Below are positions 1 to 64,000 of a stretch of 64,000 nt of DNA, piece by piece (position 1 is the stretch's first letter; each line of letters begins with the position of its first letter). The position numbers and the translations under genes are program-made. This DNA is from Flavobacteriaceae bacterium. Lineage in GTDB: Bacteria; Bacteroidota; Bacteroidia; Flavobacteriales; Flavobacteriaceae. The stretch spans positions 1 to 64,000 of the forward strand of contig JAFMCA010000003.1 of assembly GCA_017858055.1 (NCBI GenBank), in the 5' to 3' direction. A model generated the notes under the pieces. It saw nothing but the letters and a program-made list of their open reading frames with translations. It searched no databases and was not told where the DNA came from.

Positions 1-52
1 CATTTTTTTCCATTATACCAAAGCTTATCATGCAAGTTACAGGGAATGGGTT

Positions 53-252
53 ACATATCAAATATCATCCCCTGTTTAAATAGAAAAAACCGCTTCCGAA
101 AACCCACCCCCTTGTGTTTGGGATAGAAGTGTCTGAAAGGTTTTAGCTTTTATTTTTTACAGAAAATATAGGATTTGTTGCCAATATGTTGCCAATTGAA
201 AAGAAAAAAATCCGCAACTTTTTGTTAAACAATTAGTTACGGATTCTTAAAG
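53..252. repeat. tRNA-Leu-linked repeat, copy 1
   Basis: This stretch lies just 3' of tRNA-Leu(TAA) and is recognisably similar, over about 200 bp, to 40202-40402, which lies just 3' of tRNA-Leu(CAA). The best conserved parts are the terminator stem (209-245) and a direct repeat TGTTGCCAA-TA-TGTTGCCAA at 176-195, an exact 9-base unit with an 11-base period. No reading frame is conserved. Positions 1-52 hold nothing I can name. The copies differ by scattered substitutions, so the duplication is not recent. Confidence 0.75.
204..246 (-). terminator. Intrinsic terminator of the tRNA operon
   Basis: Read on the minus strand, AATCCGTAACT pairs with AGTTGCGGATT (arms at 235-245 and 209-219, with a G-T wobble), followed by a run of T. 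It starts only about 8 bases after the tRNA-Leu discriminator base. The same hairpin follows the second tRNA-Leu at 40354-40396. Confidence 0.8.
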
Positions 253-336
253 TACTCGAGGCGGGACTTGAACCCGCACGCCCAAAAGAGCACAGGATTT
301 TAAGTCCGGCGTGTCTACCAATTCCACCACTCGAGC
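253..336 (-). tRNA. tRNA-Leu (anticodon TAA)
   Basis: Cloverleaf on the minus strand: acceptor GCTCGAG pairs with CTCGAGT, D-arm with GGTAGAC, anticodon loop CTTAAAA, a long class II variable arm, T-loop GTTCAAGTCCCG, discriminator A. CCA is not encoded, as is usual in Bacteroidota. It is the last gene of the minus-strand tRNA cluster, 9 bases after tRNA-Gly. Confidence 0.95.
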
Positions 337-345
337 AAACGACAG

Positions 346-417
346 AGCGAAAGACGGGATTTGAACCCGCGACCCTCACCTTGGCAAGGTGATGCTCTAC
401 CCCTGAGCTACTTTCGC
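346..417 (-). tRNA. tRNA-Gly (anticodon GCC)
   Basis: Complete cloverleaf on the minus strand: acceptor GCGAAAG/CTTTCGC, D-stem GCTC/GAGC, anticodon stem TCACC/GGTGA with loop TTGCCAA, T-arm GCGGG-TTCAAAT-CCCGT, discriminator T. It is the middle element of the cluster between the degenerate Gly copy (upstream) and tRNA-Leu (downstream). Confidence 0.95.
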
Positions 418-436
418 ATTCTTATTTCAATCTCTC

Positions 437-493
437 TGGAGCAACCCTCATCCGCCTTTGGCGGATTATGCTCTACCCCTGAGCCACTTTCGC
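437..493 (-). pseudogene. Decayed tRNA-Gly copy
   Basis: The first 24 bases repeat the 5' half of the neighbouring tRNA-Gly almost exactly (acceptor GCGAAAG, D-arm GGCTCAGGGGTAGAGC). The anticodon arm is replaced by a longer perfect hairpin, ATCCGCC-AAA-GGCGGAT, leaving no normal 7-base loop. The T-arm and 3' acceptor strand are missing before the intact tRNA-Gly begins. It is the first element after the cluster promoter and reads as a broken duplicate. Confidence 0.8.
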
Positions 494-504
494 GTTATGG
501 ATTG

Positions 505-538
505 CAAATGTAAAATAAAAATTAATTTTTTTTGACAA
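505..538 (-). promoter_or_regulatory. Promoter of the tRNA cluster
   Basis: On the minus strand a perfect Bacteroidota -7 box, TACATTTG (505-512), follows a TTG -33 element (536-538) at 23 bases. Transcription should start near 498, about five bases before the decayed tRNA-Gly, so the primary transcript would begin with the remnant. Confidence 0.65.
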
Positions 539-541
539 AAT

Positions 542-582
542 CCCTAAGCTTTTAATACAAAAAATGATTCCCTATCTTAGGG
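542..582. promoter_or_regulatory. Inverted repeat around the likely sulfatase promoter
   Basis: CCCTAAG (542-548) and CTTAGGG (576-582) are perfect inverted 7-mers separated by 27 bases. The right arm overlaps TATCTTAG (573-580), a variant -7 box that would start transcription a few bases before the sulfatase ATG at 602. An operator or an mRNA hairpin is possible; the sequence does not decide. Confidence 0.35.
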
Positions 583-601
583 CATCTTGTTACTCAATCC
601 A

Positions 602-2026
602 ATGACCATGCGTTACGTCCTTCTCTTCCTATTTTTTGGGCTTTTTTGCTCCATTTCATGCAATATAGAACCACAACAAATGAGCCCACCCAACTTAATC
701 ATCATTTTTGCGGACGATTTAGGCTATGGCGATCTAAGTTCCTTTGGTCATCCAACGATCAAAACCCCAAATCTGGATCGGATGGCAAAAGAGGGTCAAA
801 AGTGGACCAATTTTTACGTTGGAGCCAGTGTCTGTACTCCCAGTAGAGCAGCCCTACTAACAGGACGCCTACCGATACGAAGTGGAATGAGCAGTAATAA
901 AAATAGAGTGCTTTTCCCCGATTCTAAACACGGGTTACCGAGTAGTGAAATTACCCTTGCAGAGCAACTCAAAAATGCAGATTATACGACCGCCTGTATA
1001 GGTAAATGGCATTTAGGACATAAAGAAGAATACCTCCCTCTACAGCACGGTTTTGATTATTATTTTGGTATTCCCTATTCCAATGATATGGACATTCCCC
1101 AAGCATTACTTACTGAAAAAGGAGGCTATTGGGAAGTGGTGCGCGACCCAAAAAATAATCGTATCGAAAATTTTCAGGTTCCCTTACTTCAAAACAATAC
1201 TGAAATTGAACGTCCTGCAAATCAAAACAACATCACCAAACGCTATACGGAGGAAACCCTAAAATTCATTCAAAAAAATAGAGATAAACCCTTCTTTATT
1301 TATTTAGCACACAACCTTCCTCATATTCCTCTATTTGCTTCCGAGGAGACTTTAGGAAAAAGTTCAAGAGGACTGTATGGAGATGTAGTCGAAGAGATTG
1401 ACCTCGGGGTAGGCCGTATTCTTCAAACTTTGAAAGAGGAGGGACTCGATAAAAATACCCTGGTTGTATTTACCTCGGACAACGGACCTTGGTTAGCTTT
1501 TAACGAACAAGGAGGAAGTTCCGGACTCCTCAAAGCTGGAAAAGGGATGACCTGGGAGGGAGGAATGCGAGTACCCACTATTTTTTGGTACCCAGAAAAA
1601 ATTATCCCTGGTGTAGTTGATCAAATCGGTTCTACCATGGATTTATTTCACACCTTTAGCAATCTAGCAGGCGTTCCGTTACCTAATGATCGGATTTTGG
1701 ACAGTTATGATTTAACTCCCCTCCTCTTTCATAAGCAGAAGGGAGTAAGAGAAGAATTGTTCTACTACCGAGGTACAGAACTCTACGCAGTTCGTTTAGG
1801 AGATTTTAAAGCCCACTTCATTACTCAGGGAGAATACGGACAGTTTGGTCCCAAAGTAATCCAGAACCCACCCTTGCTTTACAATCTGAATCACGATCCT
1901 TCCGAGCAATACGATATTGCTGAAAAATATCCGGAGGTTATCGAAAAAATTAAAAAAGTGGTCGAAGTTCATCAAGATCAAATGCTTGCTGGAGAAGATC
2001 AGTTAAAAAGTAGGGGATCGGAATAG
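602..2026 (+). CDS. Sulfatase (arylsulfatase family, exported)
   Basis: A type I sulfatase that hydrolyses a sulfate ester, probably on a glycan, in the envelope. I see an N-terminal export signal ending near Cys20, a metal-binding Asp pair in IIIFADDLG (38-39), the signature CTPSR starting at Cys78, which must be oxidised to formylglycine, then GKWHLGH and TSDNGP further on. The length (474 aa) is typical. A TTG five codons upstream (587) is possible, but ATG 602 or 608 gives a better signal peptide. It stands alone, divergent from the tRNA cluster and convergent with mutS. The matching activating enzyme is probably the FGE at 28997-30064. The substrate cannot be told from sequence. Confidence 0.93.
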   Translation: MTMRYVLLFLFFGLFCSISCNIEPQQMSPPNLIIIFADDLGYGDLSSFGHPTIKTPNLDRMAKEGQKWTNFYVGASVCTPSRAALLTGRLPIRSGMSSNKNRVLFPDSKHGLPSSEITLAEQLKNADYTTACIGKWHLGHKEEYLPLQHGFDYYFGIPYSNDMDIPQALLTEKGGYWEVVRDPKNNRIENFQVPLLQNNTEIERPANQNNITKRYTEETLKFIQKNRDKPFFIYLAHNLPHIPLFASEETLGKSSRGLYGDVVEEIDLGVGRILQTLKEEGLDKNTLVVFTSDNGPWLAFNEQGGSSGLLKAGKGMTWEGGMRVPTIFWYPEKIIPGVVDQIGSTMDLFHTFSNLAGVPLPNDRILDSYDLTPLLFHKQKGVREELFYYRGTELYAVRLGDFKAHFITQGEYGQFGPKVIQNPPLLYNLNHDPSEQYDIAEKYPEVIEKIKKVVEVHQDQMLAGEDQLKSRGSE

Positions 2027-2027
2027 G

Positions 2028-4634
2028 TCAACTTTTTTTCTGTGTCAATCTACGTTTTATTTGATTGAGTTGCATCAAAGCTTCTACAGGAGTAAGGGTG
2101 TCTATATCGAGAGCCGTAATTTCATCTCGTAATGCTTCAAGGATGGGATCATCAAGCGCAAAAAAACTAAGTTGTAATTCCTCTTTTTTCCTGTTTATAC
2201 TATTGGAAAAATCCCCCTCCGTTTGTCTCGAAGATTCCAAGGTTTTAAGTTTCTGTTTGGCAGACTGCAGCACGTGCTGTGGCATTCCCGCCATTTTTGC
2301 TACATGAATTCCAAAGCTATGTGCACTTCCTCCAGGGACAAGTTTTCGTAAAAACAATATTTTTGAACCGGATTCCTTGATTGATACATTGAAGTTTTGA
2401 ATTCGAGAATACTGTTTCGTCATGTCGTTGAGCTCGTGGTAATGGGTTGCAAAAAGTACTTTGGGACGAAACGGATGTTCGTGCAAATACTCCGCAATCG
2501 CCCATGCAATGGAAATTCCATCATAGGTACTGGTTCCTCTCCCAATCTCATCCAGAAGTACAAGACTTCGCTCTGAAATATTATTTAAAATAGAAGCCGT
2601 TTCATTCATTTCAACCATAAAAGTCGAAGCTCCCATGGAGATGTTGTCGCTAGCACCTACTCGAGTAAATATTTTATCCACTACACCCATTTTAAGCTTG
2701 GTTGCAGGGACAAAGCTCCCGATTTGGGCCATTAAAGCAATCAAAGCCGTTTGTCTTAATAAGGCAGATTTTCCTGACATGTTTGGTCCCGTAATCATCA
2801 AAATTTGCTGACTGTTTTGATCCAAAAACAAGTCATTTGCTATATAGGGAGAGCCGGGGGGTAACTGTTGTTCTATAACTGGATGTCTAGCCCCTTGGAC
2901 ATTCAAAGTACTTTCATCTATCCATTCTGGGCAACAATAATTGTGTTTAAAGGCCGTTTGTGCAAAACAACTCAACACATCCCATTGAGCTACTGCCTGA
3001 GCATTGTGTTTTAAAACGTTCAATTCCTTTTGAAGCGCTTCTACAAGTTCTGTAAATAGCCTGTTTTCCAAGAGCTGAATGCGCTCCCCAGCTTGTAGGA
3101 TTTCGGACTCAAATAGTTTGAGTTCCTCTGTGATATAACGCTCGGCGTTGACCAAGGTTTGCTTGCGTGTCCACTCCTCTGGAACCTTGTCTTTGTGTGT
3201 GTTACGAACCTCTATATAATACCCAAAAACATTGTTAAAGGCTATTTTTAAAGAGGGGATTTGTGTGCGTTCTGTTTCTCGAGCCAACATCGCATCCAGA
3301 TGCGATTGGGAAGTATCCCGTAAAGACCTCAACGCATCCAAATCTTCTGAAAATCCTACCGCAATTACATTCCCTTTGGAAACCAATACCGGTGCTTCAG
3401 GAGCTAACGTCTTCTCTATCAAAACTCGTATAGCGTCCGTATCAGGTAAGGTTTTCAATTGCTCTTGGATGGCTAGATGACCCTTAGCTTGGAGGTGAGC
3501 CTTTAAAAGCGCAATCGCCTCCAAGGAATACTGCAACTGATTCAATGCTCTTGGACTAATCTTTTCTGTGGCAATTTTAGCAACTACACGCTCGATATCA
3601 ATAATTTTAGACAAGTGTTCTTGTGTTTCTCCCAACAAATCAGCGTTGGAGACAAAGTCTTGCACAATTTGATGTCGCGCCTTAATCACTTTTAATTCTT
3701 TTAATGGAAAAGCCAACCACTGGCGAAGCAAACGAGCGCCCATTGGAGTTTGAGTCTGATCGAGGATATGTATAAGGGGAACCCCCTCGGGATAGGTCGA
3801 TTGAAACAATTCCAAATTGCGCTGGGTAAATCGGTCTAGCCAGACATAGCGTTCTTGGCCTATGGGACTGATCTTATTAATGTGTTGCAGCTTGTCGTGT
3901 TGTGCTTCGGACAAGTAATGCAATACTGCCCCCGCTGCTGAAAGTCCGGAGGAATAGTCCTGTATACCAAATCCAACCAATGAATTGGTATCAAAATGGT
4001 TCATGAGCTTTTCCCTTGCTGTACCTTCTTCAAACGCCCAATCGTCCATAAAAAAGCAATGAAAACTGCTCCCAAATTGATCCGTAAAAAGTTTCTTTTT
4101 AGGTTTTGAAACCAAAACCTCGCTGGGAGCAAAACTCTGAAGTAATTGCTCAATTTGTTCGGCATTTCCTTCAGCTACCCAGTAATCCCCTGTTGAAATG
4201 TCTAAAAAAGAGACCCCCCATTGCTTTTGAAAGAAAACTGCAGCGAGATAATTATGGGTTTTCTGATCCAATACATCATCGTGAAGGGAAACCCCAGGAG
4301 TGATCAATTCGGTTACCCCTCGCTTTACGAGGGTCTTGGTCATTTTAGGGTCCTCCAATTGATCGCAAATGGCAACCCGACATCCGGCTTTAACTAATTT
4401 AGGAAGGTAGGTATTGAGGGAGTGGTGGGGAAATCCAGCAAGTGCTGTTTCACTCGAACTTCCTGCACCTCTTTTGGTTAGGATTATTCCAAGAATTCCT
4501 GAGGCTTTTACTGCATCTGAGCCAAAGGTTTCGTAAAAATCACCCACACGAAATAACAAGAGCGCATCAGGATATTTAGCCTTAATGCGATTGTATTGTT
4601 TCATTAAAGGGGTTTCTTTTGAAGCTTCTGCCAA
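2028..4634 (-). CDS. mutS: DNA mismatch repair protein MutS
   Basis: Recognises mispairs and small loops and starts mismatch repair with MutL. It has the mismatch-contacting Phe-x-Glu motif (GDFYETFG, about residues 31-38), connector, lever and clamp regions, and a C-terminal ABC-type ATPase with Walker A GPNMSGKS and the signature/Walker B stretch SLVLLDEIGRGTS. I chose TTG 4634 (868 aa), giving MAEASKETPLMKQYN, which resembles family N-termini. A start at 4694 would add 20 residues unlike MutS and would lie upstream of the probable transcription start (-7-like CATCTTTG at 4684-4691). Only one base separates its stop from the convergent sulfatase. Confidence 0.96.
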   Translation of the reverse strand: MAEASKETPLMKQYNRIKAKYPDALLLFRVGDFYETFGSDAVKASGILGIILTKRGAGSSSETALAGFPHHSLNTYLPKLVKAGCRVAICDQLEDPKMTKTLVKRGVTELITPGVSLHDDVLDQKTHNYLAAVFFQKQWGVSFLDISTGDYWVAEGNAEQIEQLLQSFAPSEVLVSKPKKKLFTDQFGSSFHCFFMDDWAFEEGTAREKLMNHFDTNSLVGFGIQDYSSGLSAAGAVLHYLSEAQHDKLQHINKISPIGQERYVWLDRFTQRNLELFQSTYPEGVPLIHILDQTQTPMGARLLRQWLAFPLKELKVIKARHQIVQDFVSNADLLGETQEHLSKIIDIERVVAKIATEKISPRALNQLQYSLEAIALLKAHLQAKGHLAIQEQLKTLPDTDAIRVLIEKTLAPEAPVLVSKGNVIAVGFSEDLDALRSLRDTSQSHLDAMLARETERTQIPSLKIAFNNVFGYYIEVRNTHKDKVPEEWTRKQTLVNAERYITEELKLFESEILQAGERIQLLENRLFTELVEALQKELNVLKHNAQAVAQWDVLSCFAQTAFKHNYCCPEWIDESTLNVQGARHPVIEQQLPPGSPYIANDLFLDQNSQQILMITGPNMSGKSALLRQTALIALMAQIGSFVPATKLKMGVVDKIFTRVGASDNISMGASTFMVEMNETASILNNISERSLVLLDEIGRGTSTYDGISIAWAIAEYLHEHPFRPKVLFATHYHELNDMTKQYSRIQNFNVSIKESGSKILFLRKLVPGGSAHSFGIHVAKMAGMPQHVLQSAKQKLKTLESSRQTEGDFSNSINRKKEELQLSFFALDDPILEALRDEITALDIDTLTPVEALMQLNQIKRRLTQKKS

Positions 4635-4720
4635 AATGTTATGGGTTTTTACGAATGTATTTAAAATTACCGCTTGATAAAAACAAAGATGCAAATAGCT
4701 TCCGAAAAAACTAGAGTGTG

Positions 4721-4728
4721 TACTTTTG
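4721..4728 (+). promoter_or_regulatory. -7 promoter box of the TrmH-family gene
   Basis: TACTTTTG matches TAnnTTTG exactly and lies 16 bases before the ATG at 4745, so the leader is very short. No clear TTG -33 box is visible. Confidence 0.5.
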
Positions 4729-4744
4729 TTTTTTCTAACAATTT

Positions 4745-5281
4745 ATGCGCAAACTCAAAAACGAAGAACTGGATCGGAAAAGCATAGCCGAATTTAAAGC
4801 TGCTAAAAAAATTCCCCTCAGTTTGATTTTAGACAATATACGCAGCCTAAACAACATTGGTTCTGTATTTCGTACGGCAGATGCTTTTTTGGTAGAAAAA
4901 ATATACCTCTGTGGTATCACCGCCACTCCTCCACATCGAGACATTCACAAAACTGCTCTCGGAGCTACAGACAATGTAGCTTGGGAATATGCTGAAAGTG
5001 CTATGGAGGTTGTTCAAAAACTCAAAGAAAAAGGCGTTTCCGTTTGGGCTATCGAACAAACAGAAAATGCTCTCCCACTTAACGAATTTGAACCCCAAGT
5101 TATGATTCCCCATGCTTTTGTATTTGGAAATGAAGTTCGGGGGGTTTCACAAAATGTGGTTGACGCCTGCGGTCAAGGATTAGAAATTCCTCAATACGGA
5201 ACCAAACACTCCTTAAATATTAGCGTTAGTGCTGGAATTGTTCTCTGGGACTTCTTTACGAAAACGAAGCTTGATAAATAA
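4745..5281 (+). CDS. TrmH/SpoU-family RNA 2'-O-methyltransferase
   Basis: A SPOUT-class methylase that would transfer a methyl group from S-adenosylmethionine to a ribose 2'-OH of tRNA or rRNA. The three SpoU motifs are present: N-x-GSVFRTAD (about residues 36-46), FGNEVRGVS (about 127-135) and IPQYGTKHSLNISVSAG (about 148-164), which form the knotted cofactor site. At 178 aa it is a minimal catalytic domain without a separate RNA-binding domain. It is divergent from mutS and its last 26 bases overlap the end of the convergent folK-dNK gene. The exact RNA target is unknown. Confidence 0.9.
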   Translation: MRKLKNEELDRKSIAEFKAAKKIPLSLILDNIRSLNNIGSVFRTADAFLVEKIYLCGITATPPHRDIHKTALGATDNVAWEYAESAMEVVQKLKEKGVSVWAIEQTENALPLNEFEPQVMIPHAFVFGNEVRGVSQNVVDACGQGLEIPQYGTKHSLNISVSAGIVLWDFFTKTKLDK

Positions 5282-6374
5282 GACGTAGCAGGGATTGAAA
5301 ATCAGATTCATTATGCTCAAAGTCGAGATGACTTGTACCAATTCGAAGCACTGGATAAGGTAAATCCAATTGAAAATAGTTTTGATATCCCATTTCAATT
5401 TGCTCCAAATATTCCTTTTGAATTTGCTGCTCAAAGTGACGCCCTCTTTTTTTAATTTGTTGTTGTAACTGCGGTAAATCGGTGTGAAGGTAAACCACTA
5501 AATCGGGTTTTCTAAGCTGCTGATAGCATGTTTTAAAACGAGTTTGAAAAGCATAAAAATCTTTTTCATTTAGATTGAGTTGTGCAAAAATTAAGGATTT
5601 CTCTAGGCTGTAATCCGCGATGACTTTCCCCTTATTTTGCTTCCAAAAGACTTCTGCCTGTCGAAATCGATCTTCCAAAAAAAATTGTTCTAATGGCAAG
5701 GCATAGGTCTTGGGATCTGTGTAAAACTTTTCCAAATAGGGATTGTTGGCAAAGGTTTCTTGAAGGTAGGGTACTTGATAAACGGATGCCATTTTCTGGG
5801 CTAAGGTTGATTTCCCGATCCCGATATTCCCCTCAATTGCAATGTAAGAAAAGGCATCGAAAACGGGGGGTGACCACAGACTGTATTTCAGCTTCTTGAT
5901 CTGGTCTTGGTCTGGGGATTGATTCAAAAGTTCTGTTGAAGTTTTCCCCAATTTGGGGTGAATCCATAGCGGCGCTATTTCATTTAGGGGCACCAAAACA
6001 AAATTTCTTAAATGAAGCCTAGGATGAGGAAGTGTTAAGTAGGAAGAATCGAGAATTAAATCACTGTAAAAAATGAGATCTAGATCTATTTGCCTTGCAC
6101 GATAACCCTCGGTTTCGGTTCGAAAACGACCCATTTGTTTTTCAATTTTCAAAAAAACTGCTAATACTTCTTTTGGAGATAATTCGGTTTCAATAAGCGC
6201 ACAGGCATTGTAAAAAGGCGAGCTTTCAAAGCCCCAAGCTGGAGTTTCATACAAGGAAGAAAGCGATTTAATTTGAATGGAATGCCTTTCTAGTAAAGTC
6301 AAGGCTTGTTGAAGTAATTCCAATCGATTCCCCAGATTACTCCCCAAAGAGAGGATTGCTTGCTGCTTTTTCAT
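5256..6374 (-). CDS. folK: HPPK (FolK) fused to a deoxynucleoside kinase
   Basis: Bifunctional protein of 372 aa. Residues 1 to about 160 are 6-hydroxymethyl-7,8-dihydropterin pyrophosphokinase (folate pathway), with LSLGSNLGNR at the start, YETPAWG and the metal-binding RQIDLDLIFY. From about 175 a deoxynucleoside kinase begins, with P-loop EGNIGIGKST and the downstream ERFRQ-like region EDRFRQ. HPPK-dNK fusions are known in aquatic Bacteroidota, where the kinase part salvages deoxynucleosides. ATG 6374 lies just behind a perfect -7 box (6393-6400); a TTG at 6395 would overlap that box and is unlikely. The 3' end overlaps the convergent TrmH-family gene. Confidence 0.93.
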   Translation of the reverse strand: MKKQQAILSLGSNLGNRLELLQQALTLLERHSIQIKSLSSLYETPAWGFESSPFYNACALIETELSPKEVLAVFLKIEKQMGRFRTETEGYRARQIDLDLIFYSDLILDSSYLTLPHPRLHLRNFVLVPLNEIAPLWIHPKLGKTSTELLNQSPDQDQIKKLKYSLWSPPVFDAFSYIAIEGNIGIGKSTLAQKMASVYQVPYLQETFANNPYLEKFYTDPKTYALPLEQFFLEDRFRQAEVFWKQNKGKVIADYSLEKSLIFAQLNLNEKDFYAFQTRFKTCYQQLRKPDLVVYLHTDLPQLQQQIKKRGRHFEQQIQKEYLEQIEMGYQNYFQLDLPYPVLRIGTSHLDFEHNESDFQSLLRLIYQASFS

Positions 6375-6392
6375 AGTTCCCTTGTTGTAGGG

Positions 6393-6400
6393 CAAAGCTA
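6393..6400 (-). promoter_or_regulatory. -7 promoter box of folK-dNK
   Basis: The minus strand reads TAGCTTTG, an exact TAnnTTTG match 18 bases before ATG 6374. It lies back to back, eight bases away, with the sppA box at 6409-6416. Confidence 0.55.
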
Positions 6401-6408
6401 CAAAACCC

Positions 6409-6416
6409 TATATTTG
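6409..6416 (+). promoter_or_regulatory. -7 promoter box of sppA
   Basis: TATATTTG is an exact TAnnTTTG match ending 19 bases before the sppA ATG (6436). With the folK box it forms a compact divergent promoter pair. Confidence 0.6.
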
Positions 6417-6435
6417 TATTATTAAAAGATATTCA

Positions 6436-8202
6436 ATGAATTTTTTTAAGAATTTTCTCGCCTCAGTCTTGGGAACCTTAACCGCCTTTGTTCTCTTCTT
6501 TGTTTTTATCCTCCTGATGATCTCTGCAACTGCAAGTATCCTTATTGCACCTTCAAGCACAAAATCGGTGGAATCCCAAAGTGTTTTGGATCTAAACCTC
6601 AATGTTAGTATTACAGATCGCAATCCCTCCTTTGATGAAATCCAAGTTCTTTTCGAGTTGGACGACGACATACTCGGGCTGCCCGAAATTATAAGCGCCA
6701 TTAACAAAGCTGCAGAAAACCCAAATATAGAGGGAATTCGATTGCGCTCGGATTACATTTCTGCCGGTTGGTCCCAAACACGAAGTATTCGAAATGCGCT
6801 TAAAAATTTCAAACTCAAAGGAAAATTCATTTATTCCTATGCTGATATGTTCACTCAAAAAGGGTACTATTTAGCTTCCGTAGCGGATTCAATTTTTCTG
6901 AACCCGCTGGGGATGATCGAATTTAAAGGTCTTGCCTCTGAGGTAATGTATTACAAAGATTTTCAAGATGAATACGGTGTAAAGATGGAAGTGGTTCGGA
7001 TGGGGAAATACAAAAGTGCCGTTGAGCCCTACTTGGAAAACGAAATGAGTCCAGCCAATCGGTTTCAGATAAAATCCGTATTGACCGACTTATGGGAAAC
7101 CCTTCGAGATGAAATAGGAAAGGACCGCAATTTGAGTCCTGATACGCTTGATTTAATAATCAACGAGCAGCGAATAGCGACACCAAAAGACGCCTTAACC
7201 GAAAATTTAATCGACGCTTTAGGTTATGAATTAGACCTTGAAAACCTAATCCAAAAACGACTCCGAAAAGAGGGAACAGAAAGCCTCCGTTTTGCCACTG
7301 TAAATGATGTAAATGAAGCTGCCTCCAGCTACAACTCGGAAGTCAAAGAGCGAATAGCAGTACTCTATGCCAAAGGACCCATACTCTACGGTGAAGGAAC
7401 CCAAAGTACGATTGCTCAAGGAGTATTTGTAGAAACACTTCAAGAACTAGCTAAAGACGATTGGGTTAAAGCGGTTGTTTTGCGAATAGACTCTCCTGGG
7501 GGGAGCGCACTTACTTCCGAACTTTTATGGCAGAGCATCCATGCTTTAAAACAACAAAAACCCGTCTTGGTCTCCATGGGAAATGTAGCTGCCTCCGGAG
7601 GATACTATATTGCCACAGGAGCAGATCACATCTTTGCCGACCCATTAACCATAACCGGATCCATTGGTGTTTTTGCTTCACTACCGAATCTCAGTGGATT
7701 GGTAGAAAATTTAGGGATTCATGTTGAGACCGTAGAAACACATCCTGATGCTCTGGGGTACAGCGTCTTTCAACCCATGTCGAAAGCCTTTGAATCCCAA
7801 ATGGAGAAAGGTATAGAAAACACCTACAGCACCTTTAAACAACGAGTAGCAGAGGGGCGAAATTTAGATGAAAGTCAAGTTGAAACGCTCGCTCAAGGTC
7901 GGGTTTGGACAGGAAAACAAGCAGTAGCAAACGGTCTAATCGATTCCATTAGTGGACTTCAAGAGACGGTTATTGCCGCTGCAAAACTTGTCCATTTAGA
8001 AAACTACAACCAAATAGACTATCCAAAATTTGAAGAATCACTCGCTTCCGTCTTTTCTGGGATGTCCCTTTCCGTCGGACTTGACAAGCTATGGAAAATC
8101 CTCCTCCCGAATCAATTCAAACCCCAATGGAATAATTTTCAAGAAAGTAACCCTGCAGCTCGAATGCAATTGTTGCTTCCTTATGAATTAACAATTCATT
8201 AG
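6436..8202 (+). CDS. sppA: Signal peptide peptidase SppA (67K type)
   Basis: Membrane-bound S49 serine protease that degrades signal peptides left after protein export. It has one N-terminal membrane segment (about residues 8-35) and two tandem S49 domains as in the long SppA form (588 aa). The Ser-Lys dyad is present: Lys193 in GKYKSAVEP of the first domain and Ser387 in NVAASGGYY of the second, followed by TITGSIGVFA. The next gene starts one base after its stop, so co-transcription is likely. No anomalies were seen. Confidence 0.95.
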   Translation: MNFFKNFLASVLGTLTAFVLFFVFILLMISATASILIAPSSTKSVESQSVLDLNLNVSITDRNPSFDEIQVLFELDDDILGLPEIISAINKAAENPNIEGIRLRSDYISAGWSQTRSIRNALKNFKLKGKFIYSYADMFTQKGYYLASVADSIFLNPLGMIEFKGLASEVMYYKDFQDEYGVKMEVVRMGKYKSAVEPYLENEMSPANRFQIKSVLTDLWETLRDEIGKDRNLSPDTLDLIINEQRIATPKDALTENLIDALGYELDLENLIQKRLRKEGTESLRFATVNDVNEAASSYNSEVKERIAVLYAKGPILYGEGTQSTIAQGVFVETLQELAKDDWVKAVVLRIDSPGGSALTSELLWQSIHALKQQKPVLVSMGNVAASGGYYIATGADHIFADPLTITGSIGVFASLPNLSGLVENLGIHVETVETHPDALGYSVFQPMSKAFESQMEKGIENTYSTFKQRVAEGRNLDESQVETLAQGRVWTGKQAVANGLIDSISGLQETVIAAAKLVHLENYNQIDYPKFEESLASVFSGMSLSVGLDKLWKILLPNQFKPQWNNFQESNPAARMQLLLPYELTIH

Positions 8203-8203
8203 G

Positions 8204-8905
8204 ATGGGGGAACAAAAAACTGAACTTGCTAAAAAAATATACCTCTACCTTGCGGGGCTTTTCATCACCTCCTTAGTGGTTTCTAATCTTATTTTTCAAA
8301 AGTTTTTTTACTGGAGACCCCTTGAAATTTCCATTTTTGGAAATCAACTTTTCGAACTCTCCGTAGGCATACTTCCCTATCCCATTACTTTTTTAATAAC
8401 CGATCTGATCTCGGAAATTTATGGAAAGAAAAAAGCCAACCAGGTAGTCATTGCTGGAATTTTTGCCTCTTTTTTTTCGATGGGAATCTTATGGATGGCC
8501 AATGTAGTTCCTGCTATAGAGAACTCTCCAGTGGACGACGCCACTTTTCAAAAAGTTTTTGCCCTTTCTCCCGTGGCAGTACTTGCCTCGATGATGGCTT
8601 ATTTAAGTGCACAGTTTGTCGATATTCGTTTCTATCACTTTTGGAAAAAACTTACCCAGGGACGCATGCTCTGGTTACGTAATAATTTTTCCACTTTTAG
8701 TTCTCAATTGATAGATACCGTGGCTGTAATCAGTCTGTTGTGCCTTTTCGGAGTCTTGGAATGGAATCTATTTTGGGGTTTGGTGCTATCAGGATTTCTA
8801 TTCAAAATTATAATAGCTGCCCTAGACACTCCCTTTCTCTACTTTTTTGTTTACCTATTCCGAAAAAAATTCGACCTTCAACCCACAGATGAACTAGAAA
8901 TTTAA
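8204..8905 (+). CDS. yhhQ: Queuosine precursor transporter (YhhQ family)
   Basis: Integral membrane protein of 233 aa with about six hydrophobic segments. The family hallmark is the stretch LPYPITFLITDLISEIYGKKKAN (about residues 56-78) near the second membrane helix. Characterised members import queuosine precursors such as preQ0 or preQ1 for tRNA modification. It begins one base after sppA and is followed three bases later by rluF, so it is the middle gene of a three-gene operon. The substrate is assigned from family knowledge, not from the sequence itself. Confidence 0.87.
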   Translation: MGEQKTELAKKIYLYLAGLFITSLVVSNLIFQKFFYWRPLEISIFGNQLFELSVGILPYPITFLITDLISEIYGKKKANQVVIAGIFASFFSMGILWMANVVPAIENSPVDDATFQKVFALSPVAVLASMMAYLSAQFVDIRFYHFWKKLTQGRMLWLRNNFSTFSSQLIDTVAVISLLCLFGVLEWNLFWGLVLSGFLFKIIIAALDTPFLYFFVYLFRKKFDLQPTDELEI

Positions 8906-8908
8906 ACT

Positions 8909-9643
8909 ATGGATATTGAAAACGAAGGAGTAAGACTCAATAAATATCTCAGTGAAATCGGTCATTGCTCAAGACGTGCTGCCGATAAACTTATCGATGC
9001 AGGTCGGATTCAAGTCAACGGCCAACAAGTGGTGATGGGACAAAAGGTTACTCCACAGGATCGTATTGAAATAGACGGAATTTTAGTGGAAGACCTTCGA
9101 GAAAAAAATGTCTATTTGGCGTTTAATAAACCCGTTGGAATCGTCTGCACTACAGACACACGAGTTGAAAAAGACAACATCATCGAGTACATCAATTATC
9201 CTTCGCGGATTTTTCCAATAGGTCGCTTAGACAAGCCCAGTGAAGGTTTAATTTTAATGACAAATGATGGTGACATTGTCAACAAAATTCTTAGGGCACG
9301 GAACAACCACGAGAAGGAATATATCGTAACGGTAAACAAACCCGTCACCGCAGAATTTATTGAAAAAATGGCTAACGGTATTCCAATACTTGATACCATA
9401 ACTCGTAAATGTGAGGTAGAACAAATTCATAAAAAAGAATTTCGAATTGTCTTAACTCAGGGGCTAAACAGACAAATCCGAAGAATGTGTGAATATTTAG
9501 AGTATCGGGTGGTAAAACTTAAACGAATTCGAATCATGAACATTCATTTGGATGTAGGAGTAGGCAAATATCGAGATTTAACCAAAAAGGAATTGACAGA
9601 ACTGAATCAACTTTTAAGTGAGTCGGAGAAACACATTCTTTAG
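8909..9643 (+). CDS. rluF: 23S rRNA pseudouridine synthase, RluF type
   Basis: Isomerises a uridine in 23S rRNA to pseudouridine. An S4 RNA-binding domain covers about residues 8-65 (RLNKYLSEIGHCSRRAADKL). The catalytic domain carries GRLDKPSEGLILMTNDG, with the essential Asp in GRLD, and LNRQIRRMCEYL near the end. The RIRIMNI segment resembles RluF more than RluB/RluE. Length is 244 aa. It is the third gene after sppA and yhhQ; its stop overlaps the stop of the convergent DUF2797 gene by four bases. Confidence 0.88.
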   Translation: MDIENEGVRLNKYLSEIGHCSRRAADKLIDAGRIQVNGQQVVMGQKVTPQDRIEIDGILVEDLREKNVYLAFNKPVGIVCTTDTRVEKDNIIEYINYPSRIFPIGRLDKPSEGLILMTNDGDIVNKILRARNNHEKEYIVTVNKPVTAEFIEKMANGIPILDTITRKCEVEQIHKKEFRIVLTQGLNRQIRRMCEYLEYRVVKLKRIRIMNIHLDVGVGKYRDLTKKELTELNQLLSESEKHIL

Positions 9644-10434
9644 ATAAGAGTCCATTTTACGCATTGTCCTTCATTCGAACGAACATTAAAAACAGTAGCA
9701 TCTTCAAACATCAAATACTGTCCTCGAATTCCTATTAATTTTCCCTCATACAGGGGGGTTTTTATTAGGTTCAGACTTTGAACCTTATTTGGATATTGAA
9801 GTACTGGAAATTCCAATTTATGAATTGGCACCTCATCGTGAACGATAAAAGGTTTTAAGTCTTTGGGGATTTCATCTATTGCCCTATTGCGTGCTTCCTC
9901 CCAATTTATAGGTTCAAAATCGTTTTGCAACATTTTTCTCCAATTCGTTTTATCTGAAAAATGATCTTTAAGCGCTACCTCACCGACTCCAGCAAGATAA
10001 CGATTCGGTACTTCCAAAAGCACCAAAGCTTCATGCGCTCCTTGATCAATCCATCGGGTTGGGATCTGACTCTTTCGCGTAACCCCTACTTTTAAATGGC
10101 TGCTTAATGCCAGATAAACCACATGGGGTTGAAGCTGCATGGCCTTTTCGTATTCTAAATCTCGATCGGTTTCTCCCAAATGGGCCTTACTCAATTCTGG
10201 GCGCATAATCCAATCGCCTGTAGCGGGACTCTCAAAAAAACACGATTGACAAAACCCTTGTCGAAAAATAGCTTTATCCAAACCACAATGTAAACACTGA
10301 GACCCTGTATGTTCAAGCTGAATTGTTTTTCCAAGAAGTTGATTTAATTGGAGAAAACCTGAATCAACTTCTAAAAAATAGTTGATGGGTTGGAGATTCT
10401 CCGTTCGCATTTTTTTTAAGGTCGCTTGAAACAT
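9640..10434 (-). CDS. DUF2797 family protein
   Basis: Conserved bacterial protein of 264 aa with no established function. A probable zinc knuckle is visible: CLHCG (about residues 44-48) and CQSC (about 60-63). The middle contains YLALSSHLKVGVTRKSQIPTRWIDQGA, a GIY-YIG-nuclease-like layout (YLA then KVGVTR), so a nucleic-acid role is possible but unproven. The start at 10434 is an ATG; an internal ATG eight codons later is also possible. It overlaps rluF tail to tail by four bases and is divergent from the GH3-family gene. Confidence 0.78.
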   Translation of the reverse strand: MFQATLKKMRTENLQPINYFLEVDSGFLQLNQLLGKTIQLEHTGSQCLHCGLDKAIFRQGFCQSCFFESPATGDWIMRPELSKAHLGETDRDLEYEKAMQLQPHVVYLALSSHLKVGVTRKSQIPTRWIDQGAHEALVLLEVPNRYLAGVGEVALKDHFSDKTNWRKMLQNDFEPINWEEARNRAIDEIPKDLKPFIVHDEVPIHKLEFPVLQYPNKVQSLNLIKTPLYEGKLIGIRGQYLMFEDATVFNVRSNEGQCVKWTLI

Positions 10435-10484
10435 GTCCTCAGGATTATTCTTTAAATTTACAGTGGTAAGATAACGATAATTTT

Positions 10485-11996
10485 ATGCCCACTTCGCTCT
10501 TTAATTCAATTGCCTCATGGATACTAAAAAAGCGTATTCATCAAATGGAGCTCTTTATGAAGTATCCTAGTGAAGTTCAGGAGGAACTTCTCAGTGAATT
10601 GATCAATAAAGCTCAAGACACAGAAGTTGGAATACGATATGGATTTGAGAGCATTAAAAACTATTCGGATTTTAGGGAACAGGTTCCTCTAAGCACTTAT
10701 GAGTCCATAGCTTCACAAATAGAGCGTTGTCGGAGTGGAACTCAAAATATTTTTTGGCCAACCCCTATCAAATGGTTCGCTAAATCAAGCGGAACTACCA
10801 ATGCCCGGAGCAAATACATTCCAGTAAGTTCTGAAGCTTTAGAGGACTGCCACTACAAAGCAGGAAAGGATATGTTATCCCTTTATTTCAACAACAATCC
10901 AGACTCTCAGTTGTTAAGCGGAAAATGCCTCCGCTTGGGGGGCAGTCATGAACTTTACAATAAAAACAACAGCTACTTTGGAGATTTGTCTGCGATCATT
11001 ATTCAAAACCTTCCCTTTTGGGCGGAAATGGGCAGTACACCTAGCCCGAAAACTTCTTTGATTTCAGAATGGGAAACCAAAGTTCACGCCATCGTGAACG
11101 AAACGATTACTGAGAAAGTCACTAGTTTAATAGGTGTTCCATCTTGGATGCTCATCCTCCTTCAGAAGGTTCTTCAAGAAACTGGTTCTAAAACAATTAC
11201 AGAGCTTTGGCCCGATGCAGAAGTTTATTTTCACGGAGGGGTAAGTTTTAAGCCTTACAAAGAGTTATTTCTGAATTTATTTCCAAAAGAAAATTTCCAT
11301 TTTTACGAGATATACAATGCCTCCGAAGGCTTTTTTGCCATTCAAGATCGAAATCATGCCGAGGACTTACTTTTGATGTTGGACTATGGAATCTTTTATG
11401 AATTCATTCCTTTTCAACCCAATAGTACGGAAGAAGAAAAGGTCATCCCTCTTTCTGAAGTACAACTGAACACCAATTACGAACTCGTAATTACCACAAA
11501 TTCAGGACTCTGGCGCTACCGCATCGGGGATACCGTCTGTTTTACCTGCCTTTCACCTTTCCGAATTCAAGTGACAGGAAGAACGAAACATCACATAAAT
11601 GCCTTTGGTGAAGAACTTATTATTGATAATGCAGAAAAAGCAATTGCCGCTGTAAGCAAACAAACTCAGAGTGTAGTTTCTAACTACAGTGCGGCGCCTA
11701 TATTTATGAAAGGCAATGCGAAAGGTGCTCATGAATGGATTGTAGAATTTGAAAAAGAACCTAAAGACATTCGAAACTTTTCTAAGCTATTGGACAAAGC
11801 CCTTCAGGAGGAAAACTCAGATTATGAAGCAAAACGGAATTCGAGTTTAGAACCCTTGCGTCTTCATCAAGCTAAAGAAGGATTGTTCTATCAATGGCTC
11901 TCGAGCAAAAACAAACTTGGAGGGCAACACAAAGTACCCCGTTTATCAAATTCAAGAACGGTTATAGAAGAACTTCTAGAAATGAATACTTCTTAA
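10485..11996 (+). CDS. GH3-like acyl-adenylate-forming protein
   Basis: Member of the GH3 (auxin-responsive promoter) superfamily, named after plant enzymes that adenylate a carboxylic acid and join it to an amino acid. In bacteria the substrate is unknown. The 503-aa length is right and ATP-binding motifs are visible: [14 protein letters not shown] (about residues 103-116), the acyl-binding region [17 protein letters not shown] and [10 protein letters not shown], then [16 protein letters not shown]. It lies between the divergent DUF2797 gene and the convergent clpX, whose stop overlaps its own by four bases. There is no neighbouring partner that would reveal a pathway. Confidence 0.88.
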
Positions 11997-13228
11997 GAAA
12001 CTACTTTAAGCTTAGGAAGCTCAATTTTTGAGAGTTTTTGATCTGCATATTGCTTGGTTACTTTCAACTCTTTTATATCTGAATGTGGCAATTCAAACAT
12101 GGCGTCGTTTAAAACAGCTTCACATAGGGATCGCAGTCCACGCGCTCCCAGTTTGTACTCCATTGCTTTATCTACAATATACTCCAAAGCTCCTGCTGTA
12201 AATTGCAATTTAATATCATCCATCTCAAAGAGCTGAACATATTGCTTGACCAGGGCATTTTTAGGTACTGTGAGTATTTCCAACAGGGTGCTTTTATCTA
12301 AGGGCGACATATAGGTTAAAACAGGTAACCTTCCAATTATTTCTGGTATCAAGCCAAAAGAACGAACATCTCGTGGCGTGATGTACTGCAACAAATTCTC
12401 TTTGTCAATTTTATTCTGTTCCAAGGTGGTTTTGTATCCTATGGCTTGTAGATTCAATCGTTTGTTTATATGTCTTTCGACTCCGTCAAAAGCACCACCC
12501 GCAATGAATAAAATATTCGAAGTATCTACCTCAATAAATTTTTGGTCCGGGTGTTTTCTTCCTCCTTTTGGGGGAACGTTTACTACAGTTCCTTCAAGGA
12601 GTTTAAGTAAAGCTTGTTGAACTCCTTCTCCAGAAACATCTCGAGTGATGGAAGGATTGTCACTTTTTCTAGCAATTTTATCAATTTCATCTATAAAAAC
12701 GATTCCTCTTTGAGCCTTTGCCACATCATAATCCGCGGCCTGGAGTAACCGTGATAAAATGCTTTCCACATCCTCTCCTACGTATCCGGCTTCAGTCAAA
12801 ACCGTAGCGTCAACAATGGCTAATGGAACTTTAAGCATACGGGCTATCGTTTGAGCCAAAAGGGTTTTTCCTGTCCCTGTAGGGCCTACAATTAACACAT
12901 TGCTTTTTTGAATCTCAACCGCTTCGTCTTCCTTAGAAACTTTCTGACTTAATCGCTTGTAATGATTGTAAACGGCAACAGACAAAACTCTCTTGGGTGC
13001 CTCTTGTCCAATCACATAGGTGTCCAAAAACGCTTTGATTTCTTTAGGCGGTCTTAATTCAATTTGGTCTTCCTCAGAAGCCTTCTCGTGACTAGTTTCT
13101 TCTTGAACGATCCCATGAGCCTGAAGTATGCACCGATCACAAATATGAGCGTCCAGACCTGCAATTAGCAGCTGGGTTTCTGGCTTAGGCCTTCCACAAA
13201 ACGAACAATTTAAATCGGGTTTACTCAT
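11993..13228 (-). CDS. clpX: ATP-dependent Clp protease ATPase subunit ClpX
   Basis: AAA+ unfoldase that feeds substrates to ClpP. It has the N-terminal zinc-binding domain (Cys8 and Cys11 in CSFC, then CDRC), Walker A GPTGTGKT (about residues 115-122), Walker [10 protein letters not shown], and the sensor/C-terminal AAA lid with GARGLRS. Length (411 aa) is normal. It lies five bases after clpP in the order tig-clpP-clpX, the standard arrangement, and very likely shares the tig promoter. The stop overlaps that of the convergent GH3-like gene. Confidence 0.97.
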
Positions 13229-13233
13229 CTTTG

Positions 13234-13899
13234 TTATTTGCTTGTATTTGCTAAAACCTCATCCACCATTCCATAGGTTTTGGCTTCTTCGGCTTTCATC
13301 CAGTAATCTCGATCGCTGTCGTGGGTTACTTTTTTCATATCCTGTCCTGAATGCTTGGAAATGATTTGATACAATTCGTCTTTTAATTTCAATATTTCTC
13401 TAGTGGTAATCTCAATATCCGACGCTTGTCCTTGAGCTCCACCTAGTGGCTGGTGAATCATAACTCGAGCATGAGGCAACGCAGAGCGTTTTCCTTCATG
13501 ACCAGCGCATAACAAGACTGCACCCATAGAGGCTGCGATACCTGTACAAATGGTTGCTACATTGGGAGTAATAAATTGCATGGTATCATAAATTCCTAAT
13601 CCCGCATAGACTCCTCCTCCTGGAGAATTGATATACATTTGAATATCGCGATTTGCATCGGTACTTTGTAAGAAAAGTAGTTGTGCTTGAATGATATTCG
13701 CTACCTGATCGTCTATAGCGGTTCCCAAAAACATGATACGATCCATCATCAATCGAGAAAATACATCCATCTGTGCTACGTTCAGCTGACGCTCCTCAAT
13801 AATGTAGGGAGTCATACTACTTACGATTTTATCGTAGTACATGGAATTAATACCATGATGTTTTGTCGCGTAATTTTTGAATTCTTTACCGTAGTCCAT
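13234..13899 (-). CDS. clpP: ATP-dependent Clp protease proteolytic subunit ClpP
   Basis: Serine protease subunit that forms the tetradecameric chamber served by ClpX. The catalytic triad is visible: Ser124 in GIAASMGA, His149 in ARVMIHQP and Asp194 in the VTHDSDRD segment. Length is 221 aa. It sits between tig (31-base gap) and clpX (5-base gap). The N-terminal about 30 residues may be a short propeptide-like extension. Confidence 0.97.
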
Positions 13900-13930
13900 T
13901 GTCTAAATTTTATTAAAAATAAGGAAAATA

Positions 13931-15262
13931 TTACGCTTTGCCGTAAGCCTCTTTTACAAAGGCATCAAAACCAACTTTCTTTTGCTTTAAGGGTGCGTTT
14001 TCCTTAAAAAAGGTTAATAATTTATTACTCATCAATTGTTCAGAAATTCTTCTTGTTTCGTCTTGATTCCTCAAAATATTAGAAACAATCCCTTCGATTT
14101 GTTTTTCATCCGGCTGCTGACCGTATTGCATCATCTGATTCGCAACTAGTGAGCCCGCAAAAGATTTGAGCTCTTCAAAAGTAATGTCCAATTTATTATC
14201 CGTGATGATCTTTCCTTCGATAAGTTGATAGCGAATTCCTTTTTCTGATTTCACATATTCTTCACTGGCTTCCTCGGCTGAAAGCTCCTCTTTACCCGAA
14301 GTTTGCATCCAACGCTTTAAAAAATCTTCTGGCAATTTGAATTTTGTTTTTTCCACCAAAAACTCTGTAATGTCGTTGAGTAATTTTTGATCTGCTTGGG
14401 GCTCAAATTGCTTTTTCAAACTCTCTTGAATTTTTTCTTTTAACTGTTTTTCATTCGTTACAGTACCTTTAGGGTATAGCTTGTCAAAAAGATCTTGATT
14501 GAGTTCAGCAAGAACTCTCTCGTTAATTTCCTTTATCTCAATTGTAATTGACGTCGCATTTAGTGCCTTAAACTGCTCCTCATTCAAAGAAAGTGCACTT
14601 TTAAGCATTTGGTCTTCCTTAAATAATCCTTTGACTGGAAATACCAAAACCGAATTGGTCGTTTCTGTCTTCAAGCTCGCAATTGCATTTTTAGATTTAA
14701 GGTCTTCTAATTTAAAGGTGGTAATCTTTTCGATTTCAAGAGCTTCATTCCTAAACTGTGCTGTAATTTCAAAATCCTTTTCGGGATGGGGATGTGAAAC
14801 GAGTTTTCCGTATTGTTTTCTGATGTAGTCTAGCTGTTCATTTACCATCTTTGAATCCGGTTCAATTTCATAGCGAACTACTTTTTTCAGCTGGTCCAAT
14901 TGAACGTCAAATTGTGGAGCTAAGCCCAATTCGAATTCAAAATTCATTTTTTCTGCAAACCAATCCAATTCTTCTTCAGAAGCTTTAGGAAGCGGATTCC
15001 CAAGAAGGTCGAGGTTTTCTTCTCGGATATATTTTTCAAGATTTTCACGAAGTAGTTTATTCACTTCATCAGCAATTACGGCTTTTTCGTATTGCTTTTT
15101 AATCATCCCCATAGGTACATTTCCTTTTCGAAATCCAGGGATATTGGCATTTTTACGATAGTCATTAAGAACAGTTTTCACCTTAGTTTCGTAATCTGAT
15201 CGATCTAACGTGATCTTGATCGTTGCATTTAAAGCATCTAAATCCGTTTTGCTAATGTTCAT
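13931..15262 (-). CDS. tig: Trigger factor
   Basis: Ribosome-associated chaperone for nascent chains, 443 aa. It has the ribosome-binding N-terminal domain with a GFRKGNVPMG signature (about residues 35-45, family GFRxGxxP), a degenerate peptidyl-prolyl isomerase region, and a helical C-terminal domain. I use ATG 15262; a GTG eight codons upstream (15286) would fall inside the promoter. It is the first gene of tig-clpP-clpX. The FKBP-like middle domain is divergent, as in other Bacteroidota trigger factors. Confidence 0.93.
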   Translation of the reverse strand: MNISKTDLDALNATIKITLDRSDYETKVKTVLNDYRKNANIPGFRKGNVPMGMIKKQYEKAVIADEVNKLLRENLEKYIREENLDLLGNPLPKASEEELDWFAEKMNFEFELGLAPQFDVQLDQLKKVVRYEIEPDSKMVNEQLDYIRKQYGKLVSHPHPEKDFEITAQFRNEALEIEKITTFKLEDLKSKNAIASLKTETTNSVLVFPVKGLFKEDQMLKSALSLNEEQFKALNATSITIEIKEINERVLAELNQDLFDKLYPKGTVTNEKQLKEKIQESLKKQFEPQADQKLLNDITEFLVEKTKFKLPEDFLKRWMQTSGKEELSAEEASEEYVKSEKGIRYQLIEGKIITDNKLDITFEELKSFAGSLVANQMMQYGQQPDEKQIEGIVSNILRNQDETRRISEQLMSNKLLTFFKENAPLKQKKVGFDAFVKEAYGKA

Positions 15263-15283
15263 TTTTGAATAAATTTTAGTGCG

Positions 15284-15314
15284 CAAAATTACGCTTTTTT
15301 ATTCCCTAGAACAA
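15284..15314 (-). promoter_or_regulatory. Promoter of tig-clpP-clpX
   Basis: On the minus strand TTG (15312-15314), 20 bases, then TAATTTTG (15284-15291): a full match to the Bacteroidota -33/-7 consensus. Transcription should start near 15277, about 15 bases before ATG 15262. Confidence 0.75.
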
Positions 15315-15419
15315 GTTTATCCGCTTGGCTTTTTGTTTCAAATAATTGAACGCTTGTTTTTAGAACTGTCCCCTATTTTTGATTCGTAATAACCGTATGA
15401 AGTTTTAATAAAAAAGAGC

Positions 15420-16004
15420 TTACTGAACAGGTTGGGCCAGGAAGTTAGTAAAAGGACTTACGTTTCCCCCCTGAAGCCACTCCTTTTCCTCATCAGGTTT
15501 TAACACGAAAGGCATACGCAATTTTGTGTTGTGAATTTCACGCATGATACCTTGGGCCTCTGTAGTAACGATGGCGTAGGTATAAAAAAGTTCCCCAGAT
15601 TGTTGATCTACCCATTCGTCCCACAAGCCTGCAAAAGCGAAAACTTCTTGGGCTGTATTGGTAATCAAATATTTTTGTTTTTGCTTCCCCTTTGCATCAA
15701 GCCATTGCCATTCAAAAAAACCATCGGCAAGGACAAGACAACGTTTTGCTGTTCGAAAAGAGGGCTTTTCATTGATCGTTTCCAGTTTAGCATTCAAAGT
15801 GTATTTTCTAATCTTGTGGTCCCTGGACCAATGGGGGATGATTCCCCAAGAAAAATTTTGCAAGCGCTGTGGAGATAAATTGGTTATAACGGGAGTTTGA
15901 GGGTGTTGAAATCCATTAAAAATACCTCCATTTCCCTCACCAACAACCTGAAAACGTTGTTGGATTTCCGCTATGGATTTGGTTTGCTGAAAATGAAAAC
16001 ACAT
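15420..16004 (-). CDS. SRAP-domain protein (YedK/HMCES family)
   Basis: Forms a covalent link to abasic sites in single-stranded DNA and shields them; the family is often annotated as SOS response-associated peptidase. The active residues are all present: Cys2 (exposed after Met removal), Asn71 in LNAKLETI, Glu98 in ADGFFEWQ and His158 in the IHNTKLRMP segment. At 194 aa it is shorter than many members but the core is complete. It is transcribed alone, divergent from a possible small ORF at 16064. Confidence 0.9.
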   Translation of the reverse strand: MCFHFQQTKSIAEIQQRFQVVGEGNGGIFNGFQHPQTPVITNLSPQRLQNFSWGIIPHWSRDHKIRKYTLNAKLETINEKPSFRTAKRCLVLADGFFEWQWLDAKGKQKQKYLITNTAQEVFAFAGLWDEWVDQQSGELFYTYAIVTTEAQGIMREIHNTKLRMPFVLKPDEEKEWLQGGNVSPFTNFLAQPVQ

Positions 16005-16063
16005 GGGTTGCTAATTATTGTCCACAAATGAATTTAGTTCAAAATTAGGGTTGACCTCTAGGA

Positions 16064-16216
16064 ATGCAAAATAATAAAAATTCAAAAGAACCTTGTTTAT
16101 TAACCCGCAAAGGGCAAAACAAAGGAACTGAAAAAGTACCCTACAAACTAAAAAGCCGAAAGGAGAAAAAACCTGTTTCTATAGAAATAAGGGAGGAATC
16201 TGGATTTCTTGATTGA
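16064..16216 (+). CDS. Possible small Lys-rich protein (50 aa)
   Basis: An ATG-started frame of 50 codons lies alone between the SRAP gene and rpsP. The product is basic (many Lys and Arg; begins MQNNKNSKEP, ends SGFLD), with one Cys, no membrane segment and no family I recognise. A weak -7-like TAGGGTTG precedes the ATG. In A+T-rich DNA a frame this short can occur by chance, so this is only a candidate. The rest of the gap (16005-16063 and 16217-16245) shows nothing else. Confidence 0.3.
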   Translation: MQNNKNSKEPCLLTRKGQNKGTEKVPYKLKSRKEKKPVSIEIREESGFLD

Positions 16217-16245
16217 TTTCAAGCATCGGTGAATTTTTTCACTTT

Positions 16246-16278
16246 TTGAATGAAAAAACAGAAATTAAACTATATTTG
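16246..16278 (+). promoter_or_regulatory. Promoter of rpsP-rimM
   Basis: TTG (16246-16248), 22 bases, then TATATTTG (16271-16278), a good -33/-7 pair. Transcription should start near 16285 and give a leader of about 45 bases. Confidence 0.7.
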
Positions 16279-16298
16279 CAGCCCGGAATTAATAATCA

Positions 16299-16315
16299 GA
16301 GGATCGGGAATCCTC
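16299..16315 (+). promoter_or_regulatory. Hairpin in the rpsP leader
   Basis: GAGGAT (16299-16304), a 5-base loop, then ATCCTC (16310-16315), a perfect 6-bp stem 16 bases before the S16 start codon. It could be a binding site for autoregulation by a ribosomal protein or only an mRNA structure. Confidence 0.4.
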
Positions 16316-16330
16316 ACAAATTAATATGTT

Positions 16331-16969
16331 ATGCCAGTAAAAATAAGACTTCAAAGACACGGTAAAAAAGGTAAACCTTTCTATTGGATTGTTGCCGCCG
16401 ATGCACGTTCTAAAAGGGATGGACGTTATTTAGAGAAATTAGGAACATACAATCCGAATACGAATCCTGCAACAGTTGAGATTAATATCGATCCAGCCGT
16501 GACTTGGTTAGAAAAAGGAGCTCAACCAACAGATACTGCACGAACCTTACTTTCCTATAAAGGAGTAATGATGAAATATCATCTTAACGGTGGTGTTAAA
16601 AAAGGAGCACTAACACAAGAAGAAGCAGATAAAAAATTTGCTGCTTGGTTAGAAGAAAAACTCGCAAAAATTCAAGCTAAGAAAGACGGTCTTTCTAAAA
16701 GTGAGAGTGAAGCAAATGCGAAAAGATTAGCAGAAGAAAAAGCCGTAAGCGATAAGCGTATTGCCGATGCTGAAGCTGCCAGAGCGGAAGCGGAAGCTGC
16801 AGCTGCTGCTGAACAAGCTGCTGAAGAAACTACTCCCGAAGAAGGTGAAGCAGAAACTGCACCTGAAGAGGCTGCAGTAGAAGAAACACCAAAAGCCGAA
16901 GTTGCTGAAGAAACTACCCCTGAAGCAACACCGGAGACAGAAGCTCCTGCCGAAGAAAAAGAAGAGTAA
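16331..16969 (+). CDS. rpsP: Ribosomal protein S16 with Ala/Glu-rich tail
   Basis: Component of the 30S subunit. The S16 core occupies about the first 85-110 residues (PVKIRLQRHGKKGKPFYWIV at the start, RDGRYLEKLGTYNP after). About 100 further residues are very rich in Ala and Glu with some Lys and Pro and look disordered or coiled. Bacteroidota S16 proteins commonly have tails, but this one nearly doubles the protein (212 aa). It is followed 13 bases later by rimM, the usual partner. Confidence 0.96.
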   Translation: MPVKIRLQRHGKKGKPFYWIVAADARSKRDGRYLEKLGTYNPNTNPATVEINIDPAVTWLEKGAQPTDTARTLLSYKGVMMKYHLNGGVKKGALTQEEADKKFAAWLEEKLAKIQAKKDGLSKSESEANAKRLAEEKAVSDKRIADAEAARAEAEAAAAAEQAAEETTPEEGEAETAPEEAAVEETPKAEVAEETTPEATPETEAPAEEKEE

Positions 16970-16982
16970 GACTCTACAGACG

Positions 16983-17501
16983 ATGAAAAAGGAAGACTGC
17001 TTTTATGTAGGAACCGTCGTCGGAAAATACAGTTTTAAAGGAGAAGTTCTCGTCAAAACAGACAGCGATAATCCGGAAGACTATACAGAATTGGAATCAA
17101 TATTTGTGGAATTACCCACAGGATTGGTTCCTTTTTTTATTCGTAAATGCCAGCTACACAAGTCCTCCCTATTACGAATCAACTTTGATGAAATCAATTC
17201 GGAACAGGAGGCCGATTCCATACTTAAAAAAAACCTTTATTTACCCTTAGATCTTCTTCCTCCCCTAGAAGGAAATAAATTTTACTATCACGAAGTCATC
17301 GGATTTAGCCTAACCGAAAACGGGACCCCAATAGGAGTTATCACACAGGTTATAGAACAAGGGTTGCAGGCTTTATTTGAAATTGAGGACAGTAAAGAAC
17401 AATTGCACCTTGTCCCTATCCACGACGATTTTATTCTTAAGGTTGATCGCAAAAACAAAAACATTACGGTTCAGCTACCAGAAGGTCTTTTAGACTTGTA
17501 A
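16983..17501 (+). CDS. rimM: 16S rRNA processing protein RimM
   Basis: Assists maturation of the 16S rRNA 3' domain and binds S19. The N-terminal RimM domain begins FYVGTVVGKYSFKGEVLV (about residues 7-24) and a PRC-barrel-like C-terminal half follows (NKFYYHEVIGFSL onwards). Length is 172 aa from ATG 16983. An in-frame TTG at 16902 would add 27 residues inside the S16 gene and is rejected. The neighbour rpsP supports the assignment. Only one base separates its stop from that of the convergent TonB receptor gene. Confidence 0.95.
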   Translation: MKKEDCFYVGTVVGKYSFKGEVLVKTDSDNPEDYTELESIFVELPTGLVPFFIRKCQLHKSSLLRINFDEINSEQEADSILKKNLYLPLDLLPPLEGNKFYYHEVIGFSLTENGTPIGVITQVIEQGLQALFEIEDSKEQLHLVPIHDDFILKVDRKNKNITVQLPEGLLDL

Positions 17502-17502
17502 A

Positions 17503-19863
17503 TCAAAAGTAAAGCACAAAACCAAAGGAAGGTAAAGGGGTGCTATTTCCTTCTGTAGTAGATAATTGTACCAAACTTTTTGGTAGTACTAAAGTGCCGT
17601 TTTCTCCTCTATTAAGTCCGTATTCAGGTGGGGATGGATTCGGCTGAGCTAAGAAATTCTGAACCTCAAAATAGAGGTTGAACGAAAGATTTTTAAAATT
17701 CCATTTTTTATCAATTCGGATGTCCGCTAAATTAAAGCTGTTCAGTTTTACCTCTCCCAATCGATCGTAATCCAAAATCAACTCTGGATAGGAAACAATA
17801 CTTTGCTCTAAATCTACGGGTACATAGGGGTTCTTTCCAGCAAAACGCCATCGTGCACTTAATTCCCAATTGCGTTTTAATTTATATCCTCCTGAAAAGG
17901 AAATAAGATGTCTGCTATCCCAAACTGAAGGCCTCAGCACACCGTCTGCTCCTGAGAACTCACTAGAAAAATAAGTGTATGCAAAAACACCGTAAAAATT
18001 ATTTGAGAGCTTTTGCTGAAACAAAACCTCTACTCCAGAACTTTGTCCTTCCCCTTCAGATCGAATGGCTTCATTTCCCAAAACCTCAAAACCACCTCCT
18101 TTATTGGCTAAGGATACTCCGTCGATAACGGAAACCGGATAGTTTGCATAATTTTTACGAAACCCCTCAACAGTGAATCGAGAAGCAGGTGTAAGATTGT
18201 ATTCGATCCCTCCTACCCAATGATCGCTTCTGGTGTATGCGGCTTGTTGGTTTGCGAAAATACCCTGCTGGTTTTGGAAACCCAACATGGTATAGGTTGG
18301 TATTTTAAAATAACGCCCTGCGGAGGCATTCAGTTTCCATCTCTGATTTTCTGTCAAAGCATACGAAAATGAAAGTCTTGGGGAAATGTTGTCAAGCAGA
18401 CTAGATCCCTCTGAAAAACTATCCGCATCGGAACGTATCCCCCATGAAAAATCTAGACGATCGTTTAAAAAAGCTCTTGATGCCTTGAGAAAGAGCCCGT
18501 ATTTCACAAAGTTTACGTCCGTATTGTAGGCAATGTCATAATATAAAAAACGGGTGTTGTTTTGATAGGAAGAATTTTGAACATTTACCCCTGTTGACCA
18601 TTTCCATTGATCCCCATATTGGGTTGCTTGAATTCGAAATTTAGTCTCCCACTCGTAAGAGTCGTTCTGAAAAATTGTGCCGGTTTTCGTAGTGTTGTCC
18701 TCATACCGAGCAAATACATTTTCCAATCGATTCGAACTCACTACCGTATTCAAAAACCCTTTACCGTTTTTGTATTTTCTTTTCCAAGCCAATCCTACTG
18801 TTGTACTTCGCTGATCAATTATAGGCACTTGTTCCAAGGCGGCTTGTTGCTCCTCATCAAATTCATCCGGGGCCTTTACTGAAAAATCGTCTATTGCGCC
18901 TATGCCGATAAAAGAAAGGGAATTATAGGCATCTATCTCATGCTTAATTTTCCATTGGTAATCCCAATAATCAGGACGAATGGGAAGCCCTATTAATTCA
19001 AAAAGGAATTGCAAATAACTTCTTCTCAAGGAAAAAAGAAAAGTGGTTTGCGCTGGTTTAGATTTGTCCGTATTGAATAAGGGACCTTCCAAGGTCAATG
19101 CTGTTTCACTCGCACCTAAACGAAGATTTCCCCCAAAACCATTGGCATCTCCCTCGCGTTGTTCAAATGCCAAAACACCCGAAAGGGGGTTGTCGTATTC
19201 GGCTCCAAATGAAGAACTGGATAACGTCACTTCACGAATAAAAGATACATTTACCATTCCTACGGGACCCCCAGCACTCCCTTGGGTACTAAAATGGTTG
19301 ATGTTGGGAATTTCAATTCCGTCTAAATAATAAACAGTTTCGTTTGGTGCCCCTCCTCGAATGATAATATCGTTTCGGAATCCACCTATCGATGGAGAAA
19401 TCCCTGGCATGCTTTGCACTACTTTGGTTATGTCATTATTTCCACCGGGGTAGGTTTCAATTTCGACCACAGAAAAAGTCTGAGTAGAAAGAGGCGTTTC
19501 ACTACTCGATTTGAACGGACTTTGAACCACGATGACTTCCTCCAAACTTTCTGAGATTTCCTCTAGCTTAAACTGCAATGGAATATTTCCTACAGACTTT
19601 AAAATTACATTGTAGAGCGTTTGGGTTTCATACCCCAAAAAACTCACTTGAATATTATAGGTTTGGGTAGGAACATCAAGGAAAGTAAACTTCCCTTCTT
19701 CATTTGTTACCACCCCATAAGAAGTCCCCAAAAGTAAAACAGTAGCTCCTTCTAAAGGTTGCTCACTTTGAGCATCCATAATTTGACCACTTAGCGATCC
19801 AGTGTTCTGAGCAATCAAAAAGCTGGTAAAGCAAACAAAAAGATAGAATAGAATATTTTTCAT
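17503..19863 (-). CDS. TonB-dependent outer membrane receptor
   Basis: Energised outer membrane transporter of 786 aa. It has a Sec signal peptide (about residues 1-18, ending LIAQ), a carboxypeptidase-like regulatory domain (about 22-105, GSLSGQIMDAQSEQPLEGAT), a plug domain (about 120-235, IIIRGGAPNETVYYLDGIEI) and a 22-strand-type barrel ending in Tyr-Phe. It is not a SusC: no SusD gene is adjacent and it is too short. A Rieske lipoprotein gene diverges from it 79 bases upstream. The substrate is unknown. Confidence 0.9.
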   Translation of the reverse strand: MKNILFYLFVCFTSFLIAQNTGSLSGQIMDAQSEQPLEGATVLLLGTSYGVVTNEEGKFTFLDVPTQTYNIQVSFLGYETQTLYNVILKSVGNIPLQFKLEEISESLEEVIVVQSPFKSSSETPLSTQTFSVVEIETYPGGNNDITKVVQSMPGISPSIGGFRNDIIIRGGAPNETVYYLDGIEIPNINHFSTQGSAGGPVGMVNVSFIREVTLSSSSFGAEYDNPLSGVLAFEQREGDANGFGGNLRLGASETALTLEGPLFNTDKSKPAQTTFLFSLRRSYLQFLFELIGLPIRPDYWDYQWKIKHEIDAYNSLSFIGIGAIDDFSVKAPDEFDEEQQAALEQVPIIDQRSTTVGLAWKRKYKNGKGFLNTVVSSNRLENVFARYEDNTTKTGTIFQNDSYEWETKFRIQATQYGDQWKWSTGVNVQNSSYQNNTRFLYYDIAYNTDVNFVKYGLFLKASRAFLNDRLDFSWGIRSDADSFSEGSSLLDNISPRLSFSYALTENQRWKLNASAGRYFKIPTYTMLGFQNQQGIFANQQAAYTRSDHWVGGIEYNLTPASRFTVEGFRKNYANYPVSVIDGVSLANKGGGFEVLGNEAIRSEGEGQSSGVEVLFQQKLSNNFYGVFAYTYFSSEFSGADGVLRPSVWDSRHLISFSGGYKLKRNWELSARWRFAGKNPYVPVDLEQSIVSYPELILDYDRLGEVKLNSFNLADIRIDKKWNFKNLSFNLYFEVQNFLAQPNPSPPEYGLNRGENGTLVLPKSLVQLSTTEGNSTPLPSFGFVLYF

Positions 19864-19942
19864 CCTTCAAAAATAATTCATTTTGATTCGATTTGAAATT
19901 TATTGTTTAATTTATTTTCTTTGTATTTAAACAAAAAAATAA

Positions 19943-20383
19943 ATGAGTAGCAAAGATCGACGCGAATTTTTAAAAACAGCTTGTATGCCAGTTGTTTTGG
20001 CAGCATTTGGTATTTCAGTTTTAGAGGCTTGTTCCACAGAAGAAGATGATGATTCCTATGAATATGGCGCTTCGGGTTCCACCAGTAATCCATCCGACCC
20101 TGTAAAACTCGATATCTCATCAAGTGATTTTAATTCGTTGCAAACTGTAGGGGGATGGCTAAACTTCACGTCCAAAAACATTTTACTTGTAAGAATCAGT
20201 GAAACGGAAATACGGGTATTTGACAATAAATGTCCACATCAAGGAAATCGTGACAAGTGGACTTATAACGGCAGTCAATTTACATGTGGCTATCATAACA
20301 ACTCTTATTCGGATTCTTGTTCTGGTGCACTGACTTGTTATGATGCTGAATTAGAGGGCAATAATCTTACGATTACGTTCTAA
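19943..20383 (+). CDS. Exported Rieske [2Fe-2S] lipoprotein (first of three)
   Basis: A 146-aa Rieske protein with a Tat-like lipoprotein signal: RREFLKT at 6-12 and lipid Cys30 (VLEAC). After an acidic linker comes a small Rieske domain with cluster ligands Cys97/His99 (CPH) and Cys115/His118 (CGYH). Two more Cys (126, 132) follow and are kept in the paralogs at 34330 and 34828. The usual CPxHG box is altered to CxxHN. It is divergent from a TonB receptor. The electron partner is unknown; Tat export fits a protein folded with its cluster. Confidence 0.88.
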   Translation: MSSKDRREFLKTACMPVVLAAFGISVLEACSTEEDDDSYEYGASGSTSNPSDPVKLDISSSDFNSLQTVGGWLNFTSKNILLVRISETEIRVFDNKCPHQGNRDKWTYNGSQFTCGYHNNSYSDSCSGALTCYDAELEGNNLTITF

Positions 20384-20934
20384 TTTTTAGATTTCTTTCG
20401 TTCAACTTTTCGCTGGGCTTTATCCAATTGTTTTTGGTGCATGTTTTGTTGCACTTCTTTCTGGATTTCTAGCTTTTTATCAAACGCTCCACGGAGGCCT
20501 TCTATATCTTCTCCAGATATTTTGTATTGGTCACCAGCTTGAAGACTAATGTCTTCAGAACCAAAACTTGCCTTGTCGGTCTGCTTACGCATAATTTCAC
20601 GTGCTGCGTTTAAGTTGTAATACAAGCCTGGATCGATCATTTTATTGGAAACAAAATGCTCTTTTTTATTTTTATCCCATCGAACAAAAACAAAACCTCC
20701 CTGGACAGAATCCAGCTTCACTTGATACACGTGGGCATGATTCGGGAGTGTTTGATATACTCGAATTTCTTCAGGAACATACCCTGCAGTATAAAGCAAC
20801 TCCTGAACAAAGGCAAATTGTGTTTCCAAAGAGGGATCAGCATATAAGGAGGGGTCCTCAACGAGTAGCTCTTCTTGACCATAACAATTTGAAAAAGGGA
20901 GAAGAAGTAAGAGTAAAATTTTGAAAGTTTTCAC
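20380..20934 (-). CDS. Secreted protein of unknown function (184 aa)
   Basis: I do not recognise a family. The N-terminus is a clear Sec signal (MKTFKILLLLLLPFSNCYGQ, cleavage near residue 20). The body is mixed, with no Cys cluster or catalytic motif; the last about 45 residues are strongly charged and probably a helix or coiled coil, rich in Gln, Lys and Glu. It overlaps the upstream YhhN-like gene by four bases, so the two are co-transcribed and perhaps functionally linked. Its stop overlaps that of the Rieske gene. Confidence 0.75.
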   Translation of the reverse strand: MKTFKILLLLLLPFSNCYGQEELLVEDPSLYADPSLETQFAFVQELLYTAGYVPEEIRVYQTLPNHAHVYQVKLDSVQGGFVFVRWDKNKKEHFVSNKMIDPGLYYNLNAAREIMRKQTDKASFGSEDISLQAGDQYKISGEDIEGLRGAFDKKLEIQKEVQQNMHQKQLDKAQRKVERKKSKN

Positions 20935-21623
20935 CGTTCTAGTTTAAATTCTGAGATTTTTTCTGGTTCCATTTGTTGCTCTTCAAAATACAAAAAAGCA
21001 CGGATGATTAAAAAAAAGCCAATCCCATGTAAGATAGGAATTGAAAATGTAAAGACTTCTTCATTAAAATATTTTTTATTGTAAGTTAAAAATACATCTC
21101 GAATAGAAAAGATTAAAATCCCAATGCATAGGAGATAGTTTTTCTTCGATGCATTAATGAGAAGGTTCATAATGGATATACTCCCAAAGATGGAAAGGGT
21201 CAGACCATAAACTAGTCCGTGGAGTTTCATTTCTCCCAAGGAGGCATATACATGATTTAAAAATACGGCTAAGTAGGACCGGTATAGTAATAGCCCTAAA
21301 AAATGCGCTTTAAATGAGTACAGTTTCCAAAATTTTGCAAAAGCAGCGAGTAAACATAACTGCATGATCCAGTAGAAGAAAACAGCCCATTGTAAAAAAA
21401 TCGGTGACCGTTCAATCATTAAAAGAACATCTCCCAACCAAACAAACAAAAAGGCCAAGAGGACTAATGTAGTTTTCTTTTTTGAACTTAAAAGATAATA
21501 CAGAAATAAGGAGGGGATCAGAAGAGGTTCAACGATATATCGATAGTGATGAAGACTTTGACCATAAAAGTTGGAATCCATCAAAGTGATGAATAAAAAA
21601 AACACAAGAATGAGGGGCCTCAT
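20931..21623 (-). CDS. YhhN/TMEM86-like membrane protein
   Basis: Integral membrane protein of 230 aa with about eight hydrophobic segments. The pattern FVWLGDVLLM (about residues 60-69) and the later FSIRDVFLTYNKKYF fit the YhhN family, whose animal relatives hydrolyse lysoplasmalogens. The second motif has Arg where Ser is usual (SD changed to RD), so activity is uncertain. It starts 12 bases after the zinc-type TonB receptor gene and overlaps the 184-aa secreted protein gene. Confidence 0.6.
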   Translation of the reverse strand: MRPLILVFFLFITLMDSNFYGQSLHHYRYIVEPLLIPSLFLYYLLSSKKKTTLVLLAFLFVWLGDVLLMIERSPIFLQWAVFFYWIMQLCLLAAFAKFWKLYSFKAHFLGLLLYRSYLAVFLNHVYASLGEMKLHGLVYGLTLSIFGSISIMNLLINASKKNYLLCIGILIFSIRDVFLTYNKKYFNEEVFTFSIPILHGIGFFLIIRAFLYFEEQQMEPEKISEFKLER

Positions 21624-21635
21624 AAGAATAATGTA

Positions 21636-24050
21636 TCAATATTTTAAAACGAGCTGAAGTTGAAACGTGCGTCCCATTTCACTTGCATAGTATCGCAATC
21701 TATTCAGGTAATCATTGTAGGTTGTATTCGTTAGATTTTGTACTATAAAACGCAGCGTGCTATTCAAGCTACTTTGATTTTTTAAAGGTAATGAAAAATA
21801 GAAATCTAAAGTATGGTACCCTTTTGGAGGAGTACTAATATCAATTTCTCTCTGAATAATGGATCCTGATTCAATCCGATTGACTTCAAAATTAGTGTTT
21901 GGAAATCGATTTTGAGAAGCAGTCATCCGATGAACCAATTGAATTTCCATCTTATCTCCAGAAAATGAATATTTCAATTGTTGGTATAAATTAAATGGAG
22001 GAACCATAATAAGAGGCACATCCTTTGATACATCCTGAGCATAGGTATAGGCCGTATTTAAAGTGTAGTCCAAACGCTTTACAAATTGAATTGTAGCATA
22101 CGCATCCCATCCCCACATAAAAACTCGAGTAGCCTCATAAGACCAGACGGGAAAAGCTCCTCTAGTGGTTTGTTCTACTCCGGTAGGCAGAATATAAATG
22201 AAGTTCTCTACCGCATTCAAATATGGATTGAATCCGAAAGTAAATTGATTCCCTTCTTTCTGAATTCCAAAAAGAATTTTATGAGAAGTTTCTTTTTTCA
22301 AGCTCAGGTTACCATATTCTATGGTTGCCAAAGAGTGGTGCAATCCATCACTAAAAAGCTCTGATACATTCGGTGCTCTTTGGGTCAATATATAAGAGAA
22401 AGTTGTTTTGAAGTTGTCCTCCAAACCTATTGAAATTCCTGTCTGAGCACTGAAATTAGAGAAATTAAGCTTTGGATTCACTAGCAATTGAGTCCCAAAA
22501 TCTCTTTGTTCGTAATCGGAATACAAAAGTCTGTACCTCCTATCAATCCAATCAGCAGTATCATAAAACTTTTGTACATCCATATGGACTTGATCAAATC
22601 GTAAACCCCATTCCCAACGAAATACATTTGTAAGTTGAAAATTTCCAGTAATAAAACTCCCCAACTGATATTTGAGATAATCCGGAACAAGTCGTTTGAC
22701 CCCAGTTTCCGGATTTGAATAATTGTCCTGTAAAAATGCATTCATCCCTGCTTCAAACTCCCATTCAAAACCTTTTTTCCATTGGATACTCCCCAAAAAA
22801 TCATGCGTTTGTAGGGTTAAATCGATGGCTGGACGATCCGATCGGTTACCTCTTCGAACATCAAACTCTTTTCGGGAATTGATTTGGTAGTTGTAATCCA
22901 AACGAATCAAAGATTGCGCTGTAAGATGATTAAAATAACTGGTCTGTATTCCTTGATGCAAAGCTTGCTGCTTGGGGGCTTCTATAGCATACCCAAAAGG
23001 ATCTATCCGAATGGGCACCTCAGCTTCAATGGCGCGTAACAAATCTTGAATGTTTCCAATGTGAGCAGACCTTAGTATCCCGGTTTCATTTTGAAAGCGA
23101 GAATAGTTGAGTTGCCATCCTTTCAATATTTTAGACCGACCTAAGGTCAAACCGAAATTGGTCTCTTTTAAGCCTGTATTGGTTAGGAAGTAATCCGGAG
23201 CCTTACGATCGCCAAATTGTTTAGCACCAATTTGACCCGAAATATAATAGCCGTTGTCAAACGATTTTGTAAGCCTACTACTAAGACTCCCCCCTTTTCC
23301 GTTATCCACACCGTTAAGTACCGAAGTTCCATACAGACTGTCCTTTAATCGTATTCGCTGGGGAGAAAGTACAATCATTCCTCCTGAAGCATCTCCTCCG
23401 TATTTCAGTGCAGCAGCCCCTTTGACCACTTGTACACTTTCAAATCCATTGAGATCAATGTTAGGGGCGTGGTCTGCTCCCCATTCTTGGTCTTGTAATC
23501 GCATCCCATTCGCGATGATGGCTACACGACTTCCATACAGTCCATGGATCATTGGTTTTGCGATCGCATTCCCCGTTTTTAAGCTGGATACTCCAGGTAA
23601 ACTGCTGAGTGTTTCTGCTAAGCTCTGATTACTTAATAAAGTAAGTTGATCAGCATTCAATCGGGATTCCTGAACACTTGCATTTACTTGAGTTATTCCA
23701 TTTTCTAGTAGAACAATCTCTTGAAGTTCATTGATATGGTGTTCCAATTCAAATTTTAATTCCGTATTGGATTGAACCACTACCCTCCTGGAGATGGTAT
23801 CGCATTCTACATGGGTGACAAGAATAAGAATTGAGCCTTCGCATATATCTTTAATTAAAAAATACCCCTCTTCATCGGTTTGCCCAAACAAATCAGTCCC
23901 CTGAATTGAGACCACCGCGCCAAAAATAGGATCTCCATCATGTAAATCCGTGACGACACCTTCAATCCGATAGCTACACGACTGAGCATTTAAAGCTTGA
24001 ATGCTACTAAGAATGCAGAACAAAACAAAAAAGGATCGAACGATATGCAA
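21636..24050 (-). CDS. TonB-dependent receptor, probable metal (zinc) type
   Basis: Outer membrane transporter of 804 aa: signal peptide (about 1-22), a carboxypeptidase-like domain (about 28-110), plug (about 130-240) and barrel. The plug segment GSRVAIIANGMRLQDQEWG resembles ZnuD-like and other metal-type receptors rather than SusC or siderophore receptors. It is preceded by a lipoprotein gene (14 bases away) and a small His-rich protein gene, a cassette recurring in Flavobacteriia beside receptors of this type. Zinc as substrate is an inference from that context and the plug sequence. Confidence 0.85.
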   Translation of the reverse strand: MHIVRSFFVLFCILSSIQALNAQSCSYRIEGVVTDLHDGDPIFGAVVSIQGTDLFGQTDEEGYFLIKDICEGSILILVTHVECDTISRRVVVQSNTELKFELEHHINELQEIVLLENGITQVNASVQESRLNADQLTLLSNQSLAETLSSLPGVSSLKTGNAIAKPMIHGLYGSRVAIIANGMRLQDQEWGADHAPNIDLNGFESVQVVKGAAALKYGGDASGGMIVLSPQRIRLKDSLYGTSVLNGVDNGKGGSLSSRLTKSFDNGYYISGQIGAKQFGDRKAPDYFLTNTGLKETNFGLTLGRSKILKGWQLNYSRFQNETGILRSAHIGNIQDLLRAIEAEVPIRIDPFGYAIEAPKQQALHQGIQTSYFNHLTAQSLIRLDYNYQINSRKEFDVRRGNRSDRPAIDLTLQTHDFLGSIQWKKGFEWEFEAGMNAFLQDNYSNPETGVKRLVPDYLKYQLGSFITGNFQLTNVFRWEWGLRFDQVHMDVQKFYDTADWIDRRYRLLYSDYEQRDFGTQLLVNPKLNFSNFSAQTGISIGLEDNFKTTFSYILTQRAPNVSELFSDGLHHSLATIEYGNLSLKKETSHKILFGIQKEGNQFTFGFNPYLNAVENFIYILPTGVEQTTRGAFPVWSYEATRVFMWGWDAYATIQFVKRLDYTLNTAYTYAQDVSKDVPLIMVPPFNLYQQLKYSFSGDKMEIQLVHRMTASQNRFPNTNFEVNRIESGSIIQREIDISTPPKGYHTLDFYFSLPLKNQSSLNSTLRFIVQNLTNTTYNDYLNRLRYYASEMGRTFQLQLVLKY

Positions 24051-24064
24051 AATGGCTAAGAAAT

Positions 24065-24610
24065 TTAATTTTCTATTTGTAGGGTAAAATCAACAGCGAT
24101 ATCTGTTTCTCCACCAAAGTCACTTCGAGCACTCCCCGTCTTTTGAATAGGCTCATGAATCAAATAAACTCGAACAACTCCACTTCCCGAATTTGATGTT
24201 GACCACAAGGTATTTACATAGAGTGGATTTTGATAACTGTCCAAGACATCTGAAGGGGCTTGTTCAAATTCAATAGCAACTCCAGAAAATTCATAAAAAA
24301 TCTGATGCTCATCTGCTTCCTTTTTTACCTCGTTGGTGATGTTCTCCACAGCCCCAGGATCACTTTCGTCTAAAAATGATACCGATACGGTGTACTGCGT
24401 ATTTGATTTTAAACCTATTAATGGACTTTGATCTAAGTCTGAGGTCCAGCGAATCGTCTCACTGGGAGCTCCCTCCCGTGAAAACGTCAATGCCACGGTG
24501 GTGATTAGCTCTTGTTCCTCAACAAGCACAGGATCCTCTTTGGTACAAGCTAGGAATCCTGCAAAAAGGAAAATTGATAGAATTTGGTAGGTATAAAAAT
24601 GTGTTTTCAT
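24065..24610 (-). CDS. Lipoprotein of the metal-receptor cassette
   Basis: A 181-aa lipoprotein with lipid Cys22 (GFLAC). The rest resembles small all-beta lipoproteins encoded next to ZnuD-like receptors in Bacteroidota: it has TVALTFSREG, a variable loop and several acidic residues plus His in EADEHQIFYEF, which could contact metal. No enzymatic motif is visible. It lies between the His-rich peptide gene and the receptor gene, all on the minus strand, so it is probably a surface or periplasmic helper for the receptor. Confidence 0.75.
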   Translation of the reverse strand: MKTHFYTYQILSIFLFAGFLACTKEDPVLVEEQELITTVALTFSREGAPSETIRWTSDLDQSPLIGLKSNTQYTVSVSFLDESDPGAVENITNEVKKEADEHQIFYEFSGVAIEFEQAPSDVLDSYQNPLYVNTLWSTSNSGSGVVRVYLIHEPIQKTGSARSDFGGETDIAVDFTLQIEN

Positions 24611-24684
24611 TTATTTTAATGTGTATTGATTTTAGATTATAGTATTTCCTGAAAAGAAAATAAACTAGGTTAGGTATGAAAAAA

Positions 24685-25020
24685 TCAACAAACTGGGGGA
24701 CCCCTAGGAGTAGTAAAATAAATGTCTAAATTGTAAAATGAAGCACGATCCCGATCTACTTTTTCATGAAAAATAATAGGGACAAATAGTTCAATCGGAG
24801 CTAAATTGGTTTCAGCTAAAAAATGAAAATAATAGTCCAGCACATCATTGTGCAAAGTGCTGGAATGTAAATGTGTTGTATTGTGTTTACATTCCTTCTG
24901 AGTGGAATGAAAAGAATAAGCGTGTATAACTTTCAGTCCCGAAGGAAGAAGGAAAAAAAGAACGAGGATAAAACTCCAAGTTTTATAGATTAAGGGCAAT
25001 ATATTTTTTTGGTGAAACAA
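24685..25020 (-). CDS. Small His/Cys-rich membrane-anchored protein
   Basis: A 111-aa protein with one hydrophobic segment (about residues 10-30) followed by a region of many His plus Cys (HAYSFHSTQKECKHNTTHLHSS is the core, about 33-54) and the C-terminal tail RGPPVC. The pattern suggests metal binding outside the cytoplasm, and its place ahead of the lipoprotein and receptor genes supports that. No ATG exists: translation would begin at TTG 25020, two bases after the DUF1080 stop, or at TTG 24999. Confidence 0.62.
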   Translation of the reverse strand: MFHQKNILPLIYKTWSFILVLFFLLPSGLKVIHAYSFHSTQKECKHNTTHLHSSTLHNDVLDYYFHFLAETNLAPIELFVPIIFHEKVDRDRASFYNLDIYFTTPRGPPVC

Positions 25021-25022
25021 TA

Positions 25023-25766
25023 TTACAGCTTTCTAATTTTGATGTTTCTGAAGGAGATAATTCCGGGATGATCTTGCAGACAAAGATAGCCTTCCTGATA
25101 TTTTCCAAAACCTTCCATGTCAGAAAATTTACTGTTTTCCACCATAGTATCCCATTCTGGTCCGTGAAGAGGAAATCGATTGATTTCTTCCCCATTATGA
25201 ACTACTGTTCCTAAATTACTCTCATGGTTGATAGTGATATGATAGGTATTCCATTCCCCAGCGGCTTTTGCCATGACCCGATCAGGAGCAATCATATCAT
25301 ATAATGCTGCGGTTGTATGGACTTGGTTTTTTGGGTCATCCCCATAAATTTCAGCATCAATAATTTGAATTTCGGGACCAGTTAAGTACGGATGGTCGTA
25401 CTGTAAATCTTCACTTACCCCCCACATAAATCCACTATTTGAGTTAGGAGATAATTTCCATTCAAATTGAATTTCAAAATTTTTATACTTTTCATTGGAA
25501 ATTAAACTCTTATTGCCTTTCCCTTCCGCTGTTTCAGAATTATAGGTAAAAACACCCTCTTCTACAGACCAGCCTGTTTTTTCACCCGCTTCATTTTGAT
25601 AGATATGCCATCCTTCTAATGAGTTTGAATTACTGAGGTTTTTCCATTCTTCAGCAACCTCTTCAGTCGCTTCTGAAGAATTTTCATTTTGTTTTTTTTG
25701 GGTGTTCTGACAACTTAAAGTTAGTACACTTATACACAAGATTATATAGATAGAATTTCTTTTCAT
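25023..25766 (-). CDS. DUF1080 lipoprotein (3-keto-disaccharide hydrolase family)
   Basis: Lipoprotein of 247 aa with lipid Cys19 (LTLSC) followed by a Gln/Asn/Glu linker. The DUF1080 domain (about residues 42-247) is a concanavalin-like beta sandwich: LEGWHIY, FEWKLSPNSNSGFMWGV and GPEIQIIDAE match the family. Characterised relatives cleave 3-keto-glucosides, so a role in sugar catabolism outside the cell is likely. No glycoside operon surrounds it; the scoB stop lies 63 bases upstream and the metal cassette directly downstream. Confidence 0.88.
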   Translation of the reverse strand: MKRNSIYIILCISVLTLSCQNTQKKQNENSSEATEEVAEEWKNLSNSNSLEGWHIYQNEAGEKTGWSVEEGVFTYNSETAEGKGNKSLISNEKYKNFEIQFEWKLSPNSNSGFMWGVSEDLQYDHPYLTGPEIQIIDAEIYGDDPKNQVHTTAALYDMIAPDRVMAKAAGEWNTYHITINHESNLGTVVHNGEEINRFPLHGPEWDTMVENSKFSDMEGFGKYQEGYLCLQDHPGIISFRNIKIRKL

Positions 25767-25829
25767 GATACGTGGTTATTTATTTAAAAGTATAAAAAAA
25801 AATAACACCACTTTGAAGAGATCCTAAAA

Positions 25830-26488
25830 TTAAACCCATTGAATTTCAGGAACAATGTCGGGGACAATCAACTTTCCCTCAGTTGCCCGAATAATTTGAT
25901 CGACCTCTACACCGGATGCTCGCTCTTTTAAACAAAACCCTTGAGGAGTAATCTCTATTACCGCAAGATCCGTGACAATTTGATTCACACAACCGACACC
26001 TGTGAGTGGTAGAGTGCATTTTACTTTGAGTTTAGAATTTCCCTTTCGATCTGTATGCATCATGGCCACAATAATTTTTTTTGCCGAGGCCACCAAATCC
26101 ATAGCACCCCCCATACCTTTCACAAGTTTACCAGGAATTTTCAATTAGCGATGTCACCCTCTTGATCTACCTGCATCGCCCCCAATACGGTTAGATGAAT
26201 GTGTCTCCCACGAATCATTCCGAAACTCGTAGCGGTATCAAAAAAACTTGAACTTGGAAGTGTACCAACGGTTTCTTTGCTCGCATTGATGAGATCAGCG
26301 TCCTCTGCTCCTTTCATTGGAAAAGGACCAACTCCAAGTAATCCATTTTCACTTTGAAATTCAACTTGAAGTGCTTGGGGTACAAAATTTGCAACCAATG
26401 TAGGAATTCCAATTCCAAGATTCACATAATACCCATGGTGAAGTTCTTGTGCGATTCGCTTTGCAATTTCCTCTTTCGTCAGCGGCAT
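25830..26488 (-). pseudogene. scoB: 3-oxoacid CoA-transferase subunit B, frameshifted
   Basis: Two frames together make one subunit B. 26488-26141 encodes residues 1-115, with the catalytic Glu in SENGLLGVGP, and ends at GDIAN-stop. 26144-25830 continues as IPGKLVKGMGGAMDLV in another frame. Restoring one G after AATTG (near 26141) would give the expected GDIANWKIPGK and a normal subunit of about 219 aa. So one base is missing relative to the family. It may be a real mutation or a sequencing error; the rest is undamaged. The enzyme moves CoA from succinyl-CoA to a 3-oxoacid and needs subunit A, encoded three bases upstream. Confidence 0.88.
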
Positions 26489-26491
26489 TTC

Positions 26492-27190
26492 TTAAGGATT
26501 TGAAAAGGTGAGTTTTTCAATTTTTTTCTCATAAGAGGCTCCTTGAAAAATCCGATCGACAAAAATACCCGGAGTGTGAATTTGGTTGGGATCCAATTCG
26601 CCTACCTCAACCAATTCTTCGACCTCTGCTACAGTAATAGTAGCAGCACCGCTCATAATGGCGTTAAAATTTTTAGCTGTTCCTCTAAAAATTAAATTTC
26701 CTGCAGAATCTCCTTTCCAAGCTTTAATCAAAGAAAAATCTGCTTGATAGGCTTCCTCCAAAATATAATTTTTAGAATGAAACGTGCGTACTTCTTTATT
26801 TTGCGCTACCTCAGTTCCAAAACCTGCTGGAGTGTAGAAGGCAGGAATTCCCATTTGTGCTGCTCTGCATTTTTCGGCTAAAGTTCCCATGGGGGTCAGA
26901 ATGACTTCCATCTCGTTTGCGAGCATCTGGCGTTCAAATTCCGAGTTTTCTCCGACATAGGAACCAATCATGGTTTTTACTTTTTTTTCTTTTATCAAAA
27001 GACCTAAACCAAAATCGTCGGTTCCAACATTTGCTGAGATGCATGTAAAATCCTTAAAGGGGGAAGAGGCAATCGCTTTAATTAAATTTTCTGGAATTCC
27101 ACACAATCCAAACCCCCCGAGCATCAAAGTCATTCCACTTTGAATTCCTTCAAGTGCAACGGATACATCTGCTACGGTTTTACGAATCAT
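26492..27190 (-). CDS. scoA: 3-oxoacid CoA-transferase subunit A
   Basis: Alpha subunit (232 aa) of the succinyl-CoA:3-ketoacid (acetoacetate) CoA-transferase. It has the family start with GMTLMLGGFGLCGIPENLI (about residues 19-37), the MGTLAEKCRAAQMGIPAFYTPAGFGT stretch (about 100-126) and an intact C-terminus. It is third in etfB-etfA-scoA-scoB (15 bases after etfA, three before scoB). With scoB frameshifted the complex may be inactive. Confidence 0.93.
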   Translation of the reverse strand: MIRKTVADVSVALEGIQSGMTLMLGGFGLCGIPENLIKAIASSPFKDFTCISANVGTDDFGLGLLIKEKKVKTMIGSYVGENSEFERQMLANEMEVILTPMGTLAEKCRAAQMGIPAFYTPAGFGTEVAQNKEVRTFHSKNYILEEAYQADFSLIKAWKGDSAGNLIFRGTAKNFNAIMSGAATITVAEVEELVEVGELDPNQIHTPGIFVDRIFQGASYEKKIEKLTFSNP

Positions 27191-27205
27191 GCCAATTGGC
27201 TTTAT

Positions 27206-28162
27206 TTAAACTCCTTTTAAAGCTTTTAATTTTTCGATTAAAGTTGGAACAACTTCAAAGGCATCTCCCACGATTCCATAGTCTGCGGCTTTAAAAAAAG
27301 GCGCTTCAGGATCATTGTTTATCACTACCTTAACTTTAGAGGAGTTAATTCCTGCTAAATGCTGAATTGCACCCGATACACCAATGGCAATATAAAGATT
27401 TGAAGCCACTGGTTTTCCAGTTTGTCCCACGTGTTCACTGTGCGGACGCCATCCCATATCAGAAACAGGTTTTGAGCAAGCTGTAGCTGCCCCTAGAACG
27501 TTTGCTAAGTCTTCGATCAAATGCCAGTGTTCAGGACCCTTTAGACCTCTACCCCCTGAAACTACAATATCCGCATCAGCTATGGTCACCTTGTTTGCAG
27601 TTTTTTCTACCGAACGTACTTTTAAGTCTGAAGTTGATTCTTGATAAGCACTGGATTTAGATAACCCTTTACCTTCCTTTTCGATAATTCCAAAAGAATT
27701 TGAGGAGAGCGAAAGTACGGCTAGATCTTTTTGACTGGTACTTAAGTTAAAGGCCTTGTTTGTGAAACAGGATCGTTTTACAGTTAAGGGTTTATAGGAA
27801 AGCGGTAAGCCAATCACATTAGAGAAATATGCAGCTTCATATTTTGCTGCAGTTAGTGGAGCGATATACCTTGCATTAGCAGAACTACTAAAAACTATGA
27901 TTTGAGATCCTTCCTCTGATGCAATCTTAGCCAGGGTAGTACTCAATCGATCTGAATTAAAATAAACTTCCTCTTCTGTAGAAATAGCATAGATCAGATC
28001 AACACCGTAGTGTTTCAGTATTGAAGTATCGTCCAAACCAAAGGAAACAGCGATTAATTCCGTACCTGATGCATCTGCAATCGCGCGACCGTAGGAGGCG
28101 ACTTCCAAACTGGATTTTTTAATTTCTTGATCTTGACTTTCTATATATACTATTACTGACAT
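27206..28162 (-). CDS. etfA: Electron transfer flavoprotein subunit alpha
   Basis: FAD-binding subunit (318 aa) of ETF, which carries electrons from acyl-CoA dehydrogenases to the membrane ETF dehydrogenase. The C-terminal FAD domain shows VVSGGRGLKGPEHW (about 201-214), MGWRPHSEHVGQTGK (about 242-256) and YIAIGVSGAIQHLAGI (about 264-279). It lies 12 bases after etfB. The CoA-transferase genes follow, so the operon links fatty-acid or ketone oxidation to respiration. Confidence 0.95.
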   Translation of the reverse strand: MSVIVYIESQDQEIKKSSLEVASYGRAIADASGTELIAVSFGLDDTSILKHYGVDLIYAISTEEEVYFNSDRLSTTLAKIASEEGSQIIVFSSSANARYIAPLTAAKYEAAYFSNVIGLPLSYKPLTVKRSCFTNKAFNLSTSQKDLAVLSLSSNSFGIIEKEGKGLSKSSAYQESTSDLKVRSVEKTANKVTIADADIVVSGGRGLKGPEHWHLIEDLANVLGAATACSKPVSDMGWRPHSEHVGQTGKPVASNLYIAIGVSGAIQHLAGINSSKVKVVINNDPEAPFFKAADYGIVGDAFEVVPTLIEKLKALKGV

Positions 28163-28174
28163 AACTATTTTTTT

Positions 28175-28921
28175 TTAAAGGACTTTCGCTTCGTTTTGTA
28201 AGAGGTCGATTAAACCCTCAATATTCGTTGGATCGATGAGTTTAACGGGCCCTTTTGCTGGGGGTTTTTCAAATGATTCAACAGCAGTAGCAACTTTAAT
28301 TTCTTGTGGTTGGATCACATCCAAAGGCTTTTGTCTCGCTTGCATAATCCCTCGCATGTTTGGGATAATTAAATCTTTTTCTTCTACCAAACCCTTTTGG
28401 GCTCCAATAACGAGAGGTAAGCTTCCATTTAAGAGCTCTTTTCCACCATCCATTTCACGTTCTAAATTGTACCGATCACCCTCTTTCTCTATATGAATAC
28501 AATTTGCGAGGTAGGGAATCTTCAAAAAAGTTGCGAGCATTGCACCTACCATACCTCCATTATAATCAATTGATTCTCTGCCCGTAATGATCAAATCAAA
28601 AGCCTCTCGTTTGGCAAGGTCTGCCAATTGTGAAGCCACAGATAATCCATCTTGAGGGACTGTGTCTATTCGGATAGCTCGATCCGCACCTATTGCCAAA
28701 CATTTCCTTAATATGGGTTCACAACTTGAATCTCCAACCGTCACAACCGTGACTTCCGCACCTTCTTTTTGCTGAAACCAAATGGCTCTGGTTAACCCAA
28801 ATTCATCGTTGGGATTGATAATAAAAGTTACTCCCTGGGTGTCGAAGGCACGATTTTCATCAACGAAATTGATTTTTGATGTAGTGTCTGGAACCGTGCT
28901 GATACAAACCAATATTTTCAT
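28175..28921 (-). CDS. etfB: Electron transfer flavoprotein subunit beta
   Basis: AMP-binding subunit (248 aa) of ETF. Features: MKILVCISTVPDTTSKI start, NPNDEFGLTRAI (about 37-48), and the signature DLIITGRESIDYNGGMVG (about 110-127, family [DN]xxIxGxxxxDxxxGxxxP). It leads the four-gene minus-strand operon. A 17-base palindrome (28954-28970) lies 32 bases upstream of its ATG, and a -7-like TAACTTCG (28939-28946) sits between them, suggesting control by a repressor. Confidence 0.95.
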   Translation of the reverse strand: MKILVCISTVPDTTSKINFVDENRAFDTQGVTFIINPNDEFGLTRAIWFQQKEGAEVTVVTVGDSSCEPILRKCLAIGADRAIRIDTVPQDGLSVASQLADLAKREAFDLIITGRESIDYNGGMVGAMLATFLKIPYLANCIHIEKEGDRYNLEREMDGGKELLNGSLPLVIGAQKGLVEEKDLIIPNMRGIMQARQKPLDVIQPQEIKVATAVESFEKPPAKGPVKLIDPTNIEGLIDLLQNEAKVL

Positions 28922-28953
28922 AAATGGGCTATTTTATACGAAGTTAGTAAAAT

Positions 28954-28970
28954 AATGACAGTGTGTCATT
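28954..28970. promoter_or_regulatory. 17-base palindrome, likely operator of etfB operon
   Basis: AATGACA-GTG-TGTCATT is a perfect inverted repeat with 7-base arms and a 3-base centre. It sits around the -33 position relative to the -7-like TAACTTCG (28939-28946, minus strand). The size and symmetry are typical of TetR- or GntR-type operators, which often control acyl-CoA metabolism. No regulator gene is nearby. Confidence 0.6.
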
Positions 28971-28996
28971 TTTTTTAAAATAGAATTTAATTTCTT

Positions 28997-30064
28997 TTAA
29001 AAATTTGAGGTTTTTACCAACCTAAACCCTGTATGCTGTAGTCCAGTATCAGGAGTTGATTTCATTCTTGATGCAACTCTATACCCTGAACAATATGCAT
29101 CATTACAGAGAAAAGAACCTCCACGCATAACTTTTTGTTTTAGGTAGGGTTGGTAAGGGTCAAAGGGTGCTTCAGGCCCTTGCGGATTCGTGACTTTTTG
29201 ATTCCCAATTTTTTGATAATAATTAAAATCATACCAGTCGGAGCACCACTCCCATACATTCCCGGCCATATCATACAGTCCAAAAGGATTCGGATCAAAA
29301 GAACCTACTGGTGCCGTATAAAAAAATTGATCTCTCAATGTATTTTGATAGGGAAAACTCCCCTCCCAGGAATTCGCTTTGGGTTTCCCCTCGGTTACAG
29401 ATTCATTTCCCCAAGGGTATTGAACACCCTTTATACCGCCACTGGCAGCCCATTCCCACTCGGCTTCTGTGGGAAGTCTTTTCCCTACCCACTTTGCATA
29501 TGCTTGAGCGTCGTACCAAGAAATATGAACTACCGGATGATCTAATTTGTCTTCAATGGAGCTTCCCGGTCCTTTGGGAGAGCGCCAATTTGCTTTTGGT
29601 TTCCATTGCCACCAAGCTCCAAAATCATTTAGATTGACTGGACCCGAGGTAGATTGGAATACCAAAGAAGCTGCTTGAAGAAGTGAATCATGAGGTTTTG
29701 GGGTATCGGGGGGAAGTTCATTCTTGAGCGCTTCCCAATTGGGTTTAATTTCAGCAGTAGTGACGTATCCTGTAGCTTCAACAAAGGCTTTAAATTGGGC
29801 ATTGGTTACTTCGGTTTGATCCATCCAAAAAGCATCGACGACAACCCGGTGAATTGGGGACTCATCTTCTCGAGCAAATTGACCTTCACTCCCCATTTGA
29901 AAGGTTCCCGAAGGCACTAGAACCATTCCATCTTTGACAATGGGTTTGCTGTTGGAGCTACCCTTAGGTGAACAACCCAAAACAAAAAAAAGGAGCGCGA
30001 CAAAAAAAACAGGACGACCTAGAGCCTCAATTTTTTTAGATATATTGGTTAAGTATGTTTTCAT
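28997..30064 (-). CDS. Formylglycine-generating enzyme (lipoprotein)
   Basis: Oxidises the Cys of CxPSR sulfatase motifs to formylglycine. Lipobox VLGC at about residues 27-30, then the FGE-sulfatase domain: [19 protein letters not shown]-like [32 protein letters not shown] and RGGSF. Catalytic Cys320 and Cys325 (SFLCNDAYC) are kept, unlike many non-enzymatic relatives. I use ATG 30064, which overlaps xylA by 29 bases. It is last in the hydroxyacid oxidase-xylB-xylA operon. The only sulfatase in the window is at 602-2026. Confidence 0.87.
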
Positions 30065-31361
30065 ACAACTCTTGCTTTCCACTGATTCGTTGTGGAGTTT
30101 TTGCGCCTAGAGCGATTTTTGACAAATCTTCCATGCTCAATTCTCCTTTTTCAAAGCGCTTTCCATCACCTTGATCGAAAGAAGCGTAACGCTCTTTTCT
30201 GAGATTTTCTAAACTACTGTTTTTCATTATTTTCTCTGCCGTAATCAAAGCTCGAGCAAATATATCGGCTCCGCCGATATGTGCGTGGAAAATATCGTCA
30301 ACGTCTGTAGAATTCCGACGAATTTTTGCATCAAAATTAATTCCCCCTCCTTGTAGACCTCCCGATCTTAGAAAGACCAGCATCGCCTCGGTAAGTTCAT
30401 AAATGTTTACAGGAAATTGATCGGTATCCCATCCGTTTTGGTTGTCTCCTCTGTTGGCATCAACACTTCCCAACATACCTGCATTGGCTGCAACAGCCAA
30501 TTCATGTTCAAAAGTGTGTTGCGCAAGGGTTGCATGATTTACCTCAATATTGAGTTTAAAATCCTTGTCCAGCCCATATTCTTTTAAAAACCCAATTGCA
30601 GTCGCAGCGTCAAAGTCATATTGGTGCTTCATGGGTTCCATGGGTTTGGGTTCGATAAAGAAGGTCCCTTGAAATCCTTTTGAACGAGCATAGTCTCTAG
30701 CCAAGGTCAACATTTGCCCCATATGATCCAACTCTCGTCCCATATCGGTATTGAGCAACGACATATAGCCTTCTCGACCTCCCCAAAAAACATAGTTCTC
30801 ACCGCCTAAGGCCATGGTTATATCCAAAGCCATTTTGATTTGAGCACCTGCACGAGCAACAACATTAAAGTCGGGATTGGTAGCCGCACCGTTCATATAA
30901 ACAGGGTTTGAAAAACAATTTGCAGTACCCCAAAGCAATTTTACTCCAGAGGCTTTTTGTTTAGTTGCAAGATATTCGGCTAGGGTTTGTAAACGCTTTT
31001 CGTTTTCAGCCAAAGTTGGCGCTTCATCCACCAAATCAGTATCGTGAAAACAGTAATACTCAAAGCCCATCTTCGTTATAAATTCAAAAGCAGCATCGGC
31101 TTTATCCTTTGCACGTTGGATTGGATCGCTAGATTGATCCCATGGAAATTGTTGAGTTCCAGGTCCAAAAGGGTCTCCTCCTTGACCACAGAAGCTATGC
31201 CAATAGGCAATGGCAAATCGGAAATGTTCTTTCATGGTTTTCCCCATCACCACTTGATCGGGGTTGTAATACTTAAAGGCTAAAGGATTGTCCGATTCTT
31301 TTCCCTCGAAAGATATCGCTCCGATACCTTTATAAAATTCTTGGTTTCCTGTTACTATCAT
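30036..31361 (-). CDS. xylA: Xylose isomerase
   Basis: Interconverts D-xylose and D-xylulose with two divalent metal ions; 441 aa, the long (class II) type. Visible are [13 protein letters not shown] (about 54-66), the catalytic His in YYCFHDTDL (about 99-107), FWGGREGY (about 191-198), the metal ligands in [10 protein letters not shown] (about 230-239), [16 protein letters not shown] and GSVDANRGD. It overlaps xylB by four bases (ATGA), with xylB upstream, and the FGE gene by 29 bases downstream. No xylose transporter or XylR is present here. Confidence 0.97.
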
Positions 31362-32857
31362 AATTTATCTTTTAAGTTATTTAATTTATACTTTAATTCT
31401 GCTTTCCAATTTTGATATGCCATTTGATAGGCATCTGTATCCTTTTGAGGTAACACTTCACTTACCCGATCAATTGAAGAAATCTGTTGGCGGTAATCCT
31501 CCAAACCTTCAAATGAAATTCCTGCAGCTCGTGCAGCTCCCACTGCACCTGTCGTGTTGTAAATTTCTATGGGTTGCCCAATCAGACTAGCTACCGTATT
31601 TGCAAAAATTTCTGAACGGAAAAGGTTGTCATTACCCGCACGTATAACATGAATAGCAAGTTCATCTTCTTGCATAATTTCCATCCCGTATGCAAAAGAA
31701 AAGGCAATCCCCTCTAAAGCCGCTCTAAACAGATGCCCTTGTTGATGCTGATTCAGGTTTAAATTGGAAAATAGTGCTCCAGGAGTTTTATTGTAAAGCA
31801 TTCGTTCGGCTCCATTCCCAAAAGGAAGATTAATTAATCCGTCACTGCCTATGGATACTTTCTCTGCTAAAGTATTCATCGCATTAAAATCGGTATGGTT
31901 AGCCATCTTTCGCAACCAACTGTATTGAATCCCAGCGCCATTTACGCACAAAAGGGTACCTATGTAGGATTGATCTGGGGTGTAATTCACGTGAGCAAAA
32001 TGGTTTACACGGTAATATTCCTTGGATGAATTTCTATCTGAAACAGCAAACAAAACACCTGAGGTTCCTCCCGTAGCCGCCACCTCTCCGGGTTTTAGTA
32101 TGTTTAATGCCAGTGCATTGTTGGGCTGATCTCCAGCTCTATAGCGAATAGGAATTCCTACAGGCAAACCTGTTTGAGAAGCTGCTTGAGAGGTTACCAA
32201 ACCTTGGTTTTCGAAATTGTTGACACAAGGTGGGGTTAGACTGTTTTCTATACCGTAATAATCCAGTAACCAATTGGCCACTTTTTTTTCTTTAAAATCC
32301 CAAAGCATGCCCTCAGACAAACCGTTGATCGTGGTAGCAATCTCGCCGGTCAATCGGAAGGCGATATAATCACCGGGAAGCATGTAATAGGCGATTTTTT
32401 CATAAATATGGGGTTCATTTTCTTTGACCCACTTTAACTTGGAGGCTGTAAAATTTCCAGGAGCATTGAATAAATGCGATCCAAACTGTGCTTCCCCAAT
32501 TTCTTCTGCAGCTTTTTCTCCAATCGCAACCGCTCGGCTATCACACCAAATTATCGAATCGCGTAACAATGCTTTATTGCGATCTAATACAACAAGCCCA
32601 TGCATCTGATAGGAAATTCCTACTGCTTTAATTTGATTTGGAGTTACGCCATTTTCTTTAATAATTCGTTGTGTACCGACACAGAGATACTTCCACCACA
32701 TTTCCGGATCTTGTTCTGCCCAATTCGCTTGTTTTGCTGTAATGGGCATTTCTTCCTTTGGCTCAGTAATCACTGAGATCTTCTTGTTGGTGTCCGCATC
32801 AACCAAAGCAATTTTTACTGAGGAGCTGCCAATATCATAACCTAGGGTATAGTTCAT
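31358..32857 (-). CDS. xylB: Xylulokinase
   Basis: FGGY-family kinase, 499 aa, that phosphorylates D-xylulose to xylulose 5-phosphate. The N-terminal ATPase fold shows [14 protein letters not shown] (about 5-18), substrate-binding QMHGLVVLD (about 78-86), DSRAVAIG, and [11 protein letters not shown] (about 238-248) with the catalytic Asp. The C-terminal half has [13 protein letters not shown] and [10 protein letters not shown]. It sits between the hydroxyacid oxidase gene and xylA with four-base overlaps on both sides, so translation is coupled. Confidence 0.96.
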
Positions 32858-34005
32858 TTTTTATAGATAAAATTGGGTAAATCTTTTATACTTTCACAAC
32901 CGATTTGCTCCATAACTTGCCTTAATTCTGTCTTAATTAAATCCATGGTGTGCAAAGCTCCTTGACTTCCTAAAGCACCTACCCCATACATAAACGATCT
33001 CCCTAAAAAGGTAAAAGAAGCTCCTTCTGCCAAGGTTCGTGCTACATCAGGTCCTGATCGTATTCCACTGTCCATCATGATGGTAATTTTGTCTTGATAT
33101 TTGTCCCGTAAGGTTCGCAGGGTTTGGATTGTAGAGGGTCCTGCGTCCAATTGTCGACCACCGTGATTGGATAAAATCACCCCGTCCATTCCTAATCGAA
33201 TTGCCTTCTCCATATCTGCTTCGCTTGCAACCCCTTTCAACACAATTTTACCTTTCCATTGCTCTCGTATGGGTTTTATTTTTTCTTCATTCAATCGACC
33301 ATCAAAAGTGTCGTCCATAAATTTCCCTAATTGACTTAAATTCAAACCTTTGGGCATGTATGGCTTTAAAGTTTCAAACTCTGGCTGACCGTTTATCAAG
33401 GTTTTTAGTGCCCATTCGGGACGTTTGGCAATTTGATAAAAATTACGAAGTGACATTTTGGGAGGCATTGCTAGTCCGTTGCGAATGTCGCGAGGACGAA
33501 ATCCAAAACTTGGAACATCACTAAGTAAAACCAATACCGGATAACCTGCTTCTGCAGCACGATTAATAAGGTCTTTTCGCACTTCCTCTTGAGCTGGATA
33601 ATACAATTGAAACCAAGCCTTACCCTCAGTAATTTTTCCAATTTGTTCTATACTCGACGTAGTTACGGTACTTAAAATAAAAGGAAGGTTGTGCTCAAAG
33701 GCAGCTCGAGCCAATATCTCGGGAGCTTTAGGCCACATTAATCCTTGTAGCCCTATGGGAGCAACCCCAAAAGGGGCATCGTATGAGGTGCCAAATAAAG
33801 TCGTTTTTAAACTAACCTTCACTTGTTCTTTGAGATACTCTGGCAACAATTCAACAGCTCGAATCTCAGCCGTATTTTTATGCAAATTGAAATCCTCATT
33901 ACAACCCCCATCCAAATATTCGAATGCAAATTTGGGCATTTTTGACTTTGCTCTATCACGCAAGTCACTTATGGAGGGGTACTTTGTATTGAATTTTTTT
34001 AACAT
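32854..34005 (-). CDS. FMN-dependent alpha-hydroxy-acid oxidase/dehydrogenase
   Basis: Member of the LldD/glycolate oxidase family (383 aa), a TIM barrel with FMN that oxidises an L-2-hydroxyacid such as lactate to a 2-oxoacid. Expected active residues are present: Tyr in FAFEYLDGG, Tyr in WFQLYY, Lys in KIVLKGVAS, and the His/Arg pair in LSNHGGRQLD, then MMDSGIRSGPDV and FLGRSFMYG for phosphate binding. It is the first gene of the xylB-xylA-FGE operon, an unusual association. The true substrate is unknown; lactate is only the default guess. Confidence 0.87.
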   Translation of the reverse strand: MLKKFNTKYPSISDLRDRAKSKMPKFAFEYLDGGCNEDFNLHKNTAEIRAVELLPEYLKEQVKVSLKTTLFGTSYDAPFGVAPIGLQGLMWPKAPEILARAAFEHNLPFILSTVTTSSIEQIGKITEGKAWFQLYYPAQEEVRKDLINRAAEAGYPVLVLLSDVPSFGFRPRDIRNGLAMPPKMSLRNFYQIAKRPEWALKTLINGQPEFETLKPYMPKGLNLSQLGKFMDDTFDGRLNEEKIKPIREQWKGKIVLKGVASEADMEKAIRLGMDGVILSNHGGRQLDAGPSTIQTLRTLRDKYQDKITIMMDSGIRSGPDVARTLAEGASFTFLGRSFMYGVGALGSQGALHTMDLIKTELRQVMEQIGCESIKDLPNFIYKK

Positions 34006-34329
34006 CCGTTAAATATCGAAGTGATTTAAACTTTTTTTTAGAACATTCAACGCGGTTTCATAATTTGTAGTGAAACTCGTAAAATATTCAAAACAACTCA
34101 TCCTAAAGACAGTGCTTAACAAAGATACAATAGATTAGGAAATAGTGCCAACCCAGAAAAAACAAATCGATTTTTCTTAACCTAATAATTTCCTTGAATT
34201 CTTTACAACCTCCTGTTTTTACTTTTGTATTGCAATAAGAAATCGAAATTTGGAAGTTTACTATTTATTTTTTTTTAATTCTGGGTAGGGTAAATTTCTT
34301 TTGGATTGTTATCTATCAAAAACAATCGT
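34006..34329. other. Intergenic region between divergent operons
   Basis: Contains upstream signals for both sides. On the left an inverted repeat GTTTCA (34054-34059) / TGAAAC (34070-34075), ten bases apart, could be an operator for the hydroxyacid oxidase-xyl operon. On the right is the Rieske gene promoter (34194-34227). I see no small gene or structured RNA in the remainder. Confidence 0.5.
34194..34227 (+). promoter_or_regulatory. Promoter of the Rieske gene pair
   Basis: TTG (34194-34196), 23 bases, TACTTTTG (34220-34227). Transcription would start near 34234 and leave a leader of about 95 bases before ATG 34330. Confidence 0.5.
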
Positions 34330-34782
34330 ATGAAATCTACCAACAGACGTCAGTTTATTCAACAAAGTTGTCCTCTCCTCATTGCCTCAATTGTAGGGGG
34401 TACCCTTCCCTCAGCATGCACCAAAGAGGAAGAACTGACTACACCCGTAACCAAAGAAAGTTATACTCTTACAGGACAAGTGTTAACTATCAATCTGGAT
34501 CATTCCGATTTTGAACCTCTAAAATCCAGAGGTTGGTTGAATTTTACAGAACAAAAGGTATTGATACTAAAATCAAACAAAACCTACCAAGCCTACACCA
34601 ATCGTTGCCCACATGAGGGAGTACGAAATCGTTGGTCCTATTCAGAGACCGACAACAAATTTTTATGCTCAGAGCACAACAGATCATATAAGGCAGATTG
34701 TGAAACCCAAGGAGATGGGGGAGTTTTAACGTGTTATAAAACTGAGCTGTCCAACAATGAATTAAAAATATATTTAAGTTAA
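34330..34782 (+). CDS. Exported Rieske [2Fe-2S] lipoprotein (second of three)
   Basis: A 150-aa paralog of the proteins at 19943 and 34828. Tat-like signal RRQFIQQ at 6-12 and lipid Cys30 (PSAC). The Rieske domain has ligands Cys93/His95 (CPHEG) and Cys113/His116 (CSEHN); extra Cys124 and Cys135 match the conserved pair of the paralogs, here with a five-residue longer loop. ATG 34330 is preferred over an in-frame TTG at 34306. It is followed 45 bases later by the third copy on the same strand. No oxygenase or cytochrome genes are adjacent. Confidence 0.88.
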   Translation: MKSTNRRQFIQQSCPLLIASIVGGTLPSACTKEEELTTPVTKESYTLTGQVLTINLDHSDFEPLKSRGWLNFTEQKVLILKSNKTYQAYTNRCPHEGVRNRWSYSETDNKFLCSEHNRSYKADCETQGDGGVLTCYKTELSNNELKIYLS

Positions 34783-34827
34783 TCCAATCTCAAAAAATCT
34801 CAATAAAACCCTATAAATCTTAATGTC

Positions 34828-35451
34828 ATGAAAAAAGAATTTGAAAAAAAAAGACGGCTTTTTTTATCCCAAGCTTGCCTACCTGTTCTAGCTTCTGTCC
34901 TTGGAATCCCACTTGTAACTGGTTGCACAGTGGGGTCTGAAGAAGAAGAAGAAGATCTCGATGAATTTGAAAGTTTACTGGATGAGGAAAAGGACCTCAA
35001 TAGCGGTTCTGAAAATACTGAAAATCAGGGGGATGATGAGCACGAGGATGAGGACGATGATGAGGATGAGGACGATGATGATGAGGACGATGATGATGAG
35101 GACGAGGATGATGAGGACGAGGATGAGAATCAGAATAGCAATTCCAACAACGCAACGTCTACAATAGTGATCGATTTAACTGCTACTGAGTTCAAAGATT
35201 TAGAAAATATTGGAGGATCCATGAATTATACTGCCAAAAACTTACTGTTAGTTAGGGTAAGCGAAACATCGATTCGGGTGTTCAACAATGCTTGCCCTCA
35301 TGAAGGGGTCAGAAATCGATGGTCTTTTGATGGATCAAAGTTTTTGTGTAGTGAACACAACCGATCTTACAGCAACACTTGTAACGGAAGCTTGATCTGT
35401 TATAACAGTATCCTTGAAGGAAATACATTAACAATTTCAGTTGCAAATTAA
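34828..35451 (+). CDS. Exported Rieske lipoprotein with acidic Asp/Glu linker (third of three)
   Basis: A 207-aa version of the same design: Tat-like RRLFLSQ at 9-15, lipid Cys33 (VTGC), an acidic linker, then the Rieske domain from about residue 112. Ligands are Cys156/His158 (CPHEG) and Cys174/His177 (CSEHN); extra Cys at 185 and 191. Residues 69-100 are almost only Asp and Glu, coded by imperfect GAY/GAR repeats. The strongly charged linker may hold the domain away from the membrane or bind divalent cations. Probably co-transcribed with the copy 45 bases upstream. Confidence 0.87.
   Translation: MKKEFEKKRRLFLSQACLPVLASVLGIPLVTGCTVGSEEEEEDLDEFESLLDEEKDLNSGSENTENQGDDEHEDEDDDEDEDDDDEDDDDEDEDDEDEDENQNSNSNNATSTIVIDLTATEFKDLENIGGSMNYTAKNLLLVRVSETSIRVFNNACPHEGVRNRWSFDGSKFLCSEHNRSYSNTCNGSLICYNSILEGNTLTISVAN
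35031..35127 (+). repeat. Trinucleotide-like GAT/GAC/GAG repeat (acidic linker)
   Basis: About 97 bases of nearly uninterrupted GAT, GAC and GAG codons, including repeated blocks of GAGGACGATGATGAT. Such tracts can change length by slippage in steps of three without breaking the frame. They encode the Asp/Glu linker of the third Rieske lipoprotein. Confidence 0.85.
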
Positions 35452-35654
35452 TTTCATCCTACACTTTTAAAACTGGGTTAGATTCCAGTCGTAATCAAAT
35501 TTTCAACTCAGAGTTAAACCAAATTAAATCCTTGAGTTGGTGATTTAAGAAGAGCTCGCTATAAAAGTTGGAAAGGGTTTACTATTTCACTTTATTTGTT
35601 ATTACTTTATAGAATAGAACTGTATTGGATAAATCAAATAGAGATAGAAAGTTT

Positions 35655-36704
35655 ATGAAAATTAAAAACCAAGACCACTCGAGACGCGCTTTTATAGGAA
35701 AAGTTGCAGCAGCTACTGCAGGAATTTCCTTAGGAACTTCAAAAGTTTGGGGAGCTCCCGCTTATATTCCAAATTTATTCAATCCATATAAACGGATAAA
35801 TGGTGTTCAGTTAGGTCTCATTACCTATTCTTTCAGAGCGCTTGAGGATCAAAGTGCGGAAGCCACACTTCAATATATCTTAGATTGTGGTGTGAACTCG
35901 ATAGAATTGATGGGAAGTACAGCAGAATCCTATATTGGCCGTCCTGAAAGTACCATAAACCGAAGAATGTTTTACCGTCTCTCTAGAAAAGAACGAAATA
36001 ATGAATTAACCAAGGAGGAGGAAAAAGAATTGGCTGATCTAAAAAAACAACAAGAATCTTATGACAAAGAAGTAGAAGCTTGGAAAAAAACACGATCTGT
36101 TGAAGGTTTTAATTCTCTTAGAAAAATGTACAATGATGCGGGTGTTGAGATTTACGCTTTTAAACCTGACTACTTATTGCGTAAGGATAATTCTGATGAA
36201 GATATTAATTACGCCATGCAAGCTGGAAAAAGATTAGGAGCAAGCCATGTGACCTTGGAACTTCCTGAAGAGGCATCGCATAGTTTACGTTTAGGAAAAA
36301 TGGGAGAGAAAAACGGAATCAAAGTTGCCTATCACGGTCATGAACAGCAACATGCCCATTGGTGGGATGCTGCCTTAGAACAGTCTTCATATAACGCCAT
36401 GAATCTGGACCTCGGTCACTATATTGCTGCTGGAAACACCGATGCTTTTGATTTTATCCAAAAAAATCACGAACACATTTTAAGCATGCATGTCAAAGAC
36501 CGTCAAAATCCTGAGAATGGGAAAAAGAATGTGGTTTTTGGACAAGGAGACACCCCGATAGCTGAAGTACTCCAACTGATGCGAGACAAGAAGTATTCCT
36601 ATGCTGCTACCATTGAATACGAATACGAAACCCCCGAGAATTCAACTATACTTCTTGAAATCAAAAAGAGTATCGATTATTGTAAAAACGCACTGGAGTC
36701 TTAA
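35655..36704 (+). CDS. Tat-exported sugar phosphate isomerase/epimerase-like protein
   Basis: A 349-aa TIM-barrel protein of the xylose isomerase-like/AP endonuclease 2 group. A Tat signal is visible (SRRAFIGKVAAATAGIS, about 8-24), so it acts in the periplasm. Barrel residues include GLITYSFR, GVNSIELMG, VTLELPE, YHGHEQQH, NLDLGHY and SMHVKDR, which carry the usual metal-binding Glu, His and Asp. A charged insertion (about residues 100-150) is rich in Lys and Glu. ATG 35655 is preferred to TTG 35625. Such proteins often serve in breakdown of unusual sugars or inositols; the substrate is unknown. Confidence 0.85.
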   Translation: MKIKNQDHSRRAFIGKVAAATAGISLGTSKVWGAPAYIPNLFNPYKRINGVQLGLITYSFRALEDQSAEATLQYILDCGVNSIELMGSTAESYIGRPESTINRRMFYRLSRKERNNELTKEEEKELADLKKQQESYDKEVEAWKKTRSVEGFNSLRKMYNDAGVEIYAFKPDYLLRKDNSDEDINYAMQAGKRLGASHVTLELPEEASHSLRLGKMGEKNGIKVAYHGHEQQHAHWWDAALEQSSYNAMNLDLGHYIAAGNTDAFDFIQKNHEHILSMHVKDRQNPENGKKNVVFGQGDTPIAEVLQLMRDKKYSYAATIEYEYETPENSTILLEIKKSIDYCKNALES

Positions 36705-36714
36705 TTTTTTAAAA

Positions 36715-38313
36715 TTAATTAGAGCGAAAACTTTCAACAGTTCCCTCCCAGTCCGGATCGGCAGCCCCGATCCAAGCTTGGTTGATGGAATCGAATGCAA
36801 TGGCATGAACACGTCCAAAACGGGCTTTTTCCTGTATGAGCTTGAACGGAAAAACCTTGTCGTCGAAATTGGCATTGAACTCCTGAACTTCTTCATGGTC
36901 TTCAATCCAAAGGGAATCTTGAAAGGGGAATACTCTTGGTAAAAATAGGGCCTTATTTATATCGTAATTTTGAGCAAAATAACGGTGAGCAACTTGAGTC
37001 ACCGCCGTTACGATTCTACTTCCTCCTGCAGCTCCAAGAGCTAAAGTCACCTGATCTCCTTTCATAAACAAGGTTGGTGAAATATGAGAATTAGAACGAT
37101 CCCCAGGTTTGTATTCTCCTAAATAGCCTCCTAAGGTTACAGCATAAAGAAAACCTAATTCTTTGGAGGCTACTTTTGATCCCATATTTGGACCCACAGT
37201 TTGGGTCAGGCTTACTACATTCCCCTCCTCATCGGCTGCTGTTAAGTGAGAGGTATGACCCCTAGACGCAACCCAAGAGGCTGGCATTTGGTCGAGATTT
37301 TCTGCAACCAATTTCAATTGGTTTTCCTCTATCTGTTTTGCCCATAAGCTTGCCTGATCGTATGAAATTATTTTTGCCAAAGAATCTCTATGGGTCAAAT
37401 GTTTTCTGTAAGAATAGGCAAGAGCTGTTGCTTCGCCTACATGGTATGCCCATTTTTCCTCTGAGTCGGAAGATTTTAATTGATCTAAAATTTGAAGAAT
37501 TTGTATCGTTATTGCACCATAAGAAGGTAAATGTAAACTAAGAATTTTATTTCCTTGAAAATTGCCTTCAAGTACCTCCGCATTTAAAGCTTGATAATTT
37601 TTCAAATCGTCTAAAGTAAGTACCCCTCCATGAGACTGAATATCGCTGACCATTTTTTGAGCAATTTCCCCTTCATAGAATCCAGCTTTACCTTTTAACG
37701 CAATTTGTTTGAGCGTTTGTGCAAGTGTTTTTTGAATTACTAAATCTCCTGTTTGAAAAGACGTACCATCCGTATTTAAAAAATGAGCTACTGTGCCTTC
37801 GTATTCTGAAAAATCTTTTTTTGCAAGTTGTTGTCTCAGCGCCTCACCGGGTAAAATGGAATATCCCTTTTTAGCAAGTTGTATGGCTGGCTGCATAACC
37901 TTTCGAAGAGGTAAAACCCCATGTTCTTTGTGTAATTTAAGCAAGCCTGCTACCACACCTGGAATGCCAATCGTTTGATACCCTGAAGCATATTTTTCAT
38001 TCGTGGGCTGATACTTCATAGGAACTTGAGTTGAGGCATCCACTCCCCCTACTTCGCCTGATGCTTCTCTGTAAATCGCTTGCAGGCGACCTCCAATTCC
38101 ACTCATACTAGGTTCTACCACGGCTAAGGCAAATCCAGCTGCAACCGCTGCATCAAAAGCATTTCCCCCTTGAGAAAATATTTTTTTTCCTGCTAATGAG
38201 GCCAGAGGATGGGCAGCAGCTATTGTGTTGTTTGCATATGGGGTTTTCGAGGGTGTTTTAAATGAAAGAAGGAATACTAGGGTCACGAATGAAAAAAGAA
38301 CAGATTTAGACAT
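36715..38313 (-). CDS. ggt: Gamma-glutamyltransferase
   Basis: Periplasmic Ntn-hydrolase of 532 aa that cleaves gamma-glutamyl bonds (for example in glutathione) and matures by self-cleavage. Signal peptide at about 1-20. The autocatalytic and nucleophilic Thr is Thr354 in GHTSHLTAADEEGNVVS. Downstream NSHISPTL and GAAGGSRIV fit the small subunit. The large-subunit glycine motif is SGIGGRLQ. A hairpin with a T-run ends directly at its start codon (38314-38347), so its own promoter is unclear. Confidence 0.93.
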   Translation of the reverse strand: MSKSVLFSFVTLVFLLSFKTPSKTPYANNTIAAAHPLASLAGKKIFSQGGNAFDAAVAAGFALAVVEPSMSGIGGRLQAIYREASGEVGGVDASTQVPMKYQPTNEKYASGYQTIGIPGVVAGLLKLHKEHGVLPLRKVMQPAIQLAKKGYSILPGEALRQQLAKKDFSEYEGTVAHFLNTDGTSFQTGDLVIQKTLAQTLKQIALKGKAGFYEGEIAQKMVSDIQSHGGVLTLDDLKNYQALNAEVLEGNFQGNKILSLHLPSYGAITIQILQILDQLKSSDSEEKWAYHVGEATALAYSYRKHLTHRDSLAKIISYDQASLWAKQIEENQLKLVAENLDQMPASWVASRGHTSHLTAADEEGNVVSLTQTVGPNMGSKVASKELGFLYAVTLGGYLGEYKPGDRSNSHISPTLFMKGDQVTLALGAAGGSRIVTAVTQVAHRYFAQNYDINKALFLPRVFPFQDSLWIEDHEEVQEFNANFDDKVFPFKLIQEKARFGRVHAIAFDSINQAWIGAADPDWEGTVESFRSN

Positions 38314-38347
38314 AAAAAAAGGTTTGCAAGCAAGTTACAAACCTTTT
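38314..38347 (-). terminator. Intrinsic terminator abutting the ggt start
   Basis: On the minus strand AAAAGGTTTG pairs perfectly with CAAACCTTTT (arms 38338-38347 and 38317-38326, 11-base loop), followed by seven T (38320-38314) and then the ggt ATG. It ends the transcript of the gene at 38434-39171. For ggt it is a leader hairpin, unless transcription starts inside it. Confidence 0.7.
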
Positions 38348-38433
38348 CAAAAAGTGTCAGAAAAATATTAAGGCTCCTTTTTTTTTAAAATAAAAATGAA
38401 AAGAAAAGCGTTCGGATTGTCCATTCCGTTGGA

Positions 38434-39171
38434 CTACCTCATGGATTTATGCAACTTCATTAATACCCGATATTTTAAATCTCTAAGTTTCAACATCTGT
38501 TGGTATTCCTTAGAAGCATCTTGTAAATCTTTTCCCATAAAAGTTTTTAGGTAATCTGCATGGCTAGTATACCAATCCACAGTGACATGAGTATGGGAAA
38601 TATCTGTACCGTAATCATCTATTCTTCGGGCAAAATCCCAACCAACTCTTATCGAGTTATCATCTATACTCTTGGTTCCGTTGAGCTCTGCGTCTTCATA
38701 CGATTTCCATTTATCACCTTTCAACTTAATTAGATTAAATGCTAAGTATTCTGGTACTTGCGGAGTCCCTTTTTTTCTGATTGATGCAAGACCCATATAT
38801 TTTGCTACCGCTACAATGTCCCGAACTTCTTCTAAATCTTTCCCTTTGATGAGCATGTCTCTTTGACTCACATAGTCAGGTTTTGTCCATTGAAATTCAT
38901 CAATTTTACTTTGCATATCAATATCATAAATGGTAGTTAGCATATGCGTAAAATTTTCAGAAGGGTTGTCGACAACTTTCCATACATCCCAACCTACAAT
39001 AATTCCCGCATCCAATCTTTGTTGATGCGTTATGGCGAAAACATTTTCGATATAGTCATCATAAGCACTTACGTTATGGGCTTTGATGAAGGTCTGTTCA
39101 TAGACAAGATTTTGCCCTAGGACACCTACTGTAGAAATAAAGAAAATAAGAAGAAAAGAGATTTTTTTCAT
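38434..39171 (-). CDS. Secreted protein of unknown function, duplicated domain (245 aa)
   Basis: I do not recognise a named family. After a Sec signal (about 1-19, ending VLGQ) there are two similar halves: residues about 30-95 contain IIVGWDVWKVVD then HMLTTIYD, and about 165-225 contain IRVGWDFARRIDD then HTHVTVDWY. This repeat of strand-helix units suggests two ferredoxin-like (dimeric alpha-beta barrel) domains. Its 36-base leader is nearly identical to that of the gene at 39477-40151, so the two are probably co-regulated. A terminator follows at 38314. Confidence 0.78.
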   Translation of the reverse strand: MKKISFLLIFFISTVGVLGQNLVYEQTFIKAHNVSAYDDYIENVFAITHQQRLDAGIIVGWDVWKVVDNPSENFTHMLTTIYDIDMQSKIDEFQWTKPDYVSQRDMLIKGKDLEEVRDIVAVAKYMGLASIRKKGTPQVPEYLAFNLIKLKGDKWKSYEDAELNGTKSIDDNSIRVGWDFARRIDDYGTDISHTHVTVDWYTSHADYLKTFMGKDLQDASKEYQQMLKLRDLKYRVLMKLHKSMR

Positions 39172-39199
39172 TTGAATTGATTTATGGTTAATACTTCTT

Positions 39200-39207
39200 C
39201 TAAGATA
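39200..39207 (-). promoter_or_regulatory. Likely -7 box of the secreted-protein gene at 38434
   Basis: Minus strand TATCTTAG, a near match to TAnnTTTG, ends the 36-base conserved leader. The equivalent box TATCTTGG lies at the identical distance (36 bases from the ATG) at 40180-40187. Confidence 0.5.
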
Positions 39208-39432
39208 GTTTGTTTTAATTTAATTTTTCTTCAAAATCTCAAAAAGTCTTTTTATTAAACCAAAAAATTGATTTTTTTACCTATTTCTACCTGTTTATAT
39301 TGATTTTTGGATATTTTTTAATCCTTTTCTACTGTTTTCTGTGTTTTTTGGTTAAAATGGAATTTTTTAAGCTCTTTGATTTGTAGATTTCAGAAAGGCA
39401 TGAGTTCAAGTCCAGCAAAAGAAAAAAGATAT

Positions 39433-39462
39433 AAAAAAACCCTCCAGTTGGAGGGTTTTTTT
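39433..39462 (-). terminator. Intrinsic terminator of the 39477 gene
   Basis: CCCTCC-AGTT-GGAGGG (39440-39455) flanked by seven A and seven T, so it works on both strands. It lies 14 bases beyond the stop of the minus-strand gene 39477-40151. Confidence 0.9.
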
Positions 39463-39476
39463 ATTGTAAACCTATC

Positions 39477-40151
39477 TTAATGACGATTAAATAGATGAAT
39501 ATTATTAGTAAAATAACTCTGAACAAGTTTTACTTCACCTCGCTCTTTAATAAAATCTTGGAATGCTTTTGTTTTCTGAATCGCTCTTTCTAAAAGAACA
39601 AGATCATTTAAATCTCTTCCCTTGAGTGAAGTAGAATGGGTTCCTCCCATTCCTCCCATATCTATAGAAGTAACCGTTGCCCCTCGATCACCCATAACAT
39701 CTTCAATAGCCTTGATAAACTTATCGTACGCCGCTAAAAATTGTTCTGGATTAGCTACAATTACTTCCCAATGTTTTGAAGCTTTATTTTTTTCTCTATT
39801 GTTATCTCTCCACCTCAAATTTGTCAGTACCATGGATCTATGAACACCGTTGAAATGCCTTCTCAATTTACCTGTATACGCTTCCCATTCTGCGTCTGTT
39901 TTTTTGACTTTTTCTCCCCAATTGGCAGGATCCCCAGCAAATAGAATTCGATGGGTAGCCCCTTTTAAATAATTTACACTCTGAAGTACAGCAGCACCCG
40001 ATTTTCGTTCTACGTCGTGATATTCTGCGAATAATCTCGCCACGTCTGGGGCTTCGCCCATTTTAACATCTAAATTGATTACTCGAATACTTGTCTGAGC
40101 TACAGAAAATAGAGAGCAAAAAAGGATTGTAATAAGAATTGAATTCTTCAT
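39477..40151 (-). CDS. Secreted protein of unknown function (224 aa)
   Basis: A 224-aa protein with a Sec signal (about 1-18, ending SVAQ). No named family recognised. It seems to contain two similar units, GAAVLQSVNYLKGATHRILFAG (about residues 52-73) and GATVTSIDMGGMGGTHSTSLKG (about 155-176), compatible with paired ferredoxin-like domains as in the neighbour at 38434. Met- and Gly-rich GMGGTH stands out. Leader and probable -7 box match those of the neighbour closely, which suggests common control; the proteins themselves are only distantly alike. Confidence 0.78.
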   Translation of the reverse strand: MKNSILITILFCSLFSVAQTSIRVINLDVKMGEAPDVARLFAEYHDVERKSGAAVLQSVNYLKGATHRILFAGDPANWGEKVKKTDAEWEAYTGKLRRHFNGVHRSMVLTNLRWRDNNREKNKASKHWEVIVANPEQFLAAYDKFIKAIEDVMGDRGATVTSIDMGGMGGTHSTSLKGRDLNDLVLLERAIQKTKAFQDFIKERGEVKLVQSYFTNNIHLFNRH

Positions 40152-40179
40152 TTGAATAGATTTATGGTTAATAATACCT

Positions 40180-40187
40180 CCAAGATA
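40180..40187 (-). promoter_or_regulatory. Likely -7 box of the secreted-protein gene at 39477
   Basis: Minus strand TATCTTGG, 36 bases from the ATG, within a leader sharing 31 of 36 bases with 39172-39207. Confidence 0.5.
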
Positions 40188-40201
40188 GAAAGAATAGTTT
40201 G

Positions 40202-40402
40202 CATATCAATTTTTAACCCCCAGCTCCAATAGAAAAACCTTTTTCTAAAACCCACCCACCTGTTTTTTGTATAAGTGTGCACGAGATGTTTTAGGTTTTA
40301 CTATTTACAGTAAAAACACAAGATTTGTTGCCAATATGTTGCCATTTGTAAAGGAAAAAATCCGCAACTTCATGTAAAACAATGAGTTACGGATTCTTAA
40401 AG
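40202..40402. repeat. tRNA-Leu-linked repeat, copy 2
   Basis: Counterpart of 53-252. It keeps the terminator stem, TGTTGCCAA-TA-TGTTGCCAT (40326-40345) and the segment before it (ACCCAC and GTTTTAG blocks). It directly follows the 3' end of tRNA-Leu(CAA). Both copies have the same orientation relative to their tRNA. No coding frame seen. Confidence 0.75.
40354..40396 (-). terminator. Intrinsic terminator of tRNA-Leu(CAA)
   Basis: The minus strand reads AATCCGTAACT, loop, AGTTGCGGATT, then a T-rich run. Arms at 40385-40395 and 40359-40369. It begins seven bases after the tRNA. Confidence 0.8.
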
Positions 40403-40484
40403 TACCTCGGGTGGGAATCGAACCCACACTCCCGAAAGAACAGGATTTTGAATCCAGCGCGTCTACCAGTTCCGCCACCGAGGC
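40403..40484 (-). tRNA. tRNA-Leu (anticodon CAA)
   Basis: Minus-strand cloverleaf: acceptor GCCTCGG/CCGAGGT, D-arm with CTGGTAGAC, anticodon loop TTCAAAA, long variable arm, T-arm TGGGTTCGATTCCCA, discriminator A; CCA not encoded. It has its own strong promoter (40510-40538). Confidence 0.95.
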
Positions 40485-40509
40485 ATCGGTTCTCTTTTGA
40501 ACTAGGGCA

Positions 40510-40538
40510 CAAAAATAATAAAATAATTAAGCCGCCAA
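40510..40538 (-). promoter_or_regulatory. Promoter of tRNA-Leu(CAA)
   Basis: On the minus strand TTG (40536-40538), 18 bases, TATTTTTG (40510-40517): a near-ideal -33/-7 pair. Start of transcription is expected about 20 bases before the tRNA. Confidence 0.7.
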
Positions 40539-40576
40539 TTTAAAATATTGAATAAGGTGAAGCATAAATTTATTTT

Positions 40577-40584
40577 TACATTTG
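40577..40584 (+). promoter_or_regulatory. -7 promoter box of prs-rplY
   Basis: TACATTTG matches TAnnTTTG exactly, 16 bases before the prs ATG (40601). No well-spaced TTG is seen upstream. Confidence 0.55.
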
Positions 40585-40600
40585 TACAGATTAAAATTTT

Positions 40601-41533
40601 ATGGAGACTCCCGCAAAAATATTCGCCTGTACACAAAGTACAGTCTTAGGCAAAGCTATTGCCGACCATTTTGGAATCGAAGTTGGAAAGGTTAACTTTT
40701 CACGTTACAGCGATGGTGAATTTCAACCTTCATTTGAAGAATCGGTTCGAGGTGTTCGAATTTTTATTGTAGGATCTACCCATCCTTCTTCCGAAAATCT
40801 CATGGAAATGCTGCTCATGTTGGATGCAGCAAAAAGAGCCTCTGCCAGACACATTACCGCTGTTATGCCCTACTTTGGATGGGCAAGACAAGATCGAAAA
40901 GACAAACCCAGAGTACCCATAGGAGCCAAATTAATTGCAAAACTGCTTGAGACTGCTGGTGCTACTCGCATCATTACCATGGATTTACACGCAGATCAAA
41001 TTCAAGGGTTTTTTGAAAAACCCGTTGACCATCTTTTTGCTTCAACCATTTTTCTTCCTTATATCAATTCTCTAAATCTTTCGGATTTAACAATAGCCTC
41101 CCCCGATATGGGAGGTTCGAAACGGGCCTATGCGTATTCAAAATATTTAAGTAGTGATGTCGTCATTTGCTATAAGCAAAGAGAAAAAGCAAATGTTATC
41201 TCTCACATGGAACTGATTGGAAATGTGGAAGGAAAAAATGTGATTCTAGTAGACGACATGGTAGATACTGCTGGAACACTCACCAAAGCCGCAGATTTAA
41301 TGAAAGAACGTGGTGCAATTTCTGTTCGTGCAATATGTACTCACGCCCTACTTTCAGGCAATGCTTATGAAAAAATTGAAAAATCCCAACTGGAAGAACT
41401 TATAGTGACTGATTCTATTCCACCAAAAGTTAGTCACCCTAAAGTAAAAGTGTTATCTTGCGCCCCATTATTCGCTGAGGTAATGAAAAAAGTTCACTAC
41501 AATCAGTCGATTAGTTCAAAATTTATAATGTAA
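40601..41533 (+). CDS. prs: Ribose-phosphate pyrophosphokinase
   Basis: Makes PRPP from ribose 5-phosphate and ATP for nucleotide, His and Trp synthesis. Hallmarks: [15 protein letters not shown] (about 29-43), [15 protein letters not shown] (about 88-102), [12 protein letters not shown] (about 128-139) and the PRPP loop [11 protein letters not shown] (about 215-225). Length (310 aa) is typical. rplY follows after ten bases, a pairing common in bacteria. Confidence 0.97.
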
Positions 41534-41543
41534 AAACAAAATC

Positions 41544-42200
41544 ATGAAATCAATTACTATTAAAGGATCTAAAAGAGAAAGCGTAGGCAAGGTTGCGACC
41601 AAAGCTATACGCAATGCTGGAAGAGTTCCCTGTGTATTGTATGGTGGAGGGGAACCTCTTCACTTTTCGGCACCGGAACTTGGTTTCAGCAAACTGGTGT
41701 ACACCCCAAATGCGCATACCGTTGTCATTGAATTAGAGGACGGTACTAAAATAAACGCAATTTTACAAGACATTCAATTCCACCCAGTATCGGACAAAAT
41801 TCTTCATGTTGACTTCTACCGTCTGTTTGACAACAAGGAAATCTCCATGAATATCCCCGTTAAAATTGAAGGTGCGGCTCCAGGAGTTCTTAACAGTGGA
41901 GGGGTACTTAGTCTTAACAAGAGAAAGCTCCGTGTAAAAGCGCTTCCTAAGGATTTACCAGATGTGATCATAGCGAACATTTCTAAGTTAAAGCTAGGGA
42001 ACAAACTTTACACTTCTCAACTTCAAACCGAGACTTATACAATACTTCACCCAGACAATACCGTGGTATGTCAGGTGAGATCATCCAGAGCTTCAGCCAA
42101 AAATGCTGACATCGAAGATGAAGATGAAGAATTAACAGAAGTAGAAGGAACAACAGCAGTTGCTGCTGAAACTGATGCAAACGAATCATCAGAAAACTAA
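41544..42200 (+). CDS. rplY: Ribosomal protein L25/Ctc
   Basis: 5S rRNA-binding large-subunit protein with a C-terminal TL5-type extension (218 aa). The N-terminal L25 domain covers about residues 1-92 ([27 protein letters not shown]), the Ctc beta domain about 95-185, and an acidic tail (EDEDEEL) follows. Probably co-transcribed with prs and ended by the strong terminator at 42223-42254. Confidence 0.95.
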
Positions 42201-42222
42201 CCAATACTTTGCTTTAGCATCC

Positions 42223-42254
42223 AAAAAGCATGTGAGAACTCACATGCTTTTTTT
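42223..42254 (+). terminator. Intrinsic terminator after rplY
   Basis: GCATGTGAG-AA-CTCACATGC (42228-42247), a perfect 9-bp stem with a 2-base loop, followed by seven T. The preceding A-run would allow function in both directions. Confidence 0.92.
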
Positions 42255-42264
42255 ATTTTAGTGC

Positions 42265-42876
42265 ATGTTTTCCTTTAAACGCTTTTTTAGAAAGAGCCAA
42301 ACTTTAGCTATGAATAAATTCTTAATTGTCGGATTAGGAAATATCGGATCAGAATATGAAGACACTCGACACAACGTTGGATTCAAAATTGTTGAGGATC
42401 TAGCTAAGCAAAATGAATCGGAATGGGAATTGCAAAAGCTTGCCCATTCTTGTAGCTTCAAAAAAAAGGGGAGGCAATTTGTGCTAATCAAACCCACTAC
42501 CTTTATGAATCGAAGTGGAAAATCCGTAAGGCATTGGGCATTAAAAGAAAATATTCCTTTAGAAAATATCTTAATCCTGACCGATGAACTGCATCTTCCA
42601 TTTGGAACTATTCGAATACGAGGAAAAGGAAGTCCCGCAGGACACAATGGACTTAAAGACATCGAATCCGAATTAAACACTCCCAATTATGCCCGCTTGA
42701 GATTTGGTATTGGCACAGAGTTGAAGCCTTTAGATCAAGTAAAATTTGTCTTGGATCCCTGGACCGAGGAAGAAACAAGACTGCTGCCCGAACGACTCAA
42801 ACATTGTTCTGAAGCTGTTATGAGTTTTGGTTTGGAAGGACTTCAAAACAGCATGAATAAATTCAACGGTAAATAA
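42265..42876 (+). CDS. pth: Peptidyl-tRNA hydrolase
   Basis: Releases tRNA from stalled peptidyl-tRNA. Conserved residues: the Asn and catalytic His in GLGNIGSEYEDTRHNVG (catalytic His about residue 36 from this start), KPTTFMNRSGKSV and GHNGLKDIE. From ATG 42265 the protein has 203 aa with a basic 15-residue lead (MFSFKRFFRK); ATG 42310 would give the standard N-terminus MNKFLIVGLGN. Flavobacterial Pth proteins often carry such a lead, so I kept the longer form. The convergent lipoprotein gene ends three bases after it. Confidence 0.94.
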   Translation: MFSFKRFFRKSQTLAMNKFLIVGLGNIGSEYEDTRHNVGFKIVEDLAKQNESEWELQKLAHSCSFKKKGRQFVLIKPTTFMNRSGKSVRHWALKENIPLENILILTDELHLPFGTIRIRGKGSPAGHNGLKDIESELNTPNYARLRFGIGTELKPLDQVKFVLDPWTEEETRLLPERLKHCSEAVMSFGLEGLQNSMNKFNGK

Positions 42877-42879
42877 ATC

Positions 42880-43560
42880 TTATTCCTCCGTTTGAAAAGT
42901 AAAAATTAAAGAAGTTGACTGATTCTTTTGCGTATCGTGGGTAATGATTTTCCAATAGTACCTTGTGCTTGCATTCAGTTTTATACTTGCAGTGGAAGAA
43001 CTCAATCCTTCCTTTTCTAACACCATTGCCTCTGGATCAATTCCGAGATAAAGGTCATACCTACTGATATCTCCATCTAAATCTTTTCCCGTCCATTGAA
43101 AAGTAAAATTTCCACTTGAATCTCGTTGTACGAGGGCTTCATTCTCTGGCTGTAAAAGAACAGCTGGAAATGGCAAGGAACTTTTTTGAGTTTCTCCTTC
43201 CAAATAAAAAACCCAAACTGGACTTTTTCCGAACTCTTCGGTAAGTAAGGATTTCGAATTCACATACCAACTGTAAGGCACCCCTCTCGATAAAATAACG
43301 GACTCGTTAAGTAAAGAGGTGCTCTTTTTGATTAATCGATTTGATACTTGATTTTGAATGACCAATTCATAACTTTCTGTATTTAACGAAGCAGTCCACT
43401 GAAACTTTACCTGACTTTCCAAACTATTGACAGGACTTGCAGTAGTACAAGAATTTAAATTTGCAGGAGCAATGAGTGAAGCGGGTTCAGGAGCTGGTAT
43501 TGGATCTGGGCCACAAGCCCAGAACAAAATCAGCGCAAAAAATAGGATTTCTTTTTTCAT
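42880..43560 (-). CDS. Lipoprotein with fibronectin III-like domains
   Basis: A 226-aa lipoprotein: lipid Cys16 (FWAC) and a Pro-rich stretch (PDPIPAPEP). Two fibronectin type III-like repeats follow, about 45-120 (VKFQWTASLNTESYELVI) and about 130-226 (FTFQWTGKDLDGDISRYDLYL, RYYWKIITHD). No enzyme motif. Its start overlaps the stop of the large metalloprotease gene by four bases, so it is translated with that protein and may be a surface partner or inhibitor. Confidence 0.8.
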   Translation of the reverse strand: MKKEILFFALILFWACGPDPIPAPEPASLIAPANLNSCTTASPVNSLESQVKFQWTASLNTESYELVIQNQVSNRLIKKSTSLLNESVILSRGVPYSWYVNSKSLLTEEFGKSPVWVFYLEGETQKSSLPFPAVLLQPENEALVQRDSSGNFTFQWTGKDLDGDISRYDLYLGIDPEAMVLEKEGLSSSTASIKLNASTRYYWKIITHDTQKNQSTSLIFTFQTEE

Positions 43561-46500
43561 CGCTTAAGCAGTTTAAGGGTTTCTACCCGATTTGGATATT
43601 CAATTTGGAGTAAATACAAGCCTGAATTCAAAGTCCCCATGGGTATCTGAACTGTATTCCCTTGATTTGAATTATGCTGTTTTCCCCAGATGGTCTTCCC
43701 AGAACCTGTTAAAAGATTCAATTGAACTACTGCGTTTACTGGAAGCACCAAAGTTGCGTTTTCCTGAATTGGATTGGGGAAGACTGAGGCCGACTCAGTA
43801 CCATTAATCCACTGCTCAAAAATACCTTGACAAGGACTATCCGTTTTTATTACCAATCGATTTATTTTTTGGGTAAGGGGTAAAGTCAATTGCTTTTGAT
43901 CCGTTTGATAAAAAGGTTGATCATTCAAAGCAATCCAATATCGACTGCTCCCACTTAAATCGATATCCAACAAAGAAGTTCCTTGATTAAAAAAGGTTAA
44001 AACCTCCAAAGGCTCTGGACTAGAAATTTGAGTTTGGAAGCAGTATTCATAGTCTGGGAAATCCTCTACATAAATACATATGGAATACAATCCTTGGGCA
44101 AGATTAGAAACCGAATTTCCAAAAGCTGTAAAATTGAGTGTTTTTTGATAGCCGGTATCTGAATTAATTATGGCTTTATAGCTAAAATCCGCCAATGCAC
44201 TAAATCGTAAACCTCCATTGGATTTGTCTGGACAACTGGCGTCATTTTTTGAAATCGTAATATTTTGTGAGGAAAATAAATCGCAAACATCTCCTATCCC
44301 GTTATTATCTATATCGGATTGATCTTGATTGGTGATCTCAGGACAATTATCCAATTCATCCACTATGGTATCTTGATCTTGATTGGGCAGGGTCTTCCCC
44401 TCTAAGCAGAATGATATTTTAAACGCCAAAAGTCGTCCAGTATCCTCCATGTATCGATCCTCAACGATAAGTTTCCAACTACCCGCAGAGGAAGTCCCGT
44501 AAAGGCTTTGAATACTTTGAAGGGGTTTAAAACTTCCTGTAAAGGGAGGGCTTGCATTGTCTATTGTTACAGTTGCCTCTTCATCAAAAACTGTATTTGT
44601 GTAATCTTGACCATCGCCTCCTAGTTCACTTGTCAACAAATAGCGACTTCCTTCGGGTGCTTCCAGATACAAAGCGATGTCTTCGATATAGGGATGTTCT
44701 ATATCGACAAATATATCGAGATCAAGTATCTTCAAATCGTAATTGACCTCTATAGAACTTATGATGGTGCCAAAAGAAGTATTCGTTGCATCTATCGTTA
44801 CTTTGGGAAGATTACTTGCCCGAACATCTACACAAGTCACACTATTGGTTGTGAAGGAAAAGGGATTTGCAAATTCCGATGCTCCACAACCATTTTCACC
44901 CTTTACCCTCCAAAAATAAGTTTGAGAGGCTTCCAGTTCAGCGAGTTGAAGTTGGCTTTGAACGGAAGTTGATTCTAAAACAACATTCTCAAAGTTAGCA
45001 TCTAGCGCTAACTGTACAGTAGATGTGTCAATATTCTGAGAGCTTTCCCAGCTCAAAAGAGGTCTTAAACTTTGTTCCACAGAGTCATCCGAGGGAAAAA
45101 GCATCGCCGGTGGAGTTTGTATGCTCCCACGATACTTTAATCTGACACTGAAGGGTTCGTTTGTAGAGCCAAAAATGGCCTTTAAAGAAAAAAGGTAATC
45201 TTGATAGGGAATTCCATTTAATCCGCTGAAAATAATAGTTCCAGAGTCCTCAGAATTAGAAAAAGTGGATTTAGAAACTGCTGCCTGAATACCTTCTGGC
45301 AATTCCTCTAGCTCTAAAGAAAAAGAAGCCTCAAAGTTTGCTTTTCTTTCAATAGTAAAGTCAAATTGAACACTATCCGAATCACAAATTTCCTGCTCAT
45401 ATTTTTCAAAATTGAGGATAAGATCCCGAGATTCAATTGAAAAATCGACAGAATTGATTGCAAAGAAAATTCCGCCTTTCGCTTTAACTTTAATTCGAGC
45501 ATTCGTAGTATCAATGTTATTAGGAACAAAAACTTCTGCTTTTCCAATATTGTCTGTACTTTCCGTGAGTTGGATTGGAAAGGTTTTTCCACCGTCAGTA
45601 GAAAGTGAAATTTCCACAGCATCAATACGAAAGGGTGGTGCATTGGTTTCCGCTACATTCCATTCTATTGTCTGATACGATCCTCCTTTCCAAACCAGAG
45701 AGGGACTTTCCTGAGATAGAATGTAAAAAGGACTGGTTGTAGGAACCACAGTAAGCTCCAAGTAGTCTTGTGCCACTTGAACATAGTCGTCTAGATTTTT
45801 TCTCACACTTAATCCCCATTTCATTTTTCTACCGACCAAGGAAACGGTTTCCCAAGAATCACCAACACGGGGTTTTACTTGAATTAATGAATTAGAAAGA
45901 ATTTGATTCAAATTAGGAATACTTCTGTTGGGAACACTTGTTGGAGGAAGTGAACGCGTCATACTTCCTAAAGCATTATACGGACCAAAATTATCAGAAG
46001 TGATTTCCCCACTGTCCAACTGTTCCCAACAATAGGTAATATTCTCACCCTCCAAAGCCGGGATGGATAGTTCGTAAGGTGTCCCAATGGGAATGAGTTG
46101 GTTTGGACCTGCATCAATAGTAAAAGTATCTTGAAAAATTGTTTCTGAAGTCCCACAGCTAAGTTGATCTACTACATTCCTAATGTTTTGAATACTATAA
46201 TAATGAAAATACGGATCCCCGTGCAGTTGAACATCATCCATTACCGTAATCCCAGCATAAGCCATAATCGTCGATCCACTTCCTGGCTCAGCATTAAATC
46301 CTCTGCCTTCATTTTGAAAAGAAAAAGTATGGTATGCTCCAAATTGATGACCGATTTCATGACCAGCATAATCTAAATCAAAATAATCGTTTCGAAATTC
46401 ACCTCCATAGGTGTCTTCGAAGGGATGCGTTGAAAAACCTTGTCCTTTTTGATTTGTTTGACAAACACATCCAATGCAACCCGCATCACCGTTCGGTTCA

Positions 46501-47387
46501 CCGTAGTCGAATAAATGTCCGACATCATAGGCCTCATCTCCGAGTACCTCATCTAAAGTCTCCTGTAACTCGGCTTGTACATCCTCTGAAAACGGATCAT
46601 TTTCTGCATCTTCATACATCAAAGAAGCGTCTGAAACCAATTCCAAACGAACACCTACTTCATCTTCAAAGACTTGACTAATTCGATTCAATGAACTCAC
46701 TACTGCACCAAAGGCATCCTCTGCATTACTCCCGTTACTGAAATCATTATCCCCCCAAAAATTGGTGTACTCTGCCGTTCCAGCTATTGCAATTCTGAAA
46801 GTCCTTAATTCAGAAAAAACTGGAGTGGATTTTTGTGTTATTCTTTCTCCCTTAGTCTGATTGGTTTGAAGTATTGTTTTACAGTAAAAATCTAGGGCTT
46901 TGTCGTTTTTGATTTTCTGATAAACAAAATGAACCTTCTTTTTGCCTTTAACCGGTTGGATAAACAAATCTTCTTTTCCTTCTAGTTGAATCCAAGCATT
47001 GATTCCATTGGGGTGGGTACTCATTCTAACTTTTACATTGGGTCTTTTCACGCTTTTACCCTTAAAAGTCTTAATGCTGATATACTTTTTGGACAAGGAT
47101 GGCGAGAGAAGCGCAACTGGTTTGAGCAGAAAAAGCTCTTCTTTACCATTTTCATTGGGGAGTAGAATTTCAAACGAATCGTTTTTGGATGTGGAAAACA
47201 GAAAAGATGCTTTCGAATCTAGAAGTTCAAAGTAATTTTCCTTAGCCAGCGGAGCAGGAACTCGTGAATTGAAGGTTTGATTTATAAGCTTCCAGGAATT
47301 TTGACTGAAAAGCAATTGTCCTAATAAAATAAAACAACAACTAAAGAATAAAGAACTCGATTTGAGTATGTTAGTTTTCCTTTCCAC
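43557..47387 (-). CDS. Secreted zinc metalloprotease with T9SS sorting domain
   Basis: A 1276-aa multidomain exoenzyme: signal peptide (about 8-30), propeptide, then a reprolysin-like M12B catalytic domain with HEIGHQFGAYH (zinc His343, 347, 353; Glu344 catalytic). After that come Ig/fibronectin-like regions (about 500-830), a P-type domain (about 835-1010, FVDIEHPYIEDIALYL), thrombospondin type 3 calcium repeats (DQDQDTIVDELDNCP), and a type IX secretion C-terminal domain (about 1195-1276, VFPNPIQENATLVLP). Translation starts at GTG 47387; no better ATG exists. Likely digests external protein. Confidence 0.93.
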   Translation of the reverse strand: MERKTNILKSSSLFFSCCFILLGQLLFSQNSWKLINQTFNSRVPAPLAKENYFELLDSKASFLFSTSKNDSFEILLPNENGKEELFLLKPVALLSPSLSKKYISIKTFKGKSVKRPNVKVRMSTHPNGINAWIQLEGKEDLFIQPVKGKKKVHFVYQKIKNDKALDFYCKTILQTNQTKGERITQKSTPVFSELRTFRIAIAGTAEYTNFWGDNDFSNGSNAEDAFGAVVSSLNRISQVFEDEVGVRLELVSDASLMYEDAENDPFSEDVQAELQETLDEVLGDEAYDVGHLFDYGEPNGDAGCIGCVCQTNQKGQGFSTHPFEDTYGGEFRNDYFDLDYAGHEIGHQFGAYHTFSFQNEGRGFNAEPGSGSTIMAYAGITVMDDVQLHGDPYFHYYSIQNIRNVVDQLSCGTSETIFQDTFTIDAGPNQLIPIGTPYELSIPALEGENITYCWEQLDSGEITSDNFGPYNALGSMTRSLPPTSVPNRSIPNLNQILSNSLIQVKPRVGDSWETVSLVGRKMKWGLSVRKNLDDYVQVAQDYLELTVVPTTSPFYILSQESPSLVWKGGSYQTIEWNVAETNAPPFRIDAVEISLSTDGGKTFPIQLTESTDNIGKAEVFVPNNIDTTNARIKVKAKGGIFFAINSVDFSIESRDLILNFEKYEQEICDSDSVQFDFTIERKANFEASFSLELEELPEGIQAAVSKSTFSNSEDSGTIIFSGLNGIPYQDYLFSLKAIFGSTNEPFSVRLKYRGSIQTPPAMLFPSDDSVEQSLRPLLSWESSQNIDTSTVQLALDANFENVVLESTSVQSQLQLAELEASQTYFWRVKGENGCGASEFANPFSFTTNSVTCVDVRASNLPKVTIDATNTSFGTIISSIEVNYDLKILDLDIFVDIEHPYIEDIALYLEAPEGSRYLLTSELGGDGQDYTNTVFDEEATVTIDNASPPFTGSFKPLQSIQSLYGTSSAGSWKLIVEDRYMEDTGRLLAFKISFCLEGKTLPNQDQDTIVDELDNCPEITNQDQSDIDNNGIGDVCDLFSSQNITISKNDASCPDKSNGGLRFSALADFSYKAIINSDTGYQKTLNFTAFGNSVSNLAQGLYSICIYVEDFPDYEYCFQTQISSPEPLEVLTFFNQGTSLLDIDLSGSSRYWIALNDQPFYQTDQKQLTLPLTQKINRLVIKTDSPCQGIFEQWINGTESASVFPNPIQENATLVLPVNAVVQLNLLTGSGKTIWGKQHNSNQGNTVQIPMGTLNSGLYLLQIEYPNRVETLKLLKR

Positions 47388-47452
47388 TAAAACAAATTAT
47401 AAAGTCGGATCTAAAAATACTGAAACAATTTAGTCTTTGCGTGATATTGGTG

Positions 47453-47460
47453 TACTTTTG
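47453..47460 (+). promoter_or_regulatory. -7 promoter box of ribF
   Basis: TACTTTTG, an exact match to TAnnTTTG, 30 bases before the ribF ATG at 47491. Confidence 0.5.
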
Positions 47461-47490
47461 TGCTTCACTTAAAAAGAGCTGTTTGGAATA

Positions 47491-48429
47491 ATGAATGTTG
47501 TCCAAAATATAGAAAGTTTCAAGCCCAATAAAAAAACTGTACTTACCATTGGTACTTTTGATGGGGTGCATATAGGACATCAAAAAATCATCAAAAGTTT
47601 GGTTGATTTAGCTCATCACAAAAATTTAGAGGCAAGTATTTTAACCTTCTTTCCTCATCCAAGAATGGTCCTTCAACAGGAGATAGGCATAAAATTGATC
47701 GACACCCTAGAAGAAAAGAAACGCGTATTGGAAGGTCTTGGTGTGGACAACTTGATAATACACCCTTTTACAAAATCCTTTTCCAAACTCACCGCACTAG
47801 AGTTTAGTAGAGATGTTTTGGCAGAACAGCTACAAATCCGTTCCCTTTTTATTGGATACGATCACCGTTTTGGACGGAATCGGGAGGCCACTGCTTCCGA
47901 TTTAGTTGGATTAGGTAAAACATATGGCTTCGAGGTTCATATCATTCCCAAACAAGAAATAGATTCCATTACAGTGAGTTCGACTAAGATTAGAAAAGCC
48001 ATAGAGCAGGGGAATTTTAAGCGTGTGCATGACTTTTTAGGTCGCCCTTTTGAATTAAGTGGAACCGTAACTAAAGGTCAAGGTTTGGGTAGAACAATTG
48101 ACTTCCCAACAGCCAATATACTTGTAAAGGAGACCTACAAATTGATCCCGCCGAGAGGAGTTTACCTTGTGGGGGCGGAAGTTAACCATCGTTCTTTTTT
48201 CGGGATGATGAATGTTGGAATCCGACCTACAGTAAATGGAAAACATGAAACCCTTGAAGTTCATCTTTTTGATTGCGAAGAAAATCTCTACGATCTAAAT
48301 TTAAAAATTGAATTCATTGAAAAAATTAGAGATGAAGTCAAGTTCCAATCTTTCGATCATCTTAAAATTCAATTAGAAAAGGACAAAGAAGTTTGTAAAA
48401 GAACCTTGATCAGTAAAGGGATACGTTAA
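47491..48429 (+). CDS. ribF: Bifunctional riboflavin kinase/FAD synthetase
   Basis: Converts riboflavin to FMN and FAD; 312 aa. FAD synthetase N-terminal half: LTIGTFDGVHIGHQKII (about 18-34), FIGYDHRFGRNREA, SSTKIRKAI. Flavokinase C-terminal half: GRTIDFPTANILV (about 204-216), GVYLVGAEV and GIRPTVNGKHETLEVHL. Between the divergent metalloprotease and serS. No flavin riboswitch is visible upstream. Confidence 0.96.
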   Translation: MNVVQNIESFKPNKKTVLTIGTFDGVHIGHQKIIKSLVDLAHHKNLEASILTFFPHPRMVLQQEIGIKLIDTLEEKKRVLEGLGVDNLIIHPFTKSFSKLTALEFSRDVLAEQLQIRSLFIGYDHRFGRNREATASDLVGLGKTYGFEVHIIPKQEIDSITVSSTKIRKAIEQGNFKRVHDFLGRPFELSGTVTKGQGLGRTIDFPTANILVKETYKLIPPRGVYLVGAEVNHRSFFGMMNVGIRPTVNGKHETLEVHLFDCEENLYDLNLKIEFIEKIRDEVKFQSFDHLKIQLEKDKEVCKRTLISKGIR

Positions 48430-48437
48430 AATTCCCT

Positions 48438-48445
48438 TATTTTTG
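48438..48445 (+). promoter_or_regulatory. -7 promoter box of serS
   Basis: TATTTTTG matches TAnnTTTG exactly, 13 bases before the serS ATG (48459). Confidence 0.55.
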
Positions 48446-48458
48446 TAAAAAGAAGTTT

Positions 48459-49730
48459 ATGCTTGCACTGCACTACATAAGAGAAAACAAAGAAGCCATT
48501 CTTGACGGACTCAAAAAAAGAAATTTTAAGTCTCCAGAAAAAATAGATCAGATTCTTGAACTCGATCAGAACCGAAGAGCACAACAAGCGGTTTTGGATC
48601 AACATTTGGCTAAAGCAAATGCCTTAGCTAAAGAAATCGGGAGTTTATTTAAAAGTGGTGAGCAAGAAAAAGCAAACGAACTTAAAAAAGAAACCTCAAG
48701 TCTAAAAGAGCTATCCAAGACCTTACAAGAGGATTTACAAGAAACCACAAACGCCCTAAACGAACTGCGAACACAAATCCCAAATGTTCCTCATGAGAGC
48801 GTGCCCTCTGGAAATAGTGAAGAGGACAACGAAGAGATTTTCCGCTCGGGAACAATTCCAGACCTCAAAAATTCCGCCCTACCCCATTGGGAATTGGCAC
48901 AAAAATACGATTTGATTGACTTTGAATTAGGCAACAAAATTACAGGTGCTGGTTTTCCTGTTTACAAAGGCAAAGGAGCCCGCTTGCAAAGAGCACTAAT
49001 CAATTATTTTTTAGATAAAAATACTCAAGCTGGATACAAAGAAATGCAAGTACCCCATCTTGTAAATGAAGCCTCGGGATTTGGAACAGGTCAACTCCCA
49101 GATAAAGAAGGGCAAATGTATCATGTTCAAAATGATGATCTTTATCTCATTCCGACTGCTGAAGTTCCTCTTACTAATTTATACCGTGACAGTCTTTTAG
49201 AAGCCTCCGAATTGCCCATTTGTATGACGGGCTATACCCCCTGTTTTAGACGGGAAGCTGGTAGCTATGGAGCACATGTTCGAGGTCTTAATCGTTTACA
49301 CCAATTTGACAAAGTAGAAATCGTTCGCATTGAAAAACCCGAAAATGCCTTAGAAGCACTCGATCAGATGGTTGAACATGTCAAGGGAATCCTCAACGAA
49401 TTAGAAATGCCTTATCGCATACTAAGACTTTGTGGGGGCGATTTAGGTTTTACTTCTGCCCTTACCTATGACTTTGAAATTTACTCTACAGCACAAGAAC
49501 GCTGGTTGGAAATAAGTTCCGTTTCTACATTCAACAGTTTTCAAGCAGAGCGTTTGCAACTTCGTTATAAAACTTTAGAGGGGAAAAAACAAAGTGTGCA
49601 TACCTTAAACGGAAGTGCTCTTGCCTTACCGAGAGTTCTTGCAGCTATGCTTGAAAATTGTCAGACAGAAAAGGGCATCCTCCTTCCTAAAGCCTTGATT
49701 CCCTTCACCGGTTTTGAAATAATCAATTAA
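48459..49730 (+). CDS. serS: Seryl-tRNA synthetase
   Basis: Charges tRNA-Ser; class II synthetase of 423 aa. The N-terminal coiled-coil arm spans about residues 30-100. Motif 2 CFRREAGSYGAHVRGLNRLH (about 256-275) and motif 3 NGSALALPRVLAAMLEN (about 384-400) are complete, with TAEVPLTNLY between. First gene of a five-gene plus-strand run (serS, DUF4286, rsmA, mgtE, hydroxyacid dehydrogenase) packed with zero to one base or overlaps. Confidence 0.97.
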   Translation: MLALHYIRENKEAILDGLKKRNFKSPEKIDQILELDQNRRAQQAVLDQHLAKANALAKEIGSLFKSGEQEKANELKKETSSLKELSKTLQEDLQETTNALNELRTQIPNVPHESVPSGNSEEDNEEIFRSGTIPDLKNSALPHWELAQKYDLIDFELGNKITGAGFPVYKGKGARLQRALINYFLDKNTQAGYKEMQVPHLVNEASGFGTGQLPDKEGQMYHVQNDDLYLIPTAEVPLTNLYRDSLLEASELPICMTGYTPCFRREAGSYGAHVRGLNRLHQFDKVEIVRIEKPENALEALDQMVEHVKGILNELEMPYRILRLCGGDLGFTSALTYDFEIYSTAQERWLEISSVSTFNSFQAERLQLRYKTLEGKKQSVHTLNGSALALPRVLAAMLENCQTEKGILLPKALIPFTGFEIIN

Positions 49731-49731
49731 G

Positions 49732-50046
49732 ATGCTCATTTACAATGTTACTGCTCATGTTGAAACATCCATAGAGAAAGCTTGGTTAGAATGGATGAAA
49801 ACGGAACATCTCCCCGAAATGCAGGCAACAAATAAATTTACCCAAACTAAAATCTATAAAATCATTACGGCTGATGATCTAGGAGGCGTGAGCTACGCCG
49901 TTCAGTACCATTGCGACAATCAAGAAAAATACCAAGCCTATCTTAATGAAGATGCTCCTCGTCTCCGTAAAAAAGCTCGGGATGAATTTGGAGACAAAGT
50001 ACTTTTTTTCAGAACAGAACTTCAACTAATTCACCACCTTCAATGA
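49732..50046 (+). CDS. DUF4286 family protein
   Basis: Small conserved Bacteroidota protein (104 aa) of unknown function. The pattern MLIYNVTAHVETSIEKAW, WMKTEHLPEM and QYHCDNQEKYQAYLNEDAPRLR fits a ferredoxin-like alpha/beta fold. It starts one base after serS and overlaps rsmA by four bases. The recurrence of DUF4286 next to rsmA in this phylum suggests a translation- or rRNA-linked role, but nothing proves it. Confidence 0.85.
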   Translation: MLIYNVTAHVETSIEKAWLEWMKTEHLPEMQATNKFTQTKIYKIITADDLGGVSYAVQYHCDNQEKYQAYLNEDAPRLRKKARDEFGDKVLFFRTELQLIHHLQ

Positions 50047-50828
50047 AAAGCGTACGCCCCAAAAAAAAATTGGGCCAGCACTTTTTAACGGATTTGAATA
50101 TCGCTCAAAAAATTGCAAATCTACTCGAATTTGAAAACTATCGGAACGTTATAGAAATCGGACCAGGAACAGGAGTACTCACCCAGTTTTTAATTCCAAA
50201 AACAAAAGATTTACACCTGATAGAAATCGATAAAGAATCCATAGAGTTTCTAGCAAAAAACTACCCTTCTAAAGACTTTACTCTCATTGAAGGAGATTTT
50301 TTAAATTACGATTTGACTCAAATTTTCGGTGAAGCCCCCTTCGCCATTATTGGAAATTTCCCTTACAATATCTCCTCGCAAATAGTCTTTAAGGTTATCA
50401 ACCACAAATCACAAATTCCATTTTTTGCAGGCATGTTCCAAAAAGAAGTTGCAGAACGTATTTGTGAACCTCCCGGGTCTAAAAAATACGGCATCCTCTC
50501 CGTCCTGGCACAGCTTTATTACAAAACCGAATATTTGTTTACGGTTTCTCCTCGAGTTTTTAATCCACCACCGAAAGTAGATTCAGCCGTCATTCGGCTA
50601 ACACGAAAGGAAAATATCACGCTTGATTGTGATGAAAAATTACTGTTCAAAATTGTTAAATTGAGTTTTCAGCAAAGACGAAAAACCTTAAGGAATAGTT
50701 TAAAAACCATGAATCTATCTGATAATTTGAGAGAAGATAGTATCTTTGATTTAAGGCCTGAGAAGCTCTCAGGGGATGACTTCATCCAGTTGACAAAAAG
50801 GATAGACCATGGCAACATTTCAGATTGA
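50043..50828 (+). CDS. rsmA: 16S rRNA dimethyladenosine transferase RsmA (KsgA)
   Basis: Dimethylates two adjacent adenosines near the 16S rRNA 3' end. KKKLGQHFLTDLNIAQKIA (about 7-25), SAM site EIGPGTGVLT (about 38-47), and catalytic GNFPYNISSQ (about 103-112; family N[LIF]PY). Length is 261 aa. It overlaps mgtE by 20 bases. Leu of the common NLPYN is Phe here, a conservative change. Confidence 0.96.
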   Translation: MKSVRPKKKLGQHFLTDLNIAQKIANLLEFENYRNVIEIGPGTGVLTQFLIPKTKDLHLIEIDKESIEFLAKNYPSKDFTLIEGDFLNYDLTQIFGEAPFAIIGNFPYNISSQIVFKVINHKSQIPFFAGMFQKEVAERICEPPGSKKYGILSVLAQLYYKTEYLFTVSPRVFNPPPKVDSAVIRLTRKENITLDCDEKLLFKIVKLSFQQRRKTLRNSLKTMNLSDNLREDSIFDLRPEKLSGDDFIQLTKRIDHGNISD

Positions 50829-52167
50829 CACCTCATTTTTAGAGAATATAAAAAAATTGATTAGTGAAGGTGAAGAAGCCAAACTAATTCGAAAATTCTC
50901 CCCCATACACTATGCCGATTTAGCAGAAATCATTGAATTACTGACCAATGACGAAGCAACCTATGTCGTAAAACTTTTAGGAAGTGATACCACTGCCGAT
51001 GCCTTAGCCGAAGTAGATCCAGATATTCGTGAATCCATCCTAGAAAACCTTTCTGCCAAAGAAATTGCCCAAGAAATCTCAGAACTTGATACCGATGATG
51101 CTGCCGATCTTATTTTGGAACTCTCTCAAGAGCGACAGGAAAAGGTTATGTCTCAGATAGATGATCAAGAGCATGCTCAAGACATTCGCGAACTCCTCAA
51201 ATACAATGAAAATACAGCTGGAGGGCTCATGGCCAAAGAGTTGGTTAAAGTACGAGAAGATTTGAGTGTTTTGAAGTGTTTGAATGAAATGAGAGCTCAA
51301 GCGGAGGATGTCAAACGCGTTCATTCCATCTATGTAGTCGACCAAAAAAACAGATTGAAAGGACGTTTATCTCTCAAAGATTTAATTACTGCAAAGTCAA
51401 ATGCAAAAGTGATTGACATCTACATCCCCAAAGTGGATTATGTAACCGTTGATCAAGAAAAAGAAGAAGTCGCTAAAATAATGTCGAAATACGACCTGGA
51501 AGCCATCCCGGTAGTCAATCATAAAAAAGAATTATTAGGACGTATCACCATTGACGATATAGTTGATGTCATTAAAGAAGAGGCGGAAAAAGATTATCAA
51601 TTGGCTGCGGGGATCTCGAATGATGTTGAAGCGGATGATTCAATTTTCGAACTCGTAAAAGCTCGTTTACCTTGGCTTTTTTTAGGGCTTTTAGGAGGTC
51701 TTGGAAGTGTATTTATACTACAAGATTTTGAAAACATTATGAGTGAACCTAAATTGAGGAACTTATTTTTTTACACCCCACTAATCGCTGCTATGGCTGG
51801 AAATGTTGGGGTTCAATCCTCGGCCATTATTGTTCAAGGTTTGGCGAATGACATTGTTAAAGGCTCTCTTTTTAAACGACTGATCAAAGAAGTAAGTCTC
51901 AGCTTGATCAATGGTTTTGCTTTAGCTCTCGTTATTCTATTTTTTGGTCTTATTATAAAACAAGAATTTTTGGTCAGTTTAACCATTGCGGGCTCGATGA
52001 TGTTAGTCATTGTAGTAGCCGCACTTGTAGGAACCTTTGTACCTATTGTTTTGGATAAGCGAGGAATCGATCCTGCTATTGCAACAGGACCCTTCATTAC
52101 TACTGCAAATGATATTTTTGGGATTTTCTTATTTTTTTATATCGCTAAACTTGCTTTAGGTTTTTAG
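50809..52167 (+). CDS. mgtE: Magnesium transporter MgtE
   Basis: Mg2+ channel/transporter of 452 aa. MgtE N-domain (about 20-130), two CBS domains (about 140-255), a plug helix and five membrane segments from about 285 on. The pore-lining signature TPLIAAMAGNVGVQSSAI is present (about 323-340), as is TTANDIFGIFLFF at the end. The gene begins 20 bases inside rsmA, so it is translationally coupled. Cytosolic domains sense Mg2+ and gate the pore in known members. Confidence 0.95.
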   Translation: MATFQIDTSFLENIKKLISEGEEAKLIRKFSPIHYADLAEIIELLTNDEATYVVKLLGSDTTADALAEVDPDIRESILENLSAKEIAQEISELDTDDAADLILELSQERQEKVMSQIDDQEHAQDIRELLKYNENTAGGLMAKELVKVREDLSVLKCLNEMRAQAEDVKRVHSIYVVDQKNRLKGRLSLKDLITAKSNAKVIDIYIPKVDYVTVDQEKEEVAKIMSKYDLEAIPVVNHKKELLGRITIDDIVDVIKEEAEKDYQLAAGISNDVEADDSIFELVKARLPWLFLGLLGGLGSVFILQDFENIMSEPKLRNLFFYTPLIAAMAGNVGVQSSAIIVQGLANDIVKGSLFKRLIKEVSLSLINGFALALVILFFGLIIKQEFLVSLTIAGSMMLVIVVAALVGTFVPIVLDKRGIDPAIATGPFITTANDIFGIFLFFYIAKLALGF

Positions 52168-53127
52168 ATGAATTCAAATTTGGTGCTTCATGTTGATGAA
52201 AATCATCCCCTTCTCCTAGAGGGACTGGAAAAAATTGGATATGAAAATCATCTTGCTTATGATACCCCATTAGAGAACCTACTCGAGGGAATCCATCGCT
52301 ATCAAGGTGTGGTCATTCGAAGTCGCTTCCCCCTAGATAAGGTTTTTATAGACAAGGCAACTTCTCTTAAATTTATAGCACGAGTCGGTGCTGGCTTGGA
52401 AAATATTGATCTTGAATACGCTCAAAAAAAAGAAATAGCGCTACTTGCTGCTCCCGAAGGAAATCGAAATGCAGTAGGTGAACACGTATTGGGGATGTTA
52501 CTCGCATTGACAAATAAATTGCGATCTGCCCACCTCAGTATTCAAAATGGAAGATGGGAAAGAGAAGCTCACCGAGGCACGGAGCTTGAAGGTAAAACTA
52601 TAGGAATAGTTGGTTATGGAAATACTGGGAAAAGTTTTTCAAAAAAACTCAAAGGCTTTGATGTTGAGGTTCTATGCTACGATATCAAGTCCAAGGTAGG
52701 GGATGAAAATGCTACGCAAGTTTCTTTATCCGAGCTTCAAAAACGCGCTCAAATATTGAGCCTCCATGTTCCTCAAACTCCCCAAACCACAGCAATGTTC
52801 AATAGTTCATTTATTGAACAAATGTCCAATCCCTTTTGGTTTCTCAATAGTGCTCGTGGAAAAGCTGTCGTTACTGAAGATCTTGTCCAAGGTCTAAAAA
52901 CTGGAAAAATACTAGGTGCAGGACTTGATGTTTTAGAGTACGAATCGTCTTCTTTTCACTCCATCTTCAATCAAACAAATCGACCTAAAGCTCTGGATTA
53001 TTTACTCACTTCCGATCGAGTTTTATTAAGTCCACATGTCGGTGGGTGGACGACAGAAAGCCATGTCAAACTCGCTCAAACAATTTTGGATAAGATCACA
53101 GCCTTAGGAATTCACAAGGCTTTCTAA
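52168..53127 (+). CDS. D-2-hydroxyacid dehydrogenase (NAD-dependent)
   Basis: Rossmann enzyme of 319 aa, close to 3-phosphoglycerate dehydrogenase or hydroxypyruvate/glyoxylate reductases. Visible: ARVGAGLENID (about 71-81), NAD-binding GIVGYGNTG (about 147-155) with Asp at the end of the next strand, catalytic Arg in NSARGKAV, Glu in GLDVLEYE, His in LLSPHVGGW. It starts directly after mgtE. The 3' end overlaps the convergent aspartate kinase gene by 24 bases. No serC lies nearby, so serA is not assigned. Confidence 0.88.
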   Translation: MNSNLVLHVDENHPLLLEGLEKIGYENHLAYDTPLENLLEGIHRYQGVVIRSRFPLDKVFIDKATSLKFIARVGAGLENIDLEYAQKKEIALLAAPEGNRNAVGEHVLGMLLALTNKLRSAHLSIQNGRWEREAHRGTELEGKTIGIVGYGNTGKSFSKKLKGFDVEVLCYDIKSKVGDENATQVSLSELQKRAQILSLHVPQTPQTTAMFNSSFIEQMSNPFWFLNSARGKAVVTEDLVQGLKTGKILGAGLDVLEYESSSFHSIFNQTNRPKALDYLLTSDRVLLSPHVGGWTTESHVKLAQTILDKITALGIHKAF

Positions 53128-54372
53128 TACAAATTGTGCTGTTTCCTGCGTTCTTTGTTCTAAAAGAATTTGTCTGCCATTTTTTTGAATAAAATGTATT
53201 GCTTCATCATTAAAATGACGGATGGTAAATAAATCGACGTGTTCTTTGACCTCCACGTTAAAACGAGATCGAAGTACCAAAACCAATTCCTCCAATCGCT
53301 TGTATTTGTTGTTTACACAAACTGAAAAACTGATGGCAGAGTTTTGAATCAACTCCACTGGCATCTGATATTCGTGAAGTAATCCGAAGATGTAACTAAT
53401 GTTTTCCTCTACAATAAACGAAAAGTCGATGGAGGATAAACGAATTAGTACTTGGTCTTTTTTAACAATATAACAAGGAATTAAAGGTTCAATTGTTTTT
53501 CCTTTTGAAACCGCAGTTCCTGGATTTTCTGGATTTTCAAAAGATTTTACGTAAAGAGGAATTTCTTTTCTCTGAAGTGGCTGAAGTGTCTTGGGGTGAA
53601 TTACTGAAGCTCCATAAAACGCCAATTCGATAGCTTCTCTATAGGATATTTGATTCAGCAATGCCGTATTCTCAAAAATTCTTGGATCCCCATTAAGAAC
53701 ACCAGGTACATCTTTCCATATTGTTACAGATTCTGCGTTTAATGCATAAGCAAAAATTGCAGCGCTGTAATCAGATCCTTCACGCCCCAAAGTGGTGGTA
53801 AAATTATTGGAATTACTTCCAATAAATCCTTGGGTTACGATGAGCTGATGTCCTTTGGTTTCTGATTTGATTTGAATTTGGGTTTCTTCCCAATTCAAAT
53901 TTGCCGCTCGGTAATAATCGTCTGTTTTAATACAATTTCGAGCGTCTAACCAAAAACTATCCCACCCCTTAAATAAAAAGTAATGATAGATAATGGTAGT
54001 GGATAGAAGTTCTCCAAAACTCACTACCTGATCGTAAACAAAACTATAATTGGGTGCTTTATTATTTCTTAAAAAGGCTTGTAACTCTTCAAAATAAGCA
54101 GCTACTTTATTACTAACTTCTGTATGATGTATTCCAAACAAATCGGTGATGATGTTGCTATGGAATTCTTTTAAATCGAAAACCTCTTGAGGAATTTGTT
54201 TTTTATTTTTAAAATAAGCATCAATAATTACTTCCAGTGCATTGGTCGTTTTTCCCATCGCGGAAATAACCACTAAGGTGTTTTGATAGCCAACTGTTTC
54301 CAAGACACGAACCAAATTTTTGACTCCTGCTGCGTCTTTTACTGATGCTCCTCCAAACTTAAATACTTTCAT
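53104..54372 (-). CDS. Aspartate kinase
   Basis: Phosphorylates aspartate, the first step to Lys, Thr and Met. N-terminal kinase motif VFKFGGASVKDAAG (about 3-16), VVISAMGKTTN, TTLGREGSDYSAA (about 188-200) and WKDVPGVLNGDPR (about 216-228) are intact. The C-terminal part (about 305-422) fits divergent ACT regulatory domains. It is monofunctional, with no homoserine dehydrogenase. Its ATG overlaps the GNAT gene stop by four bases, and its own end overlaps the hydroxyacid dehydrogenase gene. Confidence 0.92.
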   Translation of the reverse strand: MKVFKFGGASVKDAAGVKNLVRVLETVGYQNTLVVISAMGKTTNALEVIIDAYFKNKKQIPQEVFDLKEFHSNIITDLFGIHHTEVSNKVAAYFEELQAFLRNNKAPNYSFVYDQVVSFGELLSTTIIYHYFLFKGWDSFWLDARNCIKTDDYYRAANLNWEETQIQIKSETKGHQLIVTQGFIGSNSNNFTTTLGREGSDYSAAIFAYALNAESVTIWKDVPGVLNGDPRIFENTALLNQISYREAIELAFYGASVIHPKTLQPLQRKEIPLYVKSFENPENPGTAVSKGKTIEPLIPCYIVKKDQVLIRLSSIDFSFIVEENISYIFGLLHEYQMPVELIQNSAISFSVCVNNKYKRLEELVLVLRSRFNVEVKEHVDLFTIRHFNDEAIHFIQKNGRQILLEQRTQETAQFVLESLVNS

Positions 54373-54854
54373 TTTTGTATGTTTTTAATATAGGCTTCCA
54401 TTTCAGAACGGTGCATTTGTACAGTACACCATTCATAAAGAACCGTCGCCCCACTTTTTTCATAAAAATCAACAGCTGGTTTGTTCCAATCAAGCACATT
54501 CCAATCGATTCGTTCTACCCCTTTTTCATAAGCACTTTGAATGAATTTTGAATACAATTGGGTTCCAATTCCTTGACCTTTGTATGCTTCTGATACAATC
54601 AAATCTTCTAAATGAAAAGTAGGACCTTTCCATGTAGAAAAACGTGGGTAATAAAGTGCCATACCTACTACTTTTTGGTTGAGCTCCGCTACCAGACATT
54701 GAAATAAGGGTTGTTCACCAAAACCGTATTTTTCAATATCTGTTAAAGTCAGTTTTGCACTATCGGGCTCCTTCTCAAATGCAGCTAATTCTCGAATCAA
54801 CTCCAATATGGCAGAGCTGTCAGAAACCTCAGCAAATCTGATGTTAGCTTTCAT
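54369..54854 (-). CDS. GNAT family N-acetyltransferase
   Basis: A 161-aa acetyltransferase with the acetyl-CoA loop EAYKGQGIGTQLYSKF (about 88-103, pattern R/QxxGxG/A), preceded by strand HLEDLIVS and followed by DWNVLDWNKPAVDFYEKSGA, as in diamine (spermidine/thialysine) acetyltransferases. Thus a small amine is a likely acceptor, not established. Overlaps the aspartate kinase gene by four bases. Confidence 0.87.
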   Translation of the reverse strand: MKANIRFAEVSDSSAILELIRELAAFEKEPDSAKLTLTDIEKYGFGEQPLFQCLVAELNQKVVGMALYYPRFSTWKGPTFHLEDLIVSEAYKGQGIGTQLYSKFIQSAYEKGVERIDWNVLDWNKPAVDFYEKSGATVLYEWCTVQMHRSEMEAYIKNIQK

Positions 54855-54945
54855 AGATTAAAATTAAGTTGCAAAAATAGCTTTTCGATCTCGCATCACC
54901 TCAAGTTCAAAAAAATATCACATCTTTTAGGGAAATGTTAAAAAA

Positions 54946-55725
54946 TCAGCCCTTACTTTCTAACCAACGTGTGACCGTTTCAAAAAAGAGGATGGGTTTC
55001 TCCGCATGCAGCCAATGCCCAGCCCCTGGTATTGTTACTTGTTCTGCGTTGGGAAAAAAATGCTTGATTACAGGAGTGTCCGCATCTAAAATGTAATCCG
55101 ATACCCCTCCTTTTACAAAAAGACAAGGATGGGTTGCATGTGATCCATCACTTAGAGTTGCCCCTATAGCTTCACTAGCATTTTTAAGGACGTCGATATT
55201 GATTCTCAAACCGAGTTTTCCGTTGGTAACCCAGTATAAATTTTTTAATAAAAATTGCCGGATAGCGACTTCAGAAACCGTTTTAGCAAGCTGAGCATCG
55301 GCTTCGGCTCTGTCTTTTATTTGGTCAAAATTTAGCTCCGAAAGCCCTTTTAAAATTTGTTGATGATGGGGCATGTACACTTTTGGTGCAATATCTGCGA
55401 CTACAAAGGCTTGAACCAATTCAGGATAGGAGCATGCAACCTGCATGACGGTTTTTCCTCCCATAGAATGACCCAATAGCAAAACCTTTTCGAGCCGATG
55501 CGTCTCACAATAGTTCACAACATCCTCTGCCATAACTTCATAGGAAAAACTTGAACTCCAAAAGCTTCTTCCATGATTTCTTTGATCGATTAGGTGAACT
55601 CGATAGCCTAATGCCATCCAGTTTTTTGCATGCGATTTCCAATTATCACTCATTCCCAAAAAACCGTGTAGAATTAATAAGTCCCTGCCAGAATCGCCGA
55701 ATATGGTGCTGTGAAGTAAACTCAA
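54946..55725 (-). CDS. Alpha/beta hydrolase (YbfF-like esterase)
   Basis: A 259-aa serine hydrolase. Oxyanion segment [16 protein letters not shown] (about 18-33), DQRNHGRS (about 47-54), nucleophile elbow [10 protein letters not shown] (Ser about 92), and final His in [11 protein letters not shown] (about 236). It is like E. coli YbfF, which acts on acyl-CoA and short esters. It overlaps pdxJ by four bases and follows it in the transcript. Confidence 0.88.
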
Positions 55726-56438
55726 AATTTTAAACGCTGAAGATACATGGGAATTACATTTTCAAATCCCAGATACAAACTCTCACAGATTAACGCATGA
55801 CCGATAGAAACCTCCAAGAGATTGGGGAGGTGTTGTGCAAAGTAGCGAACATTTTCTAGGCTTAAATCGTGTCCGGCATTGATGCCAATACCTAATTCAT
55901 TTGCTCGTTCAGCCGCTTTTACGAAGGGAGCAATAGCTTTTTCAGGGTTGGAAGGAAATGCTTTTGCATAGGACTCGGTGTAAAGCTCAATCCGATCTGT
56001 TCCGGTTTCTTTTGCACCTTCTATCATTTGGATATCAGGATCAACAAAAATAGAAGTTCGTATCCCTTCTGCCTTGAATTGATTAATGATTCCCATCAAA
56101 TACTTTTTGTTTTTCACTGTATCCCAACCTGCATTGGATGTTAGCGCATCTGCAGCATCAGGAACTAAGGTTACTTGAGTAGGTCGTATGGCAAGCACCA
56201 TTTCCATAAACTCTGAAATAGGATTTCCCTCAATGTTGTACTCCGTGTAAACTACTTTAGGTAGCGCATAGGCATCCTCGTATCGGATATGCCTTTGATC
56301 GGGACGTGGATGGATTGTAATTCCCTGAGCTCCAAATTTTTGAAGATCTTTTGCTACTTCGAGTACATTAGGAACATTTCCTCCTCTTGAATTTCTTAGT
56401 GTTGCAACCTTATTGATGTTTACACTTAGTGCTGTCAT
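55722..56438 (-). CDS. pdxJ: Pyridoxine 5'-phosphate synthase
   Basis: TIM-barrel enzyme of 238 aa that condenses 1-deoxyxylulose 5-phosphate with 3-amino-2-oxopropyl phosphate to pyridoxine 5'-phosphate. Typical: [17 protein letters not shown] (about 4-20), [13 protein letters not shown] (about 39-51), [22 protein letters not shown] and [13 protein letters not shown]. It is divergent from nadK and followed by the hydrolase gene. Confidence 0.96.
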
Positions 56439-56550
56439 CTGATTTTTTTTGTAAATGTATTGGCTTCTGTGGAAATGTGAAATAAAAAGCTTGATTTTTA
56501 GCCCTATTGGTAATTTACCCCCTCAATCAAATTGATTCTCAAGAGTTTTG

Positions 56551-56558
56551 TACCTTTG
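56551..56558 (+). promoter_or_regulatory. -7 promoter box of nadK
   Basis: TACCTTTG matches TAnnTTTG exactly and ends 17 bases before ATG 56576; a TTG at 56532-56534 lies 16 bases upstream. It argues against the more upstream in-frame start at 56507. Confidence 0.6.
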
Positions 56559-56575
56559 ATTCAAGATTTGAGACC

Positions 56576-57457
56576 ATGTATATCGCTTTATATAGTGCAT
56601 TTTATTCAGAAGAAACACTGCAATACTTAAAAGCTACCATCGCCTATTTAGAGCAAAACGGTCATCGTTTTACCATCATCCATCGTCTAAAAAAACAACT
56701 TCAAGCAGAAAACCAAGGCTACACGTATTTTGACGAAGAAACCCCACTTAAAAAGGATATCGATTTTCTTTTTTCTATTGGTGGAGATGGAACCATTCTC
56801 AGAGCAGTTACCTTAGTAAGAGATACCGAAATCCCTATTTTGGGAATTAATACAGGTCGGCTTGGGTTTCTTACCTCTTTGCATCGCGATGCCTTAAATG
56901 AAGGGCTAAACCTATTTTTTCAAAAGAAATTCAGTTATATTTCTCGTTCGCTGCTCCAAGTACGAACCGATGAATCCCATCCCATTTTAGAAGAAACTGG
57001 ATTTGCACTCAATGAGGTGAGTGTGAATAGAAAAAACACAACTTCCATGTTAAGTATCGAAACGGAATTGGATGGACAACCACTCACTACCTATTGGTCT
57101 GACGGACTAATAATTGCAACTCCAACAGGTTCCACAGGATATTCTTTAAGTAGTGGAGGCCCTATAGTTTCTCCCAATTCCCAATGTTGGATCTTGAATC
57201 CTATAGCTCCGCATAACATTAATATGCGGCCTTTGATTGTCCCTGATTGTACCGAAATTAAAATTAGGGTTCAAGGAAGAAGTAAATACCACTTACTTTC
57301 TCTTGATTCTAGGATCTTGACTCTGGAAAATGGCAACAACATCTATCTCAAAAAAGCACCGTTTGTTGTCAAGACTGTTCAGCTCGATGGAGCTACTTTC
57401 TTCAGTACTTTAAGGGAAAAACTATTTTGGGGTCAAGACAAGCGAAACACACAATAA
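56576..57457 (+). CDS. nadK: NAD kinase
   Basis: Makes NADP from NAD and ATP; 293 aa from ATG 56576. Motifs: SIGGDGTILRAV (GGDGT, about 67-78), GINTGRLGFLT (about 95-105) and ATPTGSTGYSLSSGGPIV (about 181-198). The next gene is the outer membrane DUF6089 protein, as in many Flavobacteriia, continuing to uppS, bamA and two skp-like genes. A frame start at 56507 is possible but lies upstream of the promoter box. Confidence 0.96.
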   Translation: MYIALYSAFYSEETLQYLKATIAYLEQNGHRFTIIHRLKKQLQAENQGYTYFDEETPLKKDIDFLFSIGGDGTILRAVTLVRDTEIPILGINTGRLGFLTSLHRDALNEGLNLFFQKKFSYISRSLLQVRTDESHPILEETGFALNEVSVNRKNTTSMLSIETELDGQPLTTYWSDGLIIATPTGSTGYSLSSGGPIVSPNSQCWILNPIAPHNINMRPLIVPDCTEIKIRVQGRSKYHLLSLDSRILTLENGNNIYLKKAPFVVKTVQLDGATFFSTLREKLFWGQDKRNTQ

Positions 57458-57522
57458 AATCATCCTTTTCGGGTTACTAATATACTTGCAACTAGCTCGT
57501 TAGTTTGAGTTTTGCTTTACCC

Positions 57523-58230
57523 ATGATTAAAAATGTCTTCTTGCTTACTGTTTTTTTTATATCCTCAAATTGTTTTGCACAATTTCATGAGGTCGGTTTG
57601 TTTTTAGGTGGGAGCAATTATATCGGGGATATTGGAACGGATCGATATATAGATCCCAATTCTCCTGCAATAGGTTTACTTTACAAATGGAACGTAACCA
57701 ATCGATATTCTTTACGGGGCGGTTTTACTTTAACAAAATTAGTAGAGACCGAATACAACAACAGTGACATTAATCGATTCAACCGATCATATAAAGTAGA
57801 TAACAGTATCCAAGAGGCCCTTGTTGGGATTGAAGTTAATTTTAAAGAATTTAATCTTCACGATGCCGATTTTAACTTTACACCCTACTTTTTTTATGGA
57901 ATAAGTTATTTTAGATACGAACAATATTTCATTACCCCTACAGGGCCCTTTAGCCCTCCAACATACAATAATTACGGAAAAGACGAAAAAATCGCTGTAC
58001 CTTTCACATTGGGTGTTAAGCTAAATCCTAATCCGCTTTTTATCATAGGATTTGAATTAGGTGCACGTTATACCTTAACGGATAATCTAGATGGAAGTAA
58101 CCCTGAAAATGAATATGCAAATGAATTGGGCTATAAATTTGGAAATGTCGCGAATAATGACTGGTATATTTTTATGGGTTTCACAATTTCATTTACCTTT
58201 GGCGATCTTCCATGTTATTGCAAAGAATAA
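57523..58230 (+). CDS. DUF6089-like outer membrane beta-barrel protein
   Basis: A 235-aa secreted protein, signal peptide at about 1-19 (NCFAQ). Alternating polar/aromatic strands (FHEVGLFLGGSNYIGDIG, RYSLRGGFTL, FTPYFFYGISYFRYEQY) and the last strand WYIFMGFTISFTF suggest an eight-stranded beta-barrel. It ends with CYCKE. The gene is the usual partner ahead of uppS-bamA in this family, with zero spacing to uppS. ATG 57523 is preferred over TTG 57505. Function not known. Confidence 0.82.
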   Translation: MIKNVFLLTVFFISSNCFAQFHEVGLFLGGSNYIGDIGTDRYIDPNSPAIGLLYKWNVTNRYSLRGGFTLTKLVETEYNNSDINRFNRSYKVDNSIQEALVGIEVNFKEFNLHDADFNFTPYFFYGISYFRYEQYFITPTGPFSPPTYNNYGKDEKIAVPFTLGVKLNPNPLFIIGFELGARYTLTDNLDGSNPENEYANELGYKFGNVANNDWYIFMGFTISFTFGDLPCYCKE

Positions 58231-58950
58231 ATGAGTAAAATACCTAAACATGTAGCCATCATCATGGACGGAAACGGTCGATGGGCAAAATTACAGGGTA
58301 AAAATCGGGTTACAGGTCATCAGCAAGGAGCTAAGTCTGTAAAGGAAATTGTGGAAGAAGCCGTCGCTCAAGGCATTGAATACCTTACCTTGTATGCCTT
58401 TTCAACTGAAAATTGGAGTCGTCCTAAAGATGAGGTCAACTTACTGATGAAATTATTAGTCAGTTCCCTGAGAAAAGAGTTTCACCGAATGGTTGACAAC
58501 AATATTCGCCTGGTTTCTATTGGAAATATTGACGCACTTCCAACTCCAGTTAAGGACGAGTTGCTCAGTGTAATTGAAAAAACAAAAAACAACACCGGTA
58601 TGGTGCTTACTTTGGCTTTAAACTACGGCGGAAAAGAGGATCTAACTCAAGCAATGCGGACCATCGCTGATAAAGTTAAAAATAGTATAATTTCCCCTGA
58701 AAAAGTTGACGAATCCACCATAAATGAGCATCTTTACACGCGAAATTTACCTCCTGTAGATCTCCTCATCAGAACAAGCGGTGAAGAACGGATAAGTAAT
58801 TTTTTGTTGTGGCACATTGCCTATACAGAATTGTATTTCACTAAAACGCTTTGGCCTGATTTTAAAAAAGAAGATCTAAAAGAAGCATTATTGAATTACG
58901 CTAAACGAGAAAGAAGATTTGGAAAAACGAGCGAACAACTCACATCATAA
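58231..58950 (+). CDS. uppS: Isoprenyl transferase (undecaprenyl pyrophosphate synthase)
   Basis: Builds the C55 lipid carrier for peptidoglycan and surface glycans. HVAIIMDGNGRWAK (about 6-19, catalytic Asp in MDGNGRW), GHQQGAKSVKEIV, YLTLYAFSTENWSRP (about 51-65), and LLIRTSGEERISNFLLW (about 176-192) with IAYTELYFTKTLWPDF. Length 239 aa. It follows the DUF6089 gene with no gap, and bamA starts inside its last 32 bases. Confidence 0.97.
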   Translation: MSKIPKHVAIIMDGNGRWAKLQGKNRVTGHQQGAKSVKEIVEEAVAQGIEYLTLYAFSTENWSRPKDEVNLLMKLLVSSLRKEFHRMVDNNIRLVSIGNIDALPTPVKDELLSVIEKTKNNTGMVLTLALNYGGKEDLTQAMRTIADKVKNSIISPEKVDESTINEHLYTRNLPPVDLLIRTSGEERISNFLLWHIAYTELYFTKTLWPDFKKEDLKEALLNYAKRERRFGKTSEQLTS

Positions 58951-61483
58951 GCCATTTTATGGCTCTTTTCTTTTAGGGCTCTTCCTTTTGGTTGGCTTAG
59001 GCATACAGGCTCAAACCTCGGGTTTTGTCAAGGGAAGGTCGTATGTGATTGATTCTATAAAGGTATCAGGACTGAAGAGCTTTAATGCTCAAACCGTTAT
59101 TTCTTACAGTGGACTGAGAAAAGGTCAATCCATTAGCCTTCCTGGTGAAGAAGTTAGTGGAATAATTAATAAACTCTGGGGACTAGAATTGTTTAGTGAC
59201 ATCAATTTTTATGTGACTAAAGTTCAAGGAAATAATATCGATCTAGAAATAGAAATTGTAGAACTTCCTACGCTTACTGAAGTAAAAGTCAACGGACTAA
59301 AGAAAGGGAAAACCGAAGCCATAATCAAGGATACAGAACTGACCGCTGGAAAAAAACTATCGGAAAGTTTTTTAACCAATACCAAAAATTACATCCAGAA
59401 TAAATTTAAAAAGGAAGGGTTTTTAAACACCAAGGTTACCCTGAATACAGTTGTAGATACTGTAGGGTTGAATACTTATAAAATGGTTGTTAATGTGGAT
59501 AAGGGACCGCGTGTCAAGATTGACGAAATTAATTTTGAAGGAAATGAGATCTACAAAACCAAAAAACTTCAAAATAAACTCAAAAAAACCAAACATACGA
59601 AATCGGTTCGTTTTTGGAAAAAATCTAAATTCAACGAAGATGATTTTAATGACGATCTGACACGCTTAATCGATTTTTACAAAGAAGAAGGATATCGTGA
59701 TGCAAGAGTCTTGTCGGACACCCTCATAAGAAATCCAGACAATCCCAAATCCGTTATTTTGAATTTAGATATTGAGGAGGGAAAAAAATACTATTTCGGA
59801 GAAATCAATTATATTGGAAATACGGTATACGGTAACAGTGTCTTACAGCAAATTTTAGGCCTTAAAAAAGGAGATACCTATAACGGCGTACTCCTCAAAA
59901 AACGGATTGCGGACACTTCAAAACCCGACGGTAACGACATAACTAATTTATATCAAAACAGCGGCTATTTGTTTTCAAACATCAATGCTGTAGAAGTCAG
60001 TGCGGTAAATGATACCATCAATTTTGAAATTCGAATTACCGAAGGGAAACAAGCAAACTTCAACAAAATTTCGATTAAAGGAAATACCAAAACAAACGAT
60101 CATGTCATTTACCGTGAATTGCGAACCAAACCCGGGGAGTTATACAGTAAAGATAAATTGGTTAGAACCGTTCGTGAACTAGGTCAATTGGGCTTTTTTG
60201 ATGCAGAACAGATTAATCCAGAAATGGAAAACGTGGATCAAAATGCAGGAACAATCGATGTAAAATTTGATCTCGTTGAGTCAGGTGCAAGCCAAATAGA
60301 ACTTCAAGGAGGTTATGGACAAGGAGGTTTTATTGGAACTTTGGGACTGTCTTTTAATAATTTTTCCATGCGAAATATTTTTGATGGAAAATCCTATAAA
60401 CCCCTTCCTATGGGAGACGGACAAACCCTCGCCTTGAGACTCCAAGCCAGTCAGTTTTACAATACCTATAGTTTTAACTTTTCAGAACCGTGGTTAGGTG
60501 GTGAACAACCCGTCCAATTTTCAACGTCCTTGCAGCACACCATTCAATATCGTTATGATTACTTTACTGGTCTTGCAGATAAAACCCAATCCTTTCAGAT
60601 TAGTGGTGTCACATTAGGTTTAGCAAAACGCCTTCAAATCCCAGATGATTTTTTCCAACTTTCACAGGCACTTTCCTATCAGTACTATAACCTACAGAAC
60701 TACTTCACAGGTCTTTTTACCTTTGGTAATGGAGAAGCAAATAACTTGGCTTATACCATAAGCCTCTCAAGAAATAACACGCGGATAAACCCAATCTTCC
60801 CAACTGGAGGTTCCTCCTTTAACATTAGTGCAAAACTAACCCCACCCTATTCTTTGATTTCTGGAGTTGATTACGCGAATTTGGGAGATTTGCCAGAATT
60901 TCAAGATGCAAATGGAAACCCCCTTATTGATGAAATTGACCAAGAACGCTTTCGTTGGTTAGAGTTTTACAAAATCAAATTCAATGGTACTTGGTACACT
61001 CCGATAATAGATAAGTTGGTCCTAAAAACACAAGCTGATTTCGGATTTATAGGGTCCTATAATAAAGACCGTGGTAATATTCCTTTTGAACGCTTTTTTA
61101 TTGGAGGAGACGGAATGGTAAACTACACCCTTGACGGTCGAGAAACCATTGCCCTCAGAGGGTACCCCAATCAATCTTTATCTGGAAACGATGGTTCTAT
61201 TCTTTACAATAAATTCTCGCTCGAACTTCGCTATCCCATCACTTTAAAACCAAGTGCTTCAATCTATGCACTCTCCTTTTTAGAAGCAGGTAATGGATAT
61301 GATAGTTTTAGAGAGTTTGACCCATTCAATTCCAAGCGATCTGCTGGTGTTGGAGTTCGAATATTCATGCCTGCTTTTGGATTACTAGGTATTGATTTTG
61401 GATACGGATTTGACAACGCCGATTCTAACGTGACAACCCCTAACGGTTGGGAAACACATTTTGTTATAGGACAACGTTTTTAA
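58919..61483 (+). CDS. bamA: Outer membrane protein assembly factor BamA
   Basis: Core of the machinery that inserts beta-barrels into the outer membrane; 854 aa. Signal peptide (about 12-32, ending GIQAQ), five POTRA domains (about 35-440) and a 16-strand Omp85 barrel with the conserved RFFIGGDG-like motif FERFFIGGDG (about 723-732) and a final Phe. There is no ATG: TTG 58919 is the best start, overlapping uppS by 32 bases, hence translational coupling. Followed by two Skp/OmpH-like genes. Confidence 0.95.
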   Translation: MEKRANNSHHKPFYGSFLLGLFLLVGLGIQAQTSGFVKGRSYVIDSIKVSGLKSFNAQTVISYSGLRKGQSISLPGEEVSGIINKLWGLELFSDINFYVTKVQGNNIDLEIEIVELPTLTEVKVNGLKKGKTEAIIKDTELTAGKKLSESFLTNTKNYIQNKFKKEGFLNTKVTLNTVVDTVGLNTYKMVVNVDKGPRVKIDEINFEGNEIYKTKKLQNKLKKTKHTKSVRFWKKSKFNEDDFNDDLTRLIDFYKEEGYRDARVLSDTLIRNPDNPKSVILNLDIEEGKKYYFGEINYIGNTVYGNSVLQQILGLKKGDTYNGVLLKKRIADTSKPDGNDITNLYQNSGYLFSNINAVEVSAVNDTINFEIRITEGKQANFNKISIKGNTKTNDHVIYRELRTKPGELYSKDKLVRTVRELGQLGFFDAEQINPEMENVDQNAGTIDVKFDLVESGASQIELQGGYGQGGFIGTLGLSFNNFSMRNIFDGKSYKPLPMGDGQTLALRLQASQFYNTYSFNFSEPWLGGEQPVQFSTSLQHTIQYRYDYFTGLADKTQSFQISGVTLGLAKRLQIPDDFFQLSQALSYQYYNLQNYFTGLFTFGNGEANNLAYTISLSRNNTRINPIFPTGGSSFNISAKLTPPYSLISGVDYANLGDLPEFQDANGNPLIDEIDQERFRWLEFYKIKFNGTWYTPIIDKLVLKTQADFGFIGSYNKDRGNIPFERFFIGGDGMVNYTLDGRETIALRGYPNQSLSGNDGSILYNKFSLELRYPITLKPSASIYALSFLEAGNGYDSFREFDPFNSKRSAGVGVRIFMPAFGLLGIDFGYGFDNADSNVTTPNGWETHFVIGQRF

Positions 61484-61537
61484 AGATAAAAATCTTACCC
61501 CTTATACTATCTAAGACAATATTTCGTTATACAGTTT

Positions 61538-62134
61538 ATGAAATACCACCTACAATCCGCTTTTTTGGTAACAGCCTTATCGCTTCTGTCCTTCAACGTT
61601 CAGGCCCAACGAGGAACCACTGTGGGTTATATAGATATGGCCTATATTCTGGAATCTGTAGAGGAATACAAAAAAGCCAGTCAACTCCTTGATTCCAGTA
61701 TAGCGAAATGGAAAAAAGAAATTGAACTTAAAAAACTCCAGCTAAGTCAATATCAAGATCAATTGAATGCTGAGCGCATCATTTTAACTCCTGAACTCAT
61801 TAGTGATCGAGAATTAGAAATTCAAGATTTTGCCTCTGATATTATTTCCCTACAAGAAAAACGTTTTGGCCCCTCAGGAGACATGATAATACAACGTTCC
61901 AAATTAATACAACCCCTTCAAGATCAGGTCATGACTATTGTAAAACAAATTGCTGAAGAAAAAAAATACGATTTTATTTTTGATCGATCTTCTACATCAA
62001 CTATGTTGTATTCCGCAAAAAATTACGATATTAGCACCCTTGTTATTCAACGAATTAACCGACAACAAAGAATACAAAACAGAAAAGAACAAATTGAAAA
62101 ACTAAAAACAAAAGCTTCTGCTTTAAAAAACTAA
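61538..62134 (+). CDS. OmpH/Skp-family periplasmic chaperone (first)
   Basis: A 198-aa periplasmic protein, signal peptide about 1-23 (NVQAQ). The Skp-like helical hairpin spans about 40-150, with GYIDMAYILESVEEYKKA at the start of the fold and the YDFIFDRSSTSTMLYS strand typical of OmpH. A basic C-terminal helix (about 165-198) extends it. It lies 54 bases after bamA and probably escorts outer membrane proteins to it. Confidence 0.9.
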   Translation: MKYHLQSAFLVTALSLLSFNVQAQRGTTVGYIDMAYILESVEEYKKASQLLDSSIAKWKKEIELKKLQLSQYQDQLNAERIILTPELISDRELEIQDFASDIISLQEKRFGPSGDMIIQRSKLIQPLQDQVMTIVKQIAEEKKYDFIFDRSSTSTMLYSAKNYDISTLVIQRINRQQRIQNRKEQIEKLKTKASALKN

Positions 62135-62149
62135 TATTCACACCCACTT

Positions 62150-62656
62150 ATGAAACATTTATACACCCTCCTTCTCAGTTTGATGGTCTTTATTGCTCCA
62201 CTTAATGTTATGGCGCAATCTAAAGTTGCTCATATTAACACTCAGCAACTCATTAGTGAAATGCCTGAAGTTATTGCTGCTCAAAACGAATTGAAAAAAT
62301 TGGAAGACCAATACGGTAAAGAAATGGAAAATTCTGTTAAAGAATTTCAGACTAAAGCCCAAACCTATCAGGGTGATGCTCAAAACCAAACCGACTTGAT
62401 TAACCAACAACGTCAAGTAGAATTGCAAGAAATGCAACAACGTATTCAAGATTTTAGAGAAACCGCCGCTCAAGAATTACAAAAACGCTCTGCAGATATG
62501 ATGCGTCCTTTGTATGAAAAAGCACGTGCTGCAATCGAGAAAGTTGCTGCAGCTCAAGGATTTGATTATGTTTTAGATTCTAGCCCAGGCGGGAGCGTTA
62601 TTATGGCTTCTGGAAAAGACCTTCTTCCTGATGTAAAAACAAGCTTAGGGTTTTAA
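62150..62656 (+). CDS. OmpH/Skp-family periplasmic chaperone (second)
   Basis: A 168-aa paralog of the preceding gene. Signal peptide about 1-22 (NVMAQ); KVAHINTQQLISEMPEV, a long helical hairpin rich in Gln and Glu (about 45-125), then the FDYVLDSSPGGSVIMAS strand. Trimeric, tentacle-like chaperones of this family bind unfolded outer membrane proteins. It starts 15 bases after the first copy and ends before the bidirectional terminator at 62676. Confidence 0.92.
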   Translation: MKHLYTLLLSLMVFIAPLNVMAQSKVAHINTQQLISEMPEVIAAQNELKKLEDQYGKEMENSVKEFQTKAQTYQGDAQNQTDLINQQRQVELQEMQQRIQDFRETAAQELQKRSADMMRPLYEKARAAIEKVAAAQGFDYVLDSSPGGSVIMASGKDLLPDVKTSLGF

Positions 62657-62675
62657 TAACCTAAACTCAAAAAAA

Positions 62676-62706
62676 TAAAAAAAGCCATCTTCGGATGGCT
62701 TTTTTT
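62676..62706 (+). terminator. Bidirectional terminator between skp and gamma-CA
   Basis: AGCCATC-TTCG-GATGGCT (62683-62700), a 7-bp stem with a stable TTCG loop, A-run before and T-run after. It serves both converging genes; the TAA stop of the minus-strand gene (62705-62707) lies within the T-run. Confidence 0.92.
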
Positions 62707-63223
62707 ATTTTTCCTTTTCAAACCAAGAAGCATATAGCAAATAGTTTTTCGCAATTCGCTCGATCTCATTCTTTTGAAGTTCTGGACTCAGACTTTTGAT
62801 TTTTTTTGCAGGAACACCGGCATAAACAGATCCAGGTGCCACGATTGTCCCTTGAGTGACTACTGCGCCTGCGGCAATGATACTATTTGAACCAATCACA
62901 CAATGATCCATAACAATACTTCCCATCCCAATGAGCACATTCTCTTCGATTGTACAACCATGAACGATGGCATTATGCCCAATAGAAACATTATTTCCAA
63001 TTTGAGTTGCTGCTTTTTCAAAAGTGGCGTGTATGACAGCCCCATCTTGAATATTGACCCGATTACCAATGCGAATGCTATTGACATCCCCACGAACCAC
63101 AGCTTGATACCAAACTGAACAAAAGTCTCCTAAGATGAGATCTCCAATTAGTGTTGCGTTTTCAGCAAAAAAACAATCTTTACCGTAAGTAGGCGTGAAT
63201 CCCCGAACTGATTTTATCAACAT
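62705..63223 (-). CDS. Gamma-carbonic anhydrase-like hexapeptide protein
   Basis: Left-handed beta-helix protein of 172 aa. The hexapeptide repeats (GDLILGDFCSVWYQAVVRGDV, IGNRVNIQDGAVIH, IGNNVSIGHNAIVHG) and the metal-binding His residues of gamma-type carbonic anhydrases are present (HATFE, GHNAIVHGC). Members are YrdA/PaaY-like and many show no or weak anhydrase activity. It converges on the second skp gene. A -7-like TAATTTCG lies at 63243-63250. Confidence 0.87.
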   Translation of the reverse strand: MLIKSVRGFTPTYGKDCFFAENATLIGDLILGDFCSVWYQAVVRGDVNSIRIGNRVNIQDGAVIHATFEKAATQIGNNVSIGHNAIVHGCTIEENVLIGMGSIVMDHCVIGSNSIIAAGAVVTQGTIVAPGSVYAGVPAKKIKSLSPELQKNEIERIAKNYLLYASWFEKEK

Positions 63224-63310
63224 AATACACTGTATTTATCTCCGAAATTACAAAAAAGAAAATTCCCATAATTTGATGAAAATCATTCCATTATATCTTT
63301 AAGCTTTAAC

Positions 63311-63318
63311 TATTTTTG
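63311..63318 (+). promoter_or_regulatory. -7 promoter box of the Nfu-type gene
   Basis: TATTTTTG matches TAnnTTTG exactly and lies 18 bases before ATG 63337. Confidence 0.55.
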
Positions 63319-63336
63319 GAGAAATAAAAAGTGCAC

Positions 63337-64000
63337 ATGAAAAGCTATAAAATTCAATCTAAATCAGAAAAAGGGAACCCTTGGGCAACTTTTGAAATCA
63401 ACCAACTAATAGGTCCTCAAAACGAAATTCTTTATAAAAATATTGATGATGCTAAGGGTGCGCCTTTAATCCAACAATTGTTTTATCTCCCCTTTGTGAA
63501 AACCGTTCGTTTGTCTGAAAAGAAAATTTCTGTGGAACGATTTGATATTTTAGAATGGGATGAGGTTATTGAGGAGGTTCAAGAACAATTGCAGGATTAC
63601 CTCAACGAAGGAGGTATTGTCATTGAAGCTACTTCCAATGATAAAATCCCAGTCAGTGTTTATGCTGAGAGCACACCAAATCCTGCAGTAATGAAGTTTG
63701 TAGCTAATAAGCCACTAGTAACTCAAAGTGTAGAGTTTAAAAATATTGACGAGGCCAATGTTGCCCCTTTAGCCCAAAAATTATTTCATTTCCCTTTTGT
63801 GAAAGAGGTTTTTATTGATGCGAATTACGTGTCAATCACTAAATATGAAATTGCAGAATGGGATGCTGTAGTGATGGAAGTCAGAGAATTTATTCGAAAT
63901 TATATTGAAGAAGGGAATCTGATTATAAAAGAGATGCCAAAAAAAGAGTCTAACCTAGAGGAGGGTTCACAAGAAAAAGCTTTAAGTCCTATAGAAGCTC
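63337..64000 (+). CDS. Nfu-type Fe-S cluster scaffold protein, cut by window end
   Basis: Open frame of 221 codons running off the right edge. Two copies of the Nfu N-terminal scaffold domain are visible: about residues 1-85 (YKNIDDAKGAPLIQQLFYLPFV, then ERFDILEWDEV) and about 110-200 (ESTPNPAVMKFVANKPLV, FKNIDEANVAPLAQKLFHFPFV, KYEIAEWDAV). The NifU-like C-terminal domain with the CxxC cluster site must lie beyond the window. Tandem Nfu N-domains are usual in Flavobacteriia. The protein passes Fe-S clusters to client enzymes. Confidence 0.85.
   Translation, partial: MKSYKIQSKSEKGNPWATFEINQLIGPQNEILYKNIDDAKGAPLIQQLFYLPFVKTVRLSEKKISVERFDILEWDEVIEEVQEQLQDYLNEGGIVIEATSNDKIPVSVYAESTPNPAVMKFVANKPLVTQSVEFKNIDEANVAPLAQKLFHFPFVKEVFIDANYVSITKYEIAEWDAVVMEVREFIRNYIEEGNLIIKEMPKKESNLEEGSQEKALSPIEA

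Follow-up and report, generated by a model that had tools for sequence, protein, structure and literature searches.

The three Rieske-domain lipoproteins encoded in the window, i.e., the whole stretch of DNA analysed here (64,000 nt of a Flavobacteriaceae bacterium; assembly GCA_017858055.1, contig JAFMCA010000003.1, positions 1-64,000, forward strand), are tentatively taken, at slightly under an even chance, as flavobacterial representatives of one component of a conserved cassette that encodes a Rieske lipoprotein together with a b561-like membrane protein and a YceI lipocalin. The best explanation overall, to which nearly even weight is given, is that the known b561–YceI pair LcoA–BcnA has here gained a Rieske electron carrier. 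The link of the Rieske family at large to the b561-like–YceI module is very probable, and it is less so for the window's own copies, which are unlinked.

The Rieske lipoprotein genes of the window

The three genes, together with the two genes that flank the first of them, are the following:

17503..19863, minus strand: TonB-dependent receptor with a CarboxypepD-like domain (Pfam Plug and CarbopepD_reg), divergent to gene 1
19943..20383, plus strand: Rieske lipoprotein gene 1, 146 aa, PF00355 31.5 bits; ligands C97/H99 and C115/H118, extra cysteines 126/132, RRxF, lipobox Cys30
20380..20934, minus strand: conserved secreted protein without a Pfam match, convergent with gene 1, whose stop it overlaps
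34330..34782, plus strand: Rieske lipoprotein gene 2, 150 aa, PF00355 29.4 bits; extra cysteines 124/135
34828..35451, plus strand: Rieske lipoprotein gene 3, 207 aa, PF00355 25.5 bits; extra cysteines 185/191

All three products exceed the Pfam cut-off for the Rieske domain (PF00355, 20.3 bits), and no other gene of the 2.0-Mb source genome matches this model. They have in common the RRxF motif, a lipobox of the Cys30 type, the ligand boxes C-P-H-x-G and C-x-x-H-N and two later cysteines, so that the family of three Rieske lipoproteins proposed in a preliminary description of this DNA was confirmed in its Pfam scores, signal motif, lipobox, ligand boxes and cysteine positions. The other neighbours of the window Rieske genes encode an FMN dehydrogenase and a TIM-barrel protein; no cytochrome gene, be it for cytochrome b or for cytochrome c1 or f, and no oxygenase gene adjoins them in the window. 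The products (146-207 aa) have Rieske as their only domain, and the C-terminal mononuclear-iron domain of Rieske oxygenases is missing from them.

Gene 1 is a core gene of its genus, with an orthologue in 37 of 38 congeneric genomes, and its setting (RimM–TonB receptor–Rieske–secreted hypothetical protein) is syntenic throughout the genus and in related ones. In these genera the counterpart of the 20380..20934 gene invariably runs towards this core gene, whereas genes 2 and 3 belong to the accessory set. On a maximum-likelihood tree gene 2 groups with the Rieske gene L073 of genome G161, which has a b561-like–YceI pair about 4 kb away, in an 11-row clade that also holds the operonic Rieske gene of G309, and gene 3 falls into the 39-row clade of the core gene, with L092 of G220 as its nearest relative. 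A recent tandem duplication giving rise to genes 2 and 3 was ruled out, since the two belong to different supported clades. In the gene 3 product an extreme Asp/Glu tract, about 70 residues long, forms the linker that leads from the lipobox to the Rieske domain.

The RRxF motif and the lipobox occur together in 64 of the 69 strong family members, and TatC is encoded in the source genome (224.9 bits); the NCBIfam TAT model yields 14.3 bits, under its cut-off of 16.7. As judged from these sequence features, the window proteins would be Tat-exported, lipid-anchored one-electron carriers with a putative [2Fe-2S] cluster. The earlier suggestion that they are periplasmic or surface electron carriers of an undescribed route is thus upheld in part, by the domain, the Tat signal, TatC, the lipobox, the acidic residues that follow it and the fold matches. 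A separate peculiarity is a cysteine within the Tat signal peptide (RRxFLKxxC; Cys14 in gene 1), which is found in 64 of 64 RRxF members and is unusual for a cleaved signal.

Positions +1 to +7 after the lipobox cysteine are rich in Ser, Asp and Glu in 62 of 64 members, and these residues resemble the surface-export signals SDDFE/SDDDD of F. johnsoniae and B. fragilis (PMC5080379). This counts against the cassette reading, as the Rieske domain would then sit away from an inner-membrane b561 protein. This resemblance, as well as the very acidic linker of gene 3, may hint at lipoproteins that end up on the external face of the outer membrane, where they would pass electrons to or from external acceptors. 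Such surface carriers are nevertheless decidedly unlikely, as the operon is shared with a b561-like protein of inner-membrane type and a YceI lipocalin, and no multihaem conduit was found beside the Rieske genes.

The Rieske fold and the extra cysteine pair

In the AF2 model of gene 1 the domain has a pLDDT of about 84-96 per 10-residue block, and the Foldseek matches of this model are Rieske ferredoxins and Rieske proteins (prob 1.00 to ferredoxins); both results agree with a location of CPH and CxxH on two neighbouring cluster loops. With the Rieske subunits of bc1/b6f complexes (PetC, QcrA) the family shares the fold and the CxH and CxxH boxes, and its top profile match is PetC3 (5cxm). However, those subunits possess a disulfide between the two loops (CxHxxC..CxCH) and a GPA-containing Pro loop, and in the Cys-bearing family (CPHxG..CxxHN) the cysteines of the classical loop-to-loop disulfide and the Pro loop are both missing; moreover, the family has a lipobox, and its partner is not the cytochrome b of bc1/b6f. 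Several Rieske proteins of cassettes from outside the family do have the loop-to-loop cysteines (CPHAQC..CPCH, CTHQGC..CWCH). The Rieske ferredoxins of oxygenases (T4moC, BphA3) resemble the family in fold and in being without the loop-loop disulfide, but the family members are exported lipoproteins that have no oxygenase or reductase partner. The window proteins are Rieske-domain proteins that are neither bc1/b6f subunits nor oxygenase components.

The conservation of the extra cysteines, which the preliminary description had named as one of the points on which its reading depended, was borne out in 82 non-redundant homologues, 79 of them with standard ligand boxes and 3 with unusual ligand spacing. 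In 57 homologues CPH..CxxH is followed by two cysteines, the second directly before an aromatic residue or His, in 13 homologues CCPH..CxxH is followed by exactly one, and 9 plain flavobacterial homologues have no extra cysteine; mixed patterns were absent among the 82, i.e., the partition is perfect. This partition in the 79 homologues and the orthology of gene 1 throughout its genus take the observation beyond chance. On the tree the Cys family is a single clade (99/98), with the CCPH forms, mostly operonic, branching near its base and the forms with two tail cysteines being derived; few changes of the cysteines are needed on the tree. This pattern suggests that the extra cysteines form a disulfide, in which the loop cysteine would be constant and its partner would have shifted a single time, from the position just ahead of CPH to the next strand. 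The cysteine positions were derived from strand order and the alignment to PetC3; in this profile alignment the short turn that bears the cysteine stands where PetC3 has its Pro loop, KVLKGPAIRD. Most likely, the predicted disulfide substitutes for the deleted Pro loop near the cluster.

One may ask if the fold has retained a redox function at all. Ligand spacing is altered in some relatives (CxxH..CxH in genus g193, C-x6-H in L166 and L193), as would be expected if the Rieske fold had degenerated and served only for structure or binding, yet CxH and CxxH are kept in all three window proteins and in 79 of the 82 homologues, and a loss of redox function is most improbable. In genus g193 (L184, L186-L189 and L191; at least 6 genomes) the two spacings are exchanged, loop 1 being CPAH or CPYH (CxxH) and loop 2 CNH or CTH (CxH); L192, although also of g193, keeps the usual CPH..CENH. 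At L166:6036-6557 and L193:1501-2013 the CPH box is normal and the second box is C-x6-H, due to an insertion in loop 2.

Plain Rieske genes of other Flavobacteriaceae are surrounded by a set similar to the flavinylation clusters of ApbE, DUF3570, thioredoxin and DUF4266, the survey of which leaves Rieske unmentioned (PMC8238504). At L171-L176 and L079, a plain Rieske lipoprotein is encoded with thioredoxin_7, ApbE and a DUF3570-like gene. In contrast, the Rieske family with the cysteine pair is without such neighbours. Descent of the Cys family from ApbE-linked plain Rieske proteins was dropped as an explanation, since the tree groups the plain forms with the operonic L215, L222 and L225 and places the Cys family apart, the deep fork between plain forms and Cys family being weak.

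The Rieske–b561-like–YceI cassette in relatives

The statement of the preliminary description that no partner is adjacent holds for the window and fails for the family, as a search for the domain variant and its genomic neighbours found b561-like and YceI genes in the operons of relatives. The trio, in the order Rieske, b561-like, YceI, on one strand and with gaps of -4 to 111 bp, is carried by 10 genomes from 6 Flavobacteriaceae genera (G095, G335, G064, G317, G203, G224, G394, G309, G204 and G380), and b561-like and YceI genes are linked at every fetched Flavobacteriaceae locus that has the former. In a phylum-wide search of 296 genomes the b561-like protein was found in 25; cassette genes in GC-rich loci were recovered by six-frame search. 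Outside Flavobacteriaceae, YceI is adjacent at 19 of 20 b561-like loci and Rieske at 16 of 20, which argues that the cassette is old and much wider than this family of bacteria. Another layout, composed of YceI-like, outer-membrane-barrel-like and Rieske genes, was seen at L160:3226-6069 and L165:5750-7723, with a cupredoxin-like gene upstream of the set at L160.

Among 399 Flavobacteriaceae genomes, the b561-like gene is present in 32, the Cys-family Rieske gene in 39 and both in 31 (Fisher p ~1e-37, uncorrected for kinship). All 39 Rieske carriers of this sample have small genomes (≤2.2 Mb), and since the carriers are small and related the p-value overstates independence; the co-occurrence is partly a lineage effect, and more weight falls on the adjacency that recurs in other families of the phylum. 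Within the genus of the source genome, the family Rieske gene occurs in 37 of 38 genomes and the b561-like gene in 33 of 38. No b561-like gene was found in 8 of the 39 Rieske-bearing Flavobacteriaceae genomes, several of them incomplete assemblies and one, G020, 99% complete, so that other partners are possible.

The b561-like protein has about 200 aa, is rich in His and has four hydrophobic helices in addition to its signal peptide. In the alignment H84, H155 and H162 are found in 46 of 46 sequences, H180 in 45 of 46 and H116 in most; the conserved histidines lie in or at the starts of predicted transmembrane helices (all but H162 at starts), which fits a b561-like two-heme bundle with putative heme binding. 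Most members score under every Pfam cut-off. For Cytochrom_B561 (PF03188, cut-off 23) one member reaches 29.1, L229 reaches 22.7 and most remain below, and one protein has a weak Ferric_reduct match (E 0.007). Neither hhalign against HyaC-type PF01292 proteins nor a profile search of the PDB with the b561-like family gave a match.

The source genome (G000) encodes one b561-like protein and one cassette YceI (Pfam 54.2 bits, cut-off 23.7), together on contig C16 from position 84092 onward, between purM-like and prfA genes. No Rieske gene is present at this locus, and the three of this genome all lie in the window. Elsewhere the purM-like-X-prfA-pyrF slot often holds the plain Rieske set.

Proposed function of the cassette

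In Burkholderia cenocepacia, membrane lipid peroxidation is limited by LcoA, a b561 protein, together with BcnA, a YceI lipocalin, and LcoA was proposed by the authors to re-reduce lipocalin-bound ubiquinol (PMC9113575). The likeness to the Bacteroidota cassette is that a YceI lipocalin is encoded beside a membrane protein in both, b561 in the one and b561-like in the other, and the differences are that the cassette has a Rieske lipoprotein as its third gene and that its b561-like protein belongs to a divergent family for which NCBIfam has no model. The quinone of Bacteroidota is menaquinone, as opposed to ubiquinone in the LcoA–BcnA system. By analogy, the Bacteroidota cassette may extend the LcoA–BcnA pair. 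The b561-like protein would link the menaquinol pool to the periplasm by electron exchange via two bis-His hemes, the Rieske domain would then shuttle electrons from the b561-like protein, and the YceI lipocalin would carry an isoprenoid or quinone, which, re-reduced by these electrons, could quench lipid peroxyl radicals as proposed for LcoA–BcnA. The presumed route would run from menaquinol through the b561-like protein and Rieske to the YceI-bound isoprenoid, or in reverse if the system oxidises something. An antioxidant role, in which the cassette may guard the cell envelope against oxidative damage, is conceivable on the strength of this analogy, at somewhat less than an even chance. With lower confidence, the unlinked Rieske copies of the window would still serve the b561-like–YceI pair of C16. 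What weighs against a cassette role is that the window genes lie outside the cassette and that gene 1 occupies a stable TonB-receptor neighbourhood instead.

This neighbourhood could be explained by an envelope metal reductase, in which the Rieske protein, with the b561-like protein, would reduce ferric or cupric ligands imported by the neighbouring TonB receptors. The conserved synteny of gene 1 with its divergent receptor, a sigma/FecR/TonB-receptor set that separates b561-like–YceI from the Rieske gene in G161, the weak Ferric_reduct match and a Bizionia argentinensis Rieske gene (subtype unspecified) under the iron regulator MliR (PMC9478572) are consistent with it. However, TonB receptors are common in these genomes, and the cassette elsewhere in the phylum has no consistent TonB-receptor neighbour, which makes this explanation unlikely. 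To our knowledge, YceI has no part in metal reduction, and this also counts against it.

Carotenoid, rhodopsin-like and photolyase-like genes near the Rieske gene or the cassette in some genera provide circumstantial evidence for the antioxidant role. They may also be read differently: carotenoid-synthesis-like genes adjoin Rieske in genera g5, g68 and g193, the gene after the cassette of G309 is rhodopsin-like, and the nearest solved relatives by fold are oxygenase ferredoxins, as if the Rieske protein supplied electrons to an oxygenase of the envelope or membrane, e.g., in carotenoid or other lipid modification. Such a role is very unlikely, given that the carotenoid-type neighbours are lineage-specific and often convergent, and that carotenoid enzymes are not known to be periplasmic. 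Individual loci of this kind are L068, L149, L167 and L168, where carotenoid-synthesis-like genes adjoin the Rieske gene (Caroten_synth by Pfam, the rest by eye), and L161:5847-9210, where a rhodopsin-like and a blh-resembling gene come after the Rieske-b561-like-YceI operon (by eye).

The extension of the b561–YceI pair by a Rieske carrier may be put more broadly, as a phylum-wide envelope redox cassette, unreported before, in which Rieske would be the third component that keeps membrane lipids or quinones reduced and would tolerate a relocated stabilising disulfide and, in one genus, swapped ligand spacings; for this broad form the chance is put at roughly one in three. No description of a Rieske, b561 and YceI trio was found in the open-access literature, to which the search was confined. 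The general view is that Bacteroidota rely on alternative complex III and not on bc1, which leaves their Rieske proteins without an assigned job. Bacteroidota Rieske proteins are sometimes labelled "complex III" (e.g., PMC9478572). The cassette supplies concrete candidate partners and a testable function for these proteins, and through it the idea of an antioxidant b561–lipocalin pair, enlarged by an iron-sulfur carrier, would reach a second large phylum. The relocated cysteine and the swapped ligand spacing would be natural experiments on what a Rieske cluster requires.
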